Part shown: piece by piece, positions 1 to 64,000 of the stretch
Numbering within the stretch: the stretch's first letter is position 1
Layout: each line of letters starts with the position of its first letter
Notes under the pieces: generated by a model
Databases searched by the model: none
What the model saw: the letters and a program-made list of their open reading frames with translations, nothing else
Told to the model about the DNA's origin: nothing
Source of the DNA: Venatoribacter cucullus
GTDB taxonomy: Bacteria; Pseudomonadota; Gammaproteobacteria; Pseudomonadales; Oceanobacteraceae
NCBI RefSeq assembly: GCF_016132445.1
Contig: NZ_CP046056.1
Location: 1,426,001 to 1,490,000 of the forward strand
Direction of reading: 5' to 3'
DNA length: 64,000 nucleotides
Position numbers and translations under genes: made by a program

Positions 1-479
1 TCTTCCGGGGAGATATTCATATCGCCCATCACAATCACCCGATCGTCCGGGCTGAAGGTTTCCTGCAGATAACGGCTTAAATCGGCATAGAATTTTTCTT
101 TGGCCGGGAACTTGGTTTCGTGTTTACGGCTTTCGCCCTGCGGGAAGTAGCCATTCAGCACGTTCCAGACCTTGCCGTTAATCACATAGCGGGCGTGGAT
201 CATACGCTTCTGAGCGTCTTCGTTGTCCCAGGGCCAGCCTTTCTGTACAAACTCTGGCGCCACCTTGCTTAACAGCGCTACGCCGTAATGGCCTTTCTGG
301 CCAAAAAACTCCACATGAAAGCCCAGCGCCTGCACATCGGCTAACGGAAATTCGCTGTCCTGCACCTTGGTTTCTTGCAGGCCCAGAATGTCCGGGTCGT
401 ACTGCTCGCGAATCGCCTGCAGCTGATGAGGACGGGCGCGGATGCCATTGATATTGAAGCTGATAACGGTGGTGGTCAT
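1..479 (-). CDS. xthA: Exodeoxyribonuclease III, 5' part (cut by window edge)
   Basis: This is the N-terminal 159 residues of an Xth-type exonuclease III, the AP endonuclease and 3'-phosphatase/exonuclease of base-excision repair. The reading starts at an ATG at 479 and runs off the left edge, so the C-terminal part with the catalytic His is not visible. The EEP-fold signatures are present in order: FNING with the conserved Asn near residue 9, LQETK with the metal-binding Glu near residue 36, GYFPQGES, and GDMN with the catalytic Asp and Asn near residue 151. It is transcribed away from the TonB-dependent receptor gene, with about 180 bp between the two starts. The family assignment is secure. 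Confidence 0.95.
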   Translation of the reverse strand, partial: MTTTVISFNINGIRARPHQLQAIREQYDPDILGLQETKVQDSEFPLADVQALGFHVEFFGQKGHYGVALLSKVAPEFVQKGWPWDNEDAQKRMIHARYVINGKVWNVLNGYFPQGESRKHETKFPAKEKFYADLSRYLQETFSPDDRVIVMGDMNISPE

Positions 480-656
480 GGGCGTTCCTGTTCGGTTTTT
501 CAAAGCCCGCCATCATACCAGCCGCCGGCCGCAGGGTCAGGATTTACCGCTGTATGCAAAATAACCGGCAGATTACCGGCATGTAACGCCATGGTTTACC
601 AGCGCTGTGCTGCTCACCAGAATGCGCGCCATTGCCGATTTACCCAGGGAATTACC

Positions 657-2480
657 ATGAAAGTATCCGCACCATCTTTGCTGACAGCCGCCATTCTGGC
701 TGCGCCTTTTGCCATGGCGCAGACATCCCCCTTGCAGCTGGATACCCAGCAGGTCAGCGGCCAGCTGTTCAGCCACAACATTGCTGAACAAGCCTTTGCG
801 GTTGAGGTGCTGGAGCGCAGCGATATTGCACGCCTGCCGGTCATGAACATTGCGGATGCGCTGGAGTGGGTCGGTGGGCTGGACGTGCGCCAGCGCGGCA
901 GCGGCGGCACGCAGGTCGACCTGGGTATTCGCGGCGCCGGTTATGAGCAGACGCTGATTCTGCTGGATGGCGTGCGCATGAATGACCCGCAGACCGGCCA
1001 TCACAATTTTGATTTGCCGGTGGTGCTGGAAGATATCGAACGCATTGAAATTGTCCGTGGCCCGGGTGCCGGGCAATACGGCCCCAACGGCAACGCCGGG
1101 GTGATTAATCTGGTGACGCGCAAGCGGGTGGATAGCGACAATGGCCGGGCAGCCGGCATTAAGGCGGAAGCGGGCCGTGATGATTTTCGTCGTGGTGTTA
1201 TCAGTCTGGGCAAAACCAGCGGCAACTGGAGCCACTTTGTCGCCGGCCAGCAACAGCAGGCCGACAGCTATATCGCCGGCGCCGATCTGGGCTATAAAAC
1301 CCGCCAGGGTAATTACCGCCTCAGCTACCAGGGGCAGCAGCACAGTACGGTTTTGGGGTTAGGCTATGTCGACAAAGCCTTTGGCGCGCAGGGGTTTTAT
1401 GGCCCGGCCAGTGCCCGCGCCAATGAGCACACCATTCAGCGCCATGCCTACCTGACCCACGATATGCGCCTGAATGGCGGGCAGGGTGTGGACGTGGCAC
1501 TGAACTACCGCCAGCACGACGACCGTTTCTACTACCTGAGTTATGCCCCCTCAGCGCATCAGACCAATGCCTTGCAGGCACGCCTGCGTTACCGTCTGAA
1601 CAATCAGCTGGCGCTGGGTTATGAGCACAACCGGGAAGAGATCGACAGCACCTCGGTTACCGGCAATCAGCATCAGCGCAACTACGACAGCGCCTTTGTC
1701 TATGGCCACTACGACGCCGGCCCGGTCCAGCTGGCCGGCAGTTTGTCGTACCTGACCTATGACGATGGTGATTCGTACAGTTTGCCGGTGCTGGGGCTGA
1801 CCCTGCCGTTAGGCGCCCATCAGTTGTACCTGAATGGCGGTAAAAGCGTGCGGGTGCCGACCCTGAATGACCTGTATCTGAATCAGGCTGCCAATAAGGG
1901 CAACCCGCTGGTTAAACCGGAACAGACCACCAGCGCCGAGCTGGGGGCGCGGCTGAATCTGGCCGGGGTGCAAACGCGGCTGGCGGTATTCACCCGCGAT
2001 ACGGAAAACGCCATTGACTACACCCGCTCGCAGCAGGATATCGACAGCAATATCAGCTACTACACCGCACGGAATGTCCGCGCCATTGATACCCGTGGCG
2101 CCGATATTGAACTGGACGCCAGTGCCTTGCTGGCGCAGCAGGGCTGGCAAAAAGTGTCGCTGAGCTACACCTGGCTGGATCAGGATTTCACCAATCAGTA
2201 CCGCGAAGCCCGTTACACGCAGTCGCAGCTGCGCCACCAGGCCATTCTGGCGCTGGCTTACGAAGTGTTGCCGCAGCTGACCCTGACTTCGCTGTACAAG
2301 TACGAAGAACGCTACGATCAGGCCGGTTACCAGCTGTGGGATCTGGGTTTAAAGAAACACTATGACGGCTGGCACTGGGCGGTCGCCCTGAGCAATGCGC
2401 TGGATGAAGACTATATCGACAGCGGTTTTATCGCCGCGCCGGGGCGCAGCTTGCGCGTTGAACTCGCGGCCGGTTTCTGA
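657..2480 (+). CDS. TonB-dependent outer-membrane receptor, BtuB-like
   Basis: This is a 607-residue TonB-dependent receptor. The start at 657 was chosen because it begins a clean signal peptide (residues 1-21, cleavage after AMA); longer in-frame starts would add non-signal sequence. A plug domain spans about residues 45-155 with the typical segments IRGAGYEQTLILLDG and IEIVRGPG. The rest is beta-barrel sequence ending in Phe, as expected for outer-membrane export. The short plug and overall size resemble BtuB/CirA receptors. The ligand cannot be told from sequence. No cobalamin riboswitch or Fur-box-like motif was seen in the 177 bp upstream. A bidirectional terminator follows and is shared with thiI. 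Confidence 0.88.
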   Translation: MKVSAPSLLTAAILAAPFAMAQTSPLQLDTQQVSGQLFSHNIAEQAFAVEVLERSDIARLPVMNIADALEWVGGLDVRQRGSGGTQVDLGIRGAGYEQTLILLDGVRMNDPQTGHHNFDLPVVLEDIERIEIVRGPGAGQYGPNGNAGVINLVTRKRVDSDNGRAAGIKAEAGRDDFRRGVISLGKTSGNWSHFVAGQQQQADSYIAGADLGYKTRQGNYRLSYQGQQHSTVLGLGYVDKAFGAQGFYGPASARANEHTIQRHAYLTHDMRLNGGQGVDVALNYRQHDDRFYYLSYAPSAHQTNALQARLRYRLNNQLALGYEHNREEIDSTSVTGNQHQRNYDSAFVYGHYDAGPVQLAGSLSYLTYDDGDSYSLPVLGLTLPLGAHQLYLNGGKSVRVPTLNDLYLNQAANKGNPLVKPEQTTSAELGARLNLAGVQTRLAVFTRDTENAIDYTRSQQDIDSNISYYTARNVRAIDTRGADIELDASALLAQQGWQKVSLSYTWLDQDFTNQYREARYTQSQLRHQAILALAYEVLPQLTLTSLYKYEERYDQAGYQLWDLGLKKHYDGWHWAVALSNALDEDYIDSGFIAAPGRSLRVELAAGF

Positions 2481-2505
2481 GGCCCGGTTACAGAAAGATG
2501 GGAAT

Positions 2506-2532
2506 AAAAAAGGGCCTTGCCGGCCCTTTTTT
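2506..2532. terminator. Bidirectional rho-independent terminator
   Basis: A perfect 11-bp stem (AAAAAAGGGCC pairing with GGCCCTTTTTT) has a 5-nt loop and runs of A and T on the two sides. It sits between the convergent receptor gene and thiI, so it can end both transcripts. Confidence 0.9.
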
Positions 2533-2549
2533 ATGTTCAGGTTTTACGC

Positions 2550-4016
2550 TCAGGCTTCCATAAACACCGCAAAATCGCCGCGTTTTTCTTCGTTCAGGTG
2601 GTGCGCGTGGATTTTGCTCATGGTGCCTTTCTGGCAATAGAGCAGGATACGGCGGCCCGGGTGGTCGTTAACCAGGCCTTTAACACGCTGTTCCAGCTCA
2701 TAGAAGGGCACCGTAATGACCGGATTATTGGTCAGCACCAGCGGTGCGTCGGCGGCTTCGGCCGGATGGCGGATGTCCACGATCACATCGGTTACCGACG
2801 GTGTGCTGATAATCTGCACATTCTCCAGGCCACTTTCCGTACCACTCAGTACGTCATCAATACGCTCAATGCGGGCCGCGGCAATCGCCGCTTCCAGTAC
2901 CTCCATATTGAATTTGGCTTCGGCGTCTTCCACCTTGCGGCGGTCGCCGACGGTGGTGGGGTTAACCGAGATCACGCCGCAGTATTCCGGCATGCTGGCG
3001 GCGAAGCTTTCGGTGCCAATACGGCGGGCGATATCAATAATGTCCTGCTTATCCATGGCTGCCAGCGGGCGCAGCACCATGCGGTCGGCAATCTGATCAA
3101 TCACGGCCAGGTTGGTAATGGTCTGGCTGGCCACCTGCGCCACCGCTTCGCCAGTGACCAACGCCGGAATATGCATGCTGTCAGCCACCCGACAGGCGGC
3201 GCGCAGCATCATCCGTTTCAGCACCACGCCCATCTGGCTGGTGTCGACGTGCTGCAGAATCTCGGCCACTACGGCCTCAAAGGGTACCGTGACGAATTTC
3301 ACCCTATGGCTTTCGCTGTATTGGCTCCACAGGTAGTGCGACACCTGCTTAACGCCGATTTCATGGGCGCTGCCACCCAGGTTAAAAAAGCAGAAATGGG
3401 TTTTCAGGCCACGCCGGTTCATCAGGTAACTGGCCACAGTCGAGTCAAAACCACCGGAAATCAATGACAGCACTTCGCCCTGACTGCCCAGCGGGTAGCC
3501 GCCCAGCCCTTTGATGGTCTGCTTTACCACCTGCACCTTATCGTCGCGCAATTCGGCCAGTACGGTGACTTGCGGGTTGTGCAGATCCACTTTCAGCGCG
3601 CCGGTTTCTTTCAGAAAGCCGCCACCCATGTACTGCTCAGCCTGATGCGAAGTGAAATCATGGTTGCCGTTACGCTTGATGCGCACGCAAAAGGTTTTGC
3701 CTTCCACCTGTTCGCGGTAGGCATCCCGCACGCGCTGGTAGGCCTCATCCAGGGTGCTGAAATTGTATTCGCTGATCTCCAGCGCCCCGGCAATACCCGG
3801 CGTGTGTGACAGAATCTGAATGGCGCGGCGGCGGCTGGCGTCATCGGTGCGGTTCACAATCACAATCAGGCTGTCCCAGCGGTTCTGCACATCGGCCGAA
3901 ATCTCATAGCGGCGGAACAGCGTACGCAGGTTCTGCTGCAGGATTTTGGTCATGTGCTTGCGCACACTCATGGATTTGATGGTGATTTCCGGGAACAGCT
4001 TGATAACGAACTTCAT
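2550..4016 (-). CDS. thiI: tRNA 4-thiouridine synthase / thiamine sulfur-transfer protein
   Basis: A 488-residue ThiI of the long gamma-proteobacterial type. It has an N-terminal ferredoxin-like plus THUMP region (to about residue 165), a PP-loop ATP-pyrophosphatase with SGGFDST at about 187-193, and a C-terminal rhodanese domain with the persulfide Cys in LLYCQKG at residue 461. A Cys in the EYCGVIS segment corresponds to the known disulfide partner. In this family the enzyme adenylates U8 of tRNA and replaces oxygen by sulfur donated from IscS, and also supplies sulfur for the thiamine thiazole. The length matches E. coli ThiI closely. Its 3' end faces the receptor gene. Confidence 0.96.
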   Translation of the reverse strand: MKFVIKLFPEITIKSMSVRKHMTKILQQNLRTLFRRYEISADVQNRWDSLIVIVNRTDDASRRRAIQILSHTPGIAGALEISEYNFSTLDEAYQRVRDAYREQVEGKTFCVRIKRNGNHDFTSHQAEQYMGGGFLKETGALKVDLHNPQVTVLAELRDDKVQVVKQTIKGLGGYPLGSQGEVLSLISGGFDSTVASYLMNRRGLKTHFCFFNLGGSAHEIGVKQVSHYLWSQYSESHRVKFVTVPFEAVVAEILQHVDTSQMGVVLKRMMLRAACRVADSMHIPALVTGEAVAQVASQTITNLAVIDQIADRMVLRPLAAMDKQDIIDIARRIGTESFAASMPEYCGVISVNPTTVGDRRKVEDAEAKFNMEVLEAAIAAARIERIDDVLSGTESGLENVQIISTPSVTDVIVDIRHPAEAADAPLVLTNNPVITVPFYELEQRVKGLVNDHPGRRILLYCQKGTMSKIHAHHLNEEKRGDFAVFMEA

Positions 4017-4196
4017 AAGGCAGGATGGCCAGCGGTAAAAAAAGGGCGCGAATTATAAAACAGATCGGCCGGCTGATCATCTTTAAGCCAATGGTGACTG
4101 CGGAAAAGCCGCAATGGCAGCTGGCTGACAGGGCAAAACGAGGCATTGGTAACCGGCAGTCCGGTGGTATTGGTACCGGAATCTGCCGGCAGTGCC

Positions 4197-4320
4197 ATCA
4201 GCATGATCATGGATGTGCCGGTGGAGATCCGTAAAAACCATTCCGGTCGGACGCTTCGGTGAGCCGAGCTTTATCACCGGCGCTAACATCTCCGCCAATG
4301 GCGGGCAGTACATGCACTGA
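4197..4320 (+). pseudogene. Remnant of an acetoacetyl-CoA reductase (PhaB-type SDR) 3' end
   Basis: Codons from 4240 to the TGA at 4318-4320 read IPVGRFGEP followed directly by SFITGANIS and ANGGQYMH. This is the C-terminus of PhaB/FabG-type short-chain reductases, with the usual 14 or so residues between GEP and FITG missing. Just upstream in another frame, 4197-4238 reads a PhaB-like MIMDVPVEIRKN segment. The gene is therefore reduced to its tail, with one frameshift and one internal deletion. The recombinase gene begins 15 bp beyond this tail on the opposite strand. The remaining sequence of this 318-bp gap (4017-4196) shows no gene or site I can name. Confidence 0.7.
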
Positions 4321-4334
4321 AACAAAAGCCGGCG

Positions 4335-5585
4335 TTACAGCTCTGGTTTCAGTTTCTTAAAGCGGGCACTGGCGTGGCGCTCGCGCATTTCGGTATCAAT
4401 GTAGCGGTCGGTGGTGGCCATGCTGGCGTGGCCGGCATCTTCCTTAACGTGCTCTTTGGGGCGGAATTTCACGTCTTCAGAAATGCCGGTATGGCGCAGC
4501 CAGTGCACGGTCGCTACTTTCAGCTCCTGCGCTTCATCTTCCAGCCCGTTCGCCCGCATCCGTTCATAGGAAGCATCAAAGCAGCTCTGCACCAGATAGC
4601 GGATCTGGCGGGTGCTGGTCACCGGGCCGCGACCTTTGATTTTCGGCACCAGCGGGGTTTGTTCGCCGACGTAGGGCAGGTTGGACAGCCCCAGGTGGCG
4701 GCGATAGCGCCGCAGGGCATTCAGCATATCGTCCGATACCGTCACCAGCCGGGCTTTGTTGCCCTTGCCGACCACGCGCAGCCACCAGTGGCCGTCGGCA
4801 TCGGTATGAAAATCGCCCATTACCGGCGTGGAGCGCTCATCGGCGACCAGCTCGGAAATACGCAGATACAGGCCAAACAGCAGCCGCATGACGAACAGCG
4901 AGCGTTCATGTTCGCCGGGATTCTCGCTGGCCATGGCTGCCACGGTTTCCAGCACGAAATCCCATTGCAGGTTGGAAATGCGCCGCACGGGCTCCTGATA
5001 GGCATGACGCTGCAGGAATTTGCTCTTCTGGCGGATCAGTGCCACCGGGTTGATGCGCAGGTAGTCTTCCTGCAGCAGGTAATTGAAGTAGGTCGACAAC
5101 ACCGCAAACAGTGCCTGCAGGCTCTTTTGTGACAGCACAAACCCGGCGCGGCTGTCGGGGTTATTCTTACTGGCCTGATTCACGAACGGCCGCCAGTCCG
5201 GATTGCGCACGCGCTCGCCTTGCTGGTTGCGGAAGCGGGCGACCTGTTTTTTACCGATCCAGGCGGCCGGCGGCGACTGGCAGAACTGCACATAGCTTTC
5301 CAGGTCCTGCCGGCGCAGCTGCTCCAGCGAACAGCCACGCACCAGCCAGCACCACTGCAGCAGGCGCTCCACTTCGCGCCGGTAGCTGTTAAAGGTGGCG
5401 GTGCTGCCGTTGTAGCTGACCAGAAAGCTCAGGCTGTGCACCAGATCTTCAAACACACCGGGCATGCCTTGCAGATCGGGCAGGCGGGTTAACACCTGGC
5501 GAGCGGTGGTGAGCGGATTGCCCAGGTGATCGATCTGGTCGATCAGCGGGGCTGGCGGGTTGTTCAGGCTGGCAAGGCTCATCAT
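4335..5585 (-). CDS. Tyrosine recombinase / phage-type integrase
   Basis: A 416-residue tyrosine recombinase with an N-terminal SAM-like core-binding region (about 45-180) and a C-terminal catalytic domain. The full catalytic set is visible: Arg242 in LRISEL, Lys274 or Lys277 in GKGNKAR, His361 and Arg364 in HWLRH, His386 in AGHAS and the nucleophile Tyr395 in DRYID. It is longer than XerC/XerD (about 300 residues) and than IntI, and it lacks an obvious arm-binding domain. It reads towards the PhaB remnant. Its start lies next to a sequence that repeats half of a dif-like palindrome found 0.9 kb upstream. The target site is inferred, not shown. It looks intact and probably active. Confidence 0.9.
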   Translation of the reverse strand: MMSLASLNNPPAPLIDQIDHLGNPLTTARQVLTRLPDLQGMPGVFEDLVHSLSFLVSYNGSTATFNSYRREVERLLQWCWLVRGCSLEQLRRQDLESYVQFCQSPPAAWIGKKQVARFRNQQGERVRNPDWRPFVNQASKNNPDSRAGFVLSQKSLQALFAVLSTYFNYLLQEDYLRINPVALIRQKSKFLQRHAYQEPVRRISNLQWDFVLETVAAMASENPGEHERSLFVMRLLFGLYLRISELVADERSTPVMGDFHTDADGHWWLRVVGKGNKARLVTVSDDMLNALRRYRRHLGLSNLPYVGEQTPLVPKIKGRGPVTSTRQIRYLVQSCFDASYERMRANGLEDEAQELKVATVHWLRHTGISEDVKFRPKEHVKEDAGHASMATTDRYIDTEMRERHASARFKKLKPEL

Positions 5586-5587
5586 AA

Positions 5588-5616
5588 TTCCGGATGTGTA
5601 AAATTATCGGAAATAT
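5588..5616. repeat. Recombinase-proximal copy of the dif-like half-site
   Basis: Positions 5602-5616 match 6494-6508 at 14 of 15 bases, including the 11-mer AATTATCGGAA. A weaker left arm, TTCCGGAT at 5588-5595, makes an imperfect dyad. The site begins 3 bp upstream of the recombinase start codon. It could be a crossover core site, an autoregulatory operator, or both. Confidence 0.5.
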
Positions 5617-5836
5617 GCCATTGGCTGAGTAAAAAAGCCAGTCAGCGCGGTGAAGAGCAGGGCGTACTTTATGAGCTGTCTACAGTGGTTGTTGAACAGG
5701 TTGTCTGCCTGCCCGTTTAACCGGATCTGGCTCAGGTGATGGTATGGCCTGGCAGAACAAACAGCCTGTACGCACTTGCGGCGCGGGGTTTTCAGTAGCA
5801 GGCCGGGCTGGTGCTTTCCCGATACCGCATCCATAC

Positions 5837-6234
5837 TTATCCACAGCCGGAGCTTACCGGTTTATGCGTAATAAGCGACGTACTCAGGGGTGTCAAAAGT
5901 GCCACGGGCAGCATAAGCTCTTGTTTTGCAGCCAGTGTTGCTCCGTAAAAGAAACAATCTAATTGTGGATAAGTGGCGCTGCAGACTGCCTGTTATCGGC
6001 AATAGAATCTTCAGGCTGGGTTCCTATTGGCTTTAACAATTGATCATAACTAAATGATCTATAAGAATATTTAGCATCATTATGCGGATTTGTGGCTATC
6101 TCTGTGAATAACAAGGCAACTGAGCAATAAGGCATCAATCAGACCGCTGAAGCTGGATGTACTATTTTAAGGCAAGCCGACAGGCGTTTGCGTTGCGCTA
6201 ACTGTGTGTGAACAATGGTACTGAGTTATGCACA
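5837..6234. other. Origin-like DnaA-box cluster with AT-rich core
   Basis: Four perfect matches to the DnaA box TTATNCACA lie within 400 bp: 5837-5845 (plus strand, TTATCCACA), 5964-5972 (minus, TTATCCACA), 6103-6111 (minus, TTATTCACA) and 6226-6234 (plus, TTATGCACA). An 8-of-9 match sits at 6207-6215 on the minus strand. The stretch at about 6027-6085 is clearly AT-rich, carries two GATC sites and includes GATCTATAAGAAT, which resembles the 13-mers of an unwinding element. No dnaA, dnaN, gyrB, parAB, mnmG or plasmid rep gene is near, so this is unlikely to be the main oriC. A captured plasmid origin or a datA-like DnaA-binding locus would both fit. The cluster is seen directly; the function is inferred. 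Confidence 0.6.
5864..5962 (+). CDS. Possible 32-residue cysteine-rich small protein
   Basis: A short frame starts at ATG 5864 and ends at TAA 5960. It encodes 32 residues with Cys10, Cys13, Cys22, Cys25 and Cys26, a CxxC-x8-CxxC arrangement like a miniature zinc knuckle with a basic N-terminus. GGAG lies 11 nt upstream of the ATG, which is weak support. The frame can be extended upstream to 5744. It lies exactly between the first two inverted DnaA boxes. It may be chance, since frames of this length are common. I do not recognise a family. Confidence 0.2.
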   Translation: MRNKRRTQGCQKCHGQHKLLFCSQCCSVKETI

Positions 6235-6244
6235 GCAGATTTTG

Positions 6245-6331
6245 GGCGGATTTGAACGTCCGGAACCAGGTTTCAGCGTCAGAATAATTTCACCAACCAA
6301 CCACCTGGTTCATATCCGGACAGAATCCGCC
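6245..6331. repeat. Long imperfect inverted repeat (three-helix hairpin)
   Basis: Three helices can form in register: GGCGGATT (6245-6252) with AATCCGCC (6324-6331), GTCCGGA (6258-6264) with TCCGGAC (6315-6321), and AACCAGGT (6264-6271) with ACCTGGTT (6303-6310). A 31-nt loop and unequal bulges remain. There is no T-run, so it is not a typical terminator. It could be a recombination or single-strand-origin structure, or a decayed insertion-sequence end. Confidence 0.55.
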
Positions 6332-6478
6332 GGGGGTATCTTAAGGTGACCGGACATCATCGTGGGGGCCTGACCGAGGCTCAGGCACTGTGAAACGTAA
6401 AACCCGTTCGGTATCTGGTTGTGCCGGCTGGTAAGGCTGGTTTAAGGATTCAGTCTGTGGATTTCGGGTATTTCTGCA

Positions 6479-6506
6479 ACTTCCGATAATATTAATTATC
6501 GGAAGT
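6479..6506. repeat. dif-like 28-bp palindrome
   Basis: The left 11-bp arm is ACTTCCGATAA, the centre is TATTAA and the right arm is TTATCGGAAGT. The arms are perfect inverted complements, and the perfect pairing extends to 12 bp per side around a 4-nt centre. The 11-6-11 spacing is that of Xer dif sites, and the left arm resembles XerC half-sites of plasmid pdif elements. The right arm is not the conserved XerD half-site TTATGTTAAAT. That argues for a symmetric single-recombinase site rather than the chromosomal dif. Confidence 0.55.
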
Positions 6507-6567
6507 ATTAGATGGTAATAGCTCAATCTTGCGCCGCCTAGCCAGTCATACCTGCTCAGTCAGCCGC

Positions 6568-6602
6568 GTGGCGTCTTTAATTAATACTGACACTGACGCC
6601 AC
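6568..6602. repeat. Inverted repeat downstream of the hydrolase gene
   Basis: GTGGCGTC at 6568-6575 pairs with GACGCCAC at 6595-6602 across a 19-nt AT-rich loop, 15 bp past the hydrolase stop codon. It may stabilise or terminate that transcript, but there is no following T-run. Confidence 0.4.
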
Positions 6603-6616
6603 ATAATTCTTCCCCC

Positions 6617-7504
6617 TTAGCCAAGCACGCGTTTCAGAAACGCCAGTTGATTCGATACGTTCTCCTCAAACCACGGTTGCAGATATGGATCAAAGTGATT
6701 CCCCTCGATGGTAATAATTGTGAAGTTCTCTCCTGCCTTGCGGCGCACCTTCACCTCATCAAATGGAGCAACCGTATCGTGCAGCGCACCGACAATTAGC
6801 CCTGGGATTGTGATGCGCGACAGATTTCTGCCTGGCTGATAAGGCCCCATGGTCAATAATGACACAGCGGTAACACGGTTATCGTATTTGCCATTCAGCT
6901 CCTCATCGACCCAATCCCGAAGCCGTCCGGCGCCATCCCGATCCATGGTTGAATAACCTCCCTCGTCAGACACGATGGGAATGTAGCGTCGCTTGAACGG
7001 ATTAATAAGATCCAGAGCGATATCCAGAGAGAATCTGAGCATTCGCATAAACGGAACCGCTGCTACTGCAGCCAATCCGTTCAACATAGGTACATGAGCC
7101 ACAACCCCAGCCACTTCAGGATGCTCCGCCGCCAGATCAATCGCATGACCACCACCAAAGGACGTCCCCCAGATAACGATTCTGTCTTCGTCGATCCTGT
7201 CCATGGATTTCAGATGAGCCAGAGCGGCATCGGCGACTCTGACCCGCTCCCATGGATTGATTCTGTTTCTGGGAATTCCCGGACTGGCACCCCAGCCAGG
7301 GTAGTCAAAAGTCATGACGGCATATCCGGCATCATTGAATCGCCGGATAAAATCCTTAAAAAGAACGAGCTGCGTACCACCCCACCCATGGATCATGAGA
7401 ATTGCCGGTGCTTGCCTGCCCTTATCATCAGCACCAAAGAGTGTTGCTGCGCACTCCATTCCCTCTGCTGTAAATGTCGACTTAACGCCATTGTTGAATG
7501 TCAT
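6617..7504 (-). CDS. Alpha/beta hydrolase (serine esterase/peptidase-like)
   Basis: A 295-residue alpha/beta-hydrolase without a signal peptide, so presumably cytoplasmic. The oxyanion HGWGG lies near residue 39, the nucleophile Ser115 is in GTSFGGG, the probable acid is Asp243 in LHDTVAP and the catalytic His270 is in GNHFDPY. The layout matches dienelactone-hydrolase/S9-like or DUF1100-type hydrolases. The substrate cannot be read from sequence. It is divergent from a TetR regulator with a palindromic operator between them, so it is probably induced by a small hydrophobic ligand or ester. By eye the gene is more AT-rich than the core genes either side, in keeping with transfer. Confidence 0.85.
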   Translation of the reverse strand: MTFNNGVKSTFTAEGMECAATLFGADDKGRQAPAILMIHGWGGTQLVLFKDFIRRFNDAGYAVMTFDYPGWGASPGIPRNRINPWERVRVADAALAHLKSMDRIDEDRIVIWGTSFGGGHAIDLAAEHPEVAGVVAHVPMLNGLAAVAAVPFMRMLRFSLDIALDLINPFKRRYIPIVSDEGGYSTMDRDGAGRLRDWVDEELNGKYDNRVTAVSLLTMGPYQPGRNLSRITIPGLIVGALHDTVAPFDEVKVRRKAGENFTIITIEGNHFDPYLQPWFEENVSNQLAFLKRVLG

Positions 7505-7527
7505 TTTTCCTCCTCAATCAGTTAGCT

Positions 7528-7544
7528 CTTGAATTGGATTCAAG
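7528..7544. promoter_or_regulatory. Probable TetR operator between the divergent genes
   Basis: A perfect palindrome (CTTGAAT, three bases, ATTCAAG) lies 24 bp upstream of the hydrolase start. A second dyad, TATCTT (7557-7562) with AAGATA (7574-7579), lies next to the regulator start. Either could bind the TetR dimer and control both genes. Assignment is by position and symmetry only. Confidence 0.6.
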
Positions 7545-7592
7545 AAAACACGATGTTATCTTATCTGTCAATCAAGATAGGAATGATTCATC

Positions 7593-8141
7593 GTGCCCCG
7601 CAACAAACGCCATTTAAATCAGGAAGAAAAAAAGCGTGAGATTCTGAATGCCGCTTCAGCTTTGTTTGCAGAGAATGGATTTGATGGCACCTCCATGACC
7701 GCGATTGCCAGATCAGCAGGCATTACTCCCAATACGATTTACTGGTATTTCCCCGGCAAGGATGATGTGCTGATCGGTGTGCTTAACAATCTGACGGCAG
7801 GTGTGCTTACTGAAATGGCCACCATGACCGCCCTCCCCATCAGGGAGCGATTGCTCAACGCCATCACGATCTTTGAACGTCCGGAATCGCTGATGAATAC
7901 AGTCCACTCGCGCATTACACAGTCAGAAGTAATTGCAGCCTGGCACTCACGTTTCCATATGTTGATCGAGCAGATTTTGGTTTACGAAATAATCAAAGCG
8001 GGGATTGCCAAAGAGCGGGCCGGAACCTTAGCCCGGCTTCTGGTGTATGTTATTGAAGGGCTCCTGTCACACCCTCTGCAGCAGAATGACAGGGAAAATA
8101 TGGTAGATGCCATGCTGGAACTCGCCAATCTGCCGGCCTGA
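7593..8141 (+). CDS. TetR/AcrR family transcriptional regulator
   Basis: A 182-residue TetR regulator. The N-terminal helix-turn-helix (about residues 14-60) has the family pattern ILNAASALFAENGFDGTSM, then AIARSAGIT and IYWYFPGKDDVL. The ligand-binding C-terminal half is divergent, as usual. Translation starts at GTG 7593, with AGGA about 10 nt upstream. It is divergently placed from the alpha/beta hydrolase and most likely represses that gene and itself through the palindromes between them. The stop codon lies about 7 bp from the broken end of a czcB remnant, so the gene marks the right end of the inserted DNA. Confidence 0.9.
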   Translation: MPRNKRHLNQEEKKREILNAASALFAENGFDGTSMTAIARSAGITPNTIYWYFPGKDDVLIGVLNNLTAGVLTEMATMTALPIRERLLNAITIFERPESLMNTVHSRITQSEVIAAWHSRFHMLIEQILVYEIIKAGIAKERAGTLARLLVYVIEGLLSHPLQQNDRENMVDAMLELANLPA

Positions 8142-8147
8142 ACCCCC

Positions 8148-8497
8148 TGTCCGGTCACCAGGGCTCACAAATACCCGGGTAACAACCCCCGAAAAACGTG
8201 CGCCGATGCGGGCAATTTGCTCTGGCGGTGTAATCAGTTTGCCGTGCAGCAGCAGGTCCGGCTCGATTGGGCGGCAGCCTGAAGCCGCCACTGCGCCGCG
8301 CGCAGCTGCGGGTGTTGCTGCAGGCTGAGCTGAATAGCCTGTGGTAAGGACAGTACCTCATTGGCCTGAACCGGCAATGCGACCAGCGGGCCAATCACCA
8401 CTGAATAAAAGAACATGCGCCGGCAGGCCAGTGGCAGAAACCATAGCCATAGCGGCTGCGCAGGCCGCATAGCCTGCGCGCAAAACCAATCCTTCAT
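8148..8497 (-). pseudogene. Collapsed czcC/czcB heavy-metal efflux remnant
   Basis: From 8497 the frame encodes a signal-peptide-like start and then LSLPQAIQLSLQQHP and LRAAQWRLQAA, the N-terminus of a CzcC/TolC-family outer-membrane protein. Near 8275 the similarity switches frame to LLLHGKLITPPEQIARIG followed by FSGVVTRVFVSPGD, an internal piece of a CzcB/CusB membrane-fusion protein. That piece stops at about 8148, next to the TetR gene. A deletion has therefore fused the start of czcC to a fragment of czcB, and no czcA pump gene remains. The product cannot function. Confidence 0.75.
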
Positions 8498-8548
8498 GAA
8501 CAGTAATCCTGTAACCGTTAACGGAATGTGTGAAACAAACGGGCAGGA

Positions 8549-8899
8549 TCAGAGAATGGGCGGACGTTGGTCGGGCAATACCAGCGCCGACTGCGCAAAT
8601 GGCTCGCGACTGTGCGGGATAACAGAAGAGAACGGCATCGCTGGTTTAGTACCGTCAATGCTGATAAAAATGTGCGTATGGCCATGGCAGTGGTCGCAAC
8701 CGCTGTGGTCGCCGCTGGCACATTCGGGTGGCTGCGGTCCATCCGGCCAGGCATCGGCTGCAACCTGAGTATGCGACTCCGGCAGATGGATCATACCGGC
8801 AATTTCCAGTGCATCTGCAACCTGATGCAGCAGGGAAAACACCAGCAGAATCAATGCCACAAGGCGGTGCAGGGTCAGGGATTCAGGCAAAAGAGTCAC
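8549..8899 (-). CDS. Small exported His/Cys-rich protein, possibly CzcI-like
   Basis: A 116-residue protein starting at GTG 8899. It has an N-terminal hydrophobic segment (about residues 10-30) and then a likely metal-binding cluster with C-x7-C-x2-C and interspersed His (SGCDHCHGHTH). It lies directly before the czcC remnant in the same direction, where czcI-type periplasmic metal proteins usually sit in czc operons. The start is uncertain because no ATG with a ribosome-binding site is close. I infer a periplasmic or membrane-tethered metal-binding role left over from the decayed czc operon. It may be non-functional now. Confidence 0.55.
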   Translation of the reverse strand: MTLLPESLTLHRLVALILLVFSLLHQVADALEIAGMIHLPESHTQVAADAWPDGPQPPECASGDHSGCDHCHGHTHIFISIDGTKPAMPFSSVIPHSREPFAQSALVLPDQRPPIL

Positions 8900-8947
8900 G
8901 GTCCGGTTCGATGTTTACTCAGATTAATCGGCCATCAGGTTGAGAGC

Positions 8948-9223
8948 TTATTTCAGATAAGAACGAATAATGCCGGCCAGCTGCTCAACATCTTTGGCGC
9001 GCTGTGCGGCATCGGTAGCCTCCGGCCCCAGGTGCTCACGAATATGCCCATCCAGCACTTCCGCCATCAAGCCATTTACTGCGCCCCGGATGGCAGCAAT
9101 TTGCTGCAGCGCATTGTTGCAATCTCCACCCTGGGTCAAGAGTTTTTCCAACCCCTCGGCCTGACCTTTGATTTTACGCACCCGGGTAACCAGCTTGGCC
9201 CGATTCTCAATGGTGTGACTCAT
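8948..9223 (-). CDS. dmeR: RcnR/CsoR-family metal-sensing repressor (DmeR-like)
   Basis: A 91-residue, all-helical DUF156 repressor. The nickel/cobalt ligand set known for E. coli RcnR is complete: His3, Cys35, His60 and His64. The core ALQQIAAIRGAVNGLM is typical of the RcnR/FrmR branch. It is divergent from a DmeF-type exporter, and the 71-bp spacer holds an RcnR-type operator, as in dmeRF operons. By that analogy it binds DNA when metal-free and releases it on binding Co or Ni. FrmR-type formaldehyde sensing is the alternative; the partner gene and His3 argue against it. Confidence 0.85.
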   Translation of the reverse strand: MSHTIENRAKLVTRVRKIKGQAEGLEKLLTQGGDCNNALQQIAAIRGAVNGLMAEVLDGHIREHLGPEATDAAQRAKDVEQLAGIIRSYLK

Positions 9224-9251
9224 GGCTTTTTCCTGATCAATTCAATTAATA

Positions 9252-9266
9252 TACTGGGGTATAGTA
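9252..9266. promoter_or_regulatory. RcnR/DmeR-type operator
   Basis: TACT, GGGG, TAT and AGTA in order form the G-tract flanked by TACT/AGTA arms recognised by RcnR-class repressors. It is placed between the repressor and exporter starts and overlaps the probable -10 region, so it can control both directions. Confidence 0.75.
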
Positions 9267-9294
9267 TATAAACAGACTACAGGATCAAGTTCAG

Positions 9295-10314
9295 ATGCAT
9301 AGCAATCCCGGGCAAGCTCACGACTTTTACGATGGTAACCCCTTGGCTGAGCGCAATACCCGCTGGGCGTTATTACTGACCGTGGTGATGATGGTGGCTG
9401 AAATCAGCGCTGGCTGGGTCTTCAACTCCATGGCATTGCTGGCCGATGGCTGGCATATGAGTTCTCATGCCCTGGCGCTGGGGTTGGCGCTGGCCGCCTA
9501 CGCCGCTGCCCGCCGTTATGCCGGCCATCCGCGTTTTGCCTTCGGCACCTGGAAAATCGAAGTGTTGGGTGGTTACACCAGCGCCCTCTTCCTGCTCGCC
9601 ATCGCCGGCCTGATGATGGTGGAGTCGGTTGAGCGTCTGCTGTCCCCGGCCGCCATTCAATACGATCAGGCCATTGGGGTGGCTGTATTGGGGCTGCTGG
9701 TCAATCTGGCCTGCGCCTGGCTGCTGAAAGATGACCATCACCATCATCATGGGCACAACGACCATGACCACGACCATGACCACGACCATGACCACGACCA
9801 CGACCATGACCACGACCATGCTCATGCTCATGATCATGATCATGATCATGAGCATGAGCATGAGCATGAGCACCGCGACCTGAATCTGCGCGCCGCCTAC
9901 ATTCATGTGCTGACCGATGCCCTCACTTCGGTGCTGGCCATTATCGCCCTCACCGCTGGCAAACTTTGGGGTGTCGACTGGCTGGATCCGGTTATGGGTA
10001 TTGTCGGTTCTGTACTGGTAACCGTCTGGGCGATTGGCTTATTGCGGGAAACCGGCCGCGTGTTGCTGGATGCCGAAATGGACAAACCCCTGAGCACGAC
10101 TGTGCAGCAACGGCTGCAACAGCGCTTTCCGGAATTGCCGATCAGCGATTTTCATTTATGGCGGGTTGGCCGTAACCACTATGCCTGCATTGTGGCCGTG
10201 TCTGGCGGCACCACTCATACGCCAGCAGAGCTGAAAGACGTGCTGCTGGATATTGAAGGCATCAGCCACCTCACCATTGAAATCAACCCGGGCGTGCGCT
10301 CAGAAAATCAATGA
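9295..10314 (+). CDS. dmeF: CDF-family cobalt/nickel efflux transporter with His-rich loop
   Basis: A 339-residue cation-diffusion-facilitator with six predicted TM segments and a C-terminal cytoplasmic ferredoxin-like domain. TM2 carries the HMSSH metal-site motif and TM5 carries HVLTD, the HxxxH plus HxxxD pair seen in DmeF proteins. Between TM4 and TM5 lies an extreme loop of His, Asp and Glu repeats (roughly residues 147-192) that would bind many metal ions. The protein should export Co and Ni, possibly Zn, by proton antiport. It is divergent from the RcnR-like repressor. The last 7 bp overlap the 3' end of the DUF945 gene on the other strand. Confidence 0.9.
   Translation: MHSNPGQAHDFYDGNPLAERNTRWALLLTVVMMVAEISAGWVFNSMALLADGWHMSSHALALGLALAAYAAARRYAGHPRFAFGTWKIEVLGGYTSALFLLAIAGLMMVESVERLLSPAAIQYDQAIGVAVLGLLVNLACAWLLKDDHHHHHGHNDHDHDHDHDHDHDHDHDHDHAHAHDHDHDHEHEHEHEHRDLNLRAAYIHVLTDALTSVLAIIALTAGKLWGVDWLDPVMGIVGSVLVTVWAIGLLRETGRVLLDAEMDKPLSTTVQQRLQQRFPELPISDFHLWRVGRNHYACIVAVSGGTTHTPAELKDVLLDIEGISHLTIEINPGVRSENQ
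9733..9873 (+). repeat. Low-complexity CAYGAY tandem repeat inside dmeF
   Basis: Alternating His-Asp, then His-Ala and His-Glu codons form tandem hexanucleotide units, with exact copies of GACCACGACCAT. The tract can change length by slippage in multiples of six without breaking the frame. Confidence 0.9.
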
Positions 10315-11594
10315 TCTTCTTCGTAAACCGGTGGGTTAAACAGTTGGGTAACCGCCCGGCCGTTGGCCAGTAACTGTCCCTGCTGCAAGGTAAGACGGGC
10401 CTGCAGCCGGTCATCCTGCGGGGCCAGCCAACCCTGATTCAGAAACTCCAGCATCAGCTCGGCCTGCGGTCCCAGCATCAGACTGCGGCTGACATTCAGC
10501 GTTAATTCTCCGCTCAGGCGTTGCGGCCATTGCTGCCAGACCTGGTCGGCCTTACCGGCGGCCATGGTCAGCTTGCCGCTGGCGCGCAGATCACCGGCAC
10601 TGCCCAGCATGGCGGGCTCGCGGCTCTGATACACAAAACTGCTGTGCAGATCTTCCAGGGTCAGACTCATGCCTTTGGCCGCCACCGACTGCAACAGCAC
10701 ATCCGGGGTAATATCACCCTGCAGAAATAACCGGTACAGCGGCCAGCTGAAACCATCCAGATACAACTGCAAACCGCTGGGGTCAACGCGCAGGTCGTGC
10801 TCACCGGCGGACCAGCGCAAGGTATCGACCGCCACGCCACTGAGGCTGGCCAGTACATCGCCATCGACCAGGTTGGCCTGTTCTATCTGTAGATCGCGGA
10901 AGCCCAGCTGCAGCTGCCGGCTATGGAAGCTGAAACTGTCCAGCCGGTACCGCAGCCGTTCGGTAAAGCTCACCTGTTCACGCAGCAAACTGTTCAGGGT
11001 AATGTTCAGCCCGCGCAACTCCAGATCGCCCTGGCTGGCATCGGTCAGCAGCAGTGACGGCAGCTGTACGATCAGCTCGCTGCGGTAAGGCGCCTGAATG
11101 GCCAGTTGTCCCTGTACCTCTAATGGCTGCAGCTGTAAGCGGGTGCCGGGCATCAGCTTATGGTCCACGCTGCCACTGCGGTAACGGAAAGTGGCCTGCT
11201 GATCGCCGGCACGAATCCGCCAGCTACCCTGCTGGTCAGCCAGTAATTGCGGCACGGTCATAAAGACAATGGCGGCCGCGCCGCTGTCCGGCTGCACACC
11301 AAAACGGCCGCTAACCTGCCACGGCAGCGCCGTTACCTGATGCCAGCTGCCGGCCAGTGTTTGCCCGGCGCTGTCGGTTAGGGCGCACTGTTCAATTCGC
11401 TGCAGCAAAGGCATGGAATACTCGTAGCCGCACTGCACCTGCCAGCCACTGGCCTGCAGACTTTGATTCAGCCAGGCCAGCCCGGTCTGGTGCTGCTGCT
11501 GATATTGCTGCATGTTATGCCAGCTGAGCGCAGCCGCTCCTGTAGCCAAAGCAGCCACCGGCAATCCCAGCCCTAACAACCACGCTTTCCCCAT
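10308..11594 (-). CDS. DUF945 (YdgA-like) family protein
   Basis: A 428-residue protein of the DUF945/YdgA family, known as inner-membrane-anchored proteins with a large periplasmic, beta-rich domain. The start at 11594 gives MGKAWLLGLGLPVAALATG, a single N-terminal anchor or signal segment; the longer frame adds 32 residues that do not look like protein from this family. The body is repetitive beta-sandwich-like sequence without catalytic motifs. It is convergent with dmeF (7-bp tail overlap) and divergent from rapA. Function is unknown; AsmA-like roles in envelope lipid handling are only a loose guess. Confidence 0.75.
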   Translation of the reverse strand: MGKAWLLGLGLPVAALATGAAALSWHNMQQYQQQHQTGLAWLNQSLQASGWQVQCGYEYSMPLLQRIEQCALTDSAGQTLAGSWHQVTALPWQVSGRFGVQPDSGAAAIVFMTVPQLLADQQGSWRIRAGDQQATFRYRSGSVDHKLMPGTRLQLQPLEVQGQLAIQAPYRSELIVQLPSLLLTDASQGDLELRGLNITLNSLLREQVSFTERLRYRLDSFSFHSRQLQLGFRDLQIEQANLVDGDVLASLSGVAVDTLRWSAGEHDLRVDPSGLQLYLDGFSWPLYRLFLQGDITPDVLLQSVAAKGMSLTLEDLHSSFVYQSREPAMLGSAGDLRASGKLTMAAGKADQVWQQWPQRLSGELTLNVSRSLMLGPQAELMLEFLNQGWLAPQDDRLQARLTLQQGQLLANGRAVTQLFNPPVYEEDH

Positions 11595-11799
11595 GCTGTG
11601 TTTCTTCCTGTGCAGACAACAAGCCGCCGGAGCGGTCAAAAACGGCCATCTTACCCCATGACTTTGCTGGCGGCGACCGCTGCCGGCCAATGCAGCGGTG
11701 GGATTTAAGCCGCGCTTGCGCTAGACTCCGCGCCTGTTTTTTGGCCTGCCAACCCGATGGCGGCGCCCTCTTCCTTCCGTTATTCAGCAGGTTTGTTCT

Positions 11800-14562
11800 A
11801 TGTATACAGTGGGTCAGCGTTGGATCAGTGAGGCCGAAACCGACCTCGGTCTGGGCCTTGTCCAGAGTGTCGATTTCCGTGTTGTCACGATTTATTTTCC
11901 GTCCATCGATGAAGAGCGCAGCTACTCACGCCAGAACGCCCCACTGACCCGCGTTATTTTCAAAGAAGACGATGTACTGCCTTTAATGGACGGCTCAGTA
12001 CTCAAGGTCACCGATGTTGAAGAGATGGACGGTATCGTCTTTTACAGCGATGGCGAACGGCAGATTTCTGAAATTCACCTCAGTGGTCATATTCAGCTGA
12101 ATCAGCCCACCGACCGGCTGTTTTCGGGCCAAATTGACAACAACAACCTGTTTGAACTGCGTCAGCTGGCGTTAAAACAACTGAGCAAGCTGCGCCAGCG
12201 GCCGTTTTACGGCCTGCTCGGTGCCCGCACCAGTCTGTTACCACACCAGCTCTACATTGCCGAGCAAGTGACTCAGGACGCTATTCCGCGCGTCTTGCTG
12301 GCTGATGAAGTGGGCTTGGGTAAAACCATTGAAGCCGGTCTGATTCTGCACCGTCTGTTGCTGCAGCAGCGCATTCAACGGGTGCTGGTGGTGGTGCCGG
12401 ACCAGCTGCTGCATCAGTGGCTGGTAGAAATGGTGCGCCGCTTTAACCTGCGTTTCAGTCTGGTGGACCGCGACATGGTCGAAGACGGCGACGATATTTT
12501 TGCCTCCGGCCAGCTGTTCCTGTGCCCGCTGTCATTGGCGGTGCATGAGGATGTTGGCCAGCAAATCCGTGCATCTGATTGGGACATGCTGGTGGTTGAC
12601 GAAGCGCACCATCTGCACTGGAGCGAAGACGGCGAACAGGATGCCGCCTATGAACTGGTGGAAGAACTGTCCCTGCGCACGGCCGGTCTGCTGCTGTTAA
12701 CCGCTACGCCGGAACAGCTGGGTATTCAGGGCCACTTTGCCCGTCTGCGCCTGCTCGACCCGGAACGCTACCCGTCGCTGCCACAGTTTATGGCCGAACA
12801 GAAGGCCTATGCGCCGGTTGCGGATCTGGCTGGTGCGCTGGCGTCGGAGCAGCCGCTGAGCAACGAACAACTGGCAACCCTGCTGCAATTACTGCCGGAA
12901 GAGGCCGACGCCAGTACCCTGAACGACAGCAGCGTGCGCGGCAAATTGCTGGAAACGCTGATTGACCGTCACGGCCCCGGCCGGGCGCTGTACCGCAACA
13001 CCCGCCACGGCGTGGCGGGTTTCCCCAAGCGCCTGCCGCAGATTACCGAACTGCCAGCGCCGGACTCCGATGACCTGAACACTGGCCTGGAAGCGCTGCA
13101 TCCGGAACTCGGCTTGCACAACTGGTGCGACAACGACCCGCGTTGTGAATGGCTGCTGCAGGTGCTGGCCACGACCGGCAAAGACAAAATTGTCCTGATC
13201 TGCCACGCCGCCCAGACCGTACTGGACCTGGAACAGTGGCTGTGGGAAACCGCCGGTGTGCAGGTGGCCGTGTTCCATGAGCACATGGATCTGGTCGAGC
13301 GTGACCGCGCCGCCGCCTACTTTGCCGACCACGAACAGGGCGCGCGTATTCTGCTGTGCTCGGAAATCGGTTCCGAAGGCCGCAACTTCCAGTTTGCTCA
13401 CGAACTGGTGCTGTTCGACCTGCCGTTTAACTGCGATTTAATCGAGCAGCGCATCGGCCGTCTGGATCGTATTGGCCAGAAACAGGACATCCGCATTCAT
13501 ATTCCCGCCTTTGCCGATCATGCCGCCGGGCGCTGGGCGCATATTCTGCACGACGGGCTGGATATTTTTACCCGCCCAAATCCGGCTGCCCAGCCGCTGC
13601 TGGAGCAGCACCGCGATGCCATTGAGCAGGCGCTGCTGAGTGGTGATGGTCTGGCGGAACTGATCGGCCTGCTGGCAACCGAACGCGAAACCCTGCTGGC
13701 ACAACTGGAAGCCGGTCGCGACCGCCTGCTGGAATTGCATTCCTGCCATCCGCAGCGGGCGCGCAAGCTGGCCAAAGAGATGACCATTACCCATATCGAA
13801 GACGAAGCCGAGCTGAACGATTTCCTCGAACTGTTCGCCGACGCCTTTGGTCTGGAGCTGATTGATCTGGGCGGTGACTGCATCACCATCGCCCCCGGCG
13901 ACCACATGCTGGTGCCCGACCTGCCGCATCTGCCGGAAGATGGCTTTATGGCCACTACCCGCCGTGATGTGGCGCTGGCCCGGGACGATGTGCAGTTTCT
14001 GAGCTGGGAACATCCCTTCGTCGATCAGGCGCTGGAGTTAATTACCAGCGGTCCGGCCGGCAACGCCGCCGCCGGCTACATTGATATGCACGATTTCCGC
14101 ACTGGCGATTGCTACGTTGAGCTGCAGTTTGTGGCCCGCTGCCCGGCACCGAAAGCGCTGGCGGTCGAGCGCTACCTGCCGCCGAATGCCATGCATCTGA
14201 TGATGACCCCGGCCGGTGATCTGAAAGTGAATGACGGCGAACTGCCGGCCTTTGTGTTGCCACTCAAGAAAGGCACCGCCCGTGGTCTGGTGGAACAGAA
14301 AGCCGCCACCACGCAGCCGCTGATCCATAAGCTGGAAAAACTGGGCAGCGCTCAGTTGGGCAAAATGGTCGAGCGTGCTTCGCATAAGGCCGAAGAAGCC
14401 TATGCCGAACGCCTGGCGCGCCTGCACGCCCTGAGCCAGCACAACCCGAAACTGTCACCCCTGCTGGTGGCTGAGGTGAAAGCTGAGCGCGACGCGGTGC
14501 TGGCGGCGATCAAAGAATCGCAACTGGTGCTGGACAGTGTGCGGCTGGTGTTCTGCGGCTAG
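11800..14562 (+). CDS. rapA: RNA polymerase-associated SWI2/SNF2 ATPase RapA
   Basis: A 920-residue RapA (HepA), somewhat shorter than the E. coli protein (about 968). It has N-terminal Tudor-like beta-barrels (about 1-110), a Walker A in ADEVGLGKT (168-176) and DEAHH (267-271). The helicase C-terminal half has SEIGSEGRNFQ and the arginine-finger motif QRIGRLDRIGQ. It binds core RNA polymerase and recycles it from stalled or post-termination complexes. It is divergent from the DUF945 gene with 205 bp between the starts and has no close downstream partner. Confidence 0.96.
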   Translation: MYTVGQRWISEAETDLGLGLVQSVDFRVVTIYFPSIDEERSYSRQNAPLTRVIFKEDDVLPLMDGSVLKVTDVEEMDGIVFYSDGERQISEIHLSGHIQLNQPTDRLFSGQIDNNNLFELRQLALKQLSKLRQRPFYGLLGARTSLLPHQLYIAEQVTQDAIPRVLLADEVGLGKTIEAGLILHRLLLQQRIQRVLVVVPDQLLHQWLVEMVRRFNLRFSLVDRDMVEDGDDIFASGQLFLCPLSLAVHEDVGQQIRASDWDMLVVDEAHHLHWSEDGEQDAAYELVEELSLRTAGLLLLTATPEQLGIQGHFARLRLLDPERYPSLPQFMAEQKAYAPVADLAGALASEQPLSNEQLATLLQLLPEEADASTLNDSSVRGKLLETLIDRHGPGRALYRNTRHGVAGFPKRLPQITELPAPDSDDLNTGLEALHPELGLHNWCDNDPRCEWLLQVLATTGKDKIVLICHAAQTVLDLEQWLWETAGVQVAVFHEHMDLVERDRAAAYFADHEQGARILLCSEIGSEGRNFQFAHELVLFDLPFNCDLIEQRIGRLDRIGQKQDIRIHIPAFADHAAGRWAHILHDGLDIFTRPNPAAQPLLEQHRDAIEQALLSGDGLAELIGLLATERETLLAQLEAGRDRLLELHSCHPQRARKLAKEMTITHIEDEAELNDFLELFADAFGLELIDLGGDCITIAPGDHMLVPDLPHLPEDGFMATTRRDVALARDDVQFLSWEHPFVDQALELITSGPAGNAAAGYIDMHDFRTGDCYVELQFVARCPAPKALAVERYLPPNAMHLMMTPAGDLKVNDGELPAFVLPLKKGTARGLVEQKAATTQPLIHKLEKLGSAQLGKMVERASHKAEEAYAERLARLHALSQHNPKLSPLLVAEVKAERDAVLAAIKESQLVLDSVRLVFCG

Positions 14563-14587
14563 TTGCCGCGCGGACAGCTTAACGGGA

Positions 14588-14625
14588 GACGGGAGACGCA
14601 AAACCAGCGTCCAGCGTCTCCCGTC
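14588..14625. repeat. Inverted repeat after rapA
   Basis: GACGGGAGACGC (14588-14599) pairs perfectly with GCGTCTCCCGTC (14614-14625) over a 14-nt loop. It lies between the convergent rapA and gor genes. GGGAGAC is also directly repeated on the left. With no T-run it may act as a transcript-end structure or be a dispersed intergenic repeat. Confidence 0.6.
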
Positions 14626-14648
14626 CAGCGCAGCGAGCGTTTTTCAGC

Positions 14649-16007
14649 TCACCCCCTCGGCGTCCGCATGGTAACAAACTCTTCGGCGGCGGTTGGGTGA
14701 ATACCAATGGTGCTGTCAAACACGGCTTTGGTGGCGCCGGCCTTAATGGCCACCGCCAGCCCCTGCACAATCTCCCCCGCTGCTTCGCCGACCATGTGTA
14801 CGCCGAGCACTTTGTCGGTGCTGATCTGTACCACCAGTTTCATCAGCGTCCGTTCCGGCTGGCCGGTCATGGTGTGTTTCATTGGCCGGAAATCGCTGAC
14901 GAACACCTGCAGATCATCGGCGCCAAAACGTTCCTGCGCCTGCGCTTCGGTTAAGCCCACCGTGGCGATATTGGGCTGGCAGAAAACCGCGGTGGGAATA
15001 TTGTCGTAACTGAGCGGTTGCTGGTCACCATCAAACCAGTACGCCACCAGTTTCATCGCCTGCGCCAGCGCCACCGGGGTTAAAGCCGGCGTGCCGATCA
15101 CATCGCCCAATGCGTAGATGCCAGGTGCCGTGGTGCGGAACAGATGATCGGTAACAATGGTGCCGTTGTCGCGTACCTGCACGCCGGCTGCGGCCAAACC
15201 CAGCCCATCGGTTAACGGCCGGCGGCCGGTGGCAAACATCACCGCATCGCAATGCAGCGCCTCTCCACTGGTTAAGGAGCAGGTCAGGCTGCCGTCGATG
15301 TGCCGTTCAATACTGCGGATATCGGTATGGGTGTGCAGCCGTACGCCCTTATGCACGATCTGGGCGGCGGCAAAATTGCGCACATCCTCATCAAAGCCGC
15401 GCAGCACCTGATCACCGCGATACAGCAAATGGGTTTCTGCACCCAGGCCATTGAAAATGCCGGCGAATTCGACGGCGATATAACCACCGCCAACCACCAC
15501 TACCCGTTGCGGAAACTGCTCCAGATAAAAGGCTTCGTTGGAGGTAATGGCATGTTCTGCCCCGGGAATATCCGGTTTGAACGGCCAGCCACCGGTGGCC
15601 AGCACAATGCGCTCGGCCGTGATGGTCTGCTCACCGATGCGCACCTGATGCGGGCCGGCCAGAGCGGCCGTGCCGTGCAGAATGGTGACGCCGGAGTTCT
15701 CAAGTAAATTATTATAAATCGAGTTTAATCGTTTGATTTCATTGGTTTTATTGTCGCGAAGTGTGGGCCAATCAAAACCCTCGAAGTGTCCCTGTACGCC
15801 AAAGCCACGGGCATCGGCAAACGCCGCCGGATACTCCGAGGCATAGACAAACAGCTTCTTCGGCACGCAGCCCACATTCACACAGGTACCACCCAGATCG
15901 CGGTTTTCCACCACCGCCACTTTCCAGCCCCGGGCCGCCGCCATGCGGCTGCAACGCACACCGCCGGAACCGGCGCCGATCACCAGCAAATCGTAATCAA
16001 AACTCAT
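14649..16007 (-). CDS. gor: Glutathione-disulfide reductase
   Basis: A 452-residue flavoprotein disulfide reductase. The FAD motif GAGSGG is at 11-16, the redox-active pair Cys42/Cys47 is in GGTCVNVGC, the NADPH-binding GGGYIAVEF lies mid-protein, and the proton-relay His is in GIHPTAAEEF near the C-terminus. These features and the length identify glutathione reductase rather than lipoamide dehydrogenase or mercuric reductase. It reduces GSSG with NADPH in the cytoplasm. It follows the gsp operon by 16 bp in the same direction and may be read through from it, although the functions are unrelated. Confidence 0.94.
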   Translation of the reverse strand: MSFDYDLLVIGAGSGGVRCSRMAAARGWKVAVVENRDLGGTCVNVGCVPKKLFVYASEYPAAFADARGFGVQGHFEGFDWPTLRDNKTNEIKRLNSIYNNLLENSGVTILHGTAALAGPHQVRIGEQTITAERIVLATGGWPFKPDIPGAEHAITSNEAFYLEQFPQRVVVVGGGYIAVEFAGIFNGLGAETHLLYRGDQVLRGFDEDVRNFAAAQIVHKGVRLHTHTDIRSIERHIDGSLTCSLTSGEALHCDAVMFATGRRPLTDGLGLAAAGVQVRDNGTIVTDHLFRTTAPGIYALGDVIGTPALTPVALAQAMKLVAYWFDGDQQPLSYDNIPTAVFCQPNIATVGLTEAQAQERFGADDLQVFVSDFRPMKHTMTGQPERTLMKLVVQISTDKVLGVHMVGEAAGEIVQGLAVAIKAGATKAVFDSTIGIHPTAAEEFVTMRTPRG

Positions 16008-16023
16008 AGTCTGCCCCTTATGG

Positions 16024-16548
16024 TTAGCGGGTCAGCGTGGCGCGGATATCCACCCGGCCACTGCTGTCGGTTTTATCCACGCTGATCTGGCTGGCGCGTA
16101 CGCCTTGCTGCGCCTGCAGGCTTTCCAGCCAGCTGATGGCGTCATCAAACGGTGCCTTTTCCAGCCAGATACGCAAGGCCTGGCCATCCTGTTCATAACG
16201 GCTGAGGTTGACCCCGGCGCTGCGTGCCTGCTGCGTCACCACGGTCAGTAAGGGTGCCGTGCCGGTGGCTGCAACGGCATTGCCAAAGCGACCGGCGTTA
16301 TCCGCCAGCTGCTGGTAGGTGGCGCGGTTACGTTCCAGTTGCGATTCGGCCATGGCTTTAGCGCGTACCAATGGCAGCAGAATCATACTGGCCAGCAAGG
16401 CCAGCACCAGTACGGCAGACACCAGCTTAACGATCAGCCGGTCGCGCTCAGGCAGCTGCTCGTACCATTTCCTGGCCATCTGTACGCTGCGTTGCTGCTG
16501 CACATTGGCCAGCCCCTGCTGCCAGCGCAGCATCAGTTGTTCTTTCAT
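16024..16548 (-). CDS. gspM: Type II secretion system protein M
   Basis: A 174-residue GspM. A cytoplasmic N-terminus is followed by one TM helix (about 38-60) and a periplasmic ferredoxin-like domain. The WYEQLPERDRLIV segment just before the TM is typical of the family. GspM partners GspL in the inner-membrane platform. The start overlaps the gspL stop by 4 bp (ATGA type). It is the last gsp gene here; no gspN follows. Confidence 0.88.
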   Translation of the reverse strand: MKEQLMLRWQQGLANVQQQRSVQMARKWYEQLPERDRLIVKLVSAVLVLALLASMILLPLVRAKAMAESQLERNRATYQQLADNAGRFGNAVAATGTAPLLTVVTQQARSAGVNLSRYEQDGQALRIWLEKAPFDDAISWLESLQAQQGVRASQISVDKTDSSGRVDIRATLTR

Positions 16549-17735
16549 ACCCGGCCTCCGATGCGGATGCGGCCTTTAACACCGTTATTGTCGTTGGTGG
16601 CAGAGGCGATTTCCGCACTTAAGCCCGCCTGCTCCAGTGCCTGACGCAGCACCTGCAGGTCATTCAGCCCCTTGGCCTGCACCTCCACCATCAGCTCCTG
16701 CAGCCGGTCATTAAAACGTAACGACGTCAGCTGCACCTGCTGTTGCAAGCCCTGCTGCTGATACACCTGCGCCAGCGTATGGGTGGCGCTGAGGAAGCCG
16801 GCATCACTGCCGCCGCTGTCACCACTGAGTTTTTCGCGGATCTGTCGCTCCAGCGCCCGCACCCGCTCACCGGGAAACAACTGCTGATACAGACTGATGG
16901 TTTGCTGGCGCACCTCGCCGGACTGCTGCTGCAGACGCTGAACATCCAGATACAGGGTCAGCGTCCAGAACAAGACCCAGGCGGCAGCCATACCCGCCAG
17001 TGCCTGCCACCAGGGGGCATGGCGGCGCTCGCGCTGCGGCCGCACCTGATACTGCCCGGTCAGCAGATTCACCGGCCGTGCCGGCAAGGTTGCGGCCGCG
17101 CCGCTATCAGGTTCGCTGTGGATGCTGCCGATCTGCCCGGCAAAACTGCTTTCCAGCGTGGTTTGCAGCAATTGCGCGGTGGCCAGCTGCGGCGCGCGCA
17201 GCGTGAGGCTGGCCAGTTGCGCCTCATCGGCAAATAAGGATTCCAGCACCGGGGTTAAGGCCGCATCGCCGACATAGCCTTCAAAGCGGCCCGGCAGAGA
17301 CGCCAGCCAGCCGCCCTCAGTGCGCTGCAGCAACGGCTCATCACCCAGCAGCGAGGTTTCCGGAATCAGCTCCAGCACCCGCACATGGTGCATCTCACAG
17401 GCTTCCAGCAGGCGTTCAATCAGGTCATTGGCCACCACATAAGCCCGCACCTGTTTTTGCGCCGACCCGGCCGGCACAATCAGGTAATCCGCTATATCAC
17501 CGATCAGGGATTCTTCCAGCGCAAAGGGCAACGCCCGTGGCAAATGCCGGCTGCTGACACCCGGCAGACTGAGCCAGTAACAGGCGTAGTTCTGCGCCGC
17601 CAGCACCAGCCGGACCTGGGTTAAATCCGGCAGTGCCTCCGCCCACTGAGTCAGGCGTTGCGGTGTGCTGTCTCGGCTTGCACTGATCAGCCACTCGCCC
17701 GTATGGGCCTGCCACTGAACCTTTACCGTTTCCAT
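16545..17735 (-). CDS. gspL: Type II secretion system protein L
   Basis: A 396-residue GspL with an actin-like cytoplasmic half (about 1-235), a TM helix near residues 245-265 (WWQALAGMAAAWVLFWTLTL) and a periplasmic ferredoxin-like C-terminal domain. It links the GspE ATPase to GspM and GspF in the inner membrane. It lies between gspK (18 bp upstream) and gspM (4-bp overlap), the standard order. Confidence 0.9.
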   Translation of the reverse strand: METVKVQWQAHTGEWLISASRDSTPQRLTQWAEALPDLTQVRLVLAAQNYACYWLSLPGVSSRHLPRALPFALEESLIGDIADYLIVPAGSAQKQVRAYVVANDLIERLLEACEMHHVRVLELIPETSLLGDEPLLQRTEGGWLASLPGRFEGYVGDAALTPVLESLFADEAQLASLTLRAPQLATAQLLQTTLESSFAGQIGSIHSEPDSGAAATLPARPVNLLTGQYQVRPQRERRHAPWWQALAGMAAAWVLFWTLTLYLDVQRLQQQSGEVRQQTISLYQQLFPGERVRALERQIREKLSGDSGGSDAGFLSATHTLAQVYQQQGLQQQVQLTSLRFNDRLQELMVEVQAKGLNDLQVLRQALEQAGLSAEIASATNDNNGVKGRIRIGGRV

Positions 17736-17753
17736 GTTGCTGTTTCCTGTCTG

Positions 17754-18791
17754 TTAACCGGCCGGAATGGCGCTGGCCGGCACATTGTTCGTCGTTCCGC
17801 CGGCGGGATCCGGGCGGGCTTCGCGGCGGGAATAATCCCGGTACAGCGTGGTCATTTTGCCACTGCCCTGATCGCGGCGGATCAGCACTTCGCTCGTAGC
17901 GATGCGCTGGTACAGATCCACCCGGATAAAGGCTTCAAAATACTCGGATTTTACACTGAAGTCGGTCTGCTCCCAGCGCGGTTTACGCTCAGCCGCCGGT
18001 ACGCTGGCGTCTTCTTCCCGGGTAAAAGGCGTTACCTGGCTCAGCCCCCAGAATTCATCCAGCGAGGCAAAGCCTTTGTCGCCGCGCGCTGCCACGATGC
18101 TGTCGCCATCAGCCAGCGTCAGGCTGGCATCCAGCGCGGCCAGCACCGCCGCACTGGCGGTATTCACATTCAGTGCGGCCGTTAACGGCAGGCAGGCGAT
18201 ATAGGGCTCGAGGCGCCGGTAGCTTTCCAGTGTCATGCCTTCCAGCAGCAATATCTCTGAAGTGTGCCGGCAACTCTGATACGCCGCCCGATACGGCGGC
18301 TGCTGGCTTTGGTAGCGGGTGTCTTCCTGGCTGGTATCGTCCAGCCAGCCCAGCAACCGCTCAGCCAGTGCCGGATCCAGCGCCAGCAGATTGAGCAGAT
18401 TAATAAAACGCTGATACTGCCGGTCACGGTTGGCCGCACCTTTGCTGAGTGTATTCAGATTAAAACGCCCCTGGGCATCGCGGATACGGATAAACACCGT
18501 GCCCGGTGATAATGGAAAACGCCGGTCAGTGGCCCATTCTTCCAGCGCATGATCACGCTCTTTGTCGTTATTCCAGTCCAGATACAGGCCGGTTTTTACC
18601 GCCTGCTCGGCGCCGATCACAAAGGCATTGGCCTGCTGCACCGCCAGCAGCGTGCCACTGCGCTGAATATCCGCTGCCTGGCGCTCGACCATGCTGATGC
18701 CCAGCACCGAGACGATGGCGAAGATCATCAGCACCGTAATCAGTGCCAGCCCGTGCTGGCGGGGTACAGAACAGCGCCGGCCATTATTCAT
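17754..18791 (-). CDS. gspK: Type II secretion minor pseudopilin K
   Basis: A 345-residue GspK, the large tip pseudopilin. ATG 18791 was chosen because it forms an ATGA overlap with the gspJ stop and places the prepilin cleavage site early, in QHG before LALITVLMIFAIVS. Unlike other pseudopilins it lacks Glu at +5 (here Val), as is normal for GspK. The globular domain contains the helix-hairpin-helix-like repeats of the family (LNVNTASAAVLAAL). It caps the pseudopilus together with GspI and GspJ. Confidence 0.9.
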   Translation of the reverse strand: MNNGRRCSVPRQHGLALITVLMIFAIVSVLGISMVERQAADIQRSGTLLAVQQANAFVIGAEQAVKTGLYLDWNNDKERDHALEEWATDRRFPLSPGTVFIRIRDAQGRFNLNTLSKGAANRDRQYQRFINLLNLLALDPALAERLLGWLDDTSQEDTRYQSQQPPYRAAYQSCRHTSEILLLEGMTLESYRRLEPYIACLPLTAALNVNTASAAVLAALDASLTLADGDSIVAARGDKGFASLDEFWGLSQVTPFTREEDASVPAAERKPRWEQTDFSVKSEYFEAFIRVDLYQRIATSEVLIRRDQGSGKMTTLYRDYSRREARPDPAGGTTNNVPASAIPAG

Positions 18792-19498
18792 ACGTCTTCC
18801 GCCCAGGCCAGCAGCCACAGGCGTTCAATATCACCCAGCTGCGGTAGTGTGATGCGCCAGCGCAGCGCCAGCGGTGCCATCTGCGTGGTATCGGTCTGCA
18901 GTGGTGGCCAGCTGCTGTATTTGTCACGGGCCGGCGTGGATAAGCCATCACCGGCTCCGGCGGTGCCGGCCAGCACGTCGACTTCAAAACGGTCAACCTG
19001 CTCCAGAATCACCTGCGCCAGCGGCTCACTGGTGCTGGCGCGATCCAGCACCGGCCAGAAATAGCGCACCAGGCATTCGCCCTGCGCGTCCAGTACACCC
19101 CAGCTTTCCAGTCGCGCCCGGGCGCCAGCACAGACGTCACTGTCGAGACTTTCGGTCCGGTAGGCCACCCGTTGTAATTCCGAACGTGGTCGTTCCGCAA
19201 AGGGGGAATTGCGCCAGCCGCTGCGGGTAAACTCCAGCAGATAATCACCGTTGTTCAGCAGCAATGCTGGCTGCAGATCGCCATATTGATCACGGATACC
19301 ACGGTTAATGATCTGTTCGATATCACGACTGACCACCATATTGAAGCGCTGCAGGCTGGCCAGTTGTTCGGCCCGGATGTCGGTAATGCGGCGGGAATCA
19401 ATAATATTGGCCAGCAACTGCGCTGAGCCTACGCCAATCATGGCGGTAATGCCGACCGCAACCAGCACCTCCAGCAAGGTAAAACCGCGGGTGCGCAT
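18788..19498 (-). CDS. gspJ: Type II secretion minor pseudopilin J
   Basis: A 236-residue GspJ with a very short leader, MRTRG, cleaved before FTLLEVLVAVGITAM (Glu at +5). A beta-rich globular domain follows. It forms the tip complex with GspI and GspK. Both ends overlap neighbours by 4 bp (ATGA), which indicates translational coupling through gspI-J-K. Confidence 0.92.
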   Translation of the reverse strand: MRTRGFTLLEVLVAVGITAMIGVGSAQLLANIIDSRRITDIRAEQLASLQRFNMVVSRDIEQIINRGIRDQYGDLQPALLLNNGDYLLEFTRSGWRNSPFAERPRSELQRVAYRTESLDSDVCAGARARLESWGVLDAQGECLVRYFWPVLDRASTSEPLAQVILEQVDRFEVDVLAGTAGAGDGLSTPARDKYSSWPPLQTDTTQMAPLALRWRITLPQLGDIERLWLLAWAEDV

Positions 19499-19869
19499 CA
19501 GTGCTTCCCCATAATGCTGGCCAGGGTGGCGACAATGGCGTCCTTGTTACTGGCATCAGCCACCTCGATGGTAACGCGATGGGTATCAGGGAATTCGGTT
19601 TTCTCGACCTTGCTGGTGATCAGCCAGTCGCGTCCGGCCATGCTGGTCTGATCGCTGCGCTCCCCTTGAGGCGGCAGGCCGTTCAGGCGCAGTTCGGCCA
19701 TGCGGTTTTCGGCCACCATGGCGGCCAGGGTTTTGTCCTGCAGATGAATTAATGAGGACGCACTCTGGCTGGCGGTATCACTGATAACAATCGCTATCGC
19801 CGCAAAAATGGTCAGTGCAATCATCACCTCCAGTAAGGTGAAGCCCCGCAGACGTTGCTCAGCCTTCAA
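19498..19869 (-). CDS. gspI: Type II secretion minor pseudopilin I (TTG start)
   Basis: A 123-residue GspI. The best start is TTG at 19869. It gives an eight-residue leader (MKAEQRLRG-type) before FTLLEVMIAL and has GGAGG 9 nt upstream inside the end of gspH. An upstream ATG in frame would give a 27-residue leader with no signal character. The start lies 11 bp inside gspH, so gspH and gspI overlap. The product is the central minor pseudopilin that nucleates the GspI-J-K tip. Confidence 0.88.
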   Translation of the reverse strand: MKAEQRLRGFTLLEVMIALTIFAAIAIVISDTASQSASSLIHLQDKTLAAMVAENRMAELRLNGLPPQGERSDQTSMAGRDWLITSKVEKTEFPDTHRVTIEVADASNKDAIVATLASIMGKH

Positions 19870-20434
19870 AGTGCTCAACCTCCAGCAACGGCAAACCAAA
19901 CCCATCGCCGCGCAGGTGCACCGCAAAGCGCTCGTCGGCTTCGTGGGTAAAGGTCAGGTGGAACGGCGTGTACTCATCGGAGGATAAAAACAGCAATACC
20001 GGCTGCGGACCGAGATCCTCATCGGCCGGGGCATTAAGGTCGGCTTCGCGCCCTTCGATGCTCAGCCCGACGATAATTTCCGGCGCCAGCTCCAGCTCGG
20101 CAGATAAACTGCCCTCATAGGTTTGCCAGGGATTTTTGTTCAGCCGGTCCAGTTCTTCAGCGGTTTTGTTGGCACTGAATTCCTGGCTGCGCACATCCTG
20201 CAGGCTCAGCAGCAACAGGCTGCCGGACTGCATGGCCACGCCTAGGTCAATGTTCTGAAACACCGCTTCCTGCCGGTAAGCCATCAACCGGGCGCTGATC
20301 TGCTGGGCGGCGCGCCGGGTCTGGTCTTCGGCCTGCCGGTCACCGCCCGACAGCGATACCAAACCCAGTAAGCCACCGATAATGGCCAGTACGACCATCA
20401 CCTCCAGCAGGGTAAAACCACGCCCGGCGTGCAT
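19859..20434 (-). CDS. gspH: Type II secretion minor pseudopilin H
   Basis: A 191-residue GspH. The leader MHAGRG is cleaved before FTLLEVMVVLAIIGG (Glu at +5). A long hydrophobic helix is followed by the FimT/GspH globular domain. It links the major pseudopilus to the tip complex. It begins 5 bp after the gspG stop and overlaps gspI by 11 bp. Confidence 0.9.
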   Translation of the reverse strand: MHAGRGFTLLEVMVVLAIIGGLLGLVSLSGGDRQAEDQTRRAAQQISARLMAYRQEAVFQNIDLGVAMQSGSLLLLSLQDVRSQEFSANKTAEELDRLNKNPWQTYEGSLSAELELAPEIIVGLSIEGREADLNAPADEDLGPQPVLLFLSSDEYTPFHLTFTHEADERFAVHLRGDGFGLPLLEVEHFEG

Positions 20435-20439
20435 CGGAA

Positions 20440-20880
20440 TTACTTATCCAGACTGCTGATGTCAGCGGCTTCGCCCTCGCCGCCTTCCTGGGCATCGGCA
20501 CCCAGTGAGACGATTTCGTAACGACCGCGATCCATAAAGTACAGGAATTCACTGCCCCAGGCGTCGGTCGGTACCGAGGTGCCTTTCAGGTAGCCATCGG
20601 CGCGCCAGTTACGCGGCTCCGGCGCGCTGGTCGGCTTTTGCACCAGCGCTTCCAGCCCCTGTTCGGTGGTCGGATAAGTGAAGTTATCCAGCTTGTACAT
20701 ATCCAGGGCATTTTCGATCAGCTTGATCTGGCTCTGGGTGGTTTTGACCCGTGCATCGCCGGCGGAACCGATAATATTGGTGGCGACCAGGGCCATAATG
20801 CCGCCGATAATGGCCAGCACCACCATTACTTCCAGCAGGGTAAAACCACGTTGCGCCTGTTTCAGGTTACTGCGTTGCAT
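20440..20880 (-). CDS. gspG: Type II secretion major pseudopilin G
   Basis: A 146-residue major pseudopilin. A 12-residue leader ends in RG before FTLLEVMVVLAIIGGI. The C-terminal domain contains LDNFTYPTTEQGL, the GYLKG segment and the Ca-site region WGSEFLYF typical of GspG. The acidic, Gly-rich tail (EGGEGEAADISS) is a little longer than usual. It polymerises to the piston-like pseudopilus. It follows gspF by 8 bp. Confidence 0.95.
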   Translation of the reverse strand: MQRSNLKQAQRGFTLLEVMVVLAIIGGIMALVATNIIGSAGDARVKTTQSQIKLIENALDMYKLDNFTYPTTEQGLEALVQKPTSAPEPRNWRADGYLKGTSVPTDAWGSEFLYFMDRGRYEIVSLGADAQEGGEGEAADISSLDK

Positions 20881-20888
20881 ACTTGCTC

Positions 20889-22100
20889 CTATTGCACCAT
20901 TTTCTGAAGTTCAAGAATCGGCATCATAATGGCCGCCACAATGGTGGCGACAATGCCGCCCATGACCAGCAGCATCATGGGCTCAAACACTTTGACCAGC
21001 GCCGACACGGTATTCTCCAGCGTGGCTTCCTGCTGGGCCGCCGTGCGCGCCAGCATGGAGTCCAGCTCGCCGCTGTTTTCGCCACTGGCAATCATGTGCA
21101 GCATAATGGGTGGGAAAAACCGGGCTTCGGCCAGCGATTTATGCAGGCTGCCACCTTCACTGACCTTCACCGTGGCCTGCGCCAGCCCCTGCTGAATGGG
21201 AATGTTGGTAATCACCTGACTGGCAATGCGCATGGCGTCCACCAGCGGCACACCACTGCTGGTCAGAATGGCCAGTGTGCTGCCAAAGCGGGCGGTATTG
21301 GCGTCTTTAACAAACCCGCCCAGTCCCGGCGTACGCAGCAACAGGGAATGCCAGCGGCGGCGAAAAGCAGCACCGCGCAAGGCCAGCCGGAACAGGGTCA
21401 GGCCCATCACCAGCAACACCAGCGTCAGCAAGCCCCAGTCGCGGATAAAATAACTCAGGTTCAGCATAAAGGCGGTTAAACCGGGCAATTCCTGACCATT
21501 CTTCAGAAACACCTCAACGATATCGGGCACCACATAGGTCAGCAGACCCACCACAATACCAATGGCCACGACCGACAGAATAATGGGGTACATGGCGGCT
21601 AATTTAATTTTCTGGTCGGACGCCTGACGGGCTTCGGTGTAGTCCGCCAGCCGGTTCAGCACACCATCCAGATGGCCGGCATGCTCACCGGCCGCCACGG
21701 TGGAACGGTACAGATGCGGAAAGGCGCGCGGGTATTCCGCCAGTGCTTTGGCCAGTGTATAGCCTTCCAGCACCTTGGCCCGAATAGCCAGAATCATGGC
21801 CTTAATGCGTTGTTTGCCGGTTTGCTCCGACAACGCGCGCAGGGATTCATCAATGGGCAGGCCAGCCTGAATCAACGTGGCCAGCTGACGGGTTATTAAC
21901 GCCAGCTCGGGTACGGACAAGCCGGGTGAGCGACTGAGCAAGCCAGGGGTTTGTTCTTTACGGGTGGTCTGCTCCACGGACAGCGGCAGCCAGCCTTTGT
22001 CGCGCAGCTGCTGGCGCACCTGGCGGGCACTGTCGGCTTCCAGCACCCCTTTTTTGGCTTTGCCGCGCTCGTCCAGCGCCTGATAGACAAAGGCACCCAT
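20889..22100 (-). CDS. gspF: Type II secretion inner-membrane protein F
   Basis: A 403-residue GspF/PilC-family platform protein. It has two repeated cytoplasmic helical domains and three TM helices, including one near residue 170-195 (MYPIILSVVAIGIVVGLLTYVVP) and one near the C-terminus (PMMLLVMGGIVATIVAAIM). It converts GspE ATP hydrolysis into pseudopilus assembly. It starts 1 bp after the gspE stop. Confidence 0.94.
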   Translation of the reverse strand: MGAFVYQALDERGKAKKGVLEADSARQVRQQLRDKGWLPLSVEQTTRKEQTPGLLSRSPGLSVPELALITRQLATLIQAGLPIDESLRALSEQTGKQRIKAMILAIRAKVLEGYTLAKALAEYPRAFPHLYRSTVAAGEHAGHLDGVLNRLADYTEARQASDQKIKLAAMYPIILSVVAIGIVVGLLTYVVPDIVEVFLKNGQELPGLTAFMLNLSYFIRDWGLLTLVLLVMGLTLFRLALRGAAFRRRWHSLLLRTPGLGGFVKDANTARFGSTLAILTSSGVPLVDAMRIASQVITNIPIQQGLAQATVKVSEGGSLHKSLAEARFFPPIMLHMIASGENSGELDSMLARTAAQQEATLENTVSALVKVFEPMMLLVMGGIVATIVAAIMMPILELQKMVQ

Positions 22101-22101
22101 A

Positions 22102-23628
22102 TCAGCCCTTCACCACCCGTAATAATTCTTCAATGGTGGTGCTGCCGGCCAGTACTTTGCGGATACCGTCCTGCTGAATGCCTGGCCCCAGCGTGCGCGC
22201 GTGACGCTCCAGCGCCTGTTCGCCAGCACGGTCATGGATCAGGGTTTTCATAGTTTCATCGACTTCAATGATTTCGTAGATACCCTGGCGACCGCGATAG
22301 CCCAGCTGGTTGCACTTATCACAACCGCGGGCGTGGAAAATCTGCGGTGGCTGCGCCGGATCAATGCCGAGAATGGTGCATTCGGCGGCATCGGCGGTGG
22401 CTTCTTCTTTGCATTCATTGCACAACACCCGCACCAGCCGCTGGGCGATTACACCGATAATACTGGACGACAGCAGAAAGGGCTCGACGCCCATATCTTG
22501 CAGTCGGGTTACCGCACCAATGGCGGTATTGGTGTGCAGCGTCGACAGCACCAGGTGACCGGTTAATGAGGCCTGAATGGCAATTTCAACGGTTTCAAGG
22601 TCGCGGATCTCACCGATCATCACCACATCCGGGTCCTGGCGCAGAATGGCGCGCAGGCCTTTGGCGAAGGTCATTTCAACTTTGGTGTTTACCTGGGTCT
22701 GGCCAATGCCGGGCAGGCTGTATTCGATCGGGTCTTCCACGGTCAGAATATTGCGGCTGGTATCGTTCAGGTCACTCAGCGCCCCATACAGCGTGGTGGT
22801 TTTACCCGAGCCGGTCGGACCGGTTACCAGAATAATGCCGTGGGGCTTGCTGATAATATTGCGCATGGTGGCCAGATCACGCGGCGCCATGCCCAGCTGC
22901 GACAGGCTCAGGCGGCCGGCTTGCTTATCCAGCAGACGCATTACCACCCGCTCGCCAAAACTGGACGGCATGGTCGACACCCGCACATCCACTTCACGAC
23001 CACCGATGCGTAAGGCAATACGACCGTCCTGCGGCACGCGTTTTTCGGCAATATCCAGCCGCGCCATGACCTTAATACGGGAAATTAACAGCGCCGCCAG
23101 GGCGCGCTTGGGCTGCACCACTTCGCGCAGCACGCCATCGACGCGAAAGCGTACGACCAGGCGTTTTTCGTAGGTTTCGACGTGAATATCCGAGGCATTT
23201 TCTTTAACAGCTTCGGTCAGTAAGGCGTTGATCAGGCGGATAATGGGCGCATCGCCCTCCTGCTCGAGCAGGTCTTCGGTTTCCGGCACAGAATCAGCCA
23301 GGCTGGCGAGGTCCATTTCATCGCCCAGCCCTTCCACCATTTCCATGGTTTCGGAGGAATCACTCTGGTAGGCCAGCCCCATACGGCGTTCAAATTCATC
23401 GTTGCTGATGGCCTGCAACCGGAAAGGCGCACTCAGAAAGCGCTGCACTTCCATAATGACGCCAGCCTGCACCCCTTCACGGTGCAGCAGCAATAACTGG
23501 TCGGCCTTGCCTTCAATCAGCACGCCAAAGCGTTTGGCATAGCCAAAGGGTAACCGGGTATTAAGATTGGTCGATTGCACCTGACGGGAGAGGTCTTCTG
23601 CCGGTACGGCCAGATTGTCTGCGGTCAT
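22102..23628 (-). CDS. gspE: Type II secretion ATPase E
   Basis: A 508-residue GspE. It has the Walker A GPTGSGKT (270-277), the Asp box, the His box and LSTLHTN. A C-terminal tetracysteine zinc site of two CxxC pairs (LCNEC and GCDKC) distinguishes GspE from shorter retraction ATPases. It powers pseudopilus assembly at the inner membrane. It is the first gene of the operon seen here; the etfA terminator lies about 120 bp upstream, so gspC and gspD are not in this unit. Confidence 0.95.
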   Translation of the reverse strand: MTADNLAVPAEDLSRQVQSTNLNTRLPFGYAKRFGVLIEGKADQLLLLHREGVQAGVIMEVQRFLSAPFRLQAISNDEFERRMGLAYQSDSSETMEMVEGLGDEMDLASLADSVPETEDLLEQEGDAPIIRLINALLTEAVKENASDIHVETYEKRLVVRFRVDGVLREVVQPKRALAALLISRIKVMARLDIAEKRVPQDGRIALRIGGREVDVRVSTMPSSFGERVVMRLLDKQAGRLSLSQLGMAPRDLATMRNIISKPHGIILVTGPTGSGKTTTLYGALSDLNDTSRNILTVEDPIEYSLPGIGQTQVNTKVEMTFAKGLRAILRQDPDVVMIGEIRDLETVEIAIQASLTGHLVLSTLHTNTAIGAVTRLQDMGVEPFLLSSSIIGVIAQRLVRVLCNECKEEATADAAECTILGIDPAQPPQIFHARGCDKCNQLGYRGRQGIYEIIEVDETMKTLIHDRAGEQALERHARTLGPGIQQDGIRKVLAGSTTIEELLRVVKG

Positions 23629-23749
23629 TCGATGCCCTGCTCGTTGGCAAAAATCGTCATCTGCATCATCCGCTGCAAAGGAAATCCCTCTTTGTTGTTA
23701 TGCTCGGTACGTTACCTTATTACGGAAAAATGACAACTGCATGACATAA

Positions 23750-23775
23750 AAAAACCCGGCCTTGGCCGGGTTTTT
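23750..23775 (-). terminator. Terminator after etfA
   Basis: AAAAACCCGGCC pairs with GGCCGGGTTTTT over a 2-nt loop, 15 bp past the etfA stop. The symmetry would allow either direction. It separates the etfBA transcript from the gsp operon. Confidence 0.9.
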
Positions 23776-23789
23776 CTAAGCATCTGATA

Positions 23790-24716
23790 TTACAGAGCTT
23801 TTTCCAGTTCTGGTACGGCGTCAAACAGGTCTGCAACCAGACCGTAATCGGCTACCTGGAAGATCGGAGCTTCTTCGTCTTTGTTGATCGCAACAATGAC
23901 TTTGGAGTCCTTCATACCAGCCAGATGCTGAATGGCACCAGAGATACCCACAGCAACGTACAGTTCCGGAGCAACGATCTTACCGGTCTGACCAACCTGC
24001 ATGTCGTTCGGTACGAAACCGGCGTCAACCGCCGCACGGGATGCACCAACAGCGGCACCCAGTTTGTCGGCCACTTTGTACAGCATCTCGAAGTTGTCGC
24101 CGTTCTGCATACCACGACCACCAGAGATAACGATCTTGGCACCGGTCAGTTCCGGACGGTCAGACTTGGCCAGCTCTTCGCCAGCGAAAGCAGACAGACC
24201 AGCATCTTTAACCAGGTCGATGGCGGTTACGGCAGCAGCGCCGCCTTCAGCGGCCGCATCGAAACCGGTCGGGCGCACAGTCATCACTTTGATGCTGTCA
24301 GCTGATTTAACCGTCGCAATGGCGTTACCGGCGTAGATCGGACGAGTGAAGGTGTCGGCATCAACCACGCCAATCACTTCAGACAGCATGTTAACGTCCA
24401 GCAGCGCCGCAGCGCGTGGCAGGAAGTCTTTACCGGTAGTGGTGGCAGCGGCCAGGATGTGGCTGTAGCCCTTACCCAGTTCAGCAACCAGCTCGCCCAT
24501 GTTCTCAGCCAGCTGATACTCGTAAGCCGCGTTATCGGCAACCAGTACTTTGGCTACGCCAGCGATTTTGGCAGCGGCTTCAGCAGCAGCGCCACAGTTG
24601 CTGCCGGCAACCAGCACGTCGACGTCGCCACCGATTTTGGCAGCAGCAGCCACAACGTTCAGAGTGGCTGCTTTCAGGGTCGCGTTATCGTGTTCAGCGA
24701 TTACTAAAATAGACAT
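23790..24716 (-). CDS. etfA: Electron transfer flavoprotein alpha subunit
   Basis: A 308-residue ETF alpha with the C-terminal FAD-binding domain: GGRGMQNGDNF, VGASRAAVDAGF, QVGQTGKIVAPELY and a final DLFDAVPEL. ETF accepts electrons from acyl-CoA dehydrogenases and passes them to ETF-ubiquinone oxidoreductase, encoded divergently nearby. It follows etfB by 12 bp in one transcript. Confidence 0.97.
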   Translation of the reverse strand: MSILVIAEHDNATLKAATLNVVAAAAKIGGDVDVLVAGSNCGAAAEAAAKIAGVAKVLVADNAAYEYQLAENMGELVAELGKGYSHILAAATTTGKDFLPRAAALLDVNMLSEVIGVVDADTFTRPIYAGNAIATVKSADSIKVMTVRPTGFDAAAEGGAAAVTAIDLVKDAGLSAFAGEELAKSDRPELTGAKIVISGGRGMQNGDNFEMLYKVADKLGAAVGASRAAVDAGFVPNDMQVGQTGKIVAPELYVAVGISGAIQHLAGMKDSKVIVAINKDEEAPIFQVADYGLVADLFDAVPELEKAL

Positions 24717-24728
24717 GTAACAGACCTC

Positions 24729-25478
24729 TTACAGCACTTTGGCTTCGTTCTTCAGTTTGTCGACCAGCTGTTCAATGCTGGCAACCTTGATACCGGCCTT
24801 GCGCTGTGCCGGCGGAGTTACCTGAACCAGTGACAGGGTGGACTTAACTTCCACACCCAGGTCAGCCGGAGTGGTGACATCCAGAGGCTTACGTTTGGCT
24901 TTCATAATGTTCGGCAGAGACGCATAACGCGGCTCGTTCAGACGCAGGTCAGTGGTAACGATCGCCGGCAGTTTCAGAGCAACGGTACGCAGACCGCCGT
25001 CGATTTCACGGGTTACGTTCACTTTTTCGCCATCGATGGCCACTTCAGAAGCGAAGGTGCCTTGCGCCATACCCGTCAGTGCACCCAGCATCTGGCCAGT
25101 CTGATTGTTGTCGCTGTCGATGGTCTGCTTACCCAGCAGAACCAGTTGCGGCTGTTCTTTATCAACAACGGCTTTCAGCAGTTTGGCAACGCTCAGGGAT
25201 TCCAGCTTCTCGTCGGTTTCGACCAGAATGCCACGGTCTGCACCCAGAGCCAGAGCGGTACGGATCTGTTCCTGAGCCACTTTAGGACCAATAGAAACCA
25301 CCACCACTTCGCTGGCGATGCCCTTCTCTTTCAGGCGCACAGCTTCTTCCACGGCGATTTCGCAGAAGGGGTTCATAGCCATTTTAACGTTGGTCAGATC
25401 AACGTCTGAATTATCCGGCTTTACGCGTACCTTTACGTTGTAATCGATAACACGTTTAACAGCGACAAGAACCTTCAT
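24729..25478 (-). CDS. etfB: Electron transfer flavoprotein beta subunit
   Basis: A 249-residue ETF beta. The start at 25478 gives [20 protein letters not shown], the conserved N-terminus; the longer frame adds 13 unrelated residues. It holds the AMP-binding motif region and the ETF signature [20 protein letters not shown]. It forms the ETF dimer with EtfA and docks the dehydrogenases. Confidence 0.97.
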
Positions 25479-25663
25479 AGATTCCTCGTATTTATCTAGT
25501 GGATGAATAAAGGGCAAATACCACGCCGACAGGATGACACAGTCAATTTGAGACGCCCTTTCCAGCGCGCCACATTATTGGGATGTTTCTACCCAGCGTC
25601 AATAGTAAGGCCAGACCGTCGCGCCAAGCCTATGTTTTGCCGGCGTTTTTCAGTGGAAAGCAG

Positions 25664-25691
25664 TTGCCTGCGGATGCGCCCAACGTATAAT
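25664..25691 (+). promoter_or_regulatory. Sigma-70 promoter for the ETF-QO gene
   Basis: TTGCCT (25664-25669) and a consensus TATAAT (25686-25691) are 16 bp apart, 134 bp ahead of the start codon. It lies in the 347-bp gap between the divergent etfB and ETF-QO genes, in which I see no gene. The long leader shows no riboswitch I recognise. Confidence 0.7.
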
Positions 25692-25825
25692 GGCCGCCAT
25701 TTTGCCTTTCAGGCAGGCGTTTTTGTGGCCGTTTGTGTGCAAAATAATGTTCCGTGTGCCTGACTATAAGGCTGTGAGAGAGTTCCGAAAGCCAACAGCT
25801 CCCAGCTCATACCGAGGAGAACAAT

Positions 25826-27469
25826 ATGCAACGTGATGTAATGGAATATGACGTAGTCATCGTCGGCGGCGGCCCTGCCGGCCTGTCGACTGCCTGTCGT
25901 CTCAAACAACTGGCTGAACAGGCCGGTCAGGAAATTTCTGTCTGCCTGGTTGAAAAAGGCTCCGAAGTCGGCGCCCATATTCTGTCCGGTGCCGTTATCG
26001 AAGACCGTGCCCTGGCTGAGTTGTTCCCGAACTGGAAAGAGCTGGGTGCCCCGCTCAATGTGCCGGTTAAAGGTGATGAAGTTTATTTCCTGACCAGCGC
26101 CGAAAAGTCGGTAAAAACTCCGAACTGGATGATCCCCAAGCCCATGCACAACGAGGGCAACTACATTGTTTCCCTGGGTAACGTCAGCCGCTGGCTGGGC
26201 GAGCAGGCCGAAGCACTGGGCGTAGAAATCTACCCGGGCTTCACCGCCGCTGAATACATCGTTGAAGACGGCGCTATTAAAGGCATCGTGACCGGCGACA
26301 TGGGCGTGGACGCCAATGGCGAACCCAAAGCCGAATACACCCCGGGCATGGAATTGCGTGCCAAGTACACCGTCTTTGCCGAAGGCTGTCGCGGCCATCT
26401 GGGCAAGCGCCTGATCAGCGAGTTCAAGCTGGATGAAGGCAAAGATCCGCAACACTACGGCATTGGTATCAAAGAGCTGTGGGATATTGACCCGGCCAAC
26501 CATAAAGAAGGCCTGGTACTGCACGGTGCCGGCTGGCCGCTGAGCGAATCCGGTTCTTCCGGTGGTTTCTTCCTTTACCACGCCGAAAACAACCAGGTAG
26601 TGGTTGGTCTGATCACTGACCTTTCGTACAGCAACCCGCACGTCAGCCCCTTTGATGAATTCCAGCGCATGAAACACCATCCGGTGGTGAAACAGTACCT
26701 GGAAGGCGGTAAGCGCGTATCTTACGGCGCCCGCGCCATCACCAAAGGCGGTCTGAACTGCCTGCCGAAGATGACTTTCCTGGGCGGTCTGGTGGTTGGC
26801 TGTGATGCCGGCACCCTGAACTTCGCCAAGATCAAAGGCACGCATACCGCCATGAAGAGCGGCCTGGTCGCTGCTGAAGAGCTGTTTAAAGCCATTCAGG
26901 CTGGCCGCGCCAATGACGAAGTGACTGAATTCACTACCGTCTTTGAAGCCTCATGGGCCTGGCAGGAACTGCACCGCAGCCGCAACTTCGGCCCGGCGAT
27001 GCACAAGTTCGGTACTTTCCTGGGTGGTGCGTTTAACTACATCGACCAGAACATTGTGCCGATGCCGTTCACCCTGCACGACACCACTCCAGACTACGCG
27101 ACCCTGAAGCCGGCCGCTGAGTGCGCGAAGATTAACTATCCGAAACCAGATGGCAAAATCTCCTTCGCCAAACTGGACTCTGTGTTTATCGGTAACGTAA
27201 ACCACGCCGAAGACCAGCCTTGCCACCTGAAGCTGAAAGACGCTTCCATTCCGCTAAGCGTTAACCTGCCGAAGTGGGATGAACCGGCGCAGCGCTACTG
27301 CCCGGCTGGGGTGTACGAAATTGTTGAAACTGCAGAAGGCGAAAAGCGCTTCCAGATCAACTCGCAGAACTGCGTACACTGCAAGACCTGTGATATCAAA
27401 GACCCGTCACAGAACATCACCTGGGTTACTCCAGAGGGTGCCGGTGGTCCGAACTATCCGAATATGTAA
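25826..27469 (+). CDS. Electron transfer flavoprotein-ubiquinone oxidoreductase
   Basis: A 547-residue ETF-QO. The N-terminal FAD motif VGGGPAG is at 13-19, and an ubiquinone-binding mid region follows with GCDAGTLNFAKIKGTHTAMKSG-type sequence. The C-terminal [4Fe-4S] domain has Cys in YCPAGVYE and CVHCKTC. The start follows AGGAG about 8 nt upstream. It passes electrons from ETF to ubiquinone at the inner membrane during beta-oxidation, which fits the divergent etfBA genes and fadD further along. Confidence 0.96.
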   Translation: MQRDVMEYDVVIVGGGPAGLSTACRLKQLAEQAGQEISVCLVEKGSEVGAHILSGAVIEDRALAELFPNWKELGAPLNVPVKGDEVYFLTSAEKSVKTPNWMIPKPMHNEGNYIVSLGNVSRWLGEQAEALGVEIYPGFTAAEYIVEDGAIKGIVTGDMGVDANGEPKAEYTPGMELRAKYTVFAEGCRGHLGKRLISEFKLDEGKDPQHYGIGIKELWDIDPANHKEGLVLHGAGWPLSESGSSGGFFLYHAENNQVVVGLITDLSYSNPHVSPFDEFQRMKHHPVVKQYLEGGKRVSYGARAITKGGLNCLPKMTFLGGLVVGCDAGTLNFAKIKGTHTAMKSGLVAAEELFKAIQAGRANDEVTEFTTVFEASWAWQELHRSRNFGPAMHKFGTFLGGAFNYIDQNIVPMPFTLHDTTPDYATLKPAAECAKINYPKPDGKISFAKLDSVFIGNVNHAEDQPCHLKLKDASIPLSVNLPKWDEPAQRYCPAGVYEIVETAEGEKRFQINSQNCVHCKTCDIKDPSQNITWVTPEGAGGPNYPNM

Positions 27470-27510
27470 CATCAACAAGATGTTACAACCCATTGATTTT
27501 AATGGGGTTT

Positions 27511-27535
27511 AAAAACGGCCTTCGGGCCGTTTTTT
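27511..27535 (+). terminator. Terminator after ETF-QO
   Basis: AAAAACGGCC pairs with GGCCGTTTTT over a TTCG tetraloop, 41 bp past the stop codon. Confidence 0.92.
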
Positions 27536-27572
27536 ATGCGCACCAATCGCACCAAAGACAAACAGCGGACAC

Positions 27573-27595
27573 AAAAAAGCCGCCCGCAGGCGGCT
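27573..27595 (-). terminator. Terminator after nfuA
   Basis: Read on the minus strand, an AGCCGCC/GGCGGCT hairpin with a CGGG-type loop is followed by TTTTTT, 17 bp beyond the nfuA stop. Confidence 0.85.
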
Positions 27596-27612
27596 GAAGT
27601 CTTACGAGAGTG

Positions 27613-28203
27613 TTACTTGAAATAGGCGTTCTCAGCCTGAGTGTGGTCGGTTACGTCCCGCACCCCTCTTACTTCTGGTACGCGCGAGGTCAGGGTCGCC
27701 TCCACACCATCTTTTAACGTCATATCCACCGCGCTGCAGCCCTGGCAGCCGCCGCCGAACTTCAGCACCGCAATGCCGTCTTCGGTCAGCTCTACCAGGC
27801 TCACTTCGCCGCCATGCGACGCCAGACCCGGGTTGATTTCGGTGTACAGCAGATAATTAATGCGCTCTTCCACCGGGCTGTCGGCGGTTACCTTGGGCAT
27901 TTTGGCATTCGGCGCCTTAATGGTCAGCTGGCCGCCCATACGGTCTTTGGCGAAATCAATAAGGGATTCTTCCAGATACGGAACGCTCATCGCCTCGATA
28001 TAGACGCGCAGCTTGTCCATCGGCTGAATCAGATCGGAGGCATTCACCTCTTCCGGGCGGCAGTACGCCAGGCAGGTTTCCGCATACTTGGTGCCGGGTT
28101 GGGTGATAAACACGCGCACCGCCATCCCTTCGATGTTCTGTTTCTCCAGCAGGCTTGCCAGATACTCTTCCGCATCAGGAGTGATGGTTACATAGGTTGT
28201 CAT
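27613..28203 (-). CDS. nfuA: Fe-S cluster carrier NfuA
   Basis: A 196-residue NfuA with a degenerate A-type N-terminal domain and a C-terminal Nfu domain carrying Cys153 and Cys156 in GGGCQGCS. The start at 28203 ([15 protein letters not shown]) matches the family; the longer frame adds 28 unrelated residues. It carries [4Fe-4S] clusters to client enzymes, especially under oxidative or iron stress. It is divergent from metH. Confidence 0.95.
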
Positions 28204-28280
28204 AGCCAGTACCTCAGTTAACTGGCGCCATTGTAACGAATGGCGGCCGGCGGCGAAATACCCAACTAAAACAGTTGGAT

Positions 28281-28309
28281 AAGACAAGCGGTTCCCGCTC
28301 TGCTACAAT
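28281..28309 (+). promoter_or_regulatory. Probable sigma-70 promoter of metH
   Basis: AAGACA (28281-28286) and TACAAT (28304-28309) are separated by 17 bp, 36 bp ahead of the metH start. A small palindrome (CCAACT with AGTTGG, about 28262-28278) sits just upstream and may be a regulator site. No cobalamin or SAM riboswitch fits in this 142-bp gap. Confidence 0.55.
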
Positions 28310-28345
28310 CCGCGGCTATTTTTGGGTAGCAGCCTTAGTAATATT

Positions 28346-32056
<3,711 letters not shown>

Positions 32057-32059
32057 GAT

Positions 32060-33406
32060 ATGAACGGGCTGCTGCTGGTCAGCCGCCTGCTTGGCATTGA
32101 GCCGCAGCGGCTGACCCGGATTCTCAGCATCGGCATCCCCATTATTGGCGGCATGCTGTCGCAGAGCCTGATTAACCTGGTCGATGCCGCCATGGTCGGC
32201 CGGCTGGGGGAAACCGCTCTGGCCGGGGTGGGCGTGGGCGGTTATACCACCTTTATTACCGTGTCCATGGTGATGGGTTTATCGGCCGGCGTGCAGGCAC
32301 TGGTGGCCCGCCGTCACGGTGCCGGTGACACCTCCCTGCACGACCCGCTGACCGCCGGCCTGCTATTGGCCGTGGTGGTTGGCATTCCGCTCTCGCTGCT
32401 GTTTATCCTGATGGCTCCCTGGCTAATCTCTTTATTCAATTCTGATCCGCAAGTTCTTGATATTGCAGTACCTTATTTCGAATGGCGCACAGCAGCTACC
32501 GTTGCGGTAGCCATGAACTTTGTGTTCCGGGGGTACTGGAGCGGCATTGGTCAGGCGCGCATTTATCTGCATTCCCTGCTGCTGATGCACCTCGTTAATG
32601 TGGTGGTCAGCTATGTACTTATTTTTGGCATCGGCAGCTGGCAAGGTTATGGTGCCGTGGGTTCCGGCATGGGTACCAGCATTGCGCTGTTCTTTGGCGC
32701 CGGACTGTACAGCTGGCTTACTTTCCGCCGGCGCAGCGGCCGTTTCCGCTGGCCGCAACGTCACACCCTGCTGCAGGTGCTGCGACTGACGGTACCGAAT
32801 TCCACCCAGCAAACCCTGTTTGCGCTGGGAGTCAGCGTGCTGTTCTGGATTATTGGCCAGGTCGGCACCCAGGAGCAGGCCATTGGCCATATTCTTATCA
32901 GCCTGGCACTGCTGCTGATTTTACCGGCGGTCGGGTTGGGCATTGCCTCCACCAGTCTGGTCGGCCATGCCCTGGGCCGTAACGATACCGCCGACGCCTA
33001 CCGCTGGGGCTGGGAAGTGGTGCGGGTAGCCATACTGATGATGGCCCTGCTCGGTCTGCCGCTGTGGCTGTTTCCGCAGCATATTCTTGGTATTTTCACT
33101 CCCGATCAGCATCTGATTGAACTGGGCAGCTGGCCGTTGCGTATTACCGGCCTGAATATTGTGTTTGAAGTGACCGCCATGGTACTCACCCAGGCGCTGC
33201 TGGGCGCCGGCGCCAGCCATCAGGTGATGCGCATCAGCCTGAGCATGCAATGGGGGGTGCTGTTGCCGCTGGCCTATCTGGCCGGTCCGGTGGCCGGTTT
33301 CGGGCTGCTGGGAATCTGGTTGCTTCAGGGTCTGCAACGTATTACGTTGTCGCTGATTTACGCCCTGATCTGGCGCTCACGGCACTGGGCACGGATCACT
33401 CTCTGA
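32060..33406 (+). CDS. MATE-family multidrug efflux transporter
   Basis: A 448-residue MATE protein with about 12 TM segments in two homologous halves. The N-terminal half has the family pattern LINLVDAAMVGRLGETALAGVG. This branch (NorM/DinF-like) exports cationic drugs or metabolites using Na or proton gradients. The substrate cannot be predicted. It is tightly placed after metH and before a glycerophosphodiesterase gene. Confidence 0.92.
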   Translation: MNGLLLVSRLLGIEPQRLTRILSIGIPIIGGMLSQSLINLVDAAMVGRLGETALAGVGVGGYTTFITVSMVMGLSAGVQALVARRHGAGDTSLHDPLTAGLLLAVVVGIPLSLLFILMAPWLISLFNSDPQVLDIAVPYFEWRTAATVAVAMNFVFRGYWSGIGQARIYLHSLLLMHLVNVVVSYVLIFGIGSWQGYGAVGSGMGTSIALFFGAGLYSWLTFRRRSGRFRWPQRHTLLQVLRLTVPNSTQQTLFALGVSVLFWIIGQVGTQEQAIGHILISLALLLILPAVGLGIASTSLVGHALGRNDTADAYRWGWEVVRVAILMMALLGLPLWLFPQHILGIFTPDQHLIELGSWPLRITGLNIVFEVTAMVLTQALLGAGASHQVMRISLSMQWGVLLPLAYLAGPVAGFGLLGIWLLQGLQRITLSLIYALIWRSRHWARITL

Positions 33407-33434
33407 CTGTCTGATGTCCCCTTGCGGAGTTTTT

Positions 33435-34226
33435 ATGCCCAGCCACAGCATGCCTTTTGCCAGCCCCGATGCGTATGAATACCTGCCGCCGGTTATTGCC
33501 CACCGCGGCGCCAGTGGTTCGGCCCCGGAAAATACCCGGGCCGCGATTGCGCTGGCCGCCCATCAGGGCGCGCGCTGGATTGAAGTGGACGTAACAATCT
33601 CCGCCGATGGCATTGCCGTAATCCACCATGATGCCGATCTGGCGCGTTGTTCCGACGGCAGCGGACTGGTGATTCAGAAGCGCCTGGCCGAGCTGAAGCA
33701 GTTAGACGCCGGCAGCTGGTATGCCGCTGAGTTCGCGCAGGAACGGATGCTGACCCTTACCGAGTTACTGGTGCTGGCCAACCAGCTGGAACTGGGGCTG
33801 AACCTGGAAATAAAACCCACCATTGGCCGCGAGCCGGAAACCGTCTGGGCCATGCACAAAGCCTTACAACAAGTGCCGTTTGAGCAGGCGCTGCTGTTCA
33901 GCAGTTTCAGCATTCATGCCCTGCAGGCCGCCCGCCGCCATTTGCCGCACGTAACCCGTGGTCTGAACGTTGAGGCGATTCCGGCCGACTGGCAGCACCG
34001 GCTGGAAGAAGCCGACTGCGCCGGCCTGCACTTTGCGCGCGAGTTTTTCGATGCCCAGGCGGTTAAAGCCATCCGGGCTGCCGGTTATCACTGCATGGTG
34101 TTTACCGTGAACGACCCGGATGACGCCCGCCAGTTATTACAGGCGGGTGTGGATGCGGTATTTACCGACTTCCCGCAACGTTTGCTGCAGCATTTGCAGG
34201 GGCGCGCACCACTGGGCAAACACTGA
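33435..34226 (+). CDS. Glycerophosphodiester phosphodiesterase
   Basis: A 263-residue GDPD-family enzyme. The start at 33435 has GGAG 5 nt upstream; a start 21 bp earlier is possible. Catalytic and metal residues are visible: His23-Arg24 in AHRGASG, Glu32 in PENT, Glu50 and Asp52 in WIEVDV and His65 in IHHD. There is no signal peptide, so it resembles cytoplasmic UgpQ. It hydrolyses deacylated phospholipids to glycerol-3-phosphate and an alcohol. Confidence 0.93.
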   Translation: MPSHSMPFASPDAYEYLPPVIAHRGASGSAPENTRAAIALAAHQGARWIEVDVTISADGIAVIHHDADLARCSDGSGLVIQKRLAELKQLDAGSWYAAEFAQERMLTLTELLVLANQLELGLNLEIKPTIGREPETVWAMHKALQQVPFEQALLFSSFSIHALQAARRHLPHVTRGLNVEAIPADWQHRLEEADCAGLHFAREFFDAQAVKAIRAAGYHCMVFTVNDPDDARQLLQAGVDAVFTDFPQRLLQHLQGRAPLGKH

Positions 34227-34360
34227 AAAACACGGCTTTCTTTAGAGCCTTCAGTTATTTTCATATAGATAAATAGTCATTTTAAGAATATAAGGCGTCT
34301 GCTATTGTTCGCCGCCATAACCATTCCTCTAACTAACGACAGGTTAGCAACCGGGTTACT

Positions 34361-36022
34361 ATGTACGTTTACGATGAGTACGATCAGCAACTGCTGAATG
34401 AGCGCGTCGCCCAGTTCCGTGGGCAGATGGAGCGTTTTCTGGCCGGTAAAATTGCACCGGACGAGTTCCTGCCGCTGCGCTTGCAGAACGGCATTTATAT
34501 TCAGCGCTACGCCCCGATGCTGCGTATCGCCATTCCTTACGGTGCCATCAGCTCGGTGCAGATGCGTAAGCTGGCCCATGTGGCGCGCACCTATGACAAA
34601 GGCTATGCCCACTTCACCACCCGTCAGAACCTGCAGCTGAACTGGCCGAAGCTGGAAGAATGCCCGCAGATTCTGGCCGAGCTGGCCGAAGTACAGATGC
34701 ACGCCGTGCAGACCAGCGGCAACTGTATCCGCAACACCACCACCGACGAATACGCCGGGGTGATTGCCGAAGAAATTACCGACCCGCGCCCCTACTGCGA
34801 AATTATCCGCCAGTGGTCAACCTTCCACCCGGAATTCGCCTTCCTGCCGCGCAAGTTCAAAATTGCCGTCAACGCCGTCCCGGGTGCTGACCGCGCCGCC
34901 ATTCAGATTCACGACATTGGTGTGAACCTGGTGCGCAATGACGCCGGTGCAATCGGTTACCGCATTCTGGTCGGCGGCGGTTTAGGCCGTACCCCGGTTA
35001 TCGGTGAAGAGATCCGCAGCTTCCTGCCGGAAGAAGACCTGCTGACCTATCTGGATGCCATTATCCGCGTCTATAACCAGTTCGGTCGCCGCGATAACAA
35101 ATACAAAGCCCGGATCAAGATTCTGACCAAAGCACTGGGTATTGAACGCATGCGCGAACTGGTGGAAGCCGAATGGGAACGTACCCGCCACAGTGACGGC
35201 AAACTGACCCAGGCTGAGCTGGATCGGGTGAAGAAACACTTTACCGACCCGGCCTATCGGGAGCTGGCCGACGAGCCGGCAGAACTGACCACTGCGCGCA
35301 CAGAAAACGCTGCCTTCGCCCGCTGGCTGGGCCGCAACGTGCGCCAGCATAAAAAAGCCGGCTACGCCGTGGTTACCCTGACCCTGAAACAGAAAGGCAC
35401 CCCGCCGGGTGACATTACGTCTGAACAGCTGGATCAGATTGCCGCCCTGGCCGATCAGTACAGTTTTGGTGAAATCCGCTCCACCCATCAGCAGAACCTG
35501 GTACTGGCCGATGTGGAACAGCGTGAACTGTTTAACCTGTGGCAACAGGCCAAAGCCCTGGGGCTGGCGACGCCGACTCTGGGCCTGCTGACCGATATGA
35601 TCTGCTGCCCGGGCGGCGACTTCTGCGCCCTGGCCAACGCCAAATCCATTCCGGTGGCGGAAGCCATTCAGGTGCGCTTTGACGATCTGGATTATCTGTA
35701 CGATCTGGGCGAAATCGACCTGAACATTTCCGGCTGCATGAACGCCTGTGGTCACCACCACGTCGGCAACATCGGCATTCTGGGCGTGGACAAAAAAGGC
35801 GAAGAATTCTTCCAGATTTCCCTGGGCGGCAACGCCGGTGAAGAATCGACCCTGGGTAAAATCCTCGGTCCCTCTTTTGCCCGCGACCAGATCCCGGACA
35901 TCATCGCCAAAATTCTGGATTTCTACGTCGTCAAGCGTCAGGACGGCGAATCGTTCCTGGAAACCTACCGCCGTATTGGCCACGACCCGTTTAAGGAGGC
36001 GATCTATGGCCCAGCTCATTAA
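34361..36022 (+). CDS. cysI: Nitrite/sulfite reductase hemoprotein (CysI type)
   Basis: A 553-residue sirohaem enzyme of the short CysI/NirA type common in pseudomonads. It has two ferredoxin-like half-domains, and cysteine motifs CCPGGDFC and SGCMNACG that bind the coupled [4Fe-4S]-sirohaem. The RQNLQLNW segment near residue 88 is typical of the N-terminal half. In these organisms it reduces sulfite to sulfide for cysteine synthesis. The next gene starts inside its last codons with GGAGG just ahead, so the two are translationally coupled. About 135 bp of AT-rich upstream DNA could carry a CysB site, but I cannot define one. Confidence 0.92.
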   Translation: MYVYDEYDQQLLNERVAQFRGQMERFLAGKIAPDEFLPLRLQNGIYIQRYAPMLRIAIPYGAISSVQMRKLAHVARTYDKGYAHFTTRQNLQLNWPKLEECPQILAELAEVQMHAVQTSGNCIRNTTTDEYAGVIAEEITDPRPYCEIIRQWSTFHPEFAFLPRKFKIAVNAVPGADRAAIQIHDIGVNLVRNDAGAIGYRILVGGGLGRTPVIGEEIRSFLPEEDLLTYLDAIIRVYNQFGRRDNKYKARIKILTKALGIERMRELVEAEWERTRHSDGKLTQAELDRVKKHFTDPAYRELADEPAELTTARTENAAFARWLGRNVRQHKKAGYAVVTLTLKQKGTPPGDITSEQLDQIAALADQYSFGEIRSTHQQNLVLADVEQRELFNLWQQAKALGLATPTLGLLTDMICCPGGDFCALANAKSIPVAEAIQVRFDDLDYLYDLGEIDLNISGCMNACGHHHVGNIGILGVDKKGEEFFQISLGGNAGEESTLGKILGPSFARDQIPDIIAKILDFYVVKRQDGESFLETYRRIGHDPFKEAIYGPAH

Positions 36023-36497
36023 GAAAGGCCAGCTCGTCACCAGCGACGAGTGGCAGCGTCTGGACGATGAGGCCGTAATGGCCGATTACAGCCTGATCAG
36101 CCTGCAACGCTGGCAGGATAATGCCGAATCACTGGCGCCGCTGGCGCAGGCCGGTAAAATCGGCCTGTGGCTGAACAGCGAAGACACCGCCGACCGGCTC
36201 GGCGACGACTGCCGCCAGTTCAGCATCATTGCCATTGAGTTCCCGAAATTCAGCGACGGCCGTGGCTACAGCACTGCCCGCCTGCTGCGTGAACGTCATG
36301 GCTACCGGGGCGAACTGCGCTCGGTGGGCGATGTCCTGATCGACCAGCTGTTCTTTATGCAGCGCGTGGGCTTCGATGCCTTCGCCCTGCGCGATGATCA
36401 GGATCTGAACGACGCCCTGGCGGCCTTCGCCACCTTCAGCGTCTGCTATCAGAACGACGTGCACGACCCCCGCCCACTGTTCCGCCGTCGCGGCTGA
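36006..36497 (+). CDS. DUF934 family protein, sulfite-reduction partner
   Basis: A 163-residue DUF934 protein. The start at 36006 overlaps the cysI end by 17 bp and has GGAGG 7 nt upstream. Members are nearly always found directly after this type of cysI and are thought to assist sulfite reduction. Conserved features include FPKFSDGRGYS, LRSVGDVLIDQ and the final RPLFRRRG-like end. No cofactor site is visible. Confidence 0.92.
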   Translation: MAQLIKKGQLVTSDEWQRLDDEAVMADYSLISLQRWQDNAESLAPLAQAGKIGLWLNSEDTADRLGDDCRQFSIIAIEFPKFSDGRGYSTARLLRERHGYRGELRSVGDVLIDQLFFMQRVGFDAFALRDDQDLNDALAAFATFSVCYQNDVHDPRPLFRRRG

Positions 36498-36514
36498 ACA
36501 GGAACGCCGGATAC

Positions 36515-36544
36515 AAAAAAGCCGTCAGAGATGACGGCTTTTTT
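36515..36544. terminator. Bidirectional terminator
   Basis: GCCGTCA pairs with TGACGGC over a 4-nt loop, with six A on the left and six T on the right. It serves the convergent cysI unit and sohB. Confidence 0.92.
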
Positions 36545-36568
36545 GTTGGCTCGCGGTTAACCCGGGGC

Positions 36569-37633
36569 TCAGCCCTTGGTTTGTTGCTGCCGCTGCAGCA
36601 GCGTAAACAGCCGCATCATCGCCCCTTCGGTACCTTTCTGTACCGCCAGCCCCAGCTTTTCCTGCAGTGACTTGCGGAACTCGTAGCGCACGCTGAACAC
36701 ATCGGCGTTGGCACAGGCATTCACCAGATAATCATCGCTGGTGCCAATACTGTCGATCAGCCCCTGCTCCAGCGCCTGCTGGCCGTACCAGATATCGCCA
36801 TTGGCCACGGTTTCCACGGCCAGCTGCGGACGGAAGTGTTTAACGTGGTGCTTGAACAGTTCGTGGGTATCTTCCAGGTCAGACTGAAACTTCTCTTTGG
36901 CTTTGGCCGAGTTGTAGCCAAACATGGTCACAGTGCGCTTGTATTCGCCGGCGGTGAACAGCTCGAAGTCGATGTCGTGCTTTTTCAGCAGGCGGTTAAA
37001 GTTCGGCAGCTGCGCCACCACCCCGATGGAACCGATAATGGCAAAGGGTGCCGCCACAATACGGTTGGCGATGGCTGCCATCATATAACCACCACTGGCG
37101 GCCACCTGATCCACACAGACAGTCAGCGGTATACCGTGATCACGCACACGCTGCAGCTGTGAGGCGGCGTAGCCATAGCTGTGCACCATGCCGCCCGGGC
37201 TTTCCAGGCGGATAACCACTTCGTCCTGCTCCGGCACTGCCATGGTCAGTACGGCGGTAATTTCATGGCGCAGCAGCTCTGCTTCGCTGGCCTGAATGTC
37301 GCCGTTGAAATCCATCACGAACACGCGCTTGCGGGCGGTATCGTCCGGCTGGCCGTCTTTTACCCGTTTTTTATCGGCTTTTTCTTTTTCTTTGTCTTCT
37401 TTCTTACGGTCTTTATCGAGTTGCTTCAGTTCGGCTTCGCTGTACAGGGCAATTTCCAGATCCTGTTTGAAGTCTTCCAGCTCGTCGTTGATCTTTTTAA
37501 CCACCAGTTCGCCTTCATTGCGACGTTTGTGGCGGCTGCCCAGCGACACCAGCGCGCCGGCAATCACAATAATGGCCACCACAATGGTGACCGCTTTCAG
37601 TAAAAATGAGCCATAGTCGGCAAGGAATTCCAC
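36569..37633 (-). CDS. sohB: Protease SohB (S49 family)
   Basis: A 354-residue inner-membrane serine protease. It has an N-terminal TM helix (about 10-32), a charged linker (residues 69-93 rich in Lys, Asp and Glu), then the S49 domain with nucleophile Ser180 in AASGGYMM and general base Lys232 in GEYKR. The length and single-copy domain fit SohB rather than the 600-residue SppA. It is expected to degrade signal peptides or misfolded envelope proteins. Confidence 0.93.
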   Translation of the reverse strand: MEFLADYGSFLLKAVTIVVAIIVIAGALVSLGSRHKRRNEGELVVKKINDELEDFKQDLEIALYSEAELKQLDKDRKKEDKEKEKADKKRVKDGQPDDTARKRVFVMDFNGDIQASEAELLRHEITAVLTMAVPEQDEVVIRLESPGGMVHSYGYAASQLQRVRDHGIPLTVCVDQVAASGGYMMAAIANRIVAAPFAIIGSIGVVAQLPNFNRLLKKHDIDFELFTAGEYKRTVTMFGYNSAKAKEKFQSDLEDTHELFKHHVKHFRPQLAVETVANGDIWYGQQALEQGLIDSIGTSDDYLVNACANADVFSVRYEFRKSLQEKLGLAVQKGTEGAMMRLFTLLQRQQQTKG

Positions 37634-37746
37634 AGACCAGTCCTTATTGGTTTAAACAGCCGGCAAGCATAACCGAATGGCGCGCCGGTACAAGCCACTG
37701 CAGGCTCCGGAAGGGGACTGGTTTCAAACAGACGTATGAATTTTCG

Positions 37747-37775
37747 TTGACACCTATCAGGCCAGCCCATAGAGT
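37747..37775 (+). promoter_or_regulatory. Sigma-70 promoter for the SCP2 gene
   Basis: A consensus TTGACA (37747-37752) and TAGAGT (37770-37775) are 17 bp apart, about 100 bp ahead of the SCP2 start codon. Confidence 0.7.
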
Positions 37776-37873
37776 GATTGCCGTCTGAAAGACAAGCACA
37801 GACAGGTTGCTGATCACCGTAACATCCGATCCGCTGCGCCCCTGTCATTGGTAGCAATAATAAGGAACCTTTT

Positions 37874-38188
37874 ATGGCAACTGTTGCACAAATCATCGAA
37901 ACCATGAACAGCAAGTTCAACGCCGCTGCTGCTGCCGGCCTGGACCTGATTTTCCAATTCAATATCGAAGACGGTGAGACTTATCACCTGATCATCAAAG
38001 ACGGCACCTGTGCCGTTGCTGAAGGCGCCAATGACGACGCCAACGTAACCCTGATCATGAATTCTGAAACTCTGGCGGGCATCGTTTCCGGTGACACCGA
38101 CGGTATGATGGCATTCATGTCTGGTCAGCTGCGTGTTGAAGGCGACATGATGCTGGCAACCAAACTGGGCGAACTGTTCCCGGCGTAA
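37874..38188 (+). CDS. SCP2 sterol-binding domain protein
   Basis: A 104-residue single-domain SCP-2 protein: an amphipathic N-terminal helix, a beta-sheet (LDLIFQFNIEDGETYHLIIKD) and the C-terminal GTDGMMAFMSGQLRVEGDMMLA-like helix region. Such proteins bind fatty acyl chains or lipids in the cytoplasm. AAGGAA lies just ahead of the start. It has its own promoter and terminator, so it is monocistronic. Confidence 0.9.
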   Translation: MATVAQIIETMNSKFNAAAAAGLDLIFQFNIEDGETYHLIIKDGTCAVAEGANDDANVTLIMNSETLAGIVSGDTDGMMAFMSGQLRVEGDMMLATKLGELFPA

Positions 38189-38205
38189 TCCGGCAACACT
38201 GGCTC

Positions 38206-38237
38206 AATAAAAAAGCGGCTCCGGCCGCTTTTTTATT
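38206..38237. terminator. Bidirectional terminator
   Basis: AATAAAAAAGCGGC pairs with GCCGCTTTTTTATT over a short TCCG-type loop. It lies between the convergent SCP2 and mlaA genes. Confidence 0.93.
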
Positions 38238-38265
38238 GTCTGGTGTTTATGAGTGGCCGGCAGAA

Positions 38266-39018
38266 TTACTCGTCTGAACCCTCGTTTTCCTGGCTTTCAT
38301 CGTCCCAATTCTCTTCGTCTTCCCAACTGTCCCAGTCATCATCACCGAAGTCATCTTCCATCACGCCGTCATTAATCAGAAACTCCCGGCGCTGAAAATA
38401 AAAGCTGCGGATAAAGGTATAGCGGTCACCACTGATCAGGCTTTCAGATGCCAGCAGATCAGCACGCACGTCAGCCAGGTACAGGGCCGAGGCTCCCCAG
38501 CCCTGAGCGGTGGTACCCAGCTGCACATACGACAGATTGGCCGTGTATTCCACGCCCCGGCCGGTCAGGTCACGGACGTTGCTTGGCCCCAGTACCGGCA
38601 ACACCAGATACGGGCCGCTGCCTACACCCCAATAGCCCAGCGTCTGGCCGAAATCTTCATTATGTTTAGGCAGGCCAATATGGCTGGCGACATCGAAAAT
38701 ACCGAAGAAGCCAACGGTACTGTTCACCAGCACCCGGGCGGTATCGGATAATGCCTGGCCAAATTTCAGCTGCGCCAGGTCGTTAACAATAACCACCACA
38801 TCATTTAAATTGGCAAAGAAATGGGTTACCGAACGATCAACCGGTTCTGGTGTAACGGCCTGATACCCCTGCGCCAGCGGCTTGGCCACATAACGGTCAA
38901 GGCTTTCATTAAAGGCGAACATTTTCCGGTTAAAACCTTCCCAGGGATCCGGGTTGGTTTCTTCACTCTGTGCCGCTACCGGCAATATAACCAGCAGCAA
39001 CAGGGTTAATACACGCAT
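38266..39018 (-). CDS. mlaA: MlaA/VacJ family phospholipid-transport protein without lipobox
   Basis: A 250-residue MlaA homologue with NPDPWEGFNRKMFAFNE near the mature N-terminus and GPYLVLPVLGPSNVRD in the core, both family signatures. MlaA removes mislocalised phospholipid from the outer leaflet of the outer membrane. The signal peptide (to about residue 18) has no cysteine, so it is not a lipoprotein as in E. coli. The C-terminal 25 or so residues are a very acidic Asp/Glu/Trp tail. No other mla genes are adjacent. Confidence 0.9.
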   Translation of the reverse strand: MRVLTLLLLVILPVAAQSEETNPDPWEGFNRKMFAFNESLDRYVAKPLAQGYQAVTPEPVDRSVTHFFANLNDVVVIVNDLAQLKFGQALSDTARVLVNSTVGFFGIFDVASHIGLPKHNEDFGQTLGYWGVGSGPYLVLPVLGPSNVRDLTGRGVEYTANLSYVQLGTTAQGWGASALYLADVRADLLASESLISGDRYTFIRSFYFQRREFLINDGVMEDDFGDDDWDSWEDEENWDDESQENEGSDE

Positions 39019-39128
39019 GGGTTCTCCCCGGCCGGCGCCGGAATTATTAAGCGGCCTATTAAATCAGCCCGGGTACCGGCACAACAACCCACCGTTGTTG
39101 CACAGTAACAACAATGCATACCAACGGC

Positions 39129-42100
39129 TTAGCGGGCGTCGGTGTTCACAATGTCCTGCCAGCGCTTTTCCAGTCGTTTTAATGACACCGGCTCGCGGGT
39201 ACCCAGCGGCTGGGCAAATAAAGCCACCCGCCATTCTTCCAGTAACCAGCCGAATTCCTGCAGCAACGGCCCCGGGTAAGTGGTTTTTTTCCGGGCGGCC
39301 TGATACAGCTGCCACAACGAATCAAATTCAATCATCGACTGGCGGTCACGGGGCAAGTTGCCCTGCAGTTTATCCAGCCGGTATTCAATGGCTTTTAAAT
39401 AACGGCTGTAACACTGCAGTTGCGCCCAGGGCTGGCTGAGCATAAAACCCCGTGCCATTAAGCGCTCCAGATGGGCCTTGGCATCGCTGCAGGCCAGCGC
39501 CCGGTCGAGGCTGACCGAACCGCTCATGGTTTTCAGAATTTTATGCCGCAGCTCCAGCCAGCCGGCGTATTCCTGCAGCAGTTTTTCCGCCTGTGGCATA
39601 AAGTCAGCGCGCCGCTGCAGGCGCTGGCGGAAGTCGGCTGCAGTTAATGGCAGGGCTTCATCCAGTGGCACAAACACCAGCTGAAAAGCGGCGTCAGTTA
39701 AATCGTTGGTAATGTCGGTCTGGTTGCTCAGGCCCTTGGCCAACAGCCAGCGATTACCCAGTACTTTCTGGATGCTTTGTTTAAATAACCGCTCCAGTTC
39801 CGGCAGGCTGGTGCGGATAAGGTGCAACACGCCCTGGCGGTGTGCCTGCTGGGCCGCCGCCTGACTGGCTTCCACCGTTAATTCCAGCTCGTTACCCTGA
39901 CGGCGCAGGCAGGGAAATGCCCGCACGGGCAAGCCACCGGCATCGGTCTGGATGGATTCCGGTAAATCACCAAAATCCCATTGCTGAATACCGCTGCGCT
40001 GATACGCCTGATGAGTAAGCGTTTGTACCTGCTGCTGGCCGGCGGCGGCCCACTGTTGTTTCAATGCGGCCAGATCCCGCCCCTGCGCCAGCAATTTACC
40101 GTCCTGTAGTACGCGGATATTCATCTGTAGATGGGCGGGCAATTCAATCTCCAGCAAGGCGGATAATTCCAGTGACGGCCGTACCGTGCGGTTAATAAAT
40201 TGCAGCAGCTGGGCGTACAGACTGCCCTGCTGCGGGCTGGCCTGACGCAAAAAGGCTTCCGCACTGTTCGGTACGGGTACAAAGAGTTTGCGCGTTGCTT
40301 TCGGCAAGCCCCGCAATACGGCGGCGACTTTTTCGCCAATAAAGCCGGGCACCAGCCATTCCACCTGCGCCTCCGGCACCTGCGCCAGCATCGCCGCCGG
40401 GACGCTCAGGCTGACGCCGTCATCAATACTGCCGGGGGCAAAGCTGTAACTGAGTGGAAAGGCCATGCCCTGCCATTCCAGCTCCGTGGGAAAATCATTG
40501 GCACCAATACCGGCCGCTGCCGGGCTGAGTAACGCTTCCCGGGTAAATTCCAGTGCTTTTTTCTCGGCGGCACTGGCTTTTTCATACCAGCGCTCCAGAT
40601 GCTTCTGGGAAATAAATTCTGCCGGCAAGTGCCGGGCATAAAAATCGGCTTGCCATTGCTCGTCGATCACCAGATCGCGGCGGCGGCTTTTTTCTTCGTA
40701 CTCGGTTACGTCTTTCAGCAGCTGAATATTGCGCCGGTAAAACGGCAGTTTGCTGTTAAATTGCTGCGCCACCAACGCTTCCTGAATAAACAGGCTGCGG
40801 GCAGTTTCCGGTTCAATGCTGGCAAAGTTTACCCGCTTACGCGGATTCACAATCAGGCCATACAGGGTGCTTTGCTCAAAGGCCACCACCTGCCCGCGCT
40901 GTTGTTCCCAGTGTGGTTCAAAGTACTGGTATTTCAGCAAGGGCTTAGCGATTTCTTCCAGCCATTGCGGTTCAATGCGGGCCACGGTGCGGGCAAATAA
41001 CTTGCTGGTTTCCACCAATTCCGCCGCCATGATCCATTTGGGTTTCTTTTTGTACTGGCCGGAGGCCGGGAAAATAAACAGTTTGCGGTTGCGCGCGCCC
41101 AGATACTCCTGCCCTTCGGCTTTAAAACCAATCTGACTGAGCATGCCGGCCAGCAACGATTTATGCACGGCGTCATATCCGGCGGCTTCGTCCTGTTCCT
41201 GCAGGCCCAGTTCCTTGGCCATCAGGTGCAGCTGGCGGTGGGTGTCGCGCCATTCGCGCAGCCGCATAAAGGACAAAAAGTTTTTGCTGCACCATTTGCG
41301 CAGCTGCGCCTGGGTTAACGCCTGGCGCTGCTCTTCGTAGCCGGCCCAAAGATTGACCAGGGTTAAGAAATCCGACTCTTCGTGTTGCCACTGACGGTGT
41401 TTTTCATCGGCCGCCTGTTGTTTTTCCGGTGGCCGTTCGCGCACATCCTGGGCGCTGAGTGCGGCGGCAATAATCAGCACTTCGCGCAGCGCCTGACGCT
41501 GCTGCGCTTCCAGCAACATCCGGCCAATCCGCGGGTCGACCGGCAGGCGCGCCATTTTGCGGCCGAGTTCGGTCATGTCGCCGCGTTCGGTTACGGCTTC
41601 CAGCTCCTGCAGCAGGGTAAAACCGTCTTTAATAAAACGCTCGTCCGGCGCATCGATAAAGGGAAAATCCTGCAACCGCCCGAGTTTCAGCTGCAGCATC
41701 TGTAAAATAACGGCGGCTAAGTTGGTGCGCTGAATTTCCGGCTCGGTAAATGCCGGCCGGTTAAGGAAATCGCTTTCATCGTACAGGCGAATACAAATGC
41801 CCGGCGCGGTGCGGCCACAGCGACCGGCACGCTGGTTGGCGCTGGCCTGCGAGATAGCTTCCACCGGCAAGCGCTGCACTTTGCTGCGGTAACTGTAACG
41901 GGAAATGCGTGCCACGCCGGTATCCACCACATAACGGATACCCGGCACAGTTAAGGATGTTTCGGCGACGTTGGTGGCCAGCACCACCCGGCGGCCACCG
42001 TGCGGACGGAAAATCTTTTGCTGATCGCCGGCGCTTAAACGGGCATACAGCGGCAGAATTTCAGTGGCCGGCAATTGCGCACGACGTAAAAACTCGGCGC

Positions 42101-43049
42101 ATTCACGGATTTCCCGTTCGACGGGTAAAAACACCAGCACATCACCATGCTGACCTTGTTTACGGTCTTCGTCGCGTAATTCCGCCAGCGCTTCGGCAAT
42201 GCCGTCATAGAGACTGAGATCTTCTTCGTTGTCTTCGCTGCGCAATAACGAGCGGTAACGCATTTCCACCGGAAAAGTACGGCCGGACACTTCGATCACC
42301 GGCGCCGGGTTGCCGGCGGCATCGGCAAAATGACGGGCAAAGCGCTCTACATCAATGGTGGCCGAGGTGATCACAATTTTGAGGTCCGGGCGTTTCGGCA
42401 GCAGCTGTTTTAAATAGCCGAGCAGAAAATCGATGTTCAGGCTGCGCTCGTGCGCTTCGTCGATAATGATGCAGTCGTATTCGTTCAGAAAGCGGTCATG
42501 CTGGGTTTGTGCCAGCAGAATACCGTCGGTCATTAATTTAATGCGGGTATGGTCATCGCTGTGGTCGGTAAAGCGCACCTGATACCCCACCGCCTGCCCC
42601 AGCGGCGTTTGCAGCTCATCGGCGATGCGCTGAGCCACAGCGCGGGCCGCCAGCCGGCGCGGCTGGGTGTGGCCAATACGGCCCTGAATGCCCAGCCCGG
42701 CTTCGAGGCAGACTTTCGGTAACTGGGTGGTTTTACCCGAGCCGGTTTCACCGGCAACCACCACCACCTGATGCTGACGGATGGCGGCCAGAATTTCTTC
42801 ACGCCGGCCGGCCACCGGTAATTCGTCCGGATAGCGGATGGTTAAAGGCGTCTGCCGTGCGGCCACAATCTGCTGGCTGCGGGTAATACGCTGAATTATT
42901 TTTTCCAGCAACGGCAAGGCATCCTGCTGCTGTTGCAGGCCCTGCAGCTGCTTCAGACTGCGACGTAACGGGTGCTGATCTTTCAGCAGGCACTGAGCAA
43001 TGGCGCGCTGCAAGGCAGCCCGGTCGGCAGTAAAGCCTTCAGTGGTCAC
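39129..43049 (-). CDS. hrpA: ATP-dependent RNA helicase HrpA (GTG start)
   Basis: A 1306-residue DEAH-box helicase matching E. coli HrpA in length and order. Walker A is [10 protein letters not shown], the DEAH motif is [18 protein letters not shown]-like, motif VI is QRAGRCGR, then ratchet, OB and the long HrpA C-terminal region follow. The start is a choice: AAGGAG at 43056-43061 lies 6 nt before GTG 43049 but directly abuts the in-frame ATG at 43055. GTG is therefore preferred. HrpA rescues stalled ribosome collisions and processes some mRNAs. Confidence 0.93.
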
Positions 43050-43080
43050 GCGCATCTCCTTGGTTTCTTTTATTGGTACC

Positions 43081-43121
43081 AATAAAAACGCCCCGTATTC
43101 TGCAATACAGGGCGCTTTATT
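43081..43121 (-). terminator. Terminator after fadD
   Basis: On the minus strand, a GCGCCCTGTATT/AATACGGGGCG-type stem with a GCAG loop is followed by TTTTTATT, 15 bp beyond the fadD stop. Confidence 0.85.
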
Positions 43122-43135
43122 AAACCAGCAACAAC

Positions 43136-44815
43136 TTACTTGTGCTTGGCCAGTTCGGCATCACGCAGTTCGCGACGCAGAATTTTACCGACGTTGGTTT
43201 TCGGCAATTCATCGCGGAACTCAATCTGGCGCGGGATCTTGTACGCGGTCAGGCGTTCACGACACCAGGCGGTGATTTCAGCAGCGGTCAGATTTTCGTT
43301 TTTGGAAACGATAAATACTTTAACGGCTTCAGAGGTCTTCGGATCCGGAATACCAATGGCGGCCGCTTCCATTACATCCGGGTGGGATACGATGACGTCT
43401 TCCACTTCGTTCGGATAAACGTTGAAGCCGGAGACGATGATCATGTCTTTCTTACGATCAACAATCTTCATGTAACCGTCGTCGGTAATCACTGCCATAT
43501 CGCCGGTTTTCAGCCAGCCATCGGCATCGATGGTTTCTGCTGTGGCTTCCGGACGCTGCCAGTAGCCTTTCATCACCTGCGGACCTTTAACACACAACTC
43601 GCCCGGCTCGCCCAGGGGCAGTTCGTTACCGGCATCGTCGATCACCTTACAGGCGGTGCCCGCCACCGGCATACCGATGGTGCCCAGCTTGATGTAACCC
43701 GGCGGGTTGAAAGAAACCACCGGAGAGGTTTCGGTCATGCCGAAACCTTCGGCAATTTCACAACCGGTAACCGCTTTCCACTGGTCTGCAGCGTCTTTGG
43801 TCAACGCCATGCCGCCGGAAATGGTCAGTTTCAGTTTGCTGAAGTTGATATTACGGAAGGCTTCCTGGTTGCACAGCGCCACAAACAAGGTGTTCAGGCC
43901 GACAAAGCCGCTGAACGGTGTGGACTGCAGCACTTTGATAAAGCCCGGAATATCACGCGGGTTCGGAATCAGGATGGAGTGGTTACCGGTTTCCAGCATC
44001 ACCATGCAATGCACGGTAAAGGCGTAGATATGGTACAGCGGCAGCGGCGCCACCACGGATTCTTTGCCTTCCTGCAGCACCATATTGAACAGACCATGAC
44101 ACTGCATCATGTTCGCCATCAGGTTGCGGTGGGTCAGCATCGCGCCTTTGGCCACGCCAGTGGTGCCGCCGGTGTATTGCAGTACCGCCACGTCGTTACG
44201 GTCAACGTTGACCGGGCTGAACGACTTGCCAGCGCCTTGTTTCAGCGCGTCACGCAGGTTCACCGCACCAGCAATATTAAACGCCGGAACTTCTTTTTTA
44301 ACGTGCTTGAGAACGGCATTGATCAGGGTGCGTTTTACCGCCCCGTGCATATCACCCACCTGAGTGACGATCACGTGCTTGATGCCGGTATTGGGCAGCA
44401 CTTTCTCGGCCTTGGCGGCCATGTTGGCCAGCACCACCAGTGCTTTAGCGCCGGAATCGTTAAACTGGTGTTCCATTTCCCGTTCGGTGTACAGCGGGTT
44501 GGTATTCACCACCACCATACCGGCGCGCATGGCACCGAATACCACAATCGGATACTGCAGAACGTTCGGCAACTGTACGGCAATACGGTCACCGGCCTGC
44601 AGGCTGGTTTCATTTTGCAGATAGGCGGCAAAGGCTGCGGTTTGCTTATCCAGCTCAGCGTAAGTCAGGGTCTGACCCAGGCAGGTAAACGCCGGGTTGT
44701 TGGCAAAACGCTTGACGAAACCATCAAAAATTTCGACCAGCGAATTGTGTTTATCGGGATCAATCGTACGCGGATACCCTTCCGGATAACGCTCCTGAAA
44801 AAATTCTTCGTTCAT
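43136..44815 (-). CDS. fadD: Long-chain fatty-acid-CoA ligase
   Basis: A 559-residue acyl-CoA synthetase. The AMP-binding P-loop YTGGTTGVAKGA is near 213-224, GFGMTETSP lies in the middle and the FadD C-terminal signature GWLKTGDMA follows. The length and N-terminal sequence (YPEGYPRTID) match proteobacterial FadD1/FadD2. It activates imported long-chain fatty acids for beta-oxidation, consistent with the ETF genes in the window. A long frame on the opposite strand (43142-44827) is an artefact of its codon use. Confidence 0.95.
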   Translation of the reverse strand: MNEEFFQERYPEGYPRTIDPDKHNSLVEIFDGFVKRFANNPAFTCLGQTLTYAELDKQTAAFAAYLQNETSLQAGDRIAVQLPNVLQYPIVVFGAMRAGMVVVNTNPLYTEREMEHQFNDSGAKALVVLANMAAKAEKVLPNTGIKHVIVTQVGDMHGAVKRTLINAVLKHVKKEVPAFNIAGAVNLRDALKQGAGKSFSPVNVDRNDVAVLQYTGGTTGVAKGAMLTHRNLMANMMQCHGLFNMVLQEGKESVVAPLPLYHIYAFTVHCMVMLETGNHSILIPNPRDIPGFIKVLQSTPFSGFVGLNTLFVALCNQEAFRNINFSKLKLTISGGMALTKDAADQWKAVTGCEIAEGFGMTETSPVVSFNPPGYIKLGTIGMPVAGTACKVIDDAGNELPLGEPGELCVKGPQVMKGYWQRPEATAETIDADGWLKTGDMAVITDDGYMKIVDRKKDMIIVSGFNVYPNEVEDVIVSHPDVMEAAAIGIPDPKTSEAVKVFIVSKNENLTAAEITAWCRERLTAYKIPRQIEFRDELPKTNVGKILRRELRDAELAKHK

Positions 44816-44967
44816 ACCGCCTCCTGAATCACCCTGGTTATCGTTATTGGCAGGGTTGTGTGAATTTCAATATGGCACCGACCGGCTCCCCACTGGTTTA
44901 CCCGGGCCAAAAAGCAGCGCGAGTTTACCTGTTTTCTGCAGGTGCGGCAAAATACCCGCCGGCCGGG

Positions 44968-44997
44968 TTTACAAAATGACACAGCCCGCGGTATACC
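44968..44997 (+). promoter_or_regulatory. Possible promoter for the hydrolase-phaJ pair
   Basis: TTTACA (44968-44973) and TATACC (44992-44997) are 18 bp apart, 34 bp ahead of the start at 45032. The -10 is imperfect. Confidence 0.45.
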
Positions 44998-45031
44998 CTG
45001 CGGTTACCCCAATAATAAAAATGACTAATTT

Positions 45032-45931
45032 ATGAACAAGATTGAAGTGCAGGCCGCCGATCAGCAGATTTTCTGCGTACGTCACTGGCCCCATCCGGCG
45101 CCCCGCGCCCGTCTGCAGATTCTGCACGGCATGGCCGAACACTGTGAGCGCTACCAGCCGCTGGCGGAGTTTCTGCACCAGCATGGCGTTGAAGTGATTG
45201 CGCATAATCACCGCGGCCATGGTGAACGCGGCCCGGCCGGGCATTTTGCAGATCAGGATGGCTGGAACAAGGTACTGGCCGATGTCAGCACAGCGCAGCA
45301 GGTCGGTAATCCGCAGGTACCGTTATTTTTACTCGGCCATTCCATGGGCTCTTTTATTGCCCGCAGCTGGGCAGCACGCCACGGTGAACGCTTACAGGGA
45401 TTACTGTTATCGGGTTCCAATCAGCAGCCACCGGGGTTGTTTTATCTGGGCCGCTCGGTGGCCTGGTTACTGCAACGCCTGCAGGGTGGGCAGCATTTGT
45501 CCGGGGTCATGAACTGGCTGTCGTTTGCCGCCTTCAACAAGCCCTTTCAACCGGCCCGCACTGGCTTTGACTGGCTCAGCCGCAATCCGCGCGCTGTGGA
45601 TCAGTATATGGGTGACCCTCAGTGCGGGCATTTATGCAGCCTGCAGCTGTGGCAGGATGTATTCGGTGGACTGATTGAAATAAGCCGCCCGGCCAGTGCC
45701 CGGCAAATTCCGGCAACGCTGCCGCTGTATCTGTTCGGTGGGGATATGGACCCGGTTGGCCGGCTGGGCCAGGGCTTGCCGGCGCTGGCACAACTGTTTG
45801 CACACACAGGTCATGACAAGGTCACACTGCGGCTGTACCCTGAAGGCCGGCATGAAATGCTGAACGAACAAAACGCTTCTGATGTTTTTAATGATTTGCT
45901 GCAATGGCTTAACCAGCAATTGCCAGCCTGA
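45032..45931 (+). CDS. Alpha/beta hydrolase, lysophospholipase/monoacylglycerol-lipase like
   Basis: A 299-residue Hydrolase_4-type enzyme. It has LHGMAEHCERY (oxyanion region, about 31-41), HNHRGHGERG, the nucleophile Ser104 in GHSMGS, the acid Asp in FGGDMDPVG and the base His in GRHEMLNE. The pattern is that of PldB-like lysophospholipases and bacterial monoacylglycerol lipases. There is no signal peptide. It lies 20 bp before the hydratase gene and is divergent from fadD, suggesting a lipid-turnover role. Confidence 0.85.
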   Translation: MNKIEVQAADQQIFCVRHWPHPAPRARLQILHGMAEHCERYQPLAEFLHQHGVEVIAHNHRGHGERGPAGHFADQDGWNKVLADVSTAQQVGNPQVPLFLLGHSMGSFIARSWAARHGERLQGLLLSGSNQQPPGLFYLGRSVAWLLQRLQGGQHLSGVMNWLSFAAFNKPFQPARTGFDWLSRNPRAVDQYMGDPQCGHLCSLQLWQDVFGGLIEISRPASARQIPATLPLYLFGGDMDPVGRLGQGLPALAQLFAHTGHDKVTLRLYPEGRHEMLNEQNASDVFNDLLQWLNQQLPA

Positions 45932-45951
45932 CACCGACGAGAGCCCGCCGT

Positions 45952-46425
45952 ATGGAAACTGTAACCAATCGTCCTTTTAATGAAATCAACACCGGCGATC
46001 GCTGCCAGCGCAGCCATACCGTAACCGAACAGGATCTGCAGTTATTTGCCGCCGTTTCCGGCGACCGCAATCCAGTGCATCTGGATGCCGACTACGCGGC
46101 TACCACGCCGTTCAAAGGCCAGATTGCCCACGGTATGTTTACCGGTGCCCTGATTTCCGCCGCGCTGGCCATGGACCTGCCCGGTCCCGGCACGGTGTAT
46201 CTGGGCCAGAACCTGTCATTCCGCAAGCCGGTGATGATTGGCGATGAGCTGACCGTGATTCTGGAAGTGACCGCCAAACATGAAAGCAAACCCATTGTGA
46301 CCCTGGGCTGCACCGTTACCAATCAGGACGGTAAAATTGTCGCCACCGGCGAAGCCACCGTGATGGCGCCGACTGAAAAAATGACCGTGCCGGTGCCGGC
46401 GCTGCCACCCATTCAGATCGGTTAA
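45952..46425 (+). CDS. phaJ: MaoC-like (R)-specific enoyl-CoA hydratase
   Basis: A 157-residue hot-dog-fold hydratase with the MaoC/PhaJ catalytic motif: Asp38 and His43 in SGDRNPVHLD, then FKGQIAHGMF. PhaJ enzymes convert trans-2-enoyl-CoA to (R)-3-hydroxyacyl-CoA, linking beta-oxidation to polyhydroxyalkanoate synthesis. No pha synthase is in the window, and a PhaB remnant exists at 4.2 kb, so the pathway context is uncertain. It is followed at once by a strong terminator. Confidence 0.88.
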   Translation: METVTNRPFNEINTGDRCQRSHTVTEQDLQLFAAVSGDRNPVHLDADYAATTPFKGQIAHGMFTGALISAALAMDLPGPGTVYLGQNLSFRKPVMIGDELTVILEVTAKHESKPIVTLGCTVTNQDGKIVATGEATVMAPTEKMTVPVPALPPIQIG

Positions 46426-46430
46426 ATAAT

Positions 46431-46459
46431 AAAAAAGCGGGCCGATGCCCGCTTTTTTT
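46431..46459. terminator. Bidirectional terminator
   Basis: AAAAAAGCGGGC pairs with GCCCGCTTTTTT over a CGAT loop. It lies between phaJ and the convergent AgmX-like gene and overlaps the stop codon of the latter. Confidence 0.93.
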
Positions 46460-47399
46460 ATGGCACAAAACGGATCGGAAATTCCGTTACCGCCACCTCA
46501 ACCGGCTTACTGCCGAAATCCATGCGCCGGCACTGCATCAGCAGTCGTTTATGCAGATCGTCATCCTTCAGCTCACTGCTGCTGACGGAACAGGACGATA
46601 CTTTGCCATCCGGCTGAATTTCCGCTTTCAGAGTTACCGAACCGGCCAGCGCCGGGTTGCGCCGCAGGGCCATACGGAACTGGCGGTCGAAATGAATGCG
46701 GTGTTCTTCAATTACCGTACGCAATTCTTCCTGTGTCCGTACCCGGCTTTCCGCTACCGCCTGCTGTTGCTCGGCCGTCAGTTCCACTGCGGTCAGCTGA
46801 CGATCCTGCAGCTGCTCCCCGACAGTCGCTTGCGTCAGTTGCGAGGTGTCCACCCCACCCGATGTCCGGGCAACCGCATTACGGTCCACCACCGAACCGA
46901 CATCGGTCGCCTGCTGACCCGCGTTGGACAGGTTACGGCTGGCCGTATTCAGTTCCTGCACCGGTACCTTGCTGCGAAGACTTTGCAGAGCACTTAAGGC
47001 TTCGCCACCAAAACGCTCACGGGCTTTTTCCCGGGCCTGTTCGCGTTGTTCCTGCGTCGCCTGCACTTTGGGTTCCGCCTTTGGTTTGGGCTGCGGTTTC
47101 GGCGGCTCAGGTTTTACCTCCGGCACGGGTTTGGGCTCGGGTTCCGGCGCCGGTTTTTTCTCTTCCGGCGGCGGCGTCACGGGCTTGGGTGGTTCGGCTT
47201 TTTTACGCTCCAGCACCCGCGCCAGTTGCGGCGGTAATTTTTCCAGTTCCGCCCGATCCGGTTGCGGCAGACTGATGCGCGGGATAATCAAACCGGGTAC
47301 CAGTACCAGAGCCAGCAGTAAAACCAGAATAACCCCGAAGCGGCGTTTATCGGCACTGTCACTCCAGGGCAGTTCCGGAGTGCGGTAATAGAGCGTCAT
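46458..47399 (-). CDS. AgmX/TonB-like energy transducer
   Basis: A 313-residue protein with one N-terminal TM helix (about 22-40), a long Pro/Lys/Glu-rich periplasmic spacer (about 65-125) and a C-terminal TonB-like domain of the AgmX/PglI type (LRRNPALAGSVTLKAEI, ending in EFPIRFVP). This is the layout of TonB, TolA and myxobacterial GltG/GltJ. It probably carries force from the ExbB/ExbD motor across the periplasm. It overlaps the preceding ExbD gene by 4 bp and is the last gene of the operon. The outer-membrane partner is unknown. Confidence 0.82.
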   Translation of the reverse strand: MTLYYRTPELPWSDSADKRRFGVILVLLLALVLVPGLIIPRISLPQPDRAELEKLPPQLARVLERKKAEPPKPVTPPPEEKKPAPEPEPKPVPEVKPEPPKPQPKPKAEPKVQATQEQREQAREKARERFGGEALSALQSLRSKVPVQELNTASRNLSNAGQQATDVGSVVDRNAVARTSGGVDTSQLTQATVGEQLQDRQLTAVELTAEQQQAVAESRVRTQEELRTVIEEHRIHFDRQFRMALRRNPALAGSVTLKAEIQPDGKVSSCSVSSSELKDDDLHKRLLMQCRRMDFGSKPVEVAVTEFPIRFVP

Positions 47400-47899
47400 C
47401 CGCCACCTCCGCCACCCGGTAAGGTTTGATTAACCGCCAGTGAAATATGATTGAATTGCGCTTTGGCGCAGGTATTCATCACTTTTTTCAGCAGCGTATA
47501 GGCGATGTCTTTGTCGCCCATAATGGTGACTGGCCGGCCTTGCTCACCGTCGGCCAGCGGTGAACGGGCAGCCAGATATTCCAGTTCTTTTTTCAGCTCG
47601 GGAATCTCTTCACCACTTGCCGCAGCGGCGGCACTGGACGACGTAATAACCCGGCCCTGCACCAGAATATCCTGCTGGCTGATCATAATGGTGACCTGCT
47701 CAGCCGGTTTGTTATCCGCTAATGACGCCGGTAACTGAATGGCATCATTATTCTGCACCTCGACTTCGGCCTGATTCACCATCAGGAAAAACACCAGAAT
47801 GGTAAAAATATCCATCAGGGCAGTCAGGTTTAGGCCGGATTTATTGGCGTTGCGTTTATGATTGCGCTGCATCCGCAGCGCCCGGCGTGACATTTTCAT
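47396..47899 (-). CDS. ExbD/TolR-family motor protein with conserved Asp
   Basis: A 167-residue ExbD/TolR protein. A basic N-terminus precedes a single TM helix that retains the proton-pathway Asp (Asp30 in LTALMDIFTILVFFLM). The periplasmic domain includes VTIMGDKDIAYTLLKKVM and the protein ends in a poly-Gly tail. It should form the rotor or stator core with the ExbB homologue and the second ExbD gene just upstream. Four-bp overlaps on both sides suggest coupled translation. Confidence 0.88.
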   Translation of the reverse strand: MKMSRRALRMQRNHKRNANKSGLNLTALMDIFTILVFFLMVNQAEVEVQNNDAIQLPASLADNKPAEQVTIMISQQDILVQGRVITSSSAAAAASGEEIPELKKELEYLAARSPLADGEQGRPVTIMGDKDIAYTLLKKVMNTCAKAQFNHISLAVNQTLPGGGGGG

Positions 47900-48408
47900 G
47901 GCGTCACCTCCGGCGCATCACCGAGGGAAATATCCGGAAATAAGGTGGCGTCGACCAGCGAGGCAGCCACTACGGCCGGGTATACCCGCACCGTGTCCAT
48001 TACCGTGACCAGGGTCTGGTAATCAATGTCCGGCGAGGACAACAGACTGATGTCTTTTTTGGCCGAAAACCCCGGGTTTTTCTTAATATCCTGCAGCGCT
48101 TGTGACAGCGCATTAAAATCAAACTGCGCACCGTTTTTCGGCAGCGTCAGTAACGATTCTGTCTGCTGCTGATACGTACGGGTTATTTCAAACCCCTGTG
48201 AGCGGATCACAACATTCAGCGTCACGTCTTCCGGATTAACCACCGACTCGGGCTGATCTCCCGAAGGCAGCCTGAGATCAAGCACCGCCAGTTGTGAGAA
48301 CACCATGTTCATCAACAATACCGGCACCAGTACGATCATCAGGTTCATGAAAGATGTAACGTTGAGCTCCGCCTCTTCTTTAATTCGCTTGTGGCGTCTC
48401 ATGGGCAT
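47896..48408 (-). CDS. ExbD/TolR-family protein lacking the proton-pathway Asp
   Basis: A 170-residue ExbD/TolR paralogue. The pre-TM motif ELNVTSFMN aligns with the canonical NVTPFID of ExbD, so the functional Asp is replaced by Asn22. The TM helix and periplasmic domain (LLSSPDIDYQTLVTVMDTVR) are otherwise normal. Paired ExbD paralogues occur in the AglQRS motor of Myxococcus. Here only one of the pair could carry protons, so this subunit may be structural. It is 7 bp from the ExbB homologue. Confidence 0.85.
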   Translation of the reverse strand: MPMRRHKRIKEEAELNVTSFMNLMIVLVPVLLMNMVFSQLAVLDLRLPSGDQPESVVNPEDVTLNVVIRSQGFEITRTYQQQTESLLTLPKNGAQFDFNALSQALQDIKKNPGFSAKKDISLLSSPDIDYQTLVTVMDTVRVYPAVVAASLVDATLFPDISLGDAPEVTP

Positions 48409-48415
48409 TTACATC

Positions 48416-49063
48416 TCAGTTGCTGCTGGTGGTCTGGCCTGCTTTACGCTCAGTAATAATATTGAGGAATTTCACCCCGGCCATTTCAATGCTGTCGACA
48501 ATTTCGCTGGTTTTGGACTGCAGATAGCTGTGCAGCAGAATCAGCGGAATAGCGGCCATCAGACCGAAGGCGGTGGTGTTCATGGCGACGGAAATACTCT
48601 GGGATAACAGCGCCGCTTTTTCCGCCGGCGCGGCGTTAGCCACTGCCGTAAAGGCGGCGATCAGGCCCATAATGGTGCCCAGCAGCCCCATCAGGGTGGC
48701 GATATTGGCGAGGGTGGCGACGTACTGGGTACGTTTTTCCAGTTGCGGAATGGCTTCCATCAGGCCTTCTTCCAGCGCGTATTCAATTTCTTCACGGCGC
48801 TGACTACCGGGAATACGGGCAATCGCGGCGGAGAAAATACGGCTGATTTTGCTGTCGGAATTATTGGCGTAGTTCAGAGCGGCGCGCATATCGCGTTTCT
48901 GCAGCATCGGCAGCATCTCATCAAAGGCGCGGCGGTTACTGGATTTTTCTTTCAGCAAAAATAACAAGCGTTCCAGCGCAATGGCCAGACCGATGGCCAT
49001 CACAATGGCAATCGGATACATAAAGGCACCGCCTTCCTGAAAAAAGCGAATAATGGCGTCCAT
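48416..49063 (-). CDS. ExbB/TolQ/MotA-family motor protein
   Basis: A 215-residue ExbB/TolQ homologue with three TM segments: about 13-35, then two in the C-terminal half containing TLMGLLGTIMGLIAAF and TAFGLMAAIPLILLHSYL. The start at 49063 gives MDAIIRFFQEGGAFMYPIA, the family N-terminus; longer frames add unrelated sequence. It forms the pentameric proton channel around the ExbD helices. Confidence 0.92.
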   Translation of the reverse strand: MDAIIRFFQEGGAFMYPIAIVMAIGLAIALERLLFLLKEKSSNRRAFDEMLPMLQKRDMRAALNYANNSDSKISRIFSAAIARIPGSQRREEIEYALEEGLMEAIPQLEKRTQYVATLANIATLMGLLGTIMGLIAAFTAVANAAPAEKAALLSQSISVAMNTTAFGLMAAIPLILLHSYLQSKTSEIVDSIEMAGVKFLNIITERKAGQTTSSN

Positions 49064-49164
49064 AATTTCCCCCGCAGTGGTGTAAGAATGTTTTATCGTT
49101 ATTGGTGTTATTAATTTTTTTATAGCGTTATTTATGCCGGTTTTATTGCCTGCTGGCAAGGCTG

Positions 49165-49449
49165 TTAATCCGGCGTTGCCGGTTTCAGTGCCTGGCCGGC
49201 CTGCTGCATTTCCTGCTGCAGCCGTTCGGCACTGAGCGGCTGCAACCAATGCTGCTGATAGCGTTTAACCGGCGCCTGTAGACGGCCGGTGCCCGGTGCT
49301 TCGCGCCAGGGCGTAATGGTCATTACCCCCGGCTGTTCCTGATTGCCCTGAATGGAAATACCTTCCAGCCGGATAACCTGTTCCGGGCGCGCCCACAGCA
49401 ACGCCGGCAGCAATAACAGTAACCCGGTTATTATGCTGCGCATCCTCAA
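49165..49449 (-). CDS. Small exported protein of unknown function
   Basis: A 94-residue protein with a signal peptide (cleavage near LWA, residue 20) and a short soluble domain containing IRLEGISIQGNQEQP and ITPWREAPGTGR. I do not recognise a family. The start overlaps the stop of the upstream TPR lipoprotein (ATGA), so it belongs to the operon. The VIRLEGISIQG segment looks like a beta strand seen in small periplasmic adaptors. The 100-bp gap to the ExbB gene is the largest inside the unit. Confidence 0.7.
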   Translation of the reverse strand: MRMRSIITGLLLLLPALLWARPEQVIRLEGISIQGNQEQPGVMTITPWREAPGTGRLQAPVKRYQQHWLQPLSAERLQQEMQQAGQALKPATPD

Positions 49450-50051
49450 CCTCCCTCACCCGCTACCCGGCTGCTTTGGCGGCGCTGTAAATCGGTAATC
49501 CACATAGCCAGCGTGCTGTCATCCTCGCCAGCGAGCTGTTGGGCGCGCTGGTATTGTTGCAGGGCGTTGTCCAGATCCTGCAGATACAGGTCATAGAGAA
49601 TACCCAGATTAAACGGAATATCGGCATCCTCCGGCGCGCAGTCTGCCGCCGTTAAATAGCTGCGTTCGGCGGCGCTGAAATCGCCATTATGGCGCTGCAG
49701 TAACGCCAGGGTTTTCCAGGCCGGGCAGTAATGCTCATCGAGCTGACGGGATTTTTCCGCCGCGGCCAGACCGGCGGCGTAATCCTGCTGTTGCAACTGC
49801 GCCAGCGCCAGATTGGTATAAATGCCGGCAAATTCAGCGCCCTGCTCCAGCATGGTCTGCCAGTGTGCAGTGGCGTCCGCCCAGGCATTCTGCTGCATCA
49901 GTGCCAGGCCCTGCTGATAACGCTGTTCAATCTCGGCGGTCAGCGGATCGATGACCTCCGGCACGGGTGCCGGCGCCGGTTGCAGCAGGCTGCAGCCACT
50001 CAGCCACAGCAGCAGCAATAACGCCGGTGCTTTAACGGATAGCGTCCACAT
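49446..50051 (-). CDS. TPR lipoprotein
   Basis: A 201-residue protein with a lipobox (LWLSGC, Cys20) and then about four tetratricopeptide repeats (residues 45-180, for example YTNLALAQLQQQDYAAGLAAA). The residue after the lipid Cys is Ser, not Asp, so outer-membrane sorting is likely. It probably acts as a scaffold in the ExbB/ExbD/AgmX complex, as TPR lipoproteins do in Glt-type machines. It overlaps the large TPR gene upstream by 20 bp. Confidence 0.82.
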   Translation of the reverse strand: MWTLSVKAPALLLLLWLSGCSLLQPAPAPVPEVIDPLTAEIEQRYQQGLALMQQNAWADATAHWQTMLEQGAEFAGIYTNLALAQLQQQDYAAGLAAAEKSRQLDEHYCPAWKTLALLQRHNGDFSAAERSYLTAADCAPEDADIPFNLGILYDLYLQDLDNALQQYQRAQQLAGEDDSTLAMWITDLQRRQSSRVAGEGG

Positions 50052-52875
50052 ACGCGGCTACCTTTTCCTGTTTGTTGTATTGCCCGGGCATCAGCCCGGA
50101 CAAGGCGCTGAAACTTTCGCGCACCCAGTTATCGTACAGGCCATCGCGGGTACGGCCGGCGTTGGCCTGGTGAATTTCAATGGCCGCCTCATCCAGCGGA
50201 AAGGCCTGCTCTTCCAGCAGGTATTGGTATTCCTCCTGCTCCAGCTCGTCAAGGCCGGCCGGACGCTCGGAACTCATCAGCGCTTTGCTCATGCCGGCAT
50301 ACAGCTGCCCCAGCCGGAAGGTGGCGGCGGTGGTAAATTCCTGCACTTCCAGTTTGGCGGCCTGGGTATAGCGTTTCTGGGCAGCTTGCAGCGCTGCATT
50401 TTTACGCTGAATGCTGGCCGCCAGCGGCTGGCTCAGGCGGATTTTCTCGTACCGCAAACGCTCGGCTTCGCCCAGCTGAAAGGCGGCACTGGCGGCCAGA
50501 TAGCGGGAACGATCCGTTTGTTCAGCACCGGCTTTGTTGTGCAGCACGATGATTTTATTCAGCCAGAATTGGCGCTTGTTCTCTTCACCAGCCGCAGCAT
50601 AGAGCTGATCGAGCTGGTAATGCGCTTCCAGCGCTGCGTCCAGTGGTTGCGGAAACTGGTGTGCGTAATGGCGATACGCCAGCAGGGCCTTCGCATCATC
50701 GCCACCGCGCTGGTAATACTGCGCGGTCTGGTAACAGGCAATGCGTTGCTGCTGCGGATTGCTGTGGTGACGGCACAAATATTCCAGTTCAGCCGCGGCC
50801 GCCGCCCAGTCCTGCTGTTCTTCGTAGGCCACAATCAGCTTGCTGGGAATATCAGCCGTTAACGGGTGTTGCGGGTATTGCTGACGGAACTGCTGTAACA
50901 CCTGCACCGCTTGCGGGTAATCGGGTATTGCCATCAGCAGGGTGGCGGCATCGTACTCGGCGGCGATACGGCTGCGGCTTTCCGGAATTACGCCGGCCAG
51001 CCGTAACCAGTGCTGCACCGCGGCCAGAGCATCGCCCTGCTCGCGGCTGTGCAGACCTTGCTGGTAAATACTGGCGGCAATTTTTTCGCGCAGCTCTTGC
51101 ACCTGAGCCGGTTTAGCCTGTTGCTGCTGCAGGGCCAGCTGCAGCGCCTGTTCGGCTTCGGCAAACTGCCCCAGCGCGAAGCTGGCATGGCCGCGCACCA
51201 GCGCCGCGCCGTAACGGTAGCGGGGGGACAGATTTTGCTCAACCGTATCGGCCATGCGTGCCGTAGCCAGCGCCTGTTCGTATTGTTCGTCCTGCAGCAG
51301 CATTTCGGCGGTATTCACCAGCACCGTGCCACTGCGCGGGTCCTGCGCGAACTGCTGCACAAAACGCATGGCACTGGCGATGGTGGCCTGACGCCAGGCG
51401 GCCGCCTGGGGCGGCTCCGGACGGTGACGGTTATAGGCCAGAATGGCGGCATAACCGGCTTCGGCGGCCTGCTCATCGGCGGGATACTGATAGGCCACCG
51501 TTTCGTAATGATCGCGGGCGGCGACAAAATCCTGCAGCTCAAAGGCTACTTCGGCCAGCAGGAAATGGTCCCGGGCAATATCCTCAGCCTGAGGGAAGCT
51601 GCGCACGATTTCTTCATACCAGCGCCGTGCCGTCTGCAGTTCGCGGGTGCGTGTCCCGGCCTGCCTGCTCTGCTGCGCCAGGCCATGATGGAAACCGGCC
51701 AGATCATGCAGATAAGTGCTGAGGCTGCTGGTTAAGGCAGTGCGCATGGCCGCATCCGCGTGCTGCTGCCAGAACGCCGACCCTACGCCGAACAAGTCGT
51801 TGTAATAGGCTTTGTGACGACGGTTCAGGCTGGCATAACCGGCCTTGCGGTAACCTTCAATCAGGCGTTCGTAATACCCCGGAGCCCGCCGGTCGAGCGG
51901 ATAGCGCAACACGTAGGCACGCAGGGTGGAGGCGGCACTGCGGTGAAAGCCGCGCTGGTAGTACAGGCTGGCCAGCCGGTCGTAGAGCCGATATTCGTAA
52001 TGACGAACGCCGTGCTGATTATAAAAGCGGGCAATCATTTCCCAGTCACCCGCCTCCGTAACGATCAACGCCATGGCCCGCAGAATATCGTCACGCAGGG
52101 CCAGATCCCCGCCGCTGGCCGCTTCCAGCCGCGCGGCATCCGGAAATTCCTCATCCAGCACCCGGGTAAAGGCCAGCAGGCTGTCATCGTAATGCTGGTG
52201 ACGGAATAAGGCCCAGCCGCGCAAATACCCGGCGCTGACGTAATAAGGGTTGCCGGCCCGTCCCGCCGCAACCACCTGCTGATAGGCCGCGGCCGCCAGC
52301 TCGTAATCGCCGCTGTTGTAATACAGCTGACCAAGCCGGAAATGGCTTTCGGTAACATAGGCGGATTGCGGATGCAGACGGATCAGGTCTTCCAGCGCCG
52401 CCATGGCTTTCTGCGGCTGGCCATTAAGCAGGCTGGCCCGCGCCAGCTGGTAACGCACGCTGTCGTTGTCGGCGCGTTCAGGAAACTGTTGCAGCAGGGC
52501 TTCGTAATCACGGATAGCCGCGGCCGGTTCCGGCTCCGCACGGGTTGTGGCGGATGGTGGCAGCAGGCCATCCTGCTGCAATTCCTGTTGTTGCAGCTTC
52601 AGGGCTGCCATCCGCTGATGCACCCGTACCCGTACTTCGGCATCGTCACTGATGCTTAAAAACCGCTCATAGGCCTGCAACACCTGCGCATGGCTGACGG
52701 CCATGGCTTCGTCCGGCCGGATACGAATGGCCGGCGCGGAATTTGACGCTGCATAGCCGGACTGGCCGTTGCTGAATGCGGCAGCCGGCCGGGATGACGA
52801 CGGTTGTTTTTCCGCCGCACTGCAGCCCAGCAGCCACAGCGGCAGCAACAGAAGCAGCAGCGACTTATTCATCAT
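50032..52875 (-). CDS. Large TPR lipoprotein
   Basis: A 947-residue protein with a lipobox (LLGCS, Cys18) and tetratricopeptide-like repeats through most of its length, with clear repeats near 120-200 and again in the second half. It is very rich in Gln, Ala and Tyr. The general form resembles the TPR proteins of Agl/Glt machinery and of outer-membrane assembly factors, but I cannot assign a named family. It is translationally linked to both neighbours by short overlaps. Confidence 0.8.
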   Translation of the reverse strand: MMNKSLLLLLLPLWLLGCSAAEKQPSSSRPAAAFSNGQSGYAASNSAPAIRIRPDEAMAVSHAQVLQAYERFLSISDDAEVRVRVHQRMAALKLQQQELQQDGLLPPSATTRAEPEPAAAIRDYEALLQQFPERADNDSVRYQLARASLLNGQPQKAMAALEDLIRLHPQSAYVTESHFRLGQLYYNSGDYELAAAAYQQVVAAGRAGNPYYVSAGYLRGWALFRHQHYDDSLLAFTRVLDEEFPDAARLEAASGGDLALRDDILRAMALIVTEAGDWEMIARFYNQHGVRHYEYRLYDRLASLYYQRGFHRSAASTLRAYVLRYPLDRRAPGYYERLIEGYRKAGYASLNRRHKAYYNDLFGVGSAFWQQHADAAMRTALTSSLSTYLHDLAGFHHGLAQQSRQAGTRTRELQTARRWYEEIVRSFPQAEDIARDHFLLAEVAFELQDFVAARDHYETVAYQYPADEQAAEAGYAAILAYNRHRPEPPQAAAWRQATIASAMRFVQQFAQDPRSGTVLVNTAEMLLQDEQYEQALATARMADTVEQNLSPRYRYGAALVRGHASFALGQFAEAEQALQLALQQQQAKPAQVQELREKIAASIYQQGLHSREQGDALAAVQHWLRLAGVIPESRSRIAAEYDAATLLMAIPDYPQAVQVLQQFRQQYPQHPLTADIPSKLIVAYEEQQDWAAAAAELEYLCRHHSNPQQQRIACYQTAQYYQRGGDDAKALLAYRHYAHQFPQPLDAALEAHYQLDQLYAAAGEENKRQFWLNKIIVLHNKAGAEQTDRSRYLAASAAFQLGEAERLRYEKIRLSQPLAASIQRKNAALQAAQKRYTQAAKLEVQEFTTAATFRLGQLYAGMSKALMSSERPAGLDELEQEEYQYLLEEQAFPLDEAAIEIHQANAGRTRDGLYDNWVRESFSALSGLMPGQYNKQEKVAAYVDAIR

Positions 52876-54773
52876 GGCTGCGCCTCCGGGCTGGTCAGCG
52901 GCCGTTCTGCCGTGGCGGTAATGTGCTTCTGCAGCGCGTTGTCATACAGGCGGGCAATGGCCAGCCGGGCCTGGGCCTGATAATCCTGCAACTGAGCCTG
53001 TAATTGCTGCAGATGCCCTTGCAGCTGGGTGGTCAGCCGCGCTTGCTGTTGTTGCTGCAGTTGTTGCAACCGCTGCTGTGCCCCGGCGTAATGCTGCTGC
53101 AGCGTGGCAATGCGCGGGTCCAGCCCCTGCCCCCGGTTTTTTGACCACTGCAAGGCCAGCCGGCTGTTCTGCAGTTGCTCCTGCAACCGGGTGGCCTGTT
53201 GTTGCAATTGCCACCAGTGCTGGCGTACCTGATAACGACGTTGCGGCTGTTGTTCATACAGATTCCACAGCAGCACCCCGCGGCTGCGGCGCCAGCGTTG
53301 CTGGTAAGGGCGCAGATCACGGGTGGGCGTATTGATTCGCTGCAGTCCGCGGATGTGCGCCACCACCCGCTCCAGTGCCTGTACCTGGGCCGCTTCGTGG
53401 CCGCTGGCGTAGGCAAACAACTGCTGTTCTTCCGCGTCTAACCGCTGCTGCAGGCGTTCCATCTGCTGCTCGGCTTGCTGTAACTGCTGTTCGGCTTGCT
53501 GCAGACGTTTGGCACCATTGGCGCGAACAAACGCCGCGCGCCGGTATTGCAGTGCATCCTGCCACCACCGCAACCGTTGCTGGTGCTGGCGGATATCCTG
53601 CTGCAGGGTTTGCACTTCGCGCCATTGCTGCAGCTGATGACGGAACCCGGGCGTTGCCAGCAGACCACTTAAATGATGGTCCAGCGGTGTCAGCTCCGGC
53701 GCAGCCGTCAGCTGCCCTTGCAACCATTGCTGCAGCCGGGCCGGCTGCTGCCAGTGCTGCAGTTCATCGAGCATGCCCTGCAGATGCTGATCAACCCATT
53801 CATAGCCTTTCAGTGCCTGCGTATTGGCCTGCATCTGCTCCAGGGTGTAAGGCACGCCCAGTACCGATTCAATCACCGCCGGATGCCAGGGCTGAAACCT
53901 TTGCTGCAGTATCCGCCAAGGCTGCAGCGCCTGCTGGTACTGTTGTTGTTCCAGCCGTGCCCAGCCAAATTGCAGTAAGGCCGGGGCGCTGTAGACCGAT
54001 TTCAGAGACACCGCCCGCAGCCAGGTTTCTGCCTCCGGATAACGGCCGCTTTCGAGGGCATGAATCCCGCCCAGTAACAGCATTTTGTCTTTTAACGCCT
54101 GGCCTTCAGCACTGGCCGGCAACAAAGGCAAACTGCTGGTGAGCAGCTGGCGGACTTCTGCCAGTGGCGCCTCATTGAGGATATAACTGAGCAGCAGATT
54201 ATGCCGGGCCAGCCCGGCCCACAGATCATTGCCCTGCATCAGGGCCAATGTCCGTTGCGCGGAGATCTGCAGGCCTGCTTCCAGCTGACTGGAAACTTCC
54301 ATAAACAGCGCTTCCTGGCGGTACGGTTCAGCCAGCGCCGGGCGGGACATTAACGCCTGGGTAACGGCTTCCGAGGCTTGCGGGTAAAATCCGGCGGCAA
54401 ACCAGCTGCGGGCCAGATAAAACCAGCTTTGCGCCGGAGCGCTAAGGCCCTGTTGTTGCCAGCTCATATACAGCCGTTCAGCAGCTTCGTTCAGCCCCAT
54501 CCCCAGCAGTAGACTGGTTTCCAGTAAGTCTGCATGGCCCTGCTGTTCGGCACTGAGCTGGGCGCGCAGCGGCGGCAGCACATTCAGCGCCGCCGCATAA
54601 TCCTGATTCAGATAATGGTAAGTAAAGCTGCCCCACAATAAGCGCTGCTGCGGGGTTTGTGGTTGGATTTGCCACTGCCGCGCGGCCTCCGGCAATAACG
54701 GCCAGGCGTCATCCGCCTGCGCTACCGCCGCTCCACTCAGTAAGATCACCAACAGCCACAGGCTACGCATCAT
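52872..54773 (-). CDS. Exported TPR and coiled-coil protein
   Basis: A 633-residue protein with a signal peptide (cleavage near VAQA, residue 20), TPR-like helical repeats over the first half and a long Gln-rich coiled coil from about residue 385 to 620, with stretches such as LQQAEQQLQQAEQQMERLQ. The second half could span a large part of the periplasm. No catalytic motif is seen. It lies between the 168-residue unknown and the large TPR lipoprotein in the same operon. Confidence 0.78.
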   Translation of the reverse strand: MMRSLWLLVILLSGAAVAQADDAWPLLPEAARQWQIQPQTPQQRLLWGSFTYHYLNQDYAAALNVLPPLRAQLSAEQQGHADLLETSLLLGMGLNEAAERLYMSWQQQGLSAPAQSWFYLARSWFAAGFYPQASEAVTQALMSRPALAEPYRQEALFMEVSSQLEAGLQISAQRTLALMQGNDLWAGLARHNLLLSYILNEAPLAEVRQLLTSSLPLLPASAEGQALKDKMLLLGGIHALESGRYPEAETWLRAVSLKSVYSAPALLQFGWARLEQQQYQQALQPWRILQQRFQPWHPAVIESVLGVPYTLEQMQANTQALKGYEWVDQHLQGMLDELQHWQQPARLQQWLQGQLTAAPELTPLDHHLSGLLATPGFRHQLQQWREVQTLQQDIRQHQQRLRWWQDALQYRRAAFVRANGAKRLQQAEQQLQQAEQQMERLQQRLDAEEQQLFAYASGHEAAQVQALERVVAHIRGLQRINTPTRDLRPYQQRWRRSRGVLLWNLYEQQPQRRYQVRQHWWQLQQQATRLQEQLQNSRLALQWSKNRGQGLDPRIATLQQHYAGAQQRLQQLQQQQQARLTTQLQGHLQQLQAQLQDYQAQARLAIARLYDNALQKHITATAERPLTSPEAQP

Positions 54774-54790
54774 CTTGCTCCGCCCACCGC

Positions 54791-55297
54791 TTACCAGCGC
54801 TGCAGTTGCAGTTGAGCCCGGCGCTGTTGCGGGTTATCGGTCACCTGCAATTCCAGCAGCAGCGGGCCGGTGGTCTTTTCGACCACCGGATTCAGCTGCA
54901 GGGTTTGTGGCTGACCGCTGTTATCCAGCCCTTTCAGGGTAATCTGCAGGGCGTGCTGGCCAGGACCGGCATCCAGGCTAGCCAGTGGCTGTACGGCACC
55001 CATTTTCAGCGCCTGAATCTGGCGTTCGGTATAAATATGCAGCACCGGCGGCAGCGCCTCACTGCGGATTTCCAGCGCCAGCGGTTCAAAGTACTCGCCG
55101 CCCTGCAACGATAGATACAGCGCCAGGCGGGTAGTCGCGGGACTGAGCAGATCCTGCTCCAGCTGGTACAGCTCACGGTTCAGTTCCAGCACGCTTTGTT
55201 TAACCTGGCTGACGTCAGCCGCCAGCGCAGCCTCGCCGGCATGACCGGGCAATACGGACAGCAACAGAGAAACAGCAAGCAGAATCGGTGCTTTCAT
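54791..55297 (-). CDS. Exported protein of unknown function
   Basis: A 168-residue protein. The start at 55297 gives a signal peptide (MKAPILLAVSLLLSVLPGHA); the longer frame overlaps the upstream gene. The mature part begins with a short coiled segment (VKQSVLELNRELYQLEQDL) and continues as beta-rich sequence that looks like an immunoglobulin-like or C2-like domain. I do not recognise the family. Operon position suggests a structural part of the envelope complex. Confidence 0.72.
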   Translation of the reverse strand: MKAPILLAVSLLLSVLPGHAGEAALAADVSQVKQSVLELNRELYQLEQDLLSPATTRLALYLSLQGGEYFEPLALEIRSEALPPVLHIYTERQIQALKMGAVQPLASLDAGPGQHALQITLKGLDNSGQPQTLQLNPVVEKTTGPLLLELQVTDNPQQRRAQLQLQRW

Positions 55298-55305
55298 AAT
55301 TAACC

Positions 55306-55824
55306 TCAGGCATCCGGGCCGGCGGTTGTTAAACCGTCGAGCCATTGGGTCAGAACAGGTTGAGTCAGGTCGGCCAGCTCACGCAGACGACCGGAAATAT
55401 GGTGGGCCAGCGCGCCATCCGGGTTAATCAGCAATACCGCCGGGGTGCGGATGCTGGCCAGAGGATGGGGCCAGTCTGACGCTGGCCGCTGCAGAACCGG
55501 AATATGCAGTTGCGGTGGCCGATCGTTGTTGGCCGGCGTCCAGATAACCCAGCTGGTCAGGTGCTGTAAGGCAAAACCAGCCTGCAGGCGTTGCAGAGGC
55601 TGCAAGGCGGCAGCGCAGTCATTGCAGCGGCCGGGGAAAATCAACAGCAACGGCCGGCCGCGCTGCTCGCTCAGGCGCTGGCCGTAATCCGCCAGCGCCG
55701 ATGGCAGGGTAAAATCGGGCAGCCGTTGCCTCACAACCAGAGATTGCGCATAAGCGCCGGAATTGAAACCAAGAATCAGGGCAGCGGCCAGCCAGAAGCT
55801 GGGAATGCCGGACAGAAACTGCAT
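55306..55824 (-). CDS. Exported thioredoxin-like (redoxin) protein
   Basis: A 172-residue protein with a signal peptide (cleavage after AYA, residue 26), a redoxin N-terminus (LPDFTLPS) and a CNDC active site (Cys67, Cys70) in a TlpA/peroxiredoxin-like fold, with RTPAVLLINPDG as the cis-Pro region. It should be a periplasmic thiol oxidoreductase. It is the first gene of the TPR/ExbBD operon, so it may maintain disulfides of the complex, although few of those proteins have cysteines beyond their lipoboxes. Confidence 0.8.
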   Translation of the reverse strand: MQFLSGIPSFWLAAALILGFNSGAYAQSLVVRQRLPDFTLPSALADYGQRLSEQRGRPLLLIFPGRCNDCAAALQPLQRLQAGFALQHLTSWVIWTPANNDRPPQLHIPVLQRPASDWPHPLASIRTPAVLLINPDGALAHHISGRLRELADLTQPVLTQWLDGLTTAGPDA

Positions 55825-55891
55825 GAATGTCGTGCCTGTATGGTGATCTTTATTATTGTTATCCGGCTTCCGTGCCGGTTTACATTCTGCA

Positions 55892-55923
55892 ACAAAAGGC
55901 GCCCCAGAAGCAATCGGGGCGCC
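55892..55923 (-). terminator. Terminator after the CoxE-like gene
   Basis: On the minus strand GGCGCCCC pairs with GGGGCGCC over a 10-nt loop and is followed by TTTTG. It lies 9 bp beyond the VWA gene stop and separates it from the TPR/ExbBD operon. Confidence 0.8.
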
Positions 55924-55932
55924 GGGGTGTTG

Positions 55933-57114
55933 TTACTTACTGAGGTATTTCATGGCATCTTCCAGACCCTGCAGGGTCAGAGGATACATTTTGTCCTGCA
56001 TAATCTCGCGGATCATTCCCAGTGAACCACCCTGCCCCCAGTAAGATTCCGGCGCCGGGTTCAGCCACACCACCTTGCTGAAATGGTCGGTCAGACGCTG
56101 CAGCCAGACCGCGCCGGCTTCATCGTTCCAGTGCTCGACACTGCCGCCGACATGGGACACTTCGTAAGGGGCCATCATGGCATCTCCAACAAAGATGACT
56201 TTGTAGTCCGGCCCGTATTTGCGCAGGATATCCCAGGTTTCAGTGCGCTGGTTCATGCGCCGGATATTGCTCTTCCACACCGACTCGTACAGGCAATTAT
56301 GGAAATAAAAGGTTTCCATGTGCTTGAACTCCGTCTTGGTGGCCGAAAACAGCTCTTCACACACCCGCACGTGCGGGTCCATGGAGCCGCCGATATCAAA
56401 AAACAGCAGCACTTTTACCGCGTTGTGACGCTCGGGCACCATTTTGATATCCAGGAAACCGGCGTTACGGGCGGTCGAGGCGATGGTGTCGCCCAGATCC
56501 AGCTCGTCGGCGGCGCCCTGACGGGCAAACTTACGCAACCGCCGCAACGCCACTTTGATATTGCGGATACCCAACTGAATGTTGTCATCCAGGTCTTTGT
56601 AGTTGCGCTGCTCCCACACTTTTACCGCTTTTTTGTGCCGGGATTTACCCTGCTCAATGCGGATGCCTTCGGGGTTATAACCGTTGGCACCAAAGGCGGA
56701 GGTACCGCCGGTACCGATCATTTTATTACCGCCCTGATGGCGTTTGTGCTGTTCTTCCAGACGCTTTTTAAACTCGTCCAGCACCTTATCGAGGCCGCCC
56801 AGTGCTTCAATTTTGGCCATATCTTCCGGCGACATCAGGCGCTCAAATTCTTTGCGCATCCAGTCGGCCGGAATATCCGCCTCGGCCATGCCATCCGGCA
56901 GGGTTTCGAGACCGCGGAAGTAGCTGGCAAAGGCCTTGTCGAACTTGTCGTAATGACGCTCGTCTTTAACCAGGCACAGCCGAGCCAGGGCGTAAAACTC
57001 GTCCAGATCGGCAAAGGCCACATGGGCTTTCACCGCCTCGACCAGATCCAGATATTCCCGCACCGAGCACGGCACTTTGGCCTGGCGCACCGCCTGAAAG
57101 AAATCAATCAGCAT
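55933..57114 (-). CDS. CoxE-like VWA domain protein
   Basis: A 393-residue cytoplasmic protein with a helical N-terminal half and a C-terminal VWA domain. The metal-site motif is DIGGSM (Asp240, Gly242, Ser244), where the usual first Ser of DxSxS is Gly; later residues such as VGDAMMAPYE look intact. It lies 4 bp after the MoxR-type ATPase gene, the usual pair. MoxR-VWA pairs act as chaperones that insert cofactors or remodel complexes. The client is unknown here. Confidence 0.87.
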   Translation of the reverse strand: MLIDFFQAVRQAKVPCSVREYLDLVEAVKAHVAFADLDEFYALARLCLVKDERHYDKFDKAFASYFRGLETLPDGMAEADIPADWMRKEFERLMSPEDMAKIEALGGLDKVLDEFKKRLEEQHKRHQGGNKMIGTGGTSAFGANGYNPEGIRIEQGKSRHKKAVKVWEQRNYKDLDDNIQLGIRNIKVALRRLRKFARQGAADELDLGDTIASTARNAGFLDIKMVPERHNAVKVLLFFDIGGSMDPHVRVCEELFSATKTEFKHMETFYFHNCLYESVWKSNIRRMNQRTETWDILRKYGPDYKVIFVGDAMMAPYEVSHVGGSVEHWNDEAGAVWLQRLTDHFSKVVWLNPAPESYWGQGGSLGMIREIMQDKMYPLTLQGLEDAMKYLSK

Positions 57115-57118
57115 GGCA

Positions 57119-57961
57119 TCAGCCCTTGCGGCGACTCATAAAGGCCAGTTTTTCCAGCAGATGTACGTCCTGCTCGTTTTTCAGCAAGGCACCGTACAGC
57201 GGCGGAATGGCTTTGGTGGTGTCAGCGTTACGCAATACATCCGGGCCGATATCGTCGGCCATCAACAGTTTCAGCCAGTCGATCAGCTCTGACGTGGACG
57301 GTTTTTTCTTCAGCCCCGGTACTTTACGCACGTCAAAGAACACATCCATGGCTTCGCGTACCAGCTCGGCTTTGATATTGGGGTAATGCACATCGACGAT
57401 GGCTTTCATGGTGTCGCGGTCGGGGAAGTCGATGTAATGGAAGAAGCAGCGGCGCAGGAATGCATCCGGCAGTTCTTTTTCGTTGTTACTGGTGATCAGG
57501 ATAATGGGCCGGTGTTTGGCCACAATGCGCTCCTGGGTCTCGTAAACAAAAAACTCCATTTTGTCGATTTCCAGCAACAGGTCGTTGGGGAATTCGATAT
57601 CGGCTTTGTCGATTTCATCGATCAGCAGCACCACCGGCTTGTCGGCGGTAAAGGCCTGCCACAGCTTGCCCTTCACAATGTAGTTGCTGATATCGTGGAC
57701 GCGGTCAACGCCCAGCTGCGAGTCACGCAGACGGGAAACGGCATCGTATTCGTAAAGGCCCTGATGCGCCTTGGTGGTACTTTTGATGTGCCACTGAATC
57801 AGTTCAGTGCCGAGGGATTCCGCCAGCTGTTCCGCCAGCATGGTTTTACCGGTGCCCGGCTCCCCTTTCAGCAGCAGCGGACGCTGTAAGGCAATGGCGG
57901 CATTCACTGCCATCTGCAGTTCCGGTGTGGCGACGTATTGCTGGGTACCCTGAAACTTCAT
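57119..57961 (-). CDS. MoxR-family AAA+ ATPase
   Basis: A 280-residue MoxR/CoxD-type ATPase. Walker A is GEPGTGKT (33-40), Walker B is VLLIDEIDKAD, sensor 1 is LITSNNEKELPD, and a C-terminal helical lid follows. It is a hexameric chaperone-like ATPase that works with the adjacent VWA protein. This small branch is widespread in gammaproteobacteria, often with the same partner. The pair forms its own transcript, bounded by terminators on both sides. Confidence 0.93.
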   Translation of the reverse strand: MKFQGTQQYVATPELQMAVNAAIALQRPLLLKGEPGTGKTMLAEQLAESLGTELIQWHIKSTTKAHQGLYEYDAVSRLRDSQLGVDRVHDISNYIVKGKLWQAFTADKPVVLLIDEIDKADIEFPNDLLLEIDKMEFFVYETQERIVAKHRPIILITSNNEKELPDAFLRRCFFHYIDFPDRDTMKAIVDVHYPNIKAELVREAMDVFFDVRKVPGLKKKPSTSELIDWLKLLMADDIGPDVLRNADTTKAIPPLYGALLKNEQDVHLLEKLAFMSRRKG

Positions 57962-58054
57962 ACTGACCTCTTATGCCAATCACTGAGACAAAACAGGCCG
58001 GGAGTATAAGGAGGGGCAAGGCCGCCAGCAAGCTGAGCTGCCAGCAAACGCTGC

Positions 58055-58090
58055 CAGCAAAAAAAGCAACGGCGGCTTACTAAGCCGCCG
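58055..58090 (-). terminator. Terminator after the membrane VWA gene
   Basis: Ten-base arms (CGGCGGCTTA with TAAGCCGCCG, 58070-58090) form a hairpin that on the minus strand is followed by TTGCTTTTTTT. It lies 25 bp past the VWA stop. Confidence 0.88.
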
Positions 58091-58115
58091 CTGGTTAACA
58101 AAAACCGCTGTCGGT

Positions 58116-60404
58116 TTAATCGGGTTTGCGGGGGGCTTCACCGGTGTCGGAGCCAGCGACTTTGTCGTCCCCGATATCGGTGTCAAATTCACCCCAGTCA
58201 TCCACTTCATCGAGCGGATCAGGATCAATAGCGAAGTCATCAGCAAAGTCGGCCGCAATATCGGTATCGGCACCCATATCGGCAAGATTGGCCCGTGACG
58301 CCGGCGCTCCGGCTGCTGCTTTGGTTTCCGCCTCCAGCAGGGGGATTTCTTCCTCGGCTTCACCATCGAAGGCATCAAAATCGCCGTCAAAACCCTCATC
58401 ACTGAGCTCTTCACGGATCAGATCATCCGGTACCGATTTCGCCGGCGCCTTGTCTTCGGTAACGGTTTGGCCGCGTTTGCGTAACCACCAGGCCGCAGCA
58501 CCTCCGAATAAGGCCAGATTGCCGGCTCCCAGTAAGGCATACAGCCACCAGGCCAGCCCCTCCTCTGCGTCTTCAGCAACCGTTGCGGCAGCTTCCTGTT
58601 CGGCAAAACGGGACTGTAAATCGACCATGGGCGGTGCGGCTGCCGGCTCTTCTGCAGCGGATTGTGCGGCTGGGGATTGTTCGGCAGCCGGTTCAGCTTC
58701 TGCTGCGGGTTCCGGCAGGGGTTGTTCTGCTGCGCCCGGCTCTGCATTGTCAGCCGCAGCCACCGTTTCGGCAGCGGCCGGGGCACTGGCATCAGCAGCC
58801 AGAGGAGCCGCTTTTAATGGATGCTCAGGTTGTACCACCTGCGGCGAGGTAAGCGGGAACGTGACCCGGATATCATCGGGACGGGTGCGGAAATCAACAC
58901 CACCGGCGGTAATGCCGCGTACATTCAGGGCAACCTCATACTGCCCGGCGCCTTTGTCACCATTCAGGCGCAGCTGCCACTCACCGGCTTCGGTGTTGTA
59001 TTCCATGGAATTAATGACCGAACTGGTATCCGGTGCCACCACCCGGGCAATAATGCGTGACAGCGAAGTATCCGCATTATTCTGCGGAATCACCCGGATC
59101 AGCAGAGTTCCCTGCTCTTCTTCCCGTACGGTTTCAACCCGCAATGGCTCCTGCAACACGGCAGTCAGCTGCTGGCGGCGCTGGAACGTCCGCCCCACCG
59201 CCACCACTTCAAACTGATATTCGCCCTCAGCCGACAGGCGGCTGAGGGATTCATGAAACACGCCATCGGCTGGCAGGTTTTCAGGGTCTGACAACAACTT
59301 ACTGCCGGAACGGCCATCCGGTGCCGTTACTTTCAGCGTAATATCGGTCAGTCGTAATAATGCCGGTTCGGTGATGGTCTGGCCTTTTTCCGTCAGGTCA
59401 ATCGCCAGATCCAGCGGCACGCCGGAGAACAGGGCATCGGGCAGCCCCGCTACCCGCAAATTCAGATCTGACAGGATCTGCACGCGGTTATCCGGATCAA
59501 GATCGGCATCGGCCTGCCACTCTCCCACCGCCGGTGCGCTGACGGTAATCAGATCGAAGTTAACGTCCTGATGCCAACGCACCTGCTGCTCAGTCGCTGT
59601 GGCCGCGTCCAGAACAGTGCCATCGGGGGCAATCAGACGGGTTGGGCGGGCGCCGGCCTGGCGGAAAATCAGGGCGGTAAACTCCCGCACACTGGCATCA
59701 ATGCTGAATTTATTATCCAGCAGCGGTACCTGCTCAGCCGGTACCGCCCGGTCAAAGGCTTTCAGGAAGGCTTTCAGTAATTGATCGGCGTTATCGGCGC
59801 GCAGATACAGACCACCGGTTTCCAGAGCAATTTGCTGCAGTAATTTCTGATCGGCGCCATCGGATAAGGCCAGGGTATGAATACGGGCACCGGCTTCCAC
59901 ATAGGCCGGAATCACCTCATTCAGCAAGCGTTGGCGTTGCTGTTCATCGGTATCGGCAGGGGCACCCGGCTCGCGCATATCAATACGGCCATCGGTCAGC
60001 AGAATCAGGCTGTGGCGATAACCGCTGTCGGCAGCCACTTTCCAGCGCGCCCGCTCCAGAGCTTCGGTCAGATTGGTATACAAGCCCACAGAATTGATCT
60101 GCCGGGCTTTGTCTTTGGCACTGGCGCGCCAGTCATCATCCACCGCTGCCAGCGGCACCAGCATGTTGACGTAACGGCCAAACGTCCAGATGCCGGCCTG
60201 CGACCCCTGCGGCAATAACTCAACCAGCAAATTAACGGCGGGAATGCGCAGATTGGCCGGGTCGGTTTCCTTCATGCTGCCGGAAATATCCACCAGAATG
60301 CGGACATCAGCAGGCAGTTCAGCCGGTTCCTGAGCCTGGGTAATGGAAAAACATGACAGGAGTGATAGCAGGATCACCCCCGACAGCCAACGATGCTTTA
60401 ACAT
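58116..60404 (-). CDS. Large membrane-anchored VWA domain protein
   Basis: A 762-residue protein. An N-terminal signal sequence (about 1-25) is followed by a VWA domain with an intact metal site, DISGSM (Asp39, Ser41, Ser43), and LILLTDGR. Several beta-sandwich-like segments follow, then an Ala/Glu/Pro-rich linker (about 540-630), one TM helix (about 640-665) and an acidic cytoplasmic tail. The VWA part would face the periplasm. It follows the three-TM protein gene by 24 bp. A Cys at residue 18 could be read as a weak lipobox, but the C-terminal TM makes ordinary cleavage more likely. Confidence 0.82.
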   Translation of the reverse strand: MLKHRWLSGVILLSLLSCFSITQAQEPAELPADVRILVDISGSMKETDPANLRIPAVNLLVELLPQGSQAGIWTFGRYVNMLVPLAAVDDDWRASAKDKARQINSVGLYTNLTEALERARWKVAADSGYRHSLILLTDGRIDMREPGAPADTDEQQRQRLLNEVIPAYVEAGARIHTLALSDGADQKLLQQIALETGGLYLRADNADQLLKAFLKAFDRAVPAEQVPLLDNKFSIDASVREFTALIFRQAGARPTRLIAPDGTVLDAATATEQQVRWHQDVNFDLITVSAPAVGEWQADADLDPDNRVQILSDLNLRVAGLPDALFSGVPLDLAIDLTEKGQTITEPALLRLTDITLKVTAPDGRSGSKLLSDPENLPADGVFHESLSRLSAEGEYQFEVVAVGRTFQRRQQLTAVLQEPLRVETVREEEQGTLLIRVIPQNNADTSLSRIIARVVAPDTSSVINSMEYNTEAGEWQLRLNGDKGAGQYEVALNVRGITAGGVDFRTRPDDIRVTFPLTSPQVVQPEHPLKAAPLAADASAPAAAETVAAADNAEPGAAEQPLPEPAAEAEPAAEQSPAAQSAAEEPAAAPPMVDLQSRFAEQEAAATVAEDAEEGLAWWLYALLGAGNLALFGGAAAWWLRKRGQTVTEDKAPAKSVPDDLIREELSDEGFDGDFDAFDGEAEEEIPLLEAETKAAAGAPASRANLADMGADTDIAADFADDFAIDPDPLDEVDDWGEFDTDIGDDKVAGSDTGEAPRKPD

Positions 60405-60428
60405 GATTGCTCCCGGGGGAAAGGCAGA

Positions 60429-61100
60429 TTACAGATTGGATTCGAGTACTCGGCGACCTTTTTCGGTAATGTGCCAGCGCACACCATTCTTGCCGCTTAC
60501 TTTGCCCGCCAGACTGCGGGTTACCAGTACGTGCAGGGTTTTAAGAATGGTGGATTCTTCTTCGTTGGCTTCGCGGCAGACGCCACCGAGCGAACGGAAA
60601 ATAAAGCGACCACTGGACAGGATCTTCAGCACTTTGGCTGAGGTAACATCCAGGTCATCATTCAGATGGGTCAGCTCACCGCCTTCATCCTGCTCGCCGT
60701 CCTGTTCAGTTTCAGTATCGATCAGCGGCAGTAATTCGCTCTGCATAATACGCAGATTCTGCTGCACTTCTTCCGAACGGGCCTTGGCCACCTGAGCTTC
60801 GTTCAGGATACGGTCGGACAGGTTGTCGATAAAGAAGCGGCTGACCAGCGCTGAGATCAGACAGAAGCCGGTAAAAATCAGCAGACGTGACGGATCACCC
60901 TGGCTTTCCAGTACCAGTTCACTGTTGACCATGTCGAGAATAACCGGCACCAGAAACGATGCGCCCACACCCACCACCAGAAAACGCGGCAGACTTGCTG
61001 CATCCGGGTCTTTGTCACCGTACAGGTAATAATTCACCAGACCACCGAAAATGCCTGCCAGCAGCATTACCGTTGCCAGAATAAAGATATGATTTGCCAT
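60429..61100 (-). CDS. Three-TM protein with C-terminal winged-helix-like domain (YLATT-like)
   Basis: A 223-residue protein. ATG 61100 has AAGAGG 9 nt upstream; an in-frame ATG at 61121 has no such site. Three TM helices span about 4-26, 38-58 and 68-90, the last containing LISALVSRFFIDNLSDRIL, a pattern I associate with YEATS-associated three-TM (YLATT) proteins. An acidic linker leads to a C-terminal domain (about 150-223) resembling a winged helix. YLATT proteins are known as membrane sensors in signalling or conflict systems. This assignment rests on recall of the motif. Confidence 0.65.
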   Translation of the reverse strand: MANHIFILATVMLLAGIFGGLVNYYLYGDKDPDAASLPRFLVVGVGASFLVPVILDMVNSELVLESQGDPSRLLIFTGFCLISALVSRFFIDNLSDRILNEAQVAKARSEEVQQNLRIMQSELLPLIDTETEQDGEQDEGGELTHLNDDLDVTSAKVLKILSSGRFIFRSLGGVCREANEEESTILKTLHVLVTRSLAGKVSGKNGVRWHITEKGRRVLESNL

Positions 61101-61334
61101 CTTGCCGAACCTCTTATCCATCAGATAGTCAGAAACTTCTGATCTGATTACTCCACGAAGGAATACCCCAATGTACCCCAGTTTCCCGGACGTTCTGCCG
61201 ATTGCAGCAGACCCGGGCACTTCTGCATTAAAATTAGCAAACTTTTATGGGTTAGCCAGAAAAGTAATAAAAAAAGATAAATTTGTTCATTAATAGAAAA
61301 ACGACTGTTCATTAAGTGGCCGTTTTCTGTTGTT

Positions 61335-61706
61335 TTACACCTCCTGTGCTGGCGTATCAGTGCCGGATTCCGGCTGCCGCCAGCGACGTATCGCCTGCCG
61401 GATCGCCTGCACCAACAAACCCAGACAAAAAGCCGCGAGCAGCCACAATAAAGCCGGCTCGGTAAGCACCGGTTGCCCTTCCAGTAAATTCAGCAACAAC
61501 ACAAATATGGCGGGCGCAATATGTGCAGAACCGGCGGCGGCCGGTGCCGGGGTAAATAAAATAACCGCCCCGGGAACACGTAAAAAACGCCGCCAGTTAC
61601 TGTGCGCCGGCAACCAGAAAAACAGCTGATTCCAGCACCAGTAACCCACCAGTGCAAACGCCAGATACAACGCCCAGAACGGCGCGAAGGTGGTCAGGCT
61701 TTCCAT
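61335..61706 (-). CDS. Small membrane protein of unknown function
   Basis: A 123-residue protein with three or four TM segments (for example FWALYLAFALVGYWCWNQLFFWL and ALLWLLAAFCLGLLVQAI). The start at 61706 has AGGA about 9 nt upstream and lies 13 bp inside the ycgN end, so it is coupled to that operon. I do not recognise a named family, though similar small proteins follow ycgN in related bacteria. The 234-bp gap on its left (61101-61334) is AT-rich and probably holds the promoter of the VWA unit. Confidence 0.72.
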   Translation of the reverse strand: MESLTTFAPFWALYLAFALVGYWCWNQLFFWLPAHSNWRRFLRVPGAVILFTPAPAAAGSAHIAPAIFVLLLNLLEGQPVLTEPALLWLLAAFCLGLLVQAIRQAIRRWRQPESGTDTPAQEV

Positions 61707-62134
61707 ATAATATGTTCCTCCCACTCCTCTTCCGGTACCTGATCGTCGGCAATGCCTTTGCCGCGCAGCGAGATATCGGCCGCATGCACCGATTCCGGAT
61801 CACCGGATATCAGCGGGTGCCAGTCAAATAACGGCTTACCTTCCGCCAGCAAACGATAGGCACAGGTTTCCGGTAACCAGCGGAATTGTTCCGCCTGATC
61901 CGGTGTTAACCACACACAACTGGGCACTTTAATATGGCGGGTTTCGTAGACCGTACAACGGCAGCTGTCCTGATCCATATAACGGCAATGTACATCGGTG
62001 TAATACACATCACCGGTGTCTTCGTCTTCCAGTTTTTGCAGACAGCAGCGGGCACAGCCATCGCACAGGGATTCCCATTCAGCCGGGGTCATCTCACGCA
62101 GTGTTTTAACCTGCCAGAAAGGTTGGGCGCTCAT
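61694..62134 (-). CDS. ycgN: YcgN family cysteine-cluster protein
   Basis: A 146-residue UPF0260/YcgN protein. Its eight or so cysteines are arranged as CDGCARCC, then HCRYMDQDSCRC, VPSCVWL and ETCAYR, a pattern suggesting an Fe-S or zinc cluster. Function is unknown. It overlaps ycgL by 4 bp (ATGA) and is coupled to the following membrane-protein gene. Confidence 0.92.
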   Translation of the reverse strand: MSAQPFWQVKTLREMTPAEWESLCDGCARCCLQKLEDEDTGDVYYTDVHCRYMDQDSCRCTVYETRHIKVPSCVWLTPDQAEQFRWLPETCAYRLLAEGKPLFDWHPLISGDPESVHAADISLRGKGIADDQVPEEEWEEHIIWKA

Positions 62135-62415
62135 TCTTTATCCATTTTGCAAAATAAATCCGGCAGGTTATTTTCCCGCGGCGGCGGTACCTGCAGGTAA
62201 AAGCCCTGTTCATCCATTTGCTGCAATACTTTGGCAGCGTCAGCACGGGCCAGCTTTTTATCGGCGCTGAGCATCAGCGTCATGGCCAGCTCAGGCTTAC
62301 CGAAGGTTGTCAGCAAGGCTTCGGGAACCCGGCTCAGGGCATCTTTACGGCTGACATACAAATAGGCTTCATCCATTTTGCGGCTTTTATACACATCACA
62401 CAGAACTTTAGTCAT
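62131..62415 (-). CDS. ycgL: YcgL domain protein
   Basis: A 94-residue YcgL-family protein with the typical start KVLCDVYKSRKMDEAYLYV and GFYLQVPPP near the C-terminus. Members usually lie between rnd and ycgN, as here, and may assist RNA turnover, but no activity is established. It overlaps rnd by 8 bp. Confidence 0.92.
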   Translation of the reverse strand: MTKVLCDVYKSRKMDEAYLYVSRKDALSRVPEALLTTFGKPELAMTLMLSADKKLARADAAKVLQQMDEQGFYLQVPPPRENNLPDLFCKMDKE

Positions 62416-63577
62416 CAGCAGAATTTCTCAACACGGGCTGCTGCTGCAACTCCTGCAGGAGCTGCAGCAAATAATTTCCAATTTCGACCTGACGCCAGCC
62501 CCGCAACAGATCGGGCAGACGATAAGGGCCTTTCGGGTAGCCGGAGCGCAACAGGGCTTCCAGGGCTTTTTTATTGGCCAGTAACTCGGGCGGAATCTGT
62601 AAGGCCTCAGCTTTACTGGCTACGGCATCGCGCAAGACTTTAAACCACTGCCCCGCGTGCGGGCTCAATGGCCGGTCGAGCATTTTTGGCCAGAGCTTTT
62701 TATCCAGTGCCAGCACCTGATTCACAACGGCAATAATCTCTTTACCATCGTTACGGATGGCGCTGCCGTGCAGGGCGGCCCGGGCCAGCTGGTCATTATT
62801 TGCGGCTTTAAAGCGGGCAATATTCCACAGGGTATTATCGTCCACCACCTTACCGCGCGGCACATTGCGCTCACGCGCCTGCCGTTCGCGCCACAAAGAC
62901 AGCTGCTGCAACAGCAGCAGTTCCTGCGGCCGCAGTTTCCAGGCCAGCTTAATGCGGCGGTAATAGGCGTTGTGCTGATCAGCCTGTTCAGACAACACCA
63001 GCAGACGCTCACACTCTTCACTTAACCAGTGCTGCCGACCCTGCTGTTTCAGCAGCGACATTAATTTCGGGTACAGCCGGTACAGATAATGCACGTCGGC
63101 CACCGCATAGCTTATCTGCTCATCCCGCAACGGCCGTTGCAACCAGTCGGAACGGGTTTCTTCTTTGGGCAGATTAATTTCCAGCACCTCGTTGACAACC
63201 CGCTGAAACCCCATCGAGCCACCCAGCCCAGCCAGCGCCGCGGCCAGCTGAGTATCGGCCAGCGGAGCCGGCATCACGCCGGTCAGACAACGGCACACTT
63301 CCAGGTCTTCGGCGCAGGCATGAAAGACTTTAACCACCAGGGGATGCGTCAGCAATTCCGCCAGCGGGCTCCAGTCGGTGATCAGCAACGGATCGATCAG
63401 AAAACAACCTTCCCGTCCGGCCACCTGCACCAACCCGGCCTGCGGGTAAAAAGTGCTGGTGCGCATAAATTCGGTATCCAGCGCCAGATAAGGCTCCTGC
63501 GACCATTGCTGGCACGCCGCGCGCAAGTCTGAGTCGGTGGTAATCCATACCGGTTCAGGGATTTTCAGTCGGATCAT
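62408..63577 (-). CDS. rnd: Ribonuclease D
   Basis: A 389-residue 3'-5' exoribonuclease. The start at 63577 has AGGAG 5 nt upstream and overlaps the recR stop (ATGA). The DEDDy exonuclease motifs are visible: LDTEF (Asp34, Glu36), FHACAEDLEV and YAVADVHYLYRLY. Two HRDC-like helical domains follow. It trims tRNA and other stable RNA 3' ends. Confidence 0.95.
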   Translation of the reverse strand: MIRLKIPEPVWITTDSDLRAACQQWSQEPYLALDTEFMRTSTFYPQAGLVQVAGREGCFLIDPLLITDWSPLAELLTHPLVVKVFHACAEDLEVCRCLTGVMPAPLADTQLAAALAGLGGSMGFQRVVNEVLEINLPKEETRSDWLQRPLRDEQISYAVADVHYLYRLYPKLMSLLKQQGRQHWLSEECERLLVLSEQADQHNAYYRRIKLAWKLRPQELLLLQQLSLWRERQARERNVPRGKVVDDNTLWNIARFKAANNDQLARAALHGSAIRNDGKEIIAVVNQVLALDKKLWPKMLDRPLSPHAGQWFKVLRDAVASKAEALQIPPELLANKKALEALLRSGYPKGPYRLPDLLRGWRQVEIGNYLLQLLQELQQQPVLRNSADD

Positions 63578-64000
63578 GCCTGCTCCTGCAGCGTCAGCCA
63601 TTCAGTCCAGTCCTGCAGCACCAGTTCAACACCGGCCGCCGCCAGCATACTGGCGATAAAGGCAGCGGTGGCACAGCCTTCGGCGGTACTTTCCAGTGCC
63701 AGGGTAATCTGCAGCGGACGGGCCGCTGTCGCCACCCGTTGCTGTAACTGGTCGAGCCCCAGTTGATTCGGGCCCCGCCCGGACATCGGCGCCAACAGAC
63801 CATGCAAAACAAAATACAGTCCCCGCCAACCGACCTGCTCAGCCTGTTGCAGTTCATCCACACCCGCCACCACCAGCCAGCGTGTGCGGTCGCGCTGCTC
63901 ATTGCCGCATAGCCCGCATAAGTCGGCATTGCTGTAACAACGGCAGTGCCGGCACTGGGTTACTTCAGCACCGGCCCGTTGCAGGGCCTGCAGTAATGCG
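63574..64000 (-). CDS. recR: Recombination mediator RecR, 3' part (cut by window edge)
   Basis: The frame enters from the right edge and reads a RecR zinc finger with four or five Cys (CRHCRC, then LCGLC) followed by the Toprim domain (GWRGLYFVLHGLLAPMSGRG, then QLGLDQLQQR). RecR loads RecA onto gapped DNA with RecO and RecF. The end is unusual: after about residue ATAAFIASML the protein stops some 20 residues earlier than E. coli RecR and the usual GGELE-D-TL motif is not clear. The HhH N-terminus lies outside the window. It is coupled to rnd by an ATGA overlap. Confidence 0.87.
   Translation of the reverse strand, partial: ALLQALQRAGAEVTQCRHCRCYSNADLCGLCGNEQRDRTRWLVVAGVDELQQAEQVGWRGLYFVLHGLLAPMSGRGPNQLGLDQLQQRVATAARPLQITLALESTAEGCATAAFIASMLAAAGVELVLQDWTEWLTLQEQA

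Follow-up and report, generated by a model that had tools for sequence, protein, structure and literature searches.

A XerL-type recombinase and a dif site at the replication terminus as the probable chromosome dimer resolution system of Venatoribacter cucullus, with a recurring dif half-site upstream of the recombinase gene

The closest described system is XerL/dif of the Legionellales. Nicholson, Deecker and Ensminger (2022), whose methods describe queries of a Legionellales database, demonstrated that XerL (lpg1867) is by itself sufficient at the dif of L. pneumophila (PMC9765430). A 2009 survey had listed the Legionellales, Colwellia psychrerythraea and Saccharophagus degradans as larger chromosomes without any dif/Xer (PMC2731167). 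The locus analysed here is like XerL/dif in protein clade, in size, in a terminus position judged by GC skew, in lacking XerC/XerD and in offering one recombinase candidate, and its site likewise has long uninterrupted arms (10 and 12 bp in Legionella and 12 bp here, compared by length only; PMC9765430). It differs in that the present hosts lie far outside the Legionellales treated in that study, and in that dif often lies in or near the recombinase promoter here, whereas the L. pneumophila dif is placed more than 400 kb from xerL (PMC9765430). A further difference is the solitary half-site that recurs ahead of the recombinase genes of the window's family; the evidence here is computational, that in Legionella a functional test. 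XerS/difSL and XerH/difH also pair one recombinase with a dif near its gene (PMC9765430), but XerS is remote in sequence, its model NF003462 scoring 22.9 bits against a cut-off of 267, by which an XerS identity was rejected, and XerH probably so, its structures being similar in fold at 12-15% identity. XerCD/dif shares the 28-bp site, its 11+6+11 layout, the terminus and the FtsK gamma domain, but uses two recombinases and asymmetric arms, whereas neither XerD over its cut-off nor a canonical dif is present here. Finally, homologues on large plasmids and elements (clade B) are ~38-42% identical and of comparable length, but fall outside the window's clade in two trees; clade B itself had support 88 in the first and did not form one group in the second.

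The window, that is the whole 64-kb stretch of DNA analysed, covers positions 1,426,001-1,490,000 of a single 2,827,114-bp contig starting with dnaA-dnaN-recF-gyrB (products recognised from translations). Its relevant features, in window coordinates, are the following.

4335-5585, minus strand: putative XerL-type single tyrosine recombinase of 416 aa (open frame, model scores and kinship to Legionella adelaidensis).
5587-5614, minus strand: degenerate 28-bp site around the half-site, 20/28 identical to dif, with 7/11 palindromic pairs and a second arm at 5/10.
5602-5616, minus strand: solitary half-site, one dif arm with TTCCGATAAT at 5603-5612 on the minus strand, 14/15 to an arm plus flank.
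6479-6506, no strand: dif site, with 12-bp arms at 6479-6490 and 6495-6506 and centre ATTA (11+6+11 in Xer notation).

We consider it very likely that the recombinase and dif form the host's chromosome dimer resolution system, replacing XerC/XerD, with the half-site best read as an operator. In the mechanism that we propose, four protomers of one XerL-type recombinase would assemble on the two like arms of dif in a chromosome dimer, and strand exchange there would yield monomers ahead of division. FtsK, with its DNA-reading gamma domain, would probably pair the two dif copies by tracking leading-strand-skewed motifs whose polarity reverses at dif. The lone arm in front of the gene would be an operator derived from an ancestral promoter dif, through which the recombinase would limit its own synthesis.

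The open frame of the recombinase is uninterrupted, and its catalytic set is complete, as the earlier note had claimed: R242, K274/K277, H361, R364, H386 and Y395, which we take to be the catalytic residues, are invariant among 29 aligned orthologues. The Pfam N-terminal SAM-like integrase domain scored 25 bits, above its cut-off of 22.3, and the Pfam catalytic integrase domain 22.3 bits, slightly below its cut-off of 27.1. The NCBIfam XerC, XerD, XerA and XerS models all remained far under their cut-offs; TIGR02224 reached 68.1 bits (cut-off 335.15) and TIGR02225 50.8 bits (cut-off 329.6), and the recombinase is therefore neither XerC nor XerD. Judged by these model scores, it is Xer-like yet none of XerC, XerD, XerA and XerS. 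A profile search of solved structures gave four matches, all weak and none of them to an XerH chain: XerA, XerD, an XerC-like protein from an archaeon and a chain that is labelled RaiA. A fold search with a structure model of middling quality (pTM 0.48; residues 366-398 at pLDDT <50; domain packing and C-terminus uncertain) matched, at E < 1e-3 but with low TM-scores, XerD, the Brujita integrase, XerH and Cre, besides one entry for a Cre-like product synapse.

The best matches in a plasmid collection were L. adelaidensis (51.5% identity, 97% covered) and L. fallonii (48.7%), followed by large plasmids at ~39%. In the first tree, the window recombinase grouped with L. adelaidensis, a Legionellaceae MAG and Rickettsiella (SH-aLRT 96), far from XerC/XerD; L. 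fallonii formed a long branch within this clade and was left out of the second tree. There, the clade was supported at 90/90 and a subclade with the Legionellales rows at 96/93, with the Legionellaceae nested inside. The clade also holds Marinomonas, Microbulbifer, Colwelliaceae and others, and the plasmid and element copies stand outside it. The L. adelaidensis recombinase gene adjoins tig-clpP-clpX-lon and, in L. pneumophila, lpg1861 is clpP and lpg1862 is tig (PMC5928044); xerL (lpg1867) is expected close to these two, and the L. adelaidensis gene and xerL point to one place. By this kinship, which runs through Legionellales relatives and not through L. pneumophila XerL itself, the window recombinase is assigned to the single-recombinase Xer proteins of XerL type. 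The earlier note was right in proposing that a single Xer recombinase is paired here with a dif-like site, now placed in the XerL clade and at the terminus, and in giving weight to the half-site, but wrong in supposing it undescribed, the XerL clade being known (PMC9765430).

The site itself reads ACTTCCGATAATATTAATTATCGGAAGT. The 11-bp perfect inverted arms and 6-bp centre noted earlier hold on the sequence, and the arms in fact extend to 12 bp around a 4-bp centre. At ≤3 mismatches the 28-mer has one match in the window, versus none in 100 shuffles, and one match in the entire 2.83-Mb genome; with one site genome-wide at this threshold, duplicated att sites bounding an element were not found. 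In the family, the pattern TTCCGATAAT-N4-ATTATCGGAA (≤2 mismatches) recurred in 40/44 genomes, with a single match in 38 of the 40, while the reversed control pattern matched 0/44, and the full site is therefore not due to chance. The neighbouring genes are thiI and those for an alpha/beta hydrolase and a TetR regulator.

The position of the site in the chromosome is that of the terminus. Cumulative GC skew over 1,390,001-1,490,000 (500-bp bins) was maximal at 1,432,501 and dif starts at 1,432,479, a distance of 22 bp that falls inside one 250-bp bin; in the sampled stretches, skew was positive before dif and negative after it. We compared eight chromosomes (the window genome, G003, G011, G018, G019, G025, G028 and G038), in which the contig starts near dnaA in seven (not in G011), using 250-bp bins over about 200 kb around the site to locate the skew change point. 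The site lay at 0.474-0.507 of chromosome length in all eight and within 5.4 kb of the change point in seven (+22, -113, -448, +1081, +3103, -3587 and +5402 bp). If change points were spread evenly in ±100 kb, such agreement in 7/8 would have a chance of ~1e-8, an estimate that is rough because the stretches were picked around the site. The exception is G025, the sole chromosome with a displaced skew switch, which is -25,856 bp (25.9 kb) off the site, at the recombinase gene. The gene and the site are 54 kb apart in G028 and 34 kb apart in G011, and the skew switch follows the site. The prediction of a site no more than about 1 kb from the gene in every case fails in these two genomes, and also in Marinomonas, where 18/20 loci have no site in the flank (≤10 kb) although the genomes have one. 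Altogether, the 28-mer is very probably the chromosome's own dif, and the local resolution or integration module suggested earlier is not borne out, a chromosomal dif at the terminus skew switch being almost certain.

Gene and site also occur together. Among 34 family genomes searched for both, all were concordant: 31 had the gene (orthologues 56-100% identical) and the site, and three had neither (G001, G002 and G032, the last with a 41% homologue only). The site was matched in 29/30 named genomes, with Marinomonas at 19/19 (perfectly in 18 and with 1 mismatch in the other); the unmatched genome is that of Reinekea blandensis, where the orthologue is present and the site absent at ≤2 mismatches. 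A second set gave the site in 7/9 further named genomes, two of which look already counted (the match of G332 is that of G199, and G327 that of G092), and in 8/24 distant orthologue carriers, some of these eight probably by chance. The reversed-pattern control matched 6/54 and 5/52 genomes, and single 2-mismatch matches may for this reason be chance. At the same threshold of ≤2 mismatches no site was found in G051, G101, G227, G220, the clade-B-only genomes G048, G049 and G054 or the 451-kb L. adelaidensis record; in distant orthologue carriers the motif has mostly diverged. A palindrome widespread without the gene, which would have spoken against the earlier note, was not seen: XerD genomes carried an XerL-type site (≤2 mismatches) in 0/13 and 0/19 cases in two sets. 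A genome scan confirmed at least 539 relatives, and the best 80 of these loci, which we analysed, come from Thalassolituus, Marinomonas, Microbulbifer, Thalassotalea, Granulosicoccus, Rickettsiella and others.

The recombinase and XerD, in turn, exclude each other. XerD exceeded its cut-off in 13 of 55 relatives; these 13 had no homologue at ≥38% identity and all had a canonical dif, which was found (≤2 mismatches) in 15/55, the other two being G040, whose best XerD-model match of 292.8 bits is within the XerC range, and G002, with four canonical sites on two contigs. XerC was looked for through the XerD model only, with which XerC-like proteins scored 273-306 bits in 11/13 XerD genomes, among the matches listed. 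The window genome has no canonical dif at ≤2 mismatches, and its best XerD-model match (75.9 bits for a single piece and 134.6 over the full protein, cut-off 329.6) is an integron integrase; with neither XerC/XerD equivalogs nor canonical dif found there, membership of the XerCD/dif class was rejected. Of 232 evenly drawn gammaproteobacteria, 46 matched profile A1 at E≤1e-20, and in 30 the match reached ≥400 bits. XerD was over its cut-off in 175/232 overall, namely 0/30 with a ≥400-bit orthologue versus 175/202 of the others (Fisher p ~3e-22, a statistic that ignores common descent). Two of the 30 strong matches have an in-frame stop (G068 and G176), and G176 has an XerD-model match below the cut-off. 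Only one of 30 named genomes, Pseudomaricurvus alkylphenolicus, combined the orthologue with XerD over the cut-off.

FtsK gamma was present in 29/30 genomes searched, including the window genome (at 1,358,762). Its VQR motif, whose arginine we equate by register with R1289, was kept in 20/20 domains of XerL and XerCD genomes alike, and an altered gamma domain as the mark of a lost XerD contact was rejected on this ground. R1289 is the arginine of E. coli FtsK that contacts XerD (PMC5052618). FtsK gamma shows no visible difference between the two kinds of genome and is thus uninformative on contact with the window Xer. The motif AGCAGGG, which was chosen for its skew in the window genome, is found there 15/2 times (forward/reverse) left of the site and 9/27 times right of it; its polarity also switches at the site in 6/7 other chromosomes, G025 being weak (8/4, 6/6), and general strand skew could explain part of this switch. 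Coupling of FtsK to recombination at dif is plausible.

The half-site at 5602-5616, AATTATCGGAAATAT, starts 17 bp ahead of the recombinase ATG and matches 6494-6508 at 14/15, two of the 15 bases lying outside the 28-mer. The earlier description of it was accurate, and it sits in a degenerate 28-bp site. Upstream of 30 family genes, a perfect, solitary TTCCGATAAT in the same orientation was found in 23, a full site in one (L015) and none in six. Unselected scoring of 28 family loci gave 10/10 in 21 (the full site of L015 included), 6-8/10 in seven and 9/10 in none; five more loci were unscorable, their start motif missing. When 230-bp windows were drawn at random from these loci, sites included, 78/1500 gave 10/10. 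Because the solitary copy recurs upstream of 23/30 family genes, the half-site is not due to chance either. Across the best 80 of at least 539 relatives' loci, 10/10 was reached upstream in 23/80 (full sites counted) versus 8/800 random windows and, by reading, ~20/80 loci have a complete dif-like palindrome upstream, for example in Microbulbifer, Aestuariibacter, Thalassomonas, Natronospirillum (imperfect) and one of two Granulosicoccus. In Marinomonas, 0/20 loci showed a half-site or dif-like palindrome upstream of the gene; in one of them, L178, there is an inverted repeat that is G+C-rich and does not resemble dif.

We read the half-site best as an operator retained from an ancestral promoter-borne dif, through which the recombinase may repress itself; the simplest history would be that dif lay in the promoter and was displaced later, one arm being retained. 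An operator is favoured by the conservation of one arm where the flanks are not conserved: flank conservation is 0.13-0.17 bits versus 1.6-1.7 bits at the adjoining dif-like bases -3, -2 and +10, in related genomes whose ten core positions are perfect through the choice of rows. MrpR, which we take to be a phage regulator with a tyrosine-recombinase fold, ranked 33rd in the fold search (E 0.14) and is a possible precedent for this fold in such a role. Alternatively, the half-site could be a functionless, decaying relic of the same promoter-borne dif, as full palindromes at this position in several other genera and the erosion of the second arm to 0-5/10 in seven scored cases would allow; we hold this to be unlikely, since decay does not sit well with family matches that are bimodal (10/10 in 21/28 or 6-8/10 in 7/28, never 9/10), nor with flanks almost without conservation beside three well-kept dif-like bases. 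Less likely still is conservation as a promoter -10 box and not for Xer binding. GATAAT does differ by one base only from TATAAT, the consensus -10 hexamer, but a TTGACA-like hexamer at a spacing of 16-18 was not above other spacings in 24 loci, so that a -35 at the right spacing is missing and the sigma-70 reading was rejected, and TTCC and the dif-like flank are conserved as well.

That the protein is instead a mobile-element integrase with the palindrome as its att, perhaps inserted at the terminus, is very improbable: relatives at ~38-42% identity do occur on large plasmids, G025 carries one as its second copy and G032, G048, G049 and G054 carry no other kind, and Xer-exploiting elements are known in Legionella (LME-1, PMC9765430), but family genomes mostly hold one site, terminus-located wherever the gene sits, the recombinase stands in for XerD, and the only matching phage records are three at 27-29% identity.

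With dimer resolution as the preferred reading, a broader proposal can be put forward tentatively, at somewhat less than even confidence: XerL/dif may be an alternative dimer resolution system in many gammaproteobacterial families, swapped with XerCD several times, with dif originally in the recombinase promoter and serving as operator and, where it was displaced, one arm kept so that the recombinase would be its own repressor. Several swaps are suggested because one genome of each kind, XerL-type and XerD, is found under family code f55 and likewise under f132. The system would be of a known kind with a wider range (further papers cited for this verdict: PMC5357621, PMC8138268, PMC3025954); the recurring half-site is the novel part, and its regulation possibly new. 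Among the papers listed in literature searches, judged by titles and abstract beginnings and with subscription literature little covered, an XerL-type system outside the Legionellales was not reported and, as far as this literature shows, an XerL-type dif/Xer is new for these marine bacteria. XerL settled the case of the Legionellales in the 2009 survey; a system of the same kind is now seen in Colwelliaceae (Thalassotalea, Thalassomonas), Microbulbifer and many genomes labelled Oceanospirillaceae, C. psychrerythraea and S. degradans themselves being outside the sample. The question of missing dif/Xer can thus be put to a direct test in marine bacteria that are easy to culture, with dif sites proposed for more than 12 genera and a cheap, specific hypothesis on the control of Xer recombinases.

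Several minor observations concern the neighbourhood of dif and unusual genomes. The alpha/beta hydrolase and TetR-type regulator adjoining dif occupy 6617-8141 of the window, and the G+C of 6001-8000 is low (0.485 versus 0.531-0.619 in the remaining 2-kb bins). In G025, a 41% clade-B recombinase and a second palindrome, ACCTACGATAA-CATTGA-TTATCGTAGGT, lie within 10 kb of dif (G025:C1:2155892-2166003; L075:5893-16190) and may mark the insertion of an element close to it. Rickettsiella massiliensis (G323) has three dif-like sites with 0-1 mismatch on two contigs, versus a single site in most genomes. Contigs labelled Kordiimonadales, Marinicaulis and Sphingopyxis (L183, L194, L200 and L156), which are alphaproteobacterial names, encode the recombinase, by mis-binning or transfer. 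A 1.0-Mb genome has a broken relative with several stops (G218:C1:628453-629467).

Other recombinases were met on the way. By the XerD model, the remaining tyrosine recombinases of the window genome are the integron integrase (G000:C1:1708166-1709134, L002:763-1731; 369.4 bits, cut-off 265), the gamma-mobile-trio recombinase GmtY (L007:778-2244; 534 bits, cut-off 340) and a 450-aa integrase-like protein. Relatives below 60% identity are encoded by 1702 plasmid records (Klebsiella, Burkholderia, Pseudomonas and others), 1642 of them covering ≥80% of the query, and XerL-like enzymes possibly serve plasmid dimer resolution. Around four plasmid clade-B genes (4 kb each side, GATA-word palindromes only being listed) no convincing palindrome was found, the sole one being an inverted repeat in L307, unlike dif. 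The L. adelaidensis 'plasmid 9' (NZ_LR134418.1, L139) may be a chromosome segment labelled plasmid, since tig, clpP, clpX, lon, spoT and gmk adjoin the recombinase there. A second, clade-B recombinase lies in the 21-kb locus of xerL in Aestuariibacter sp. AA17 (L166) and Gammaproteobacteria bacterium 42_54_T18 (L184). Genus g7 (G014, G019, G023, G027 and G031) has a second recombinase, 32-34% identical and on a long separate branch, ~1.5-2.3 kb from xerL; its loci include L079:10037-11368 and L085:4312-5517, and three matching loci are from Oleispira.
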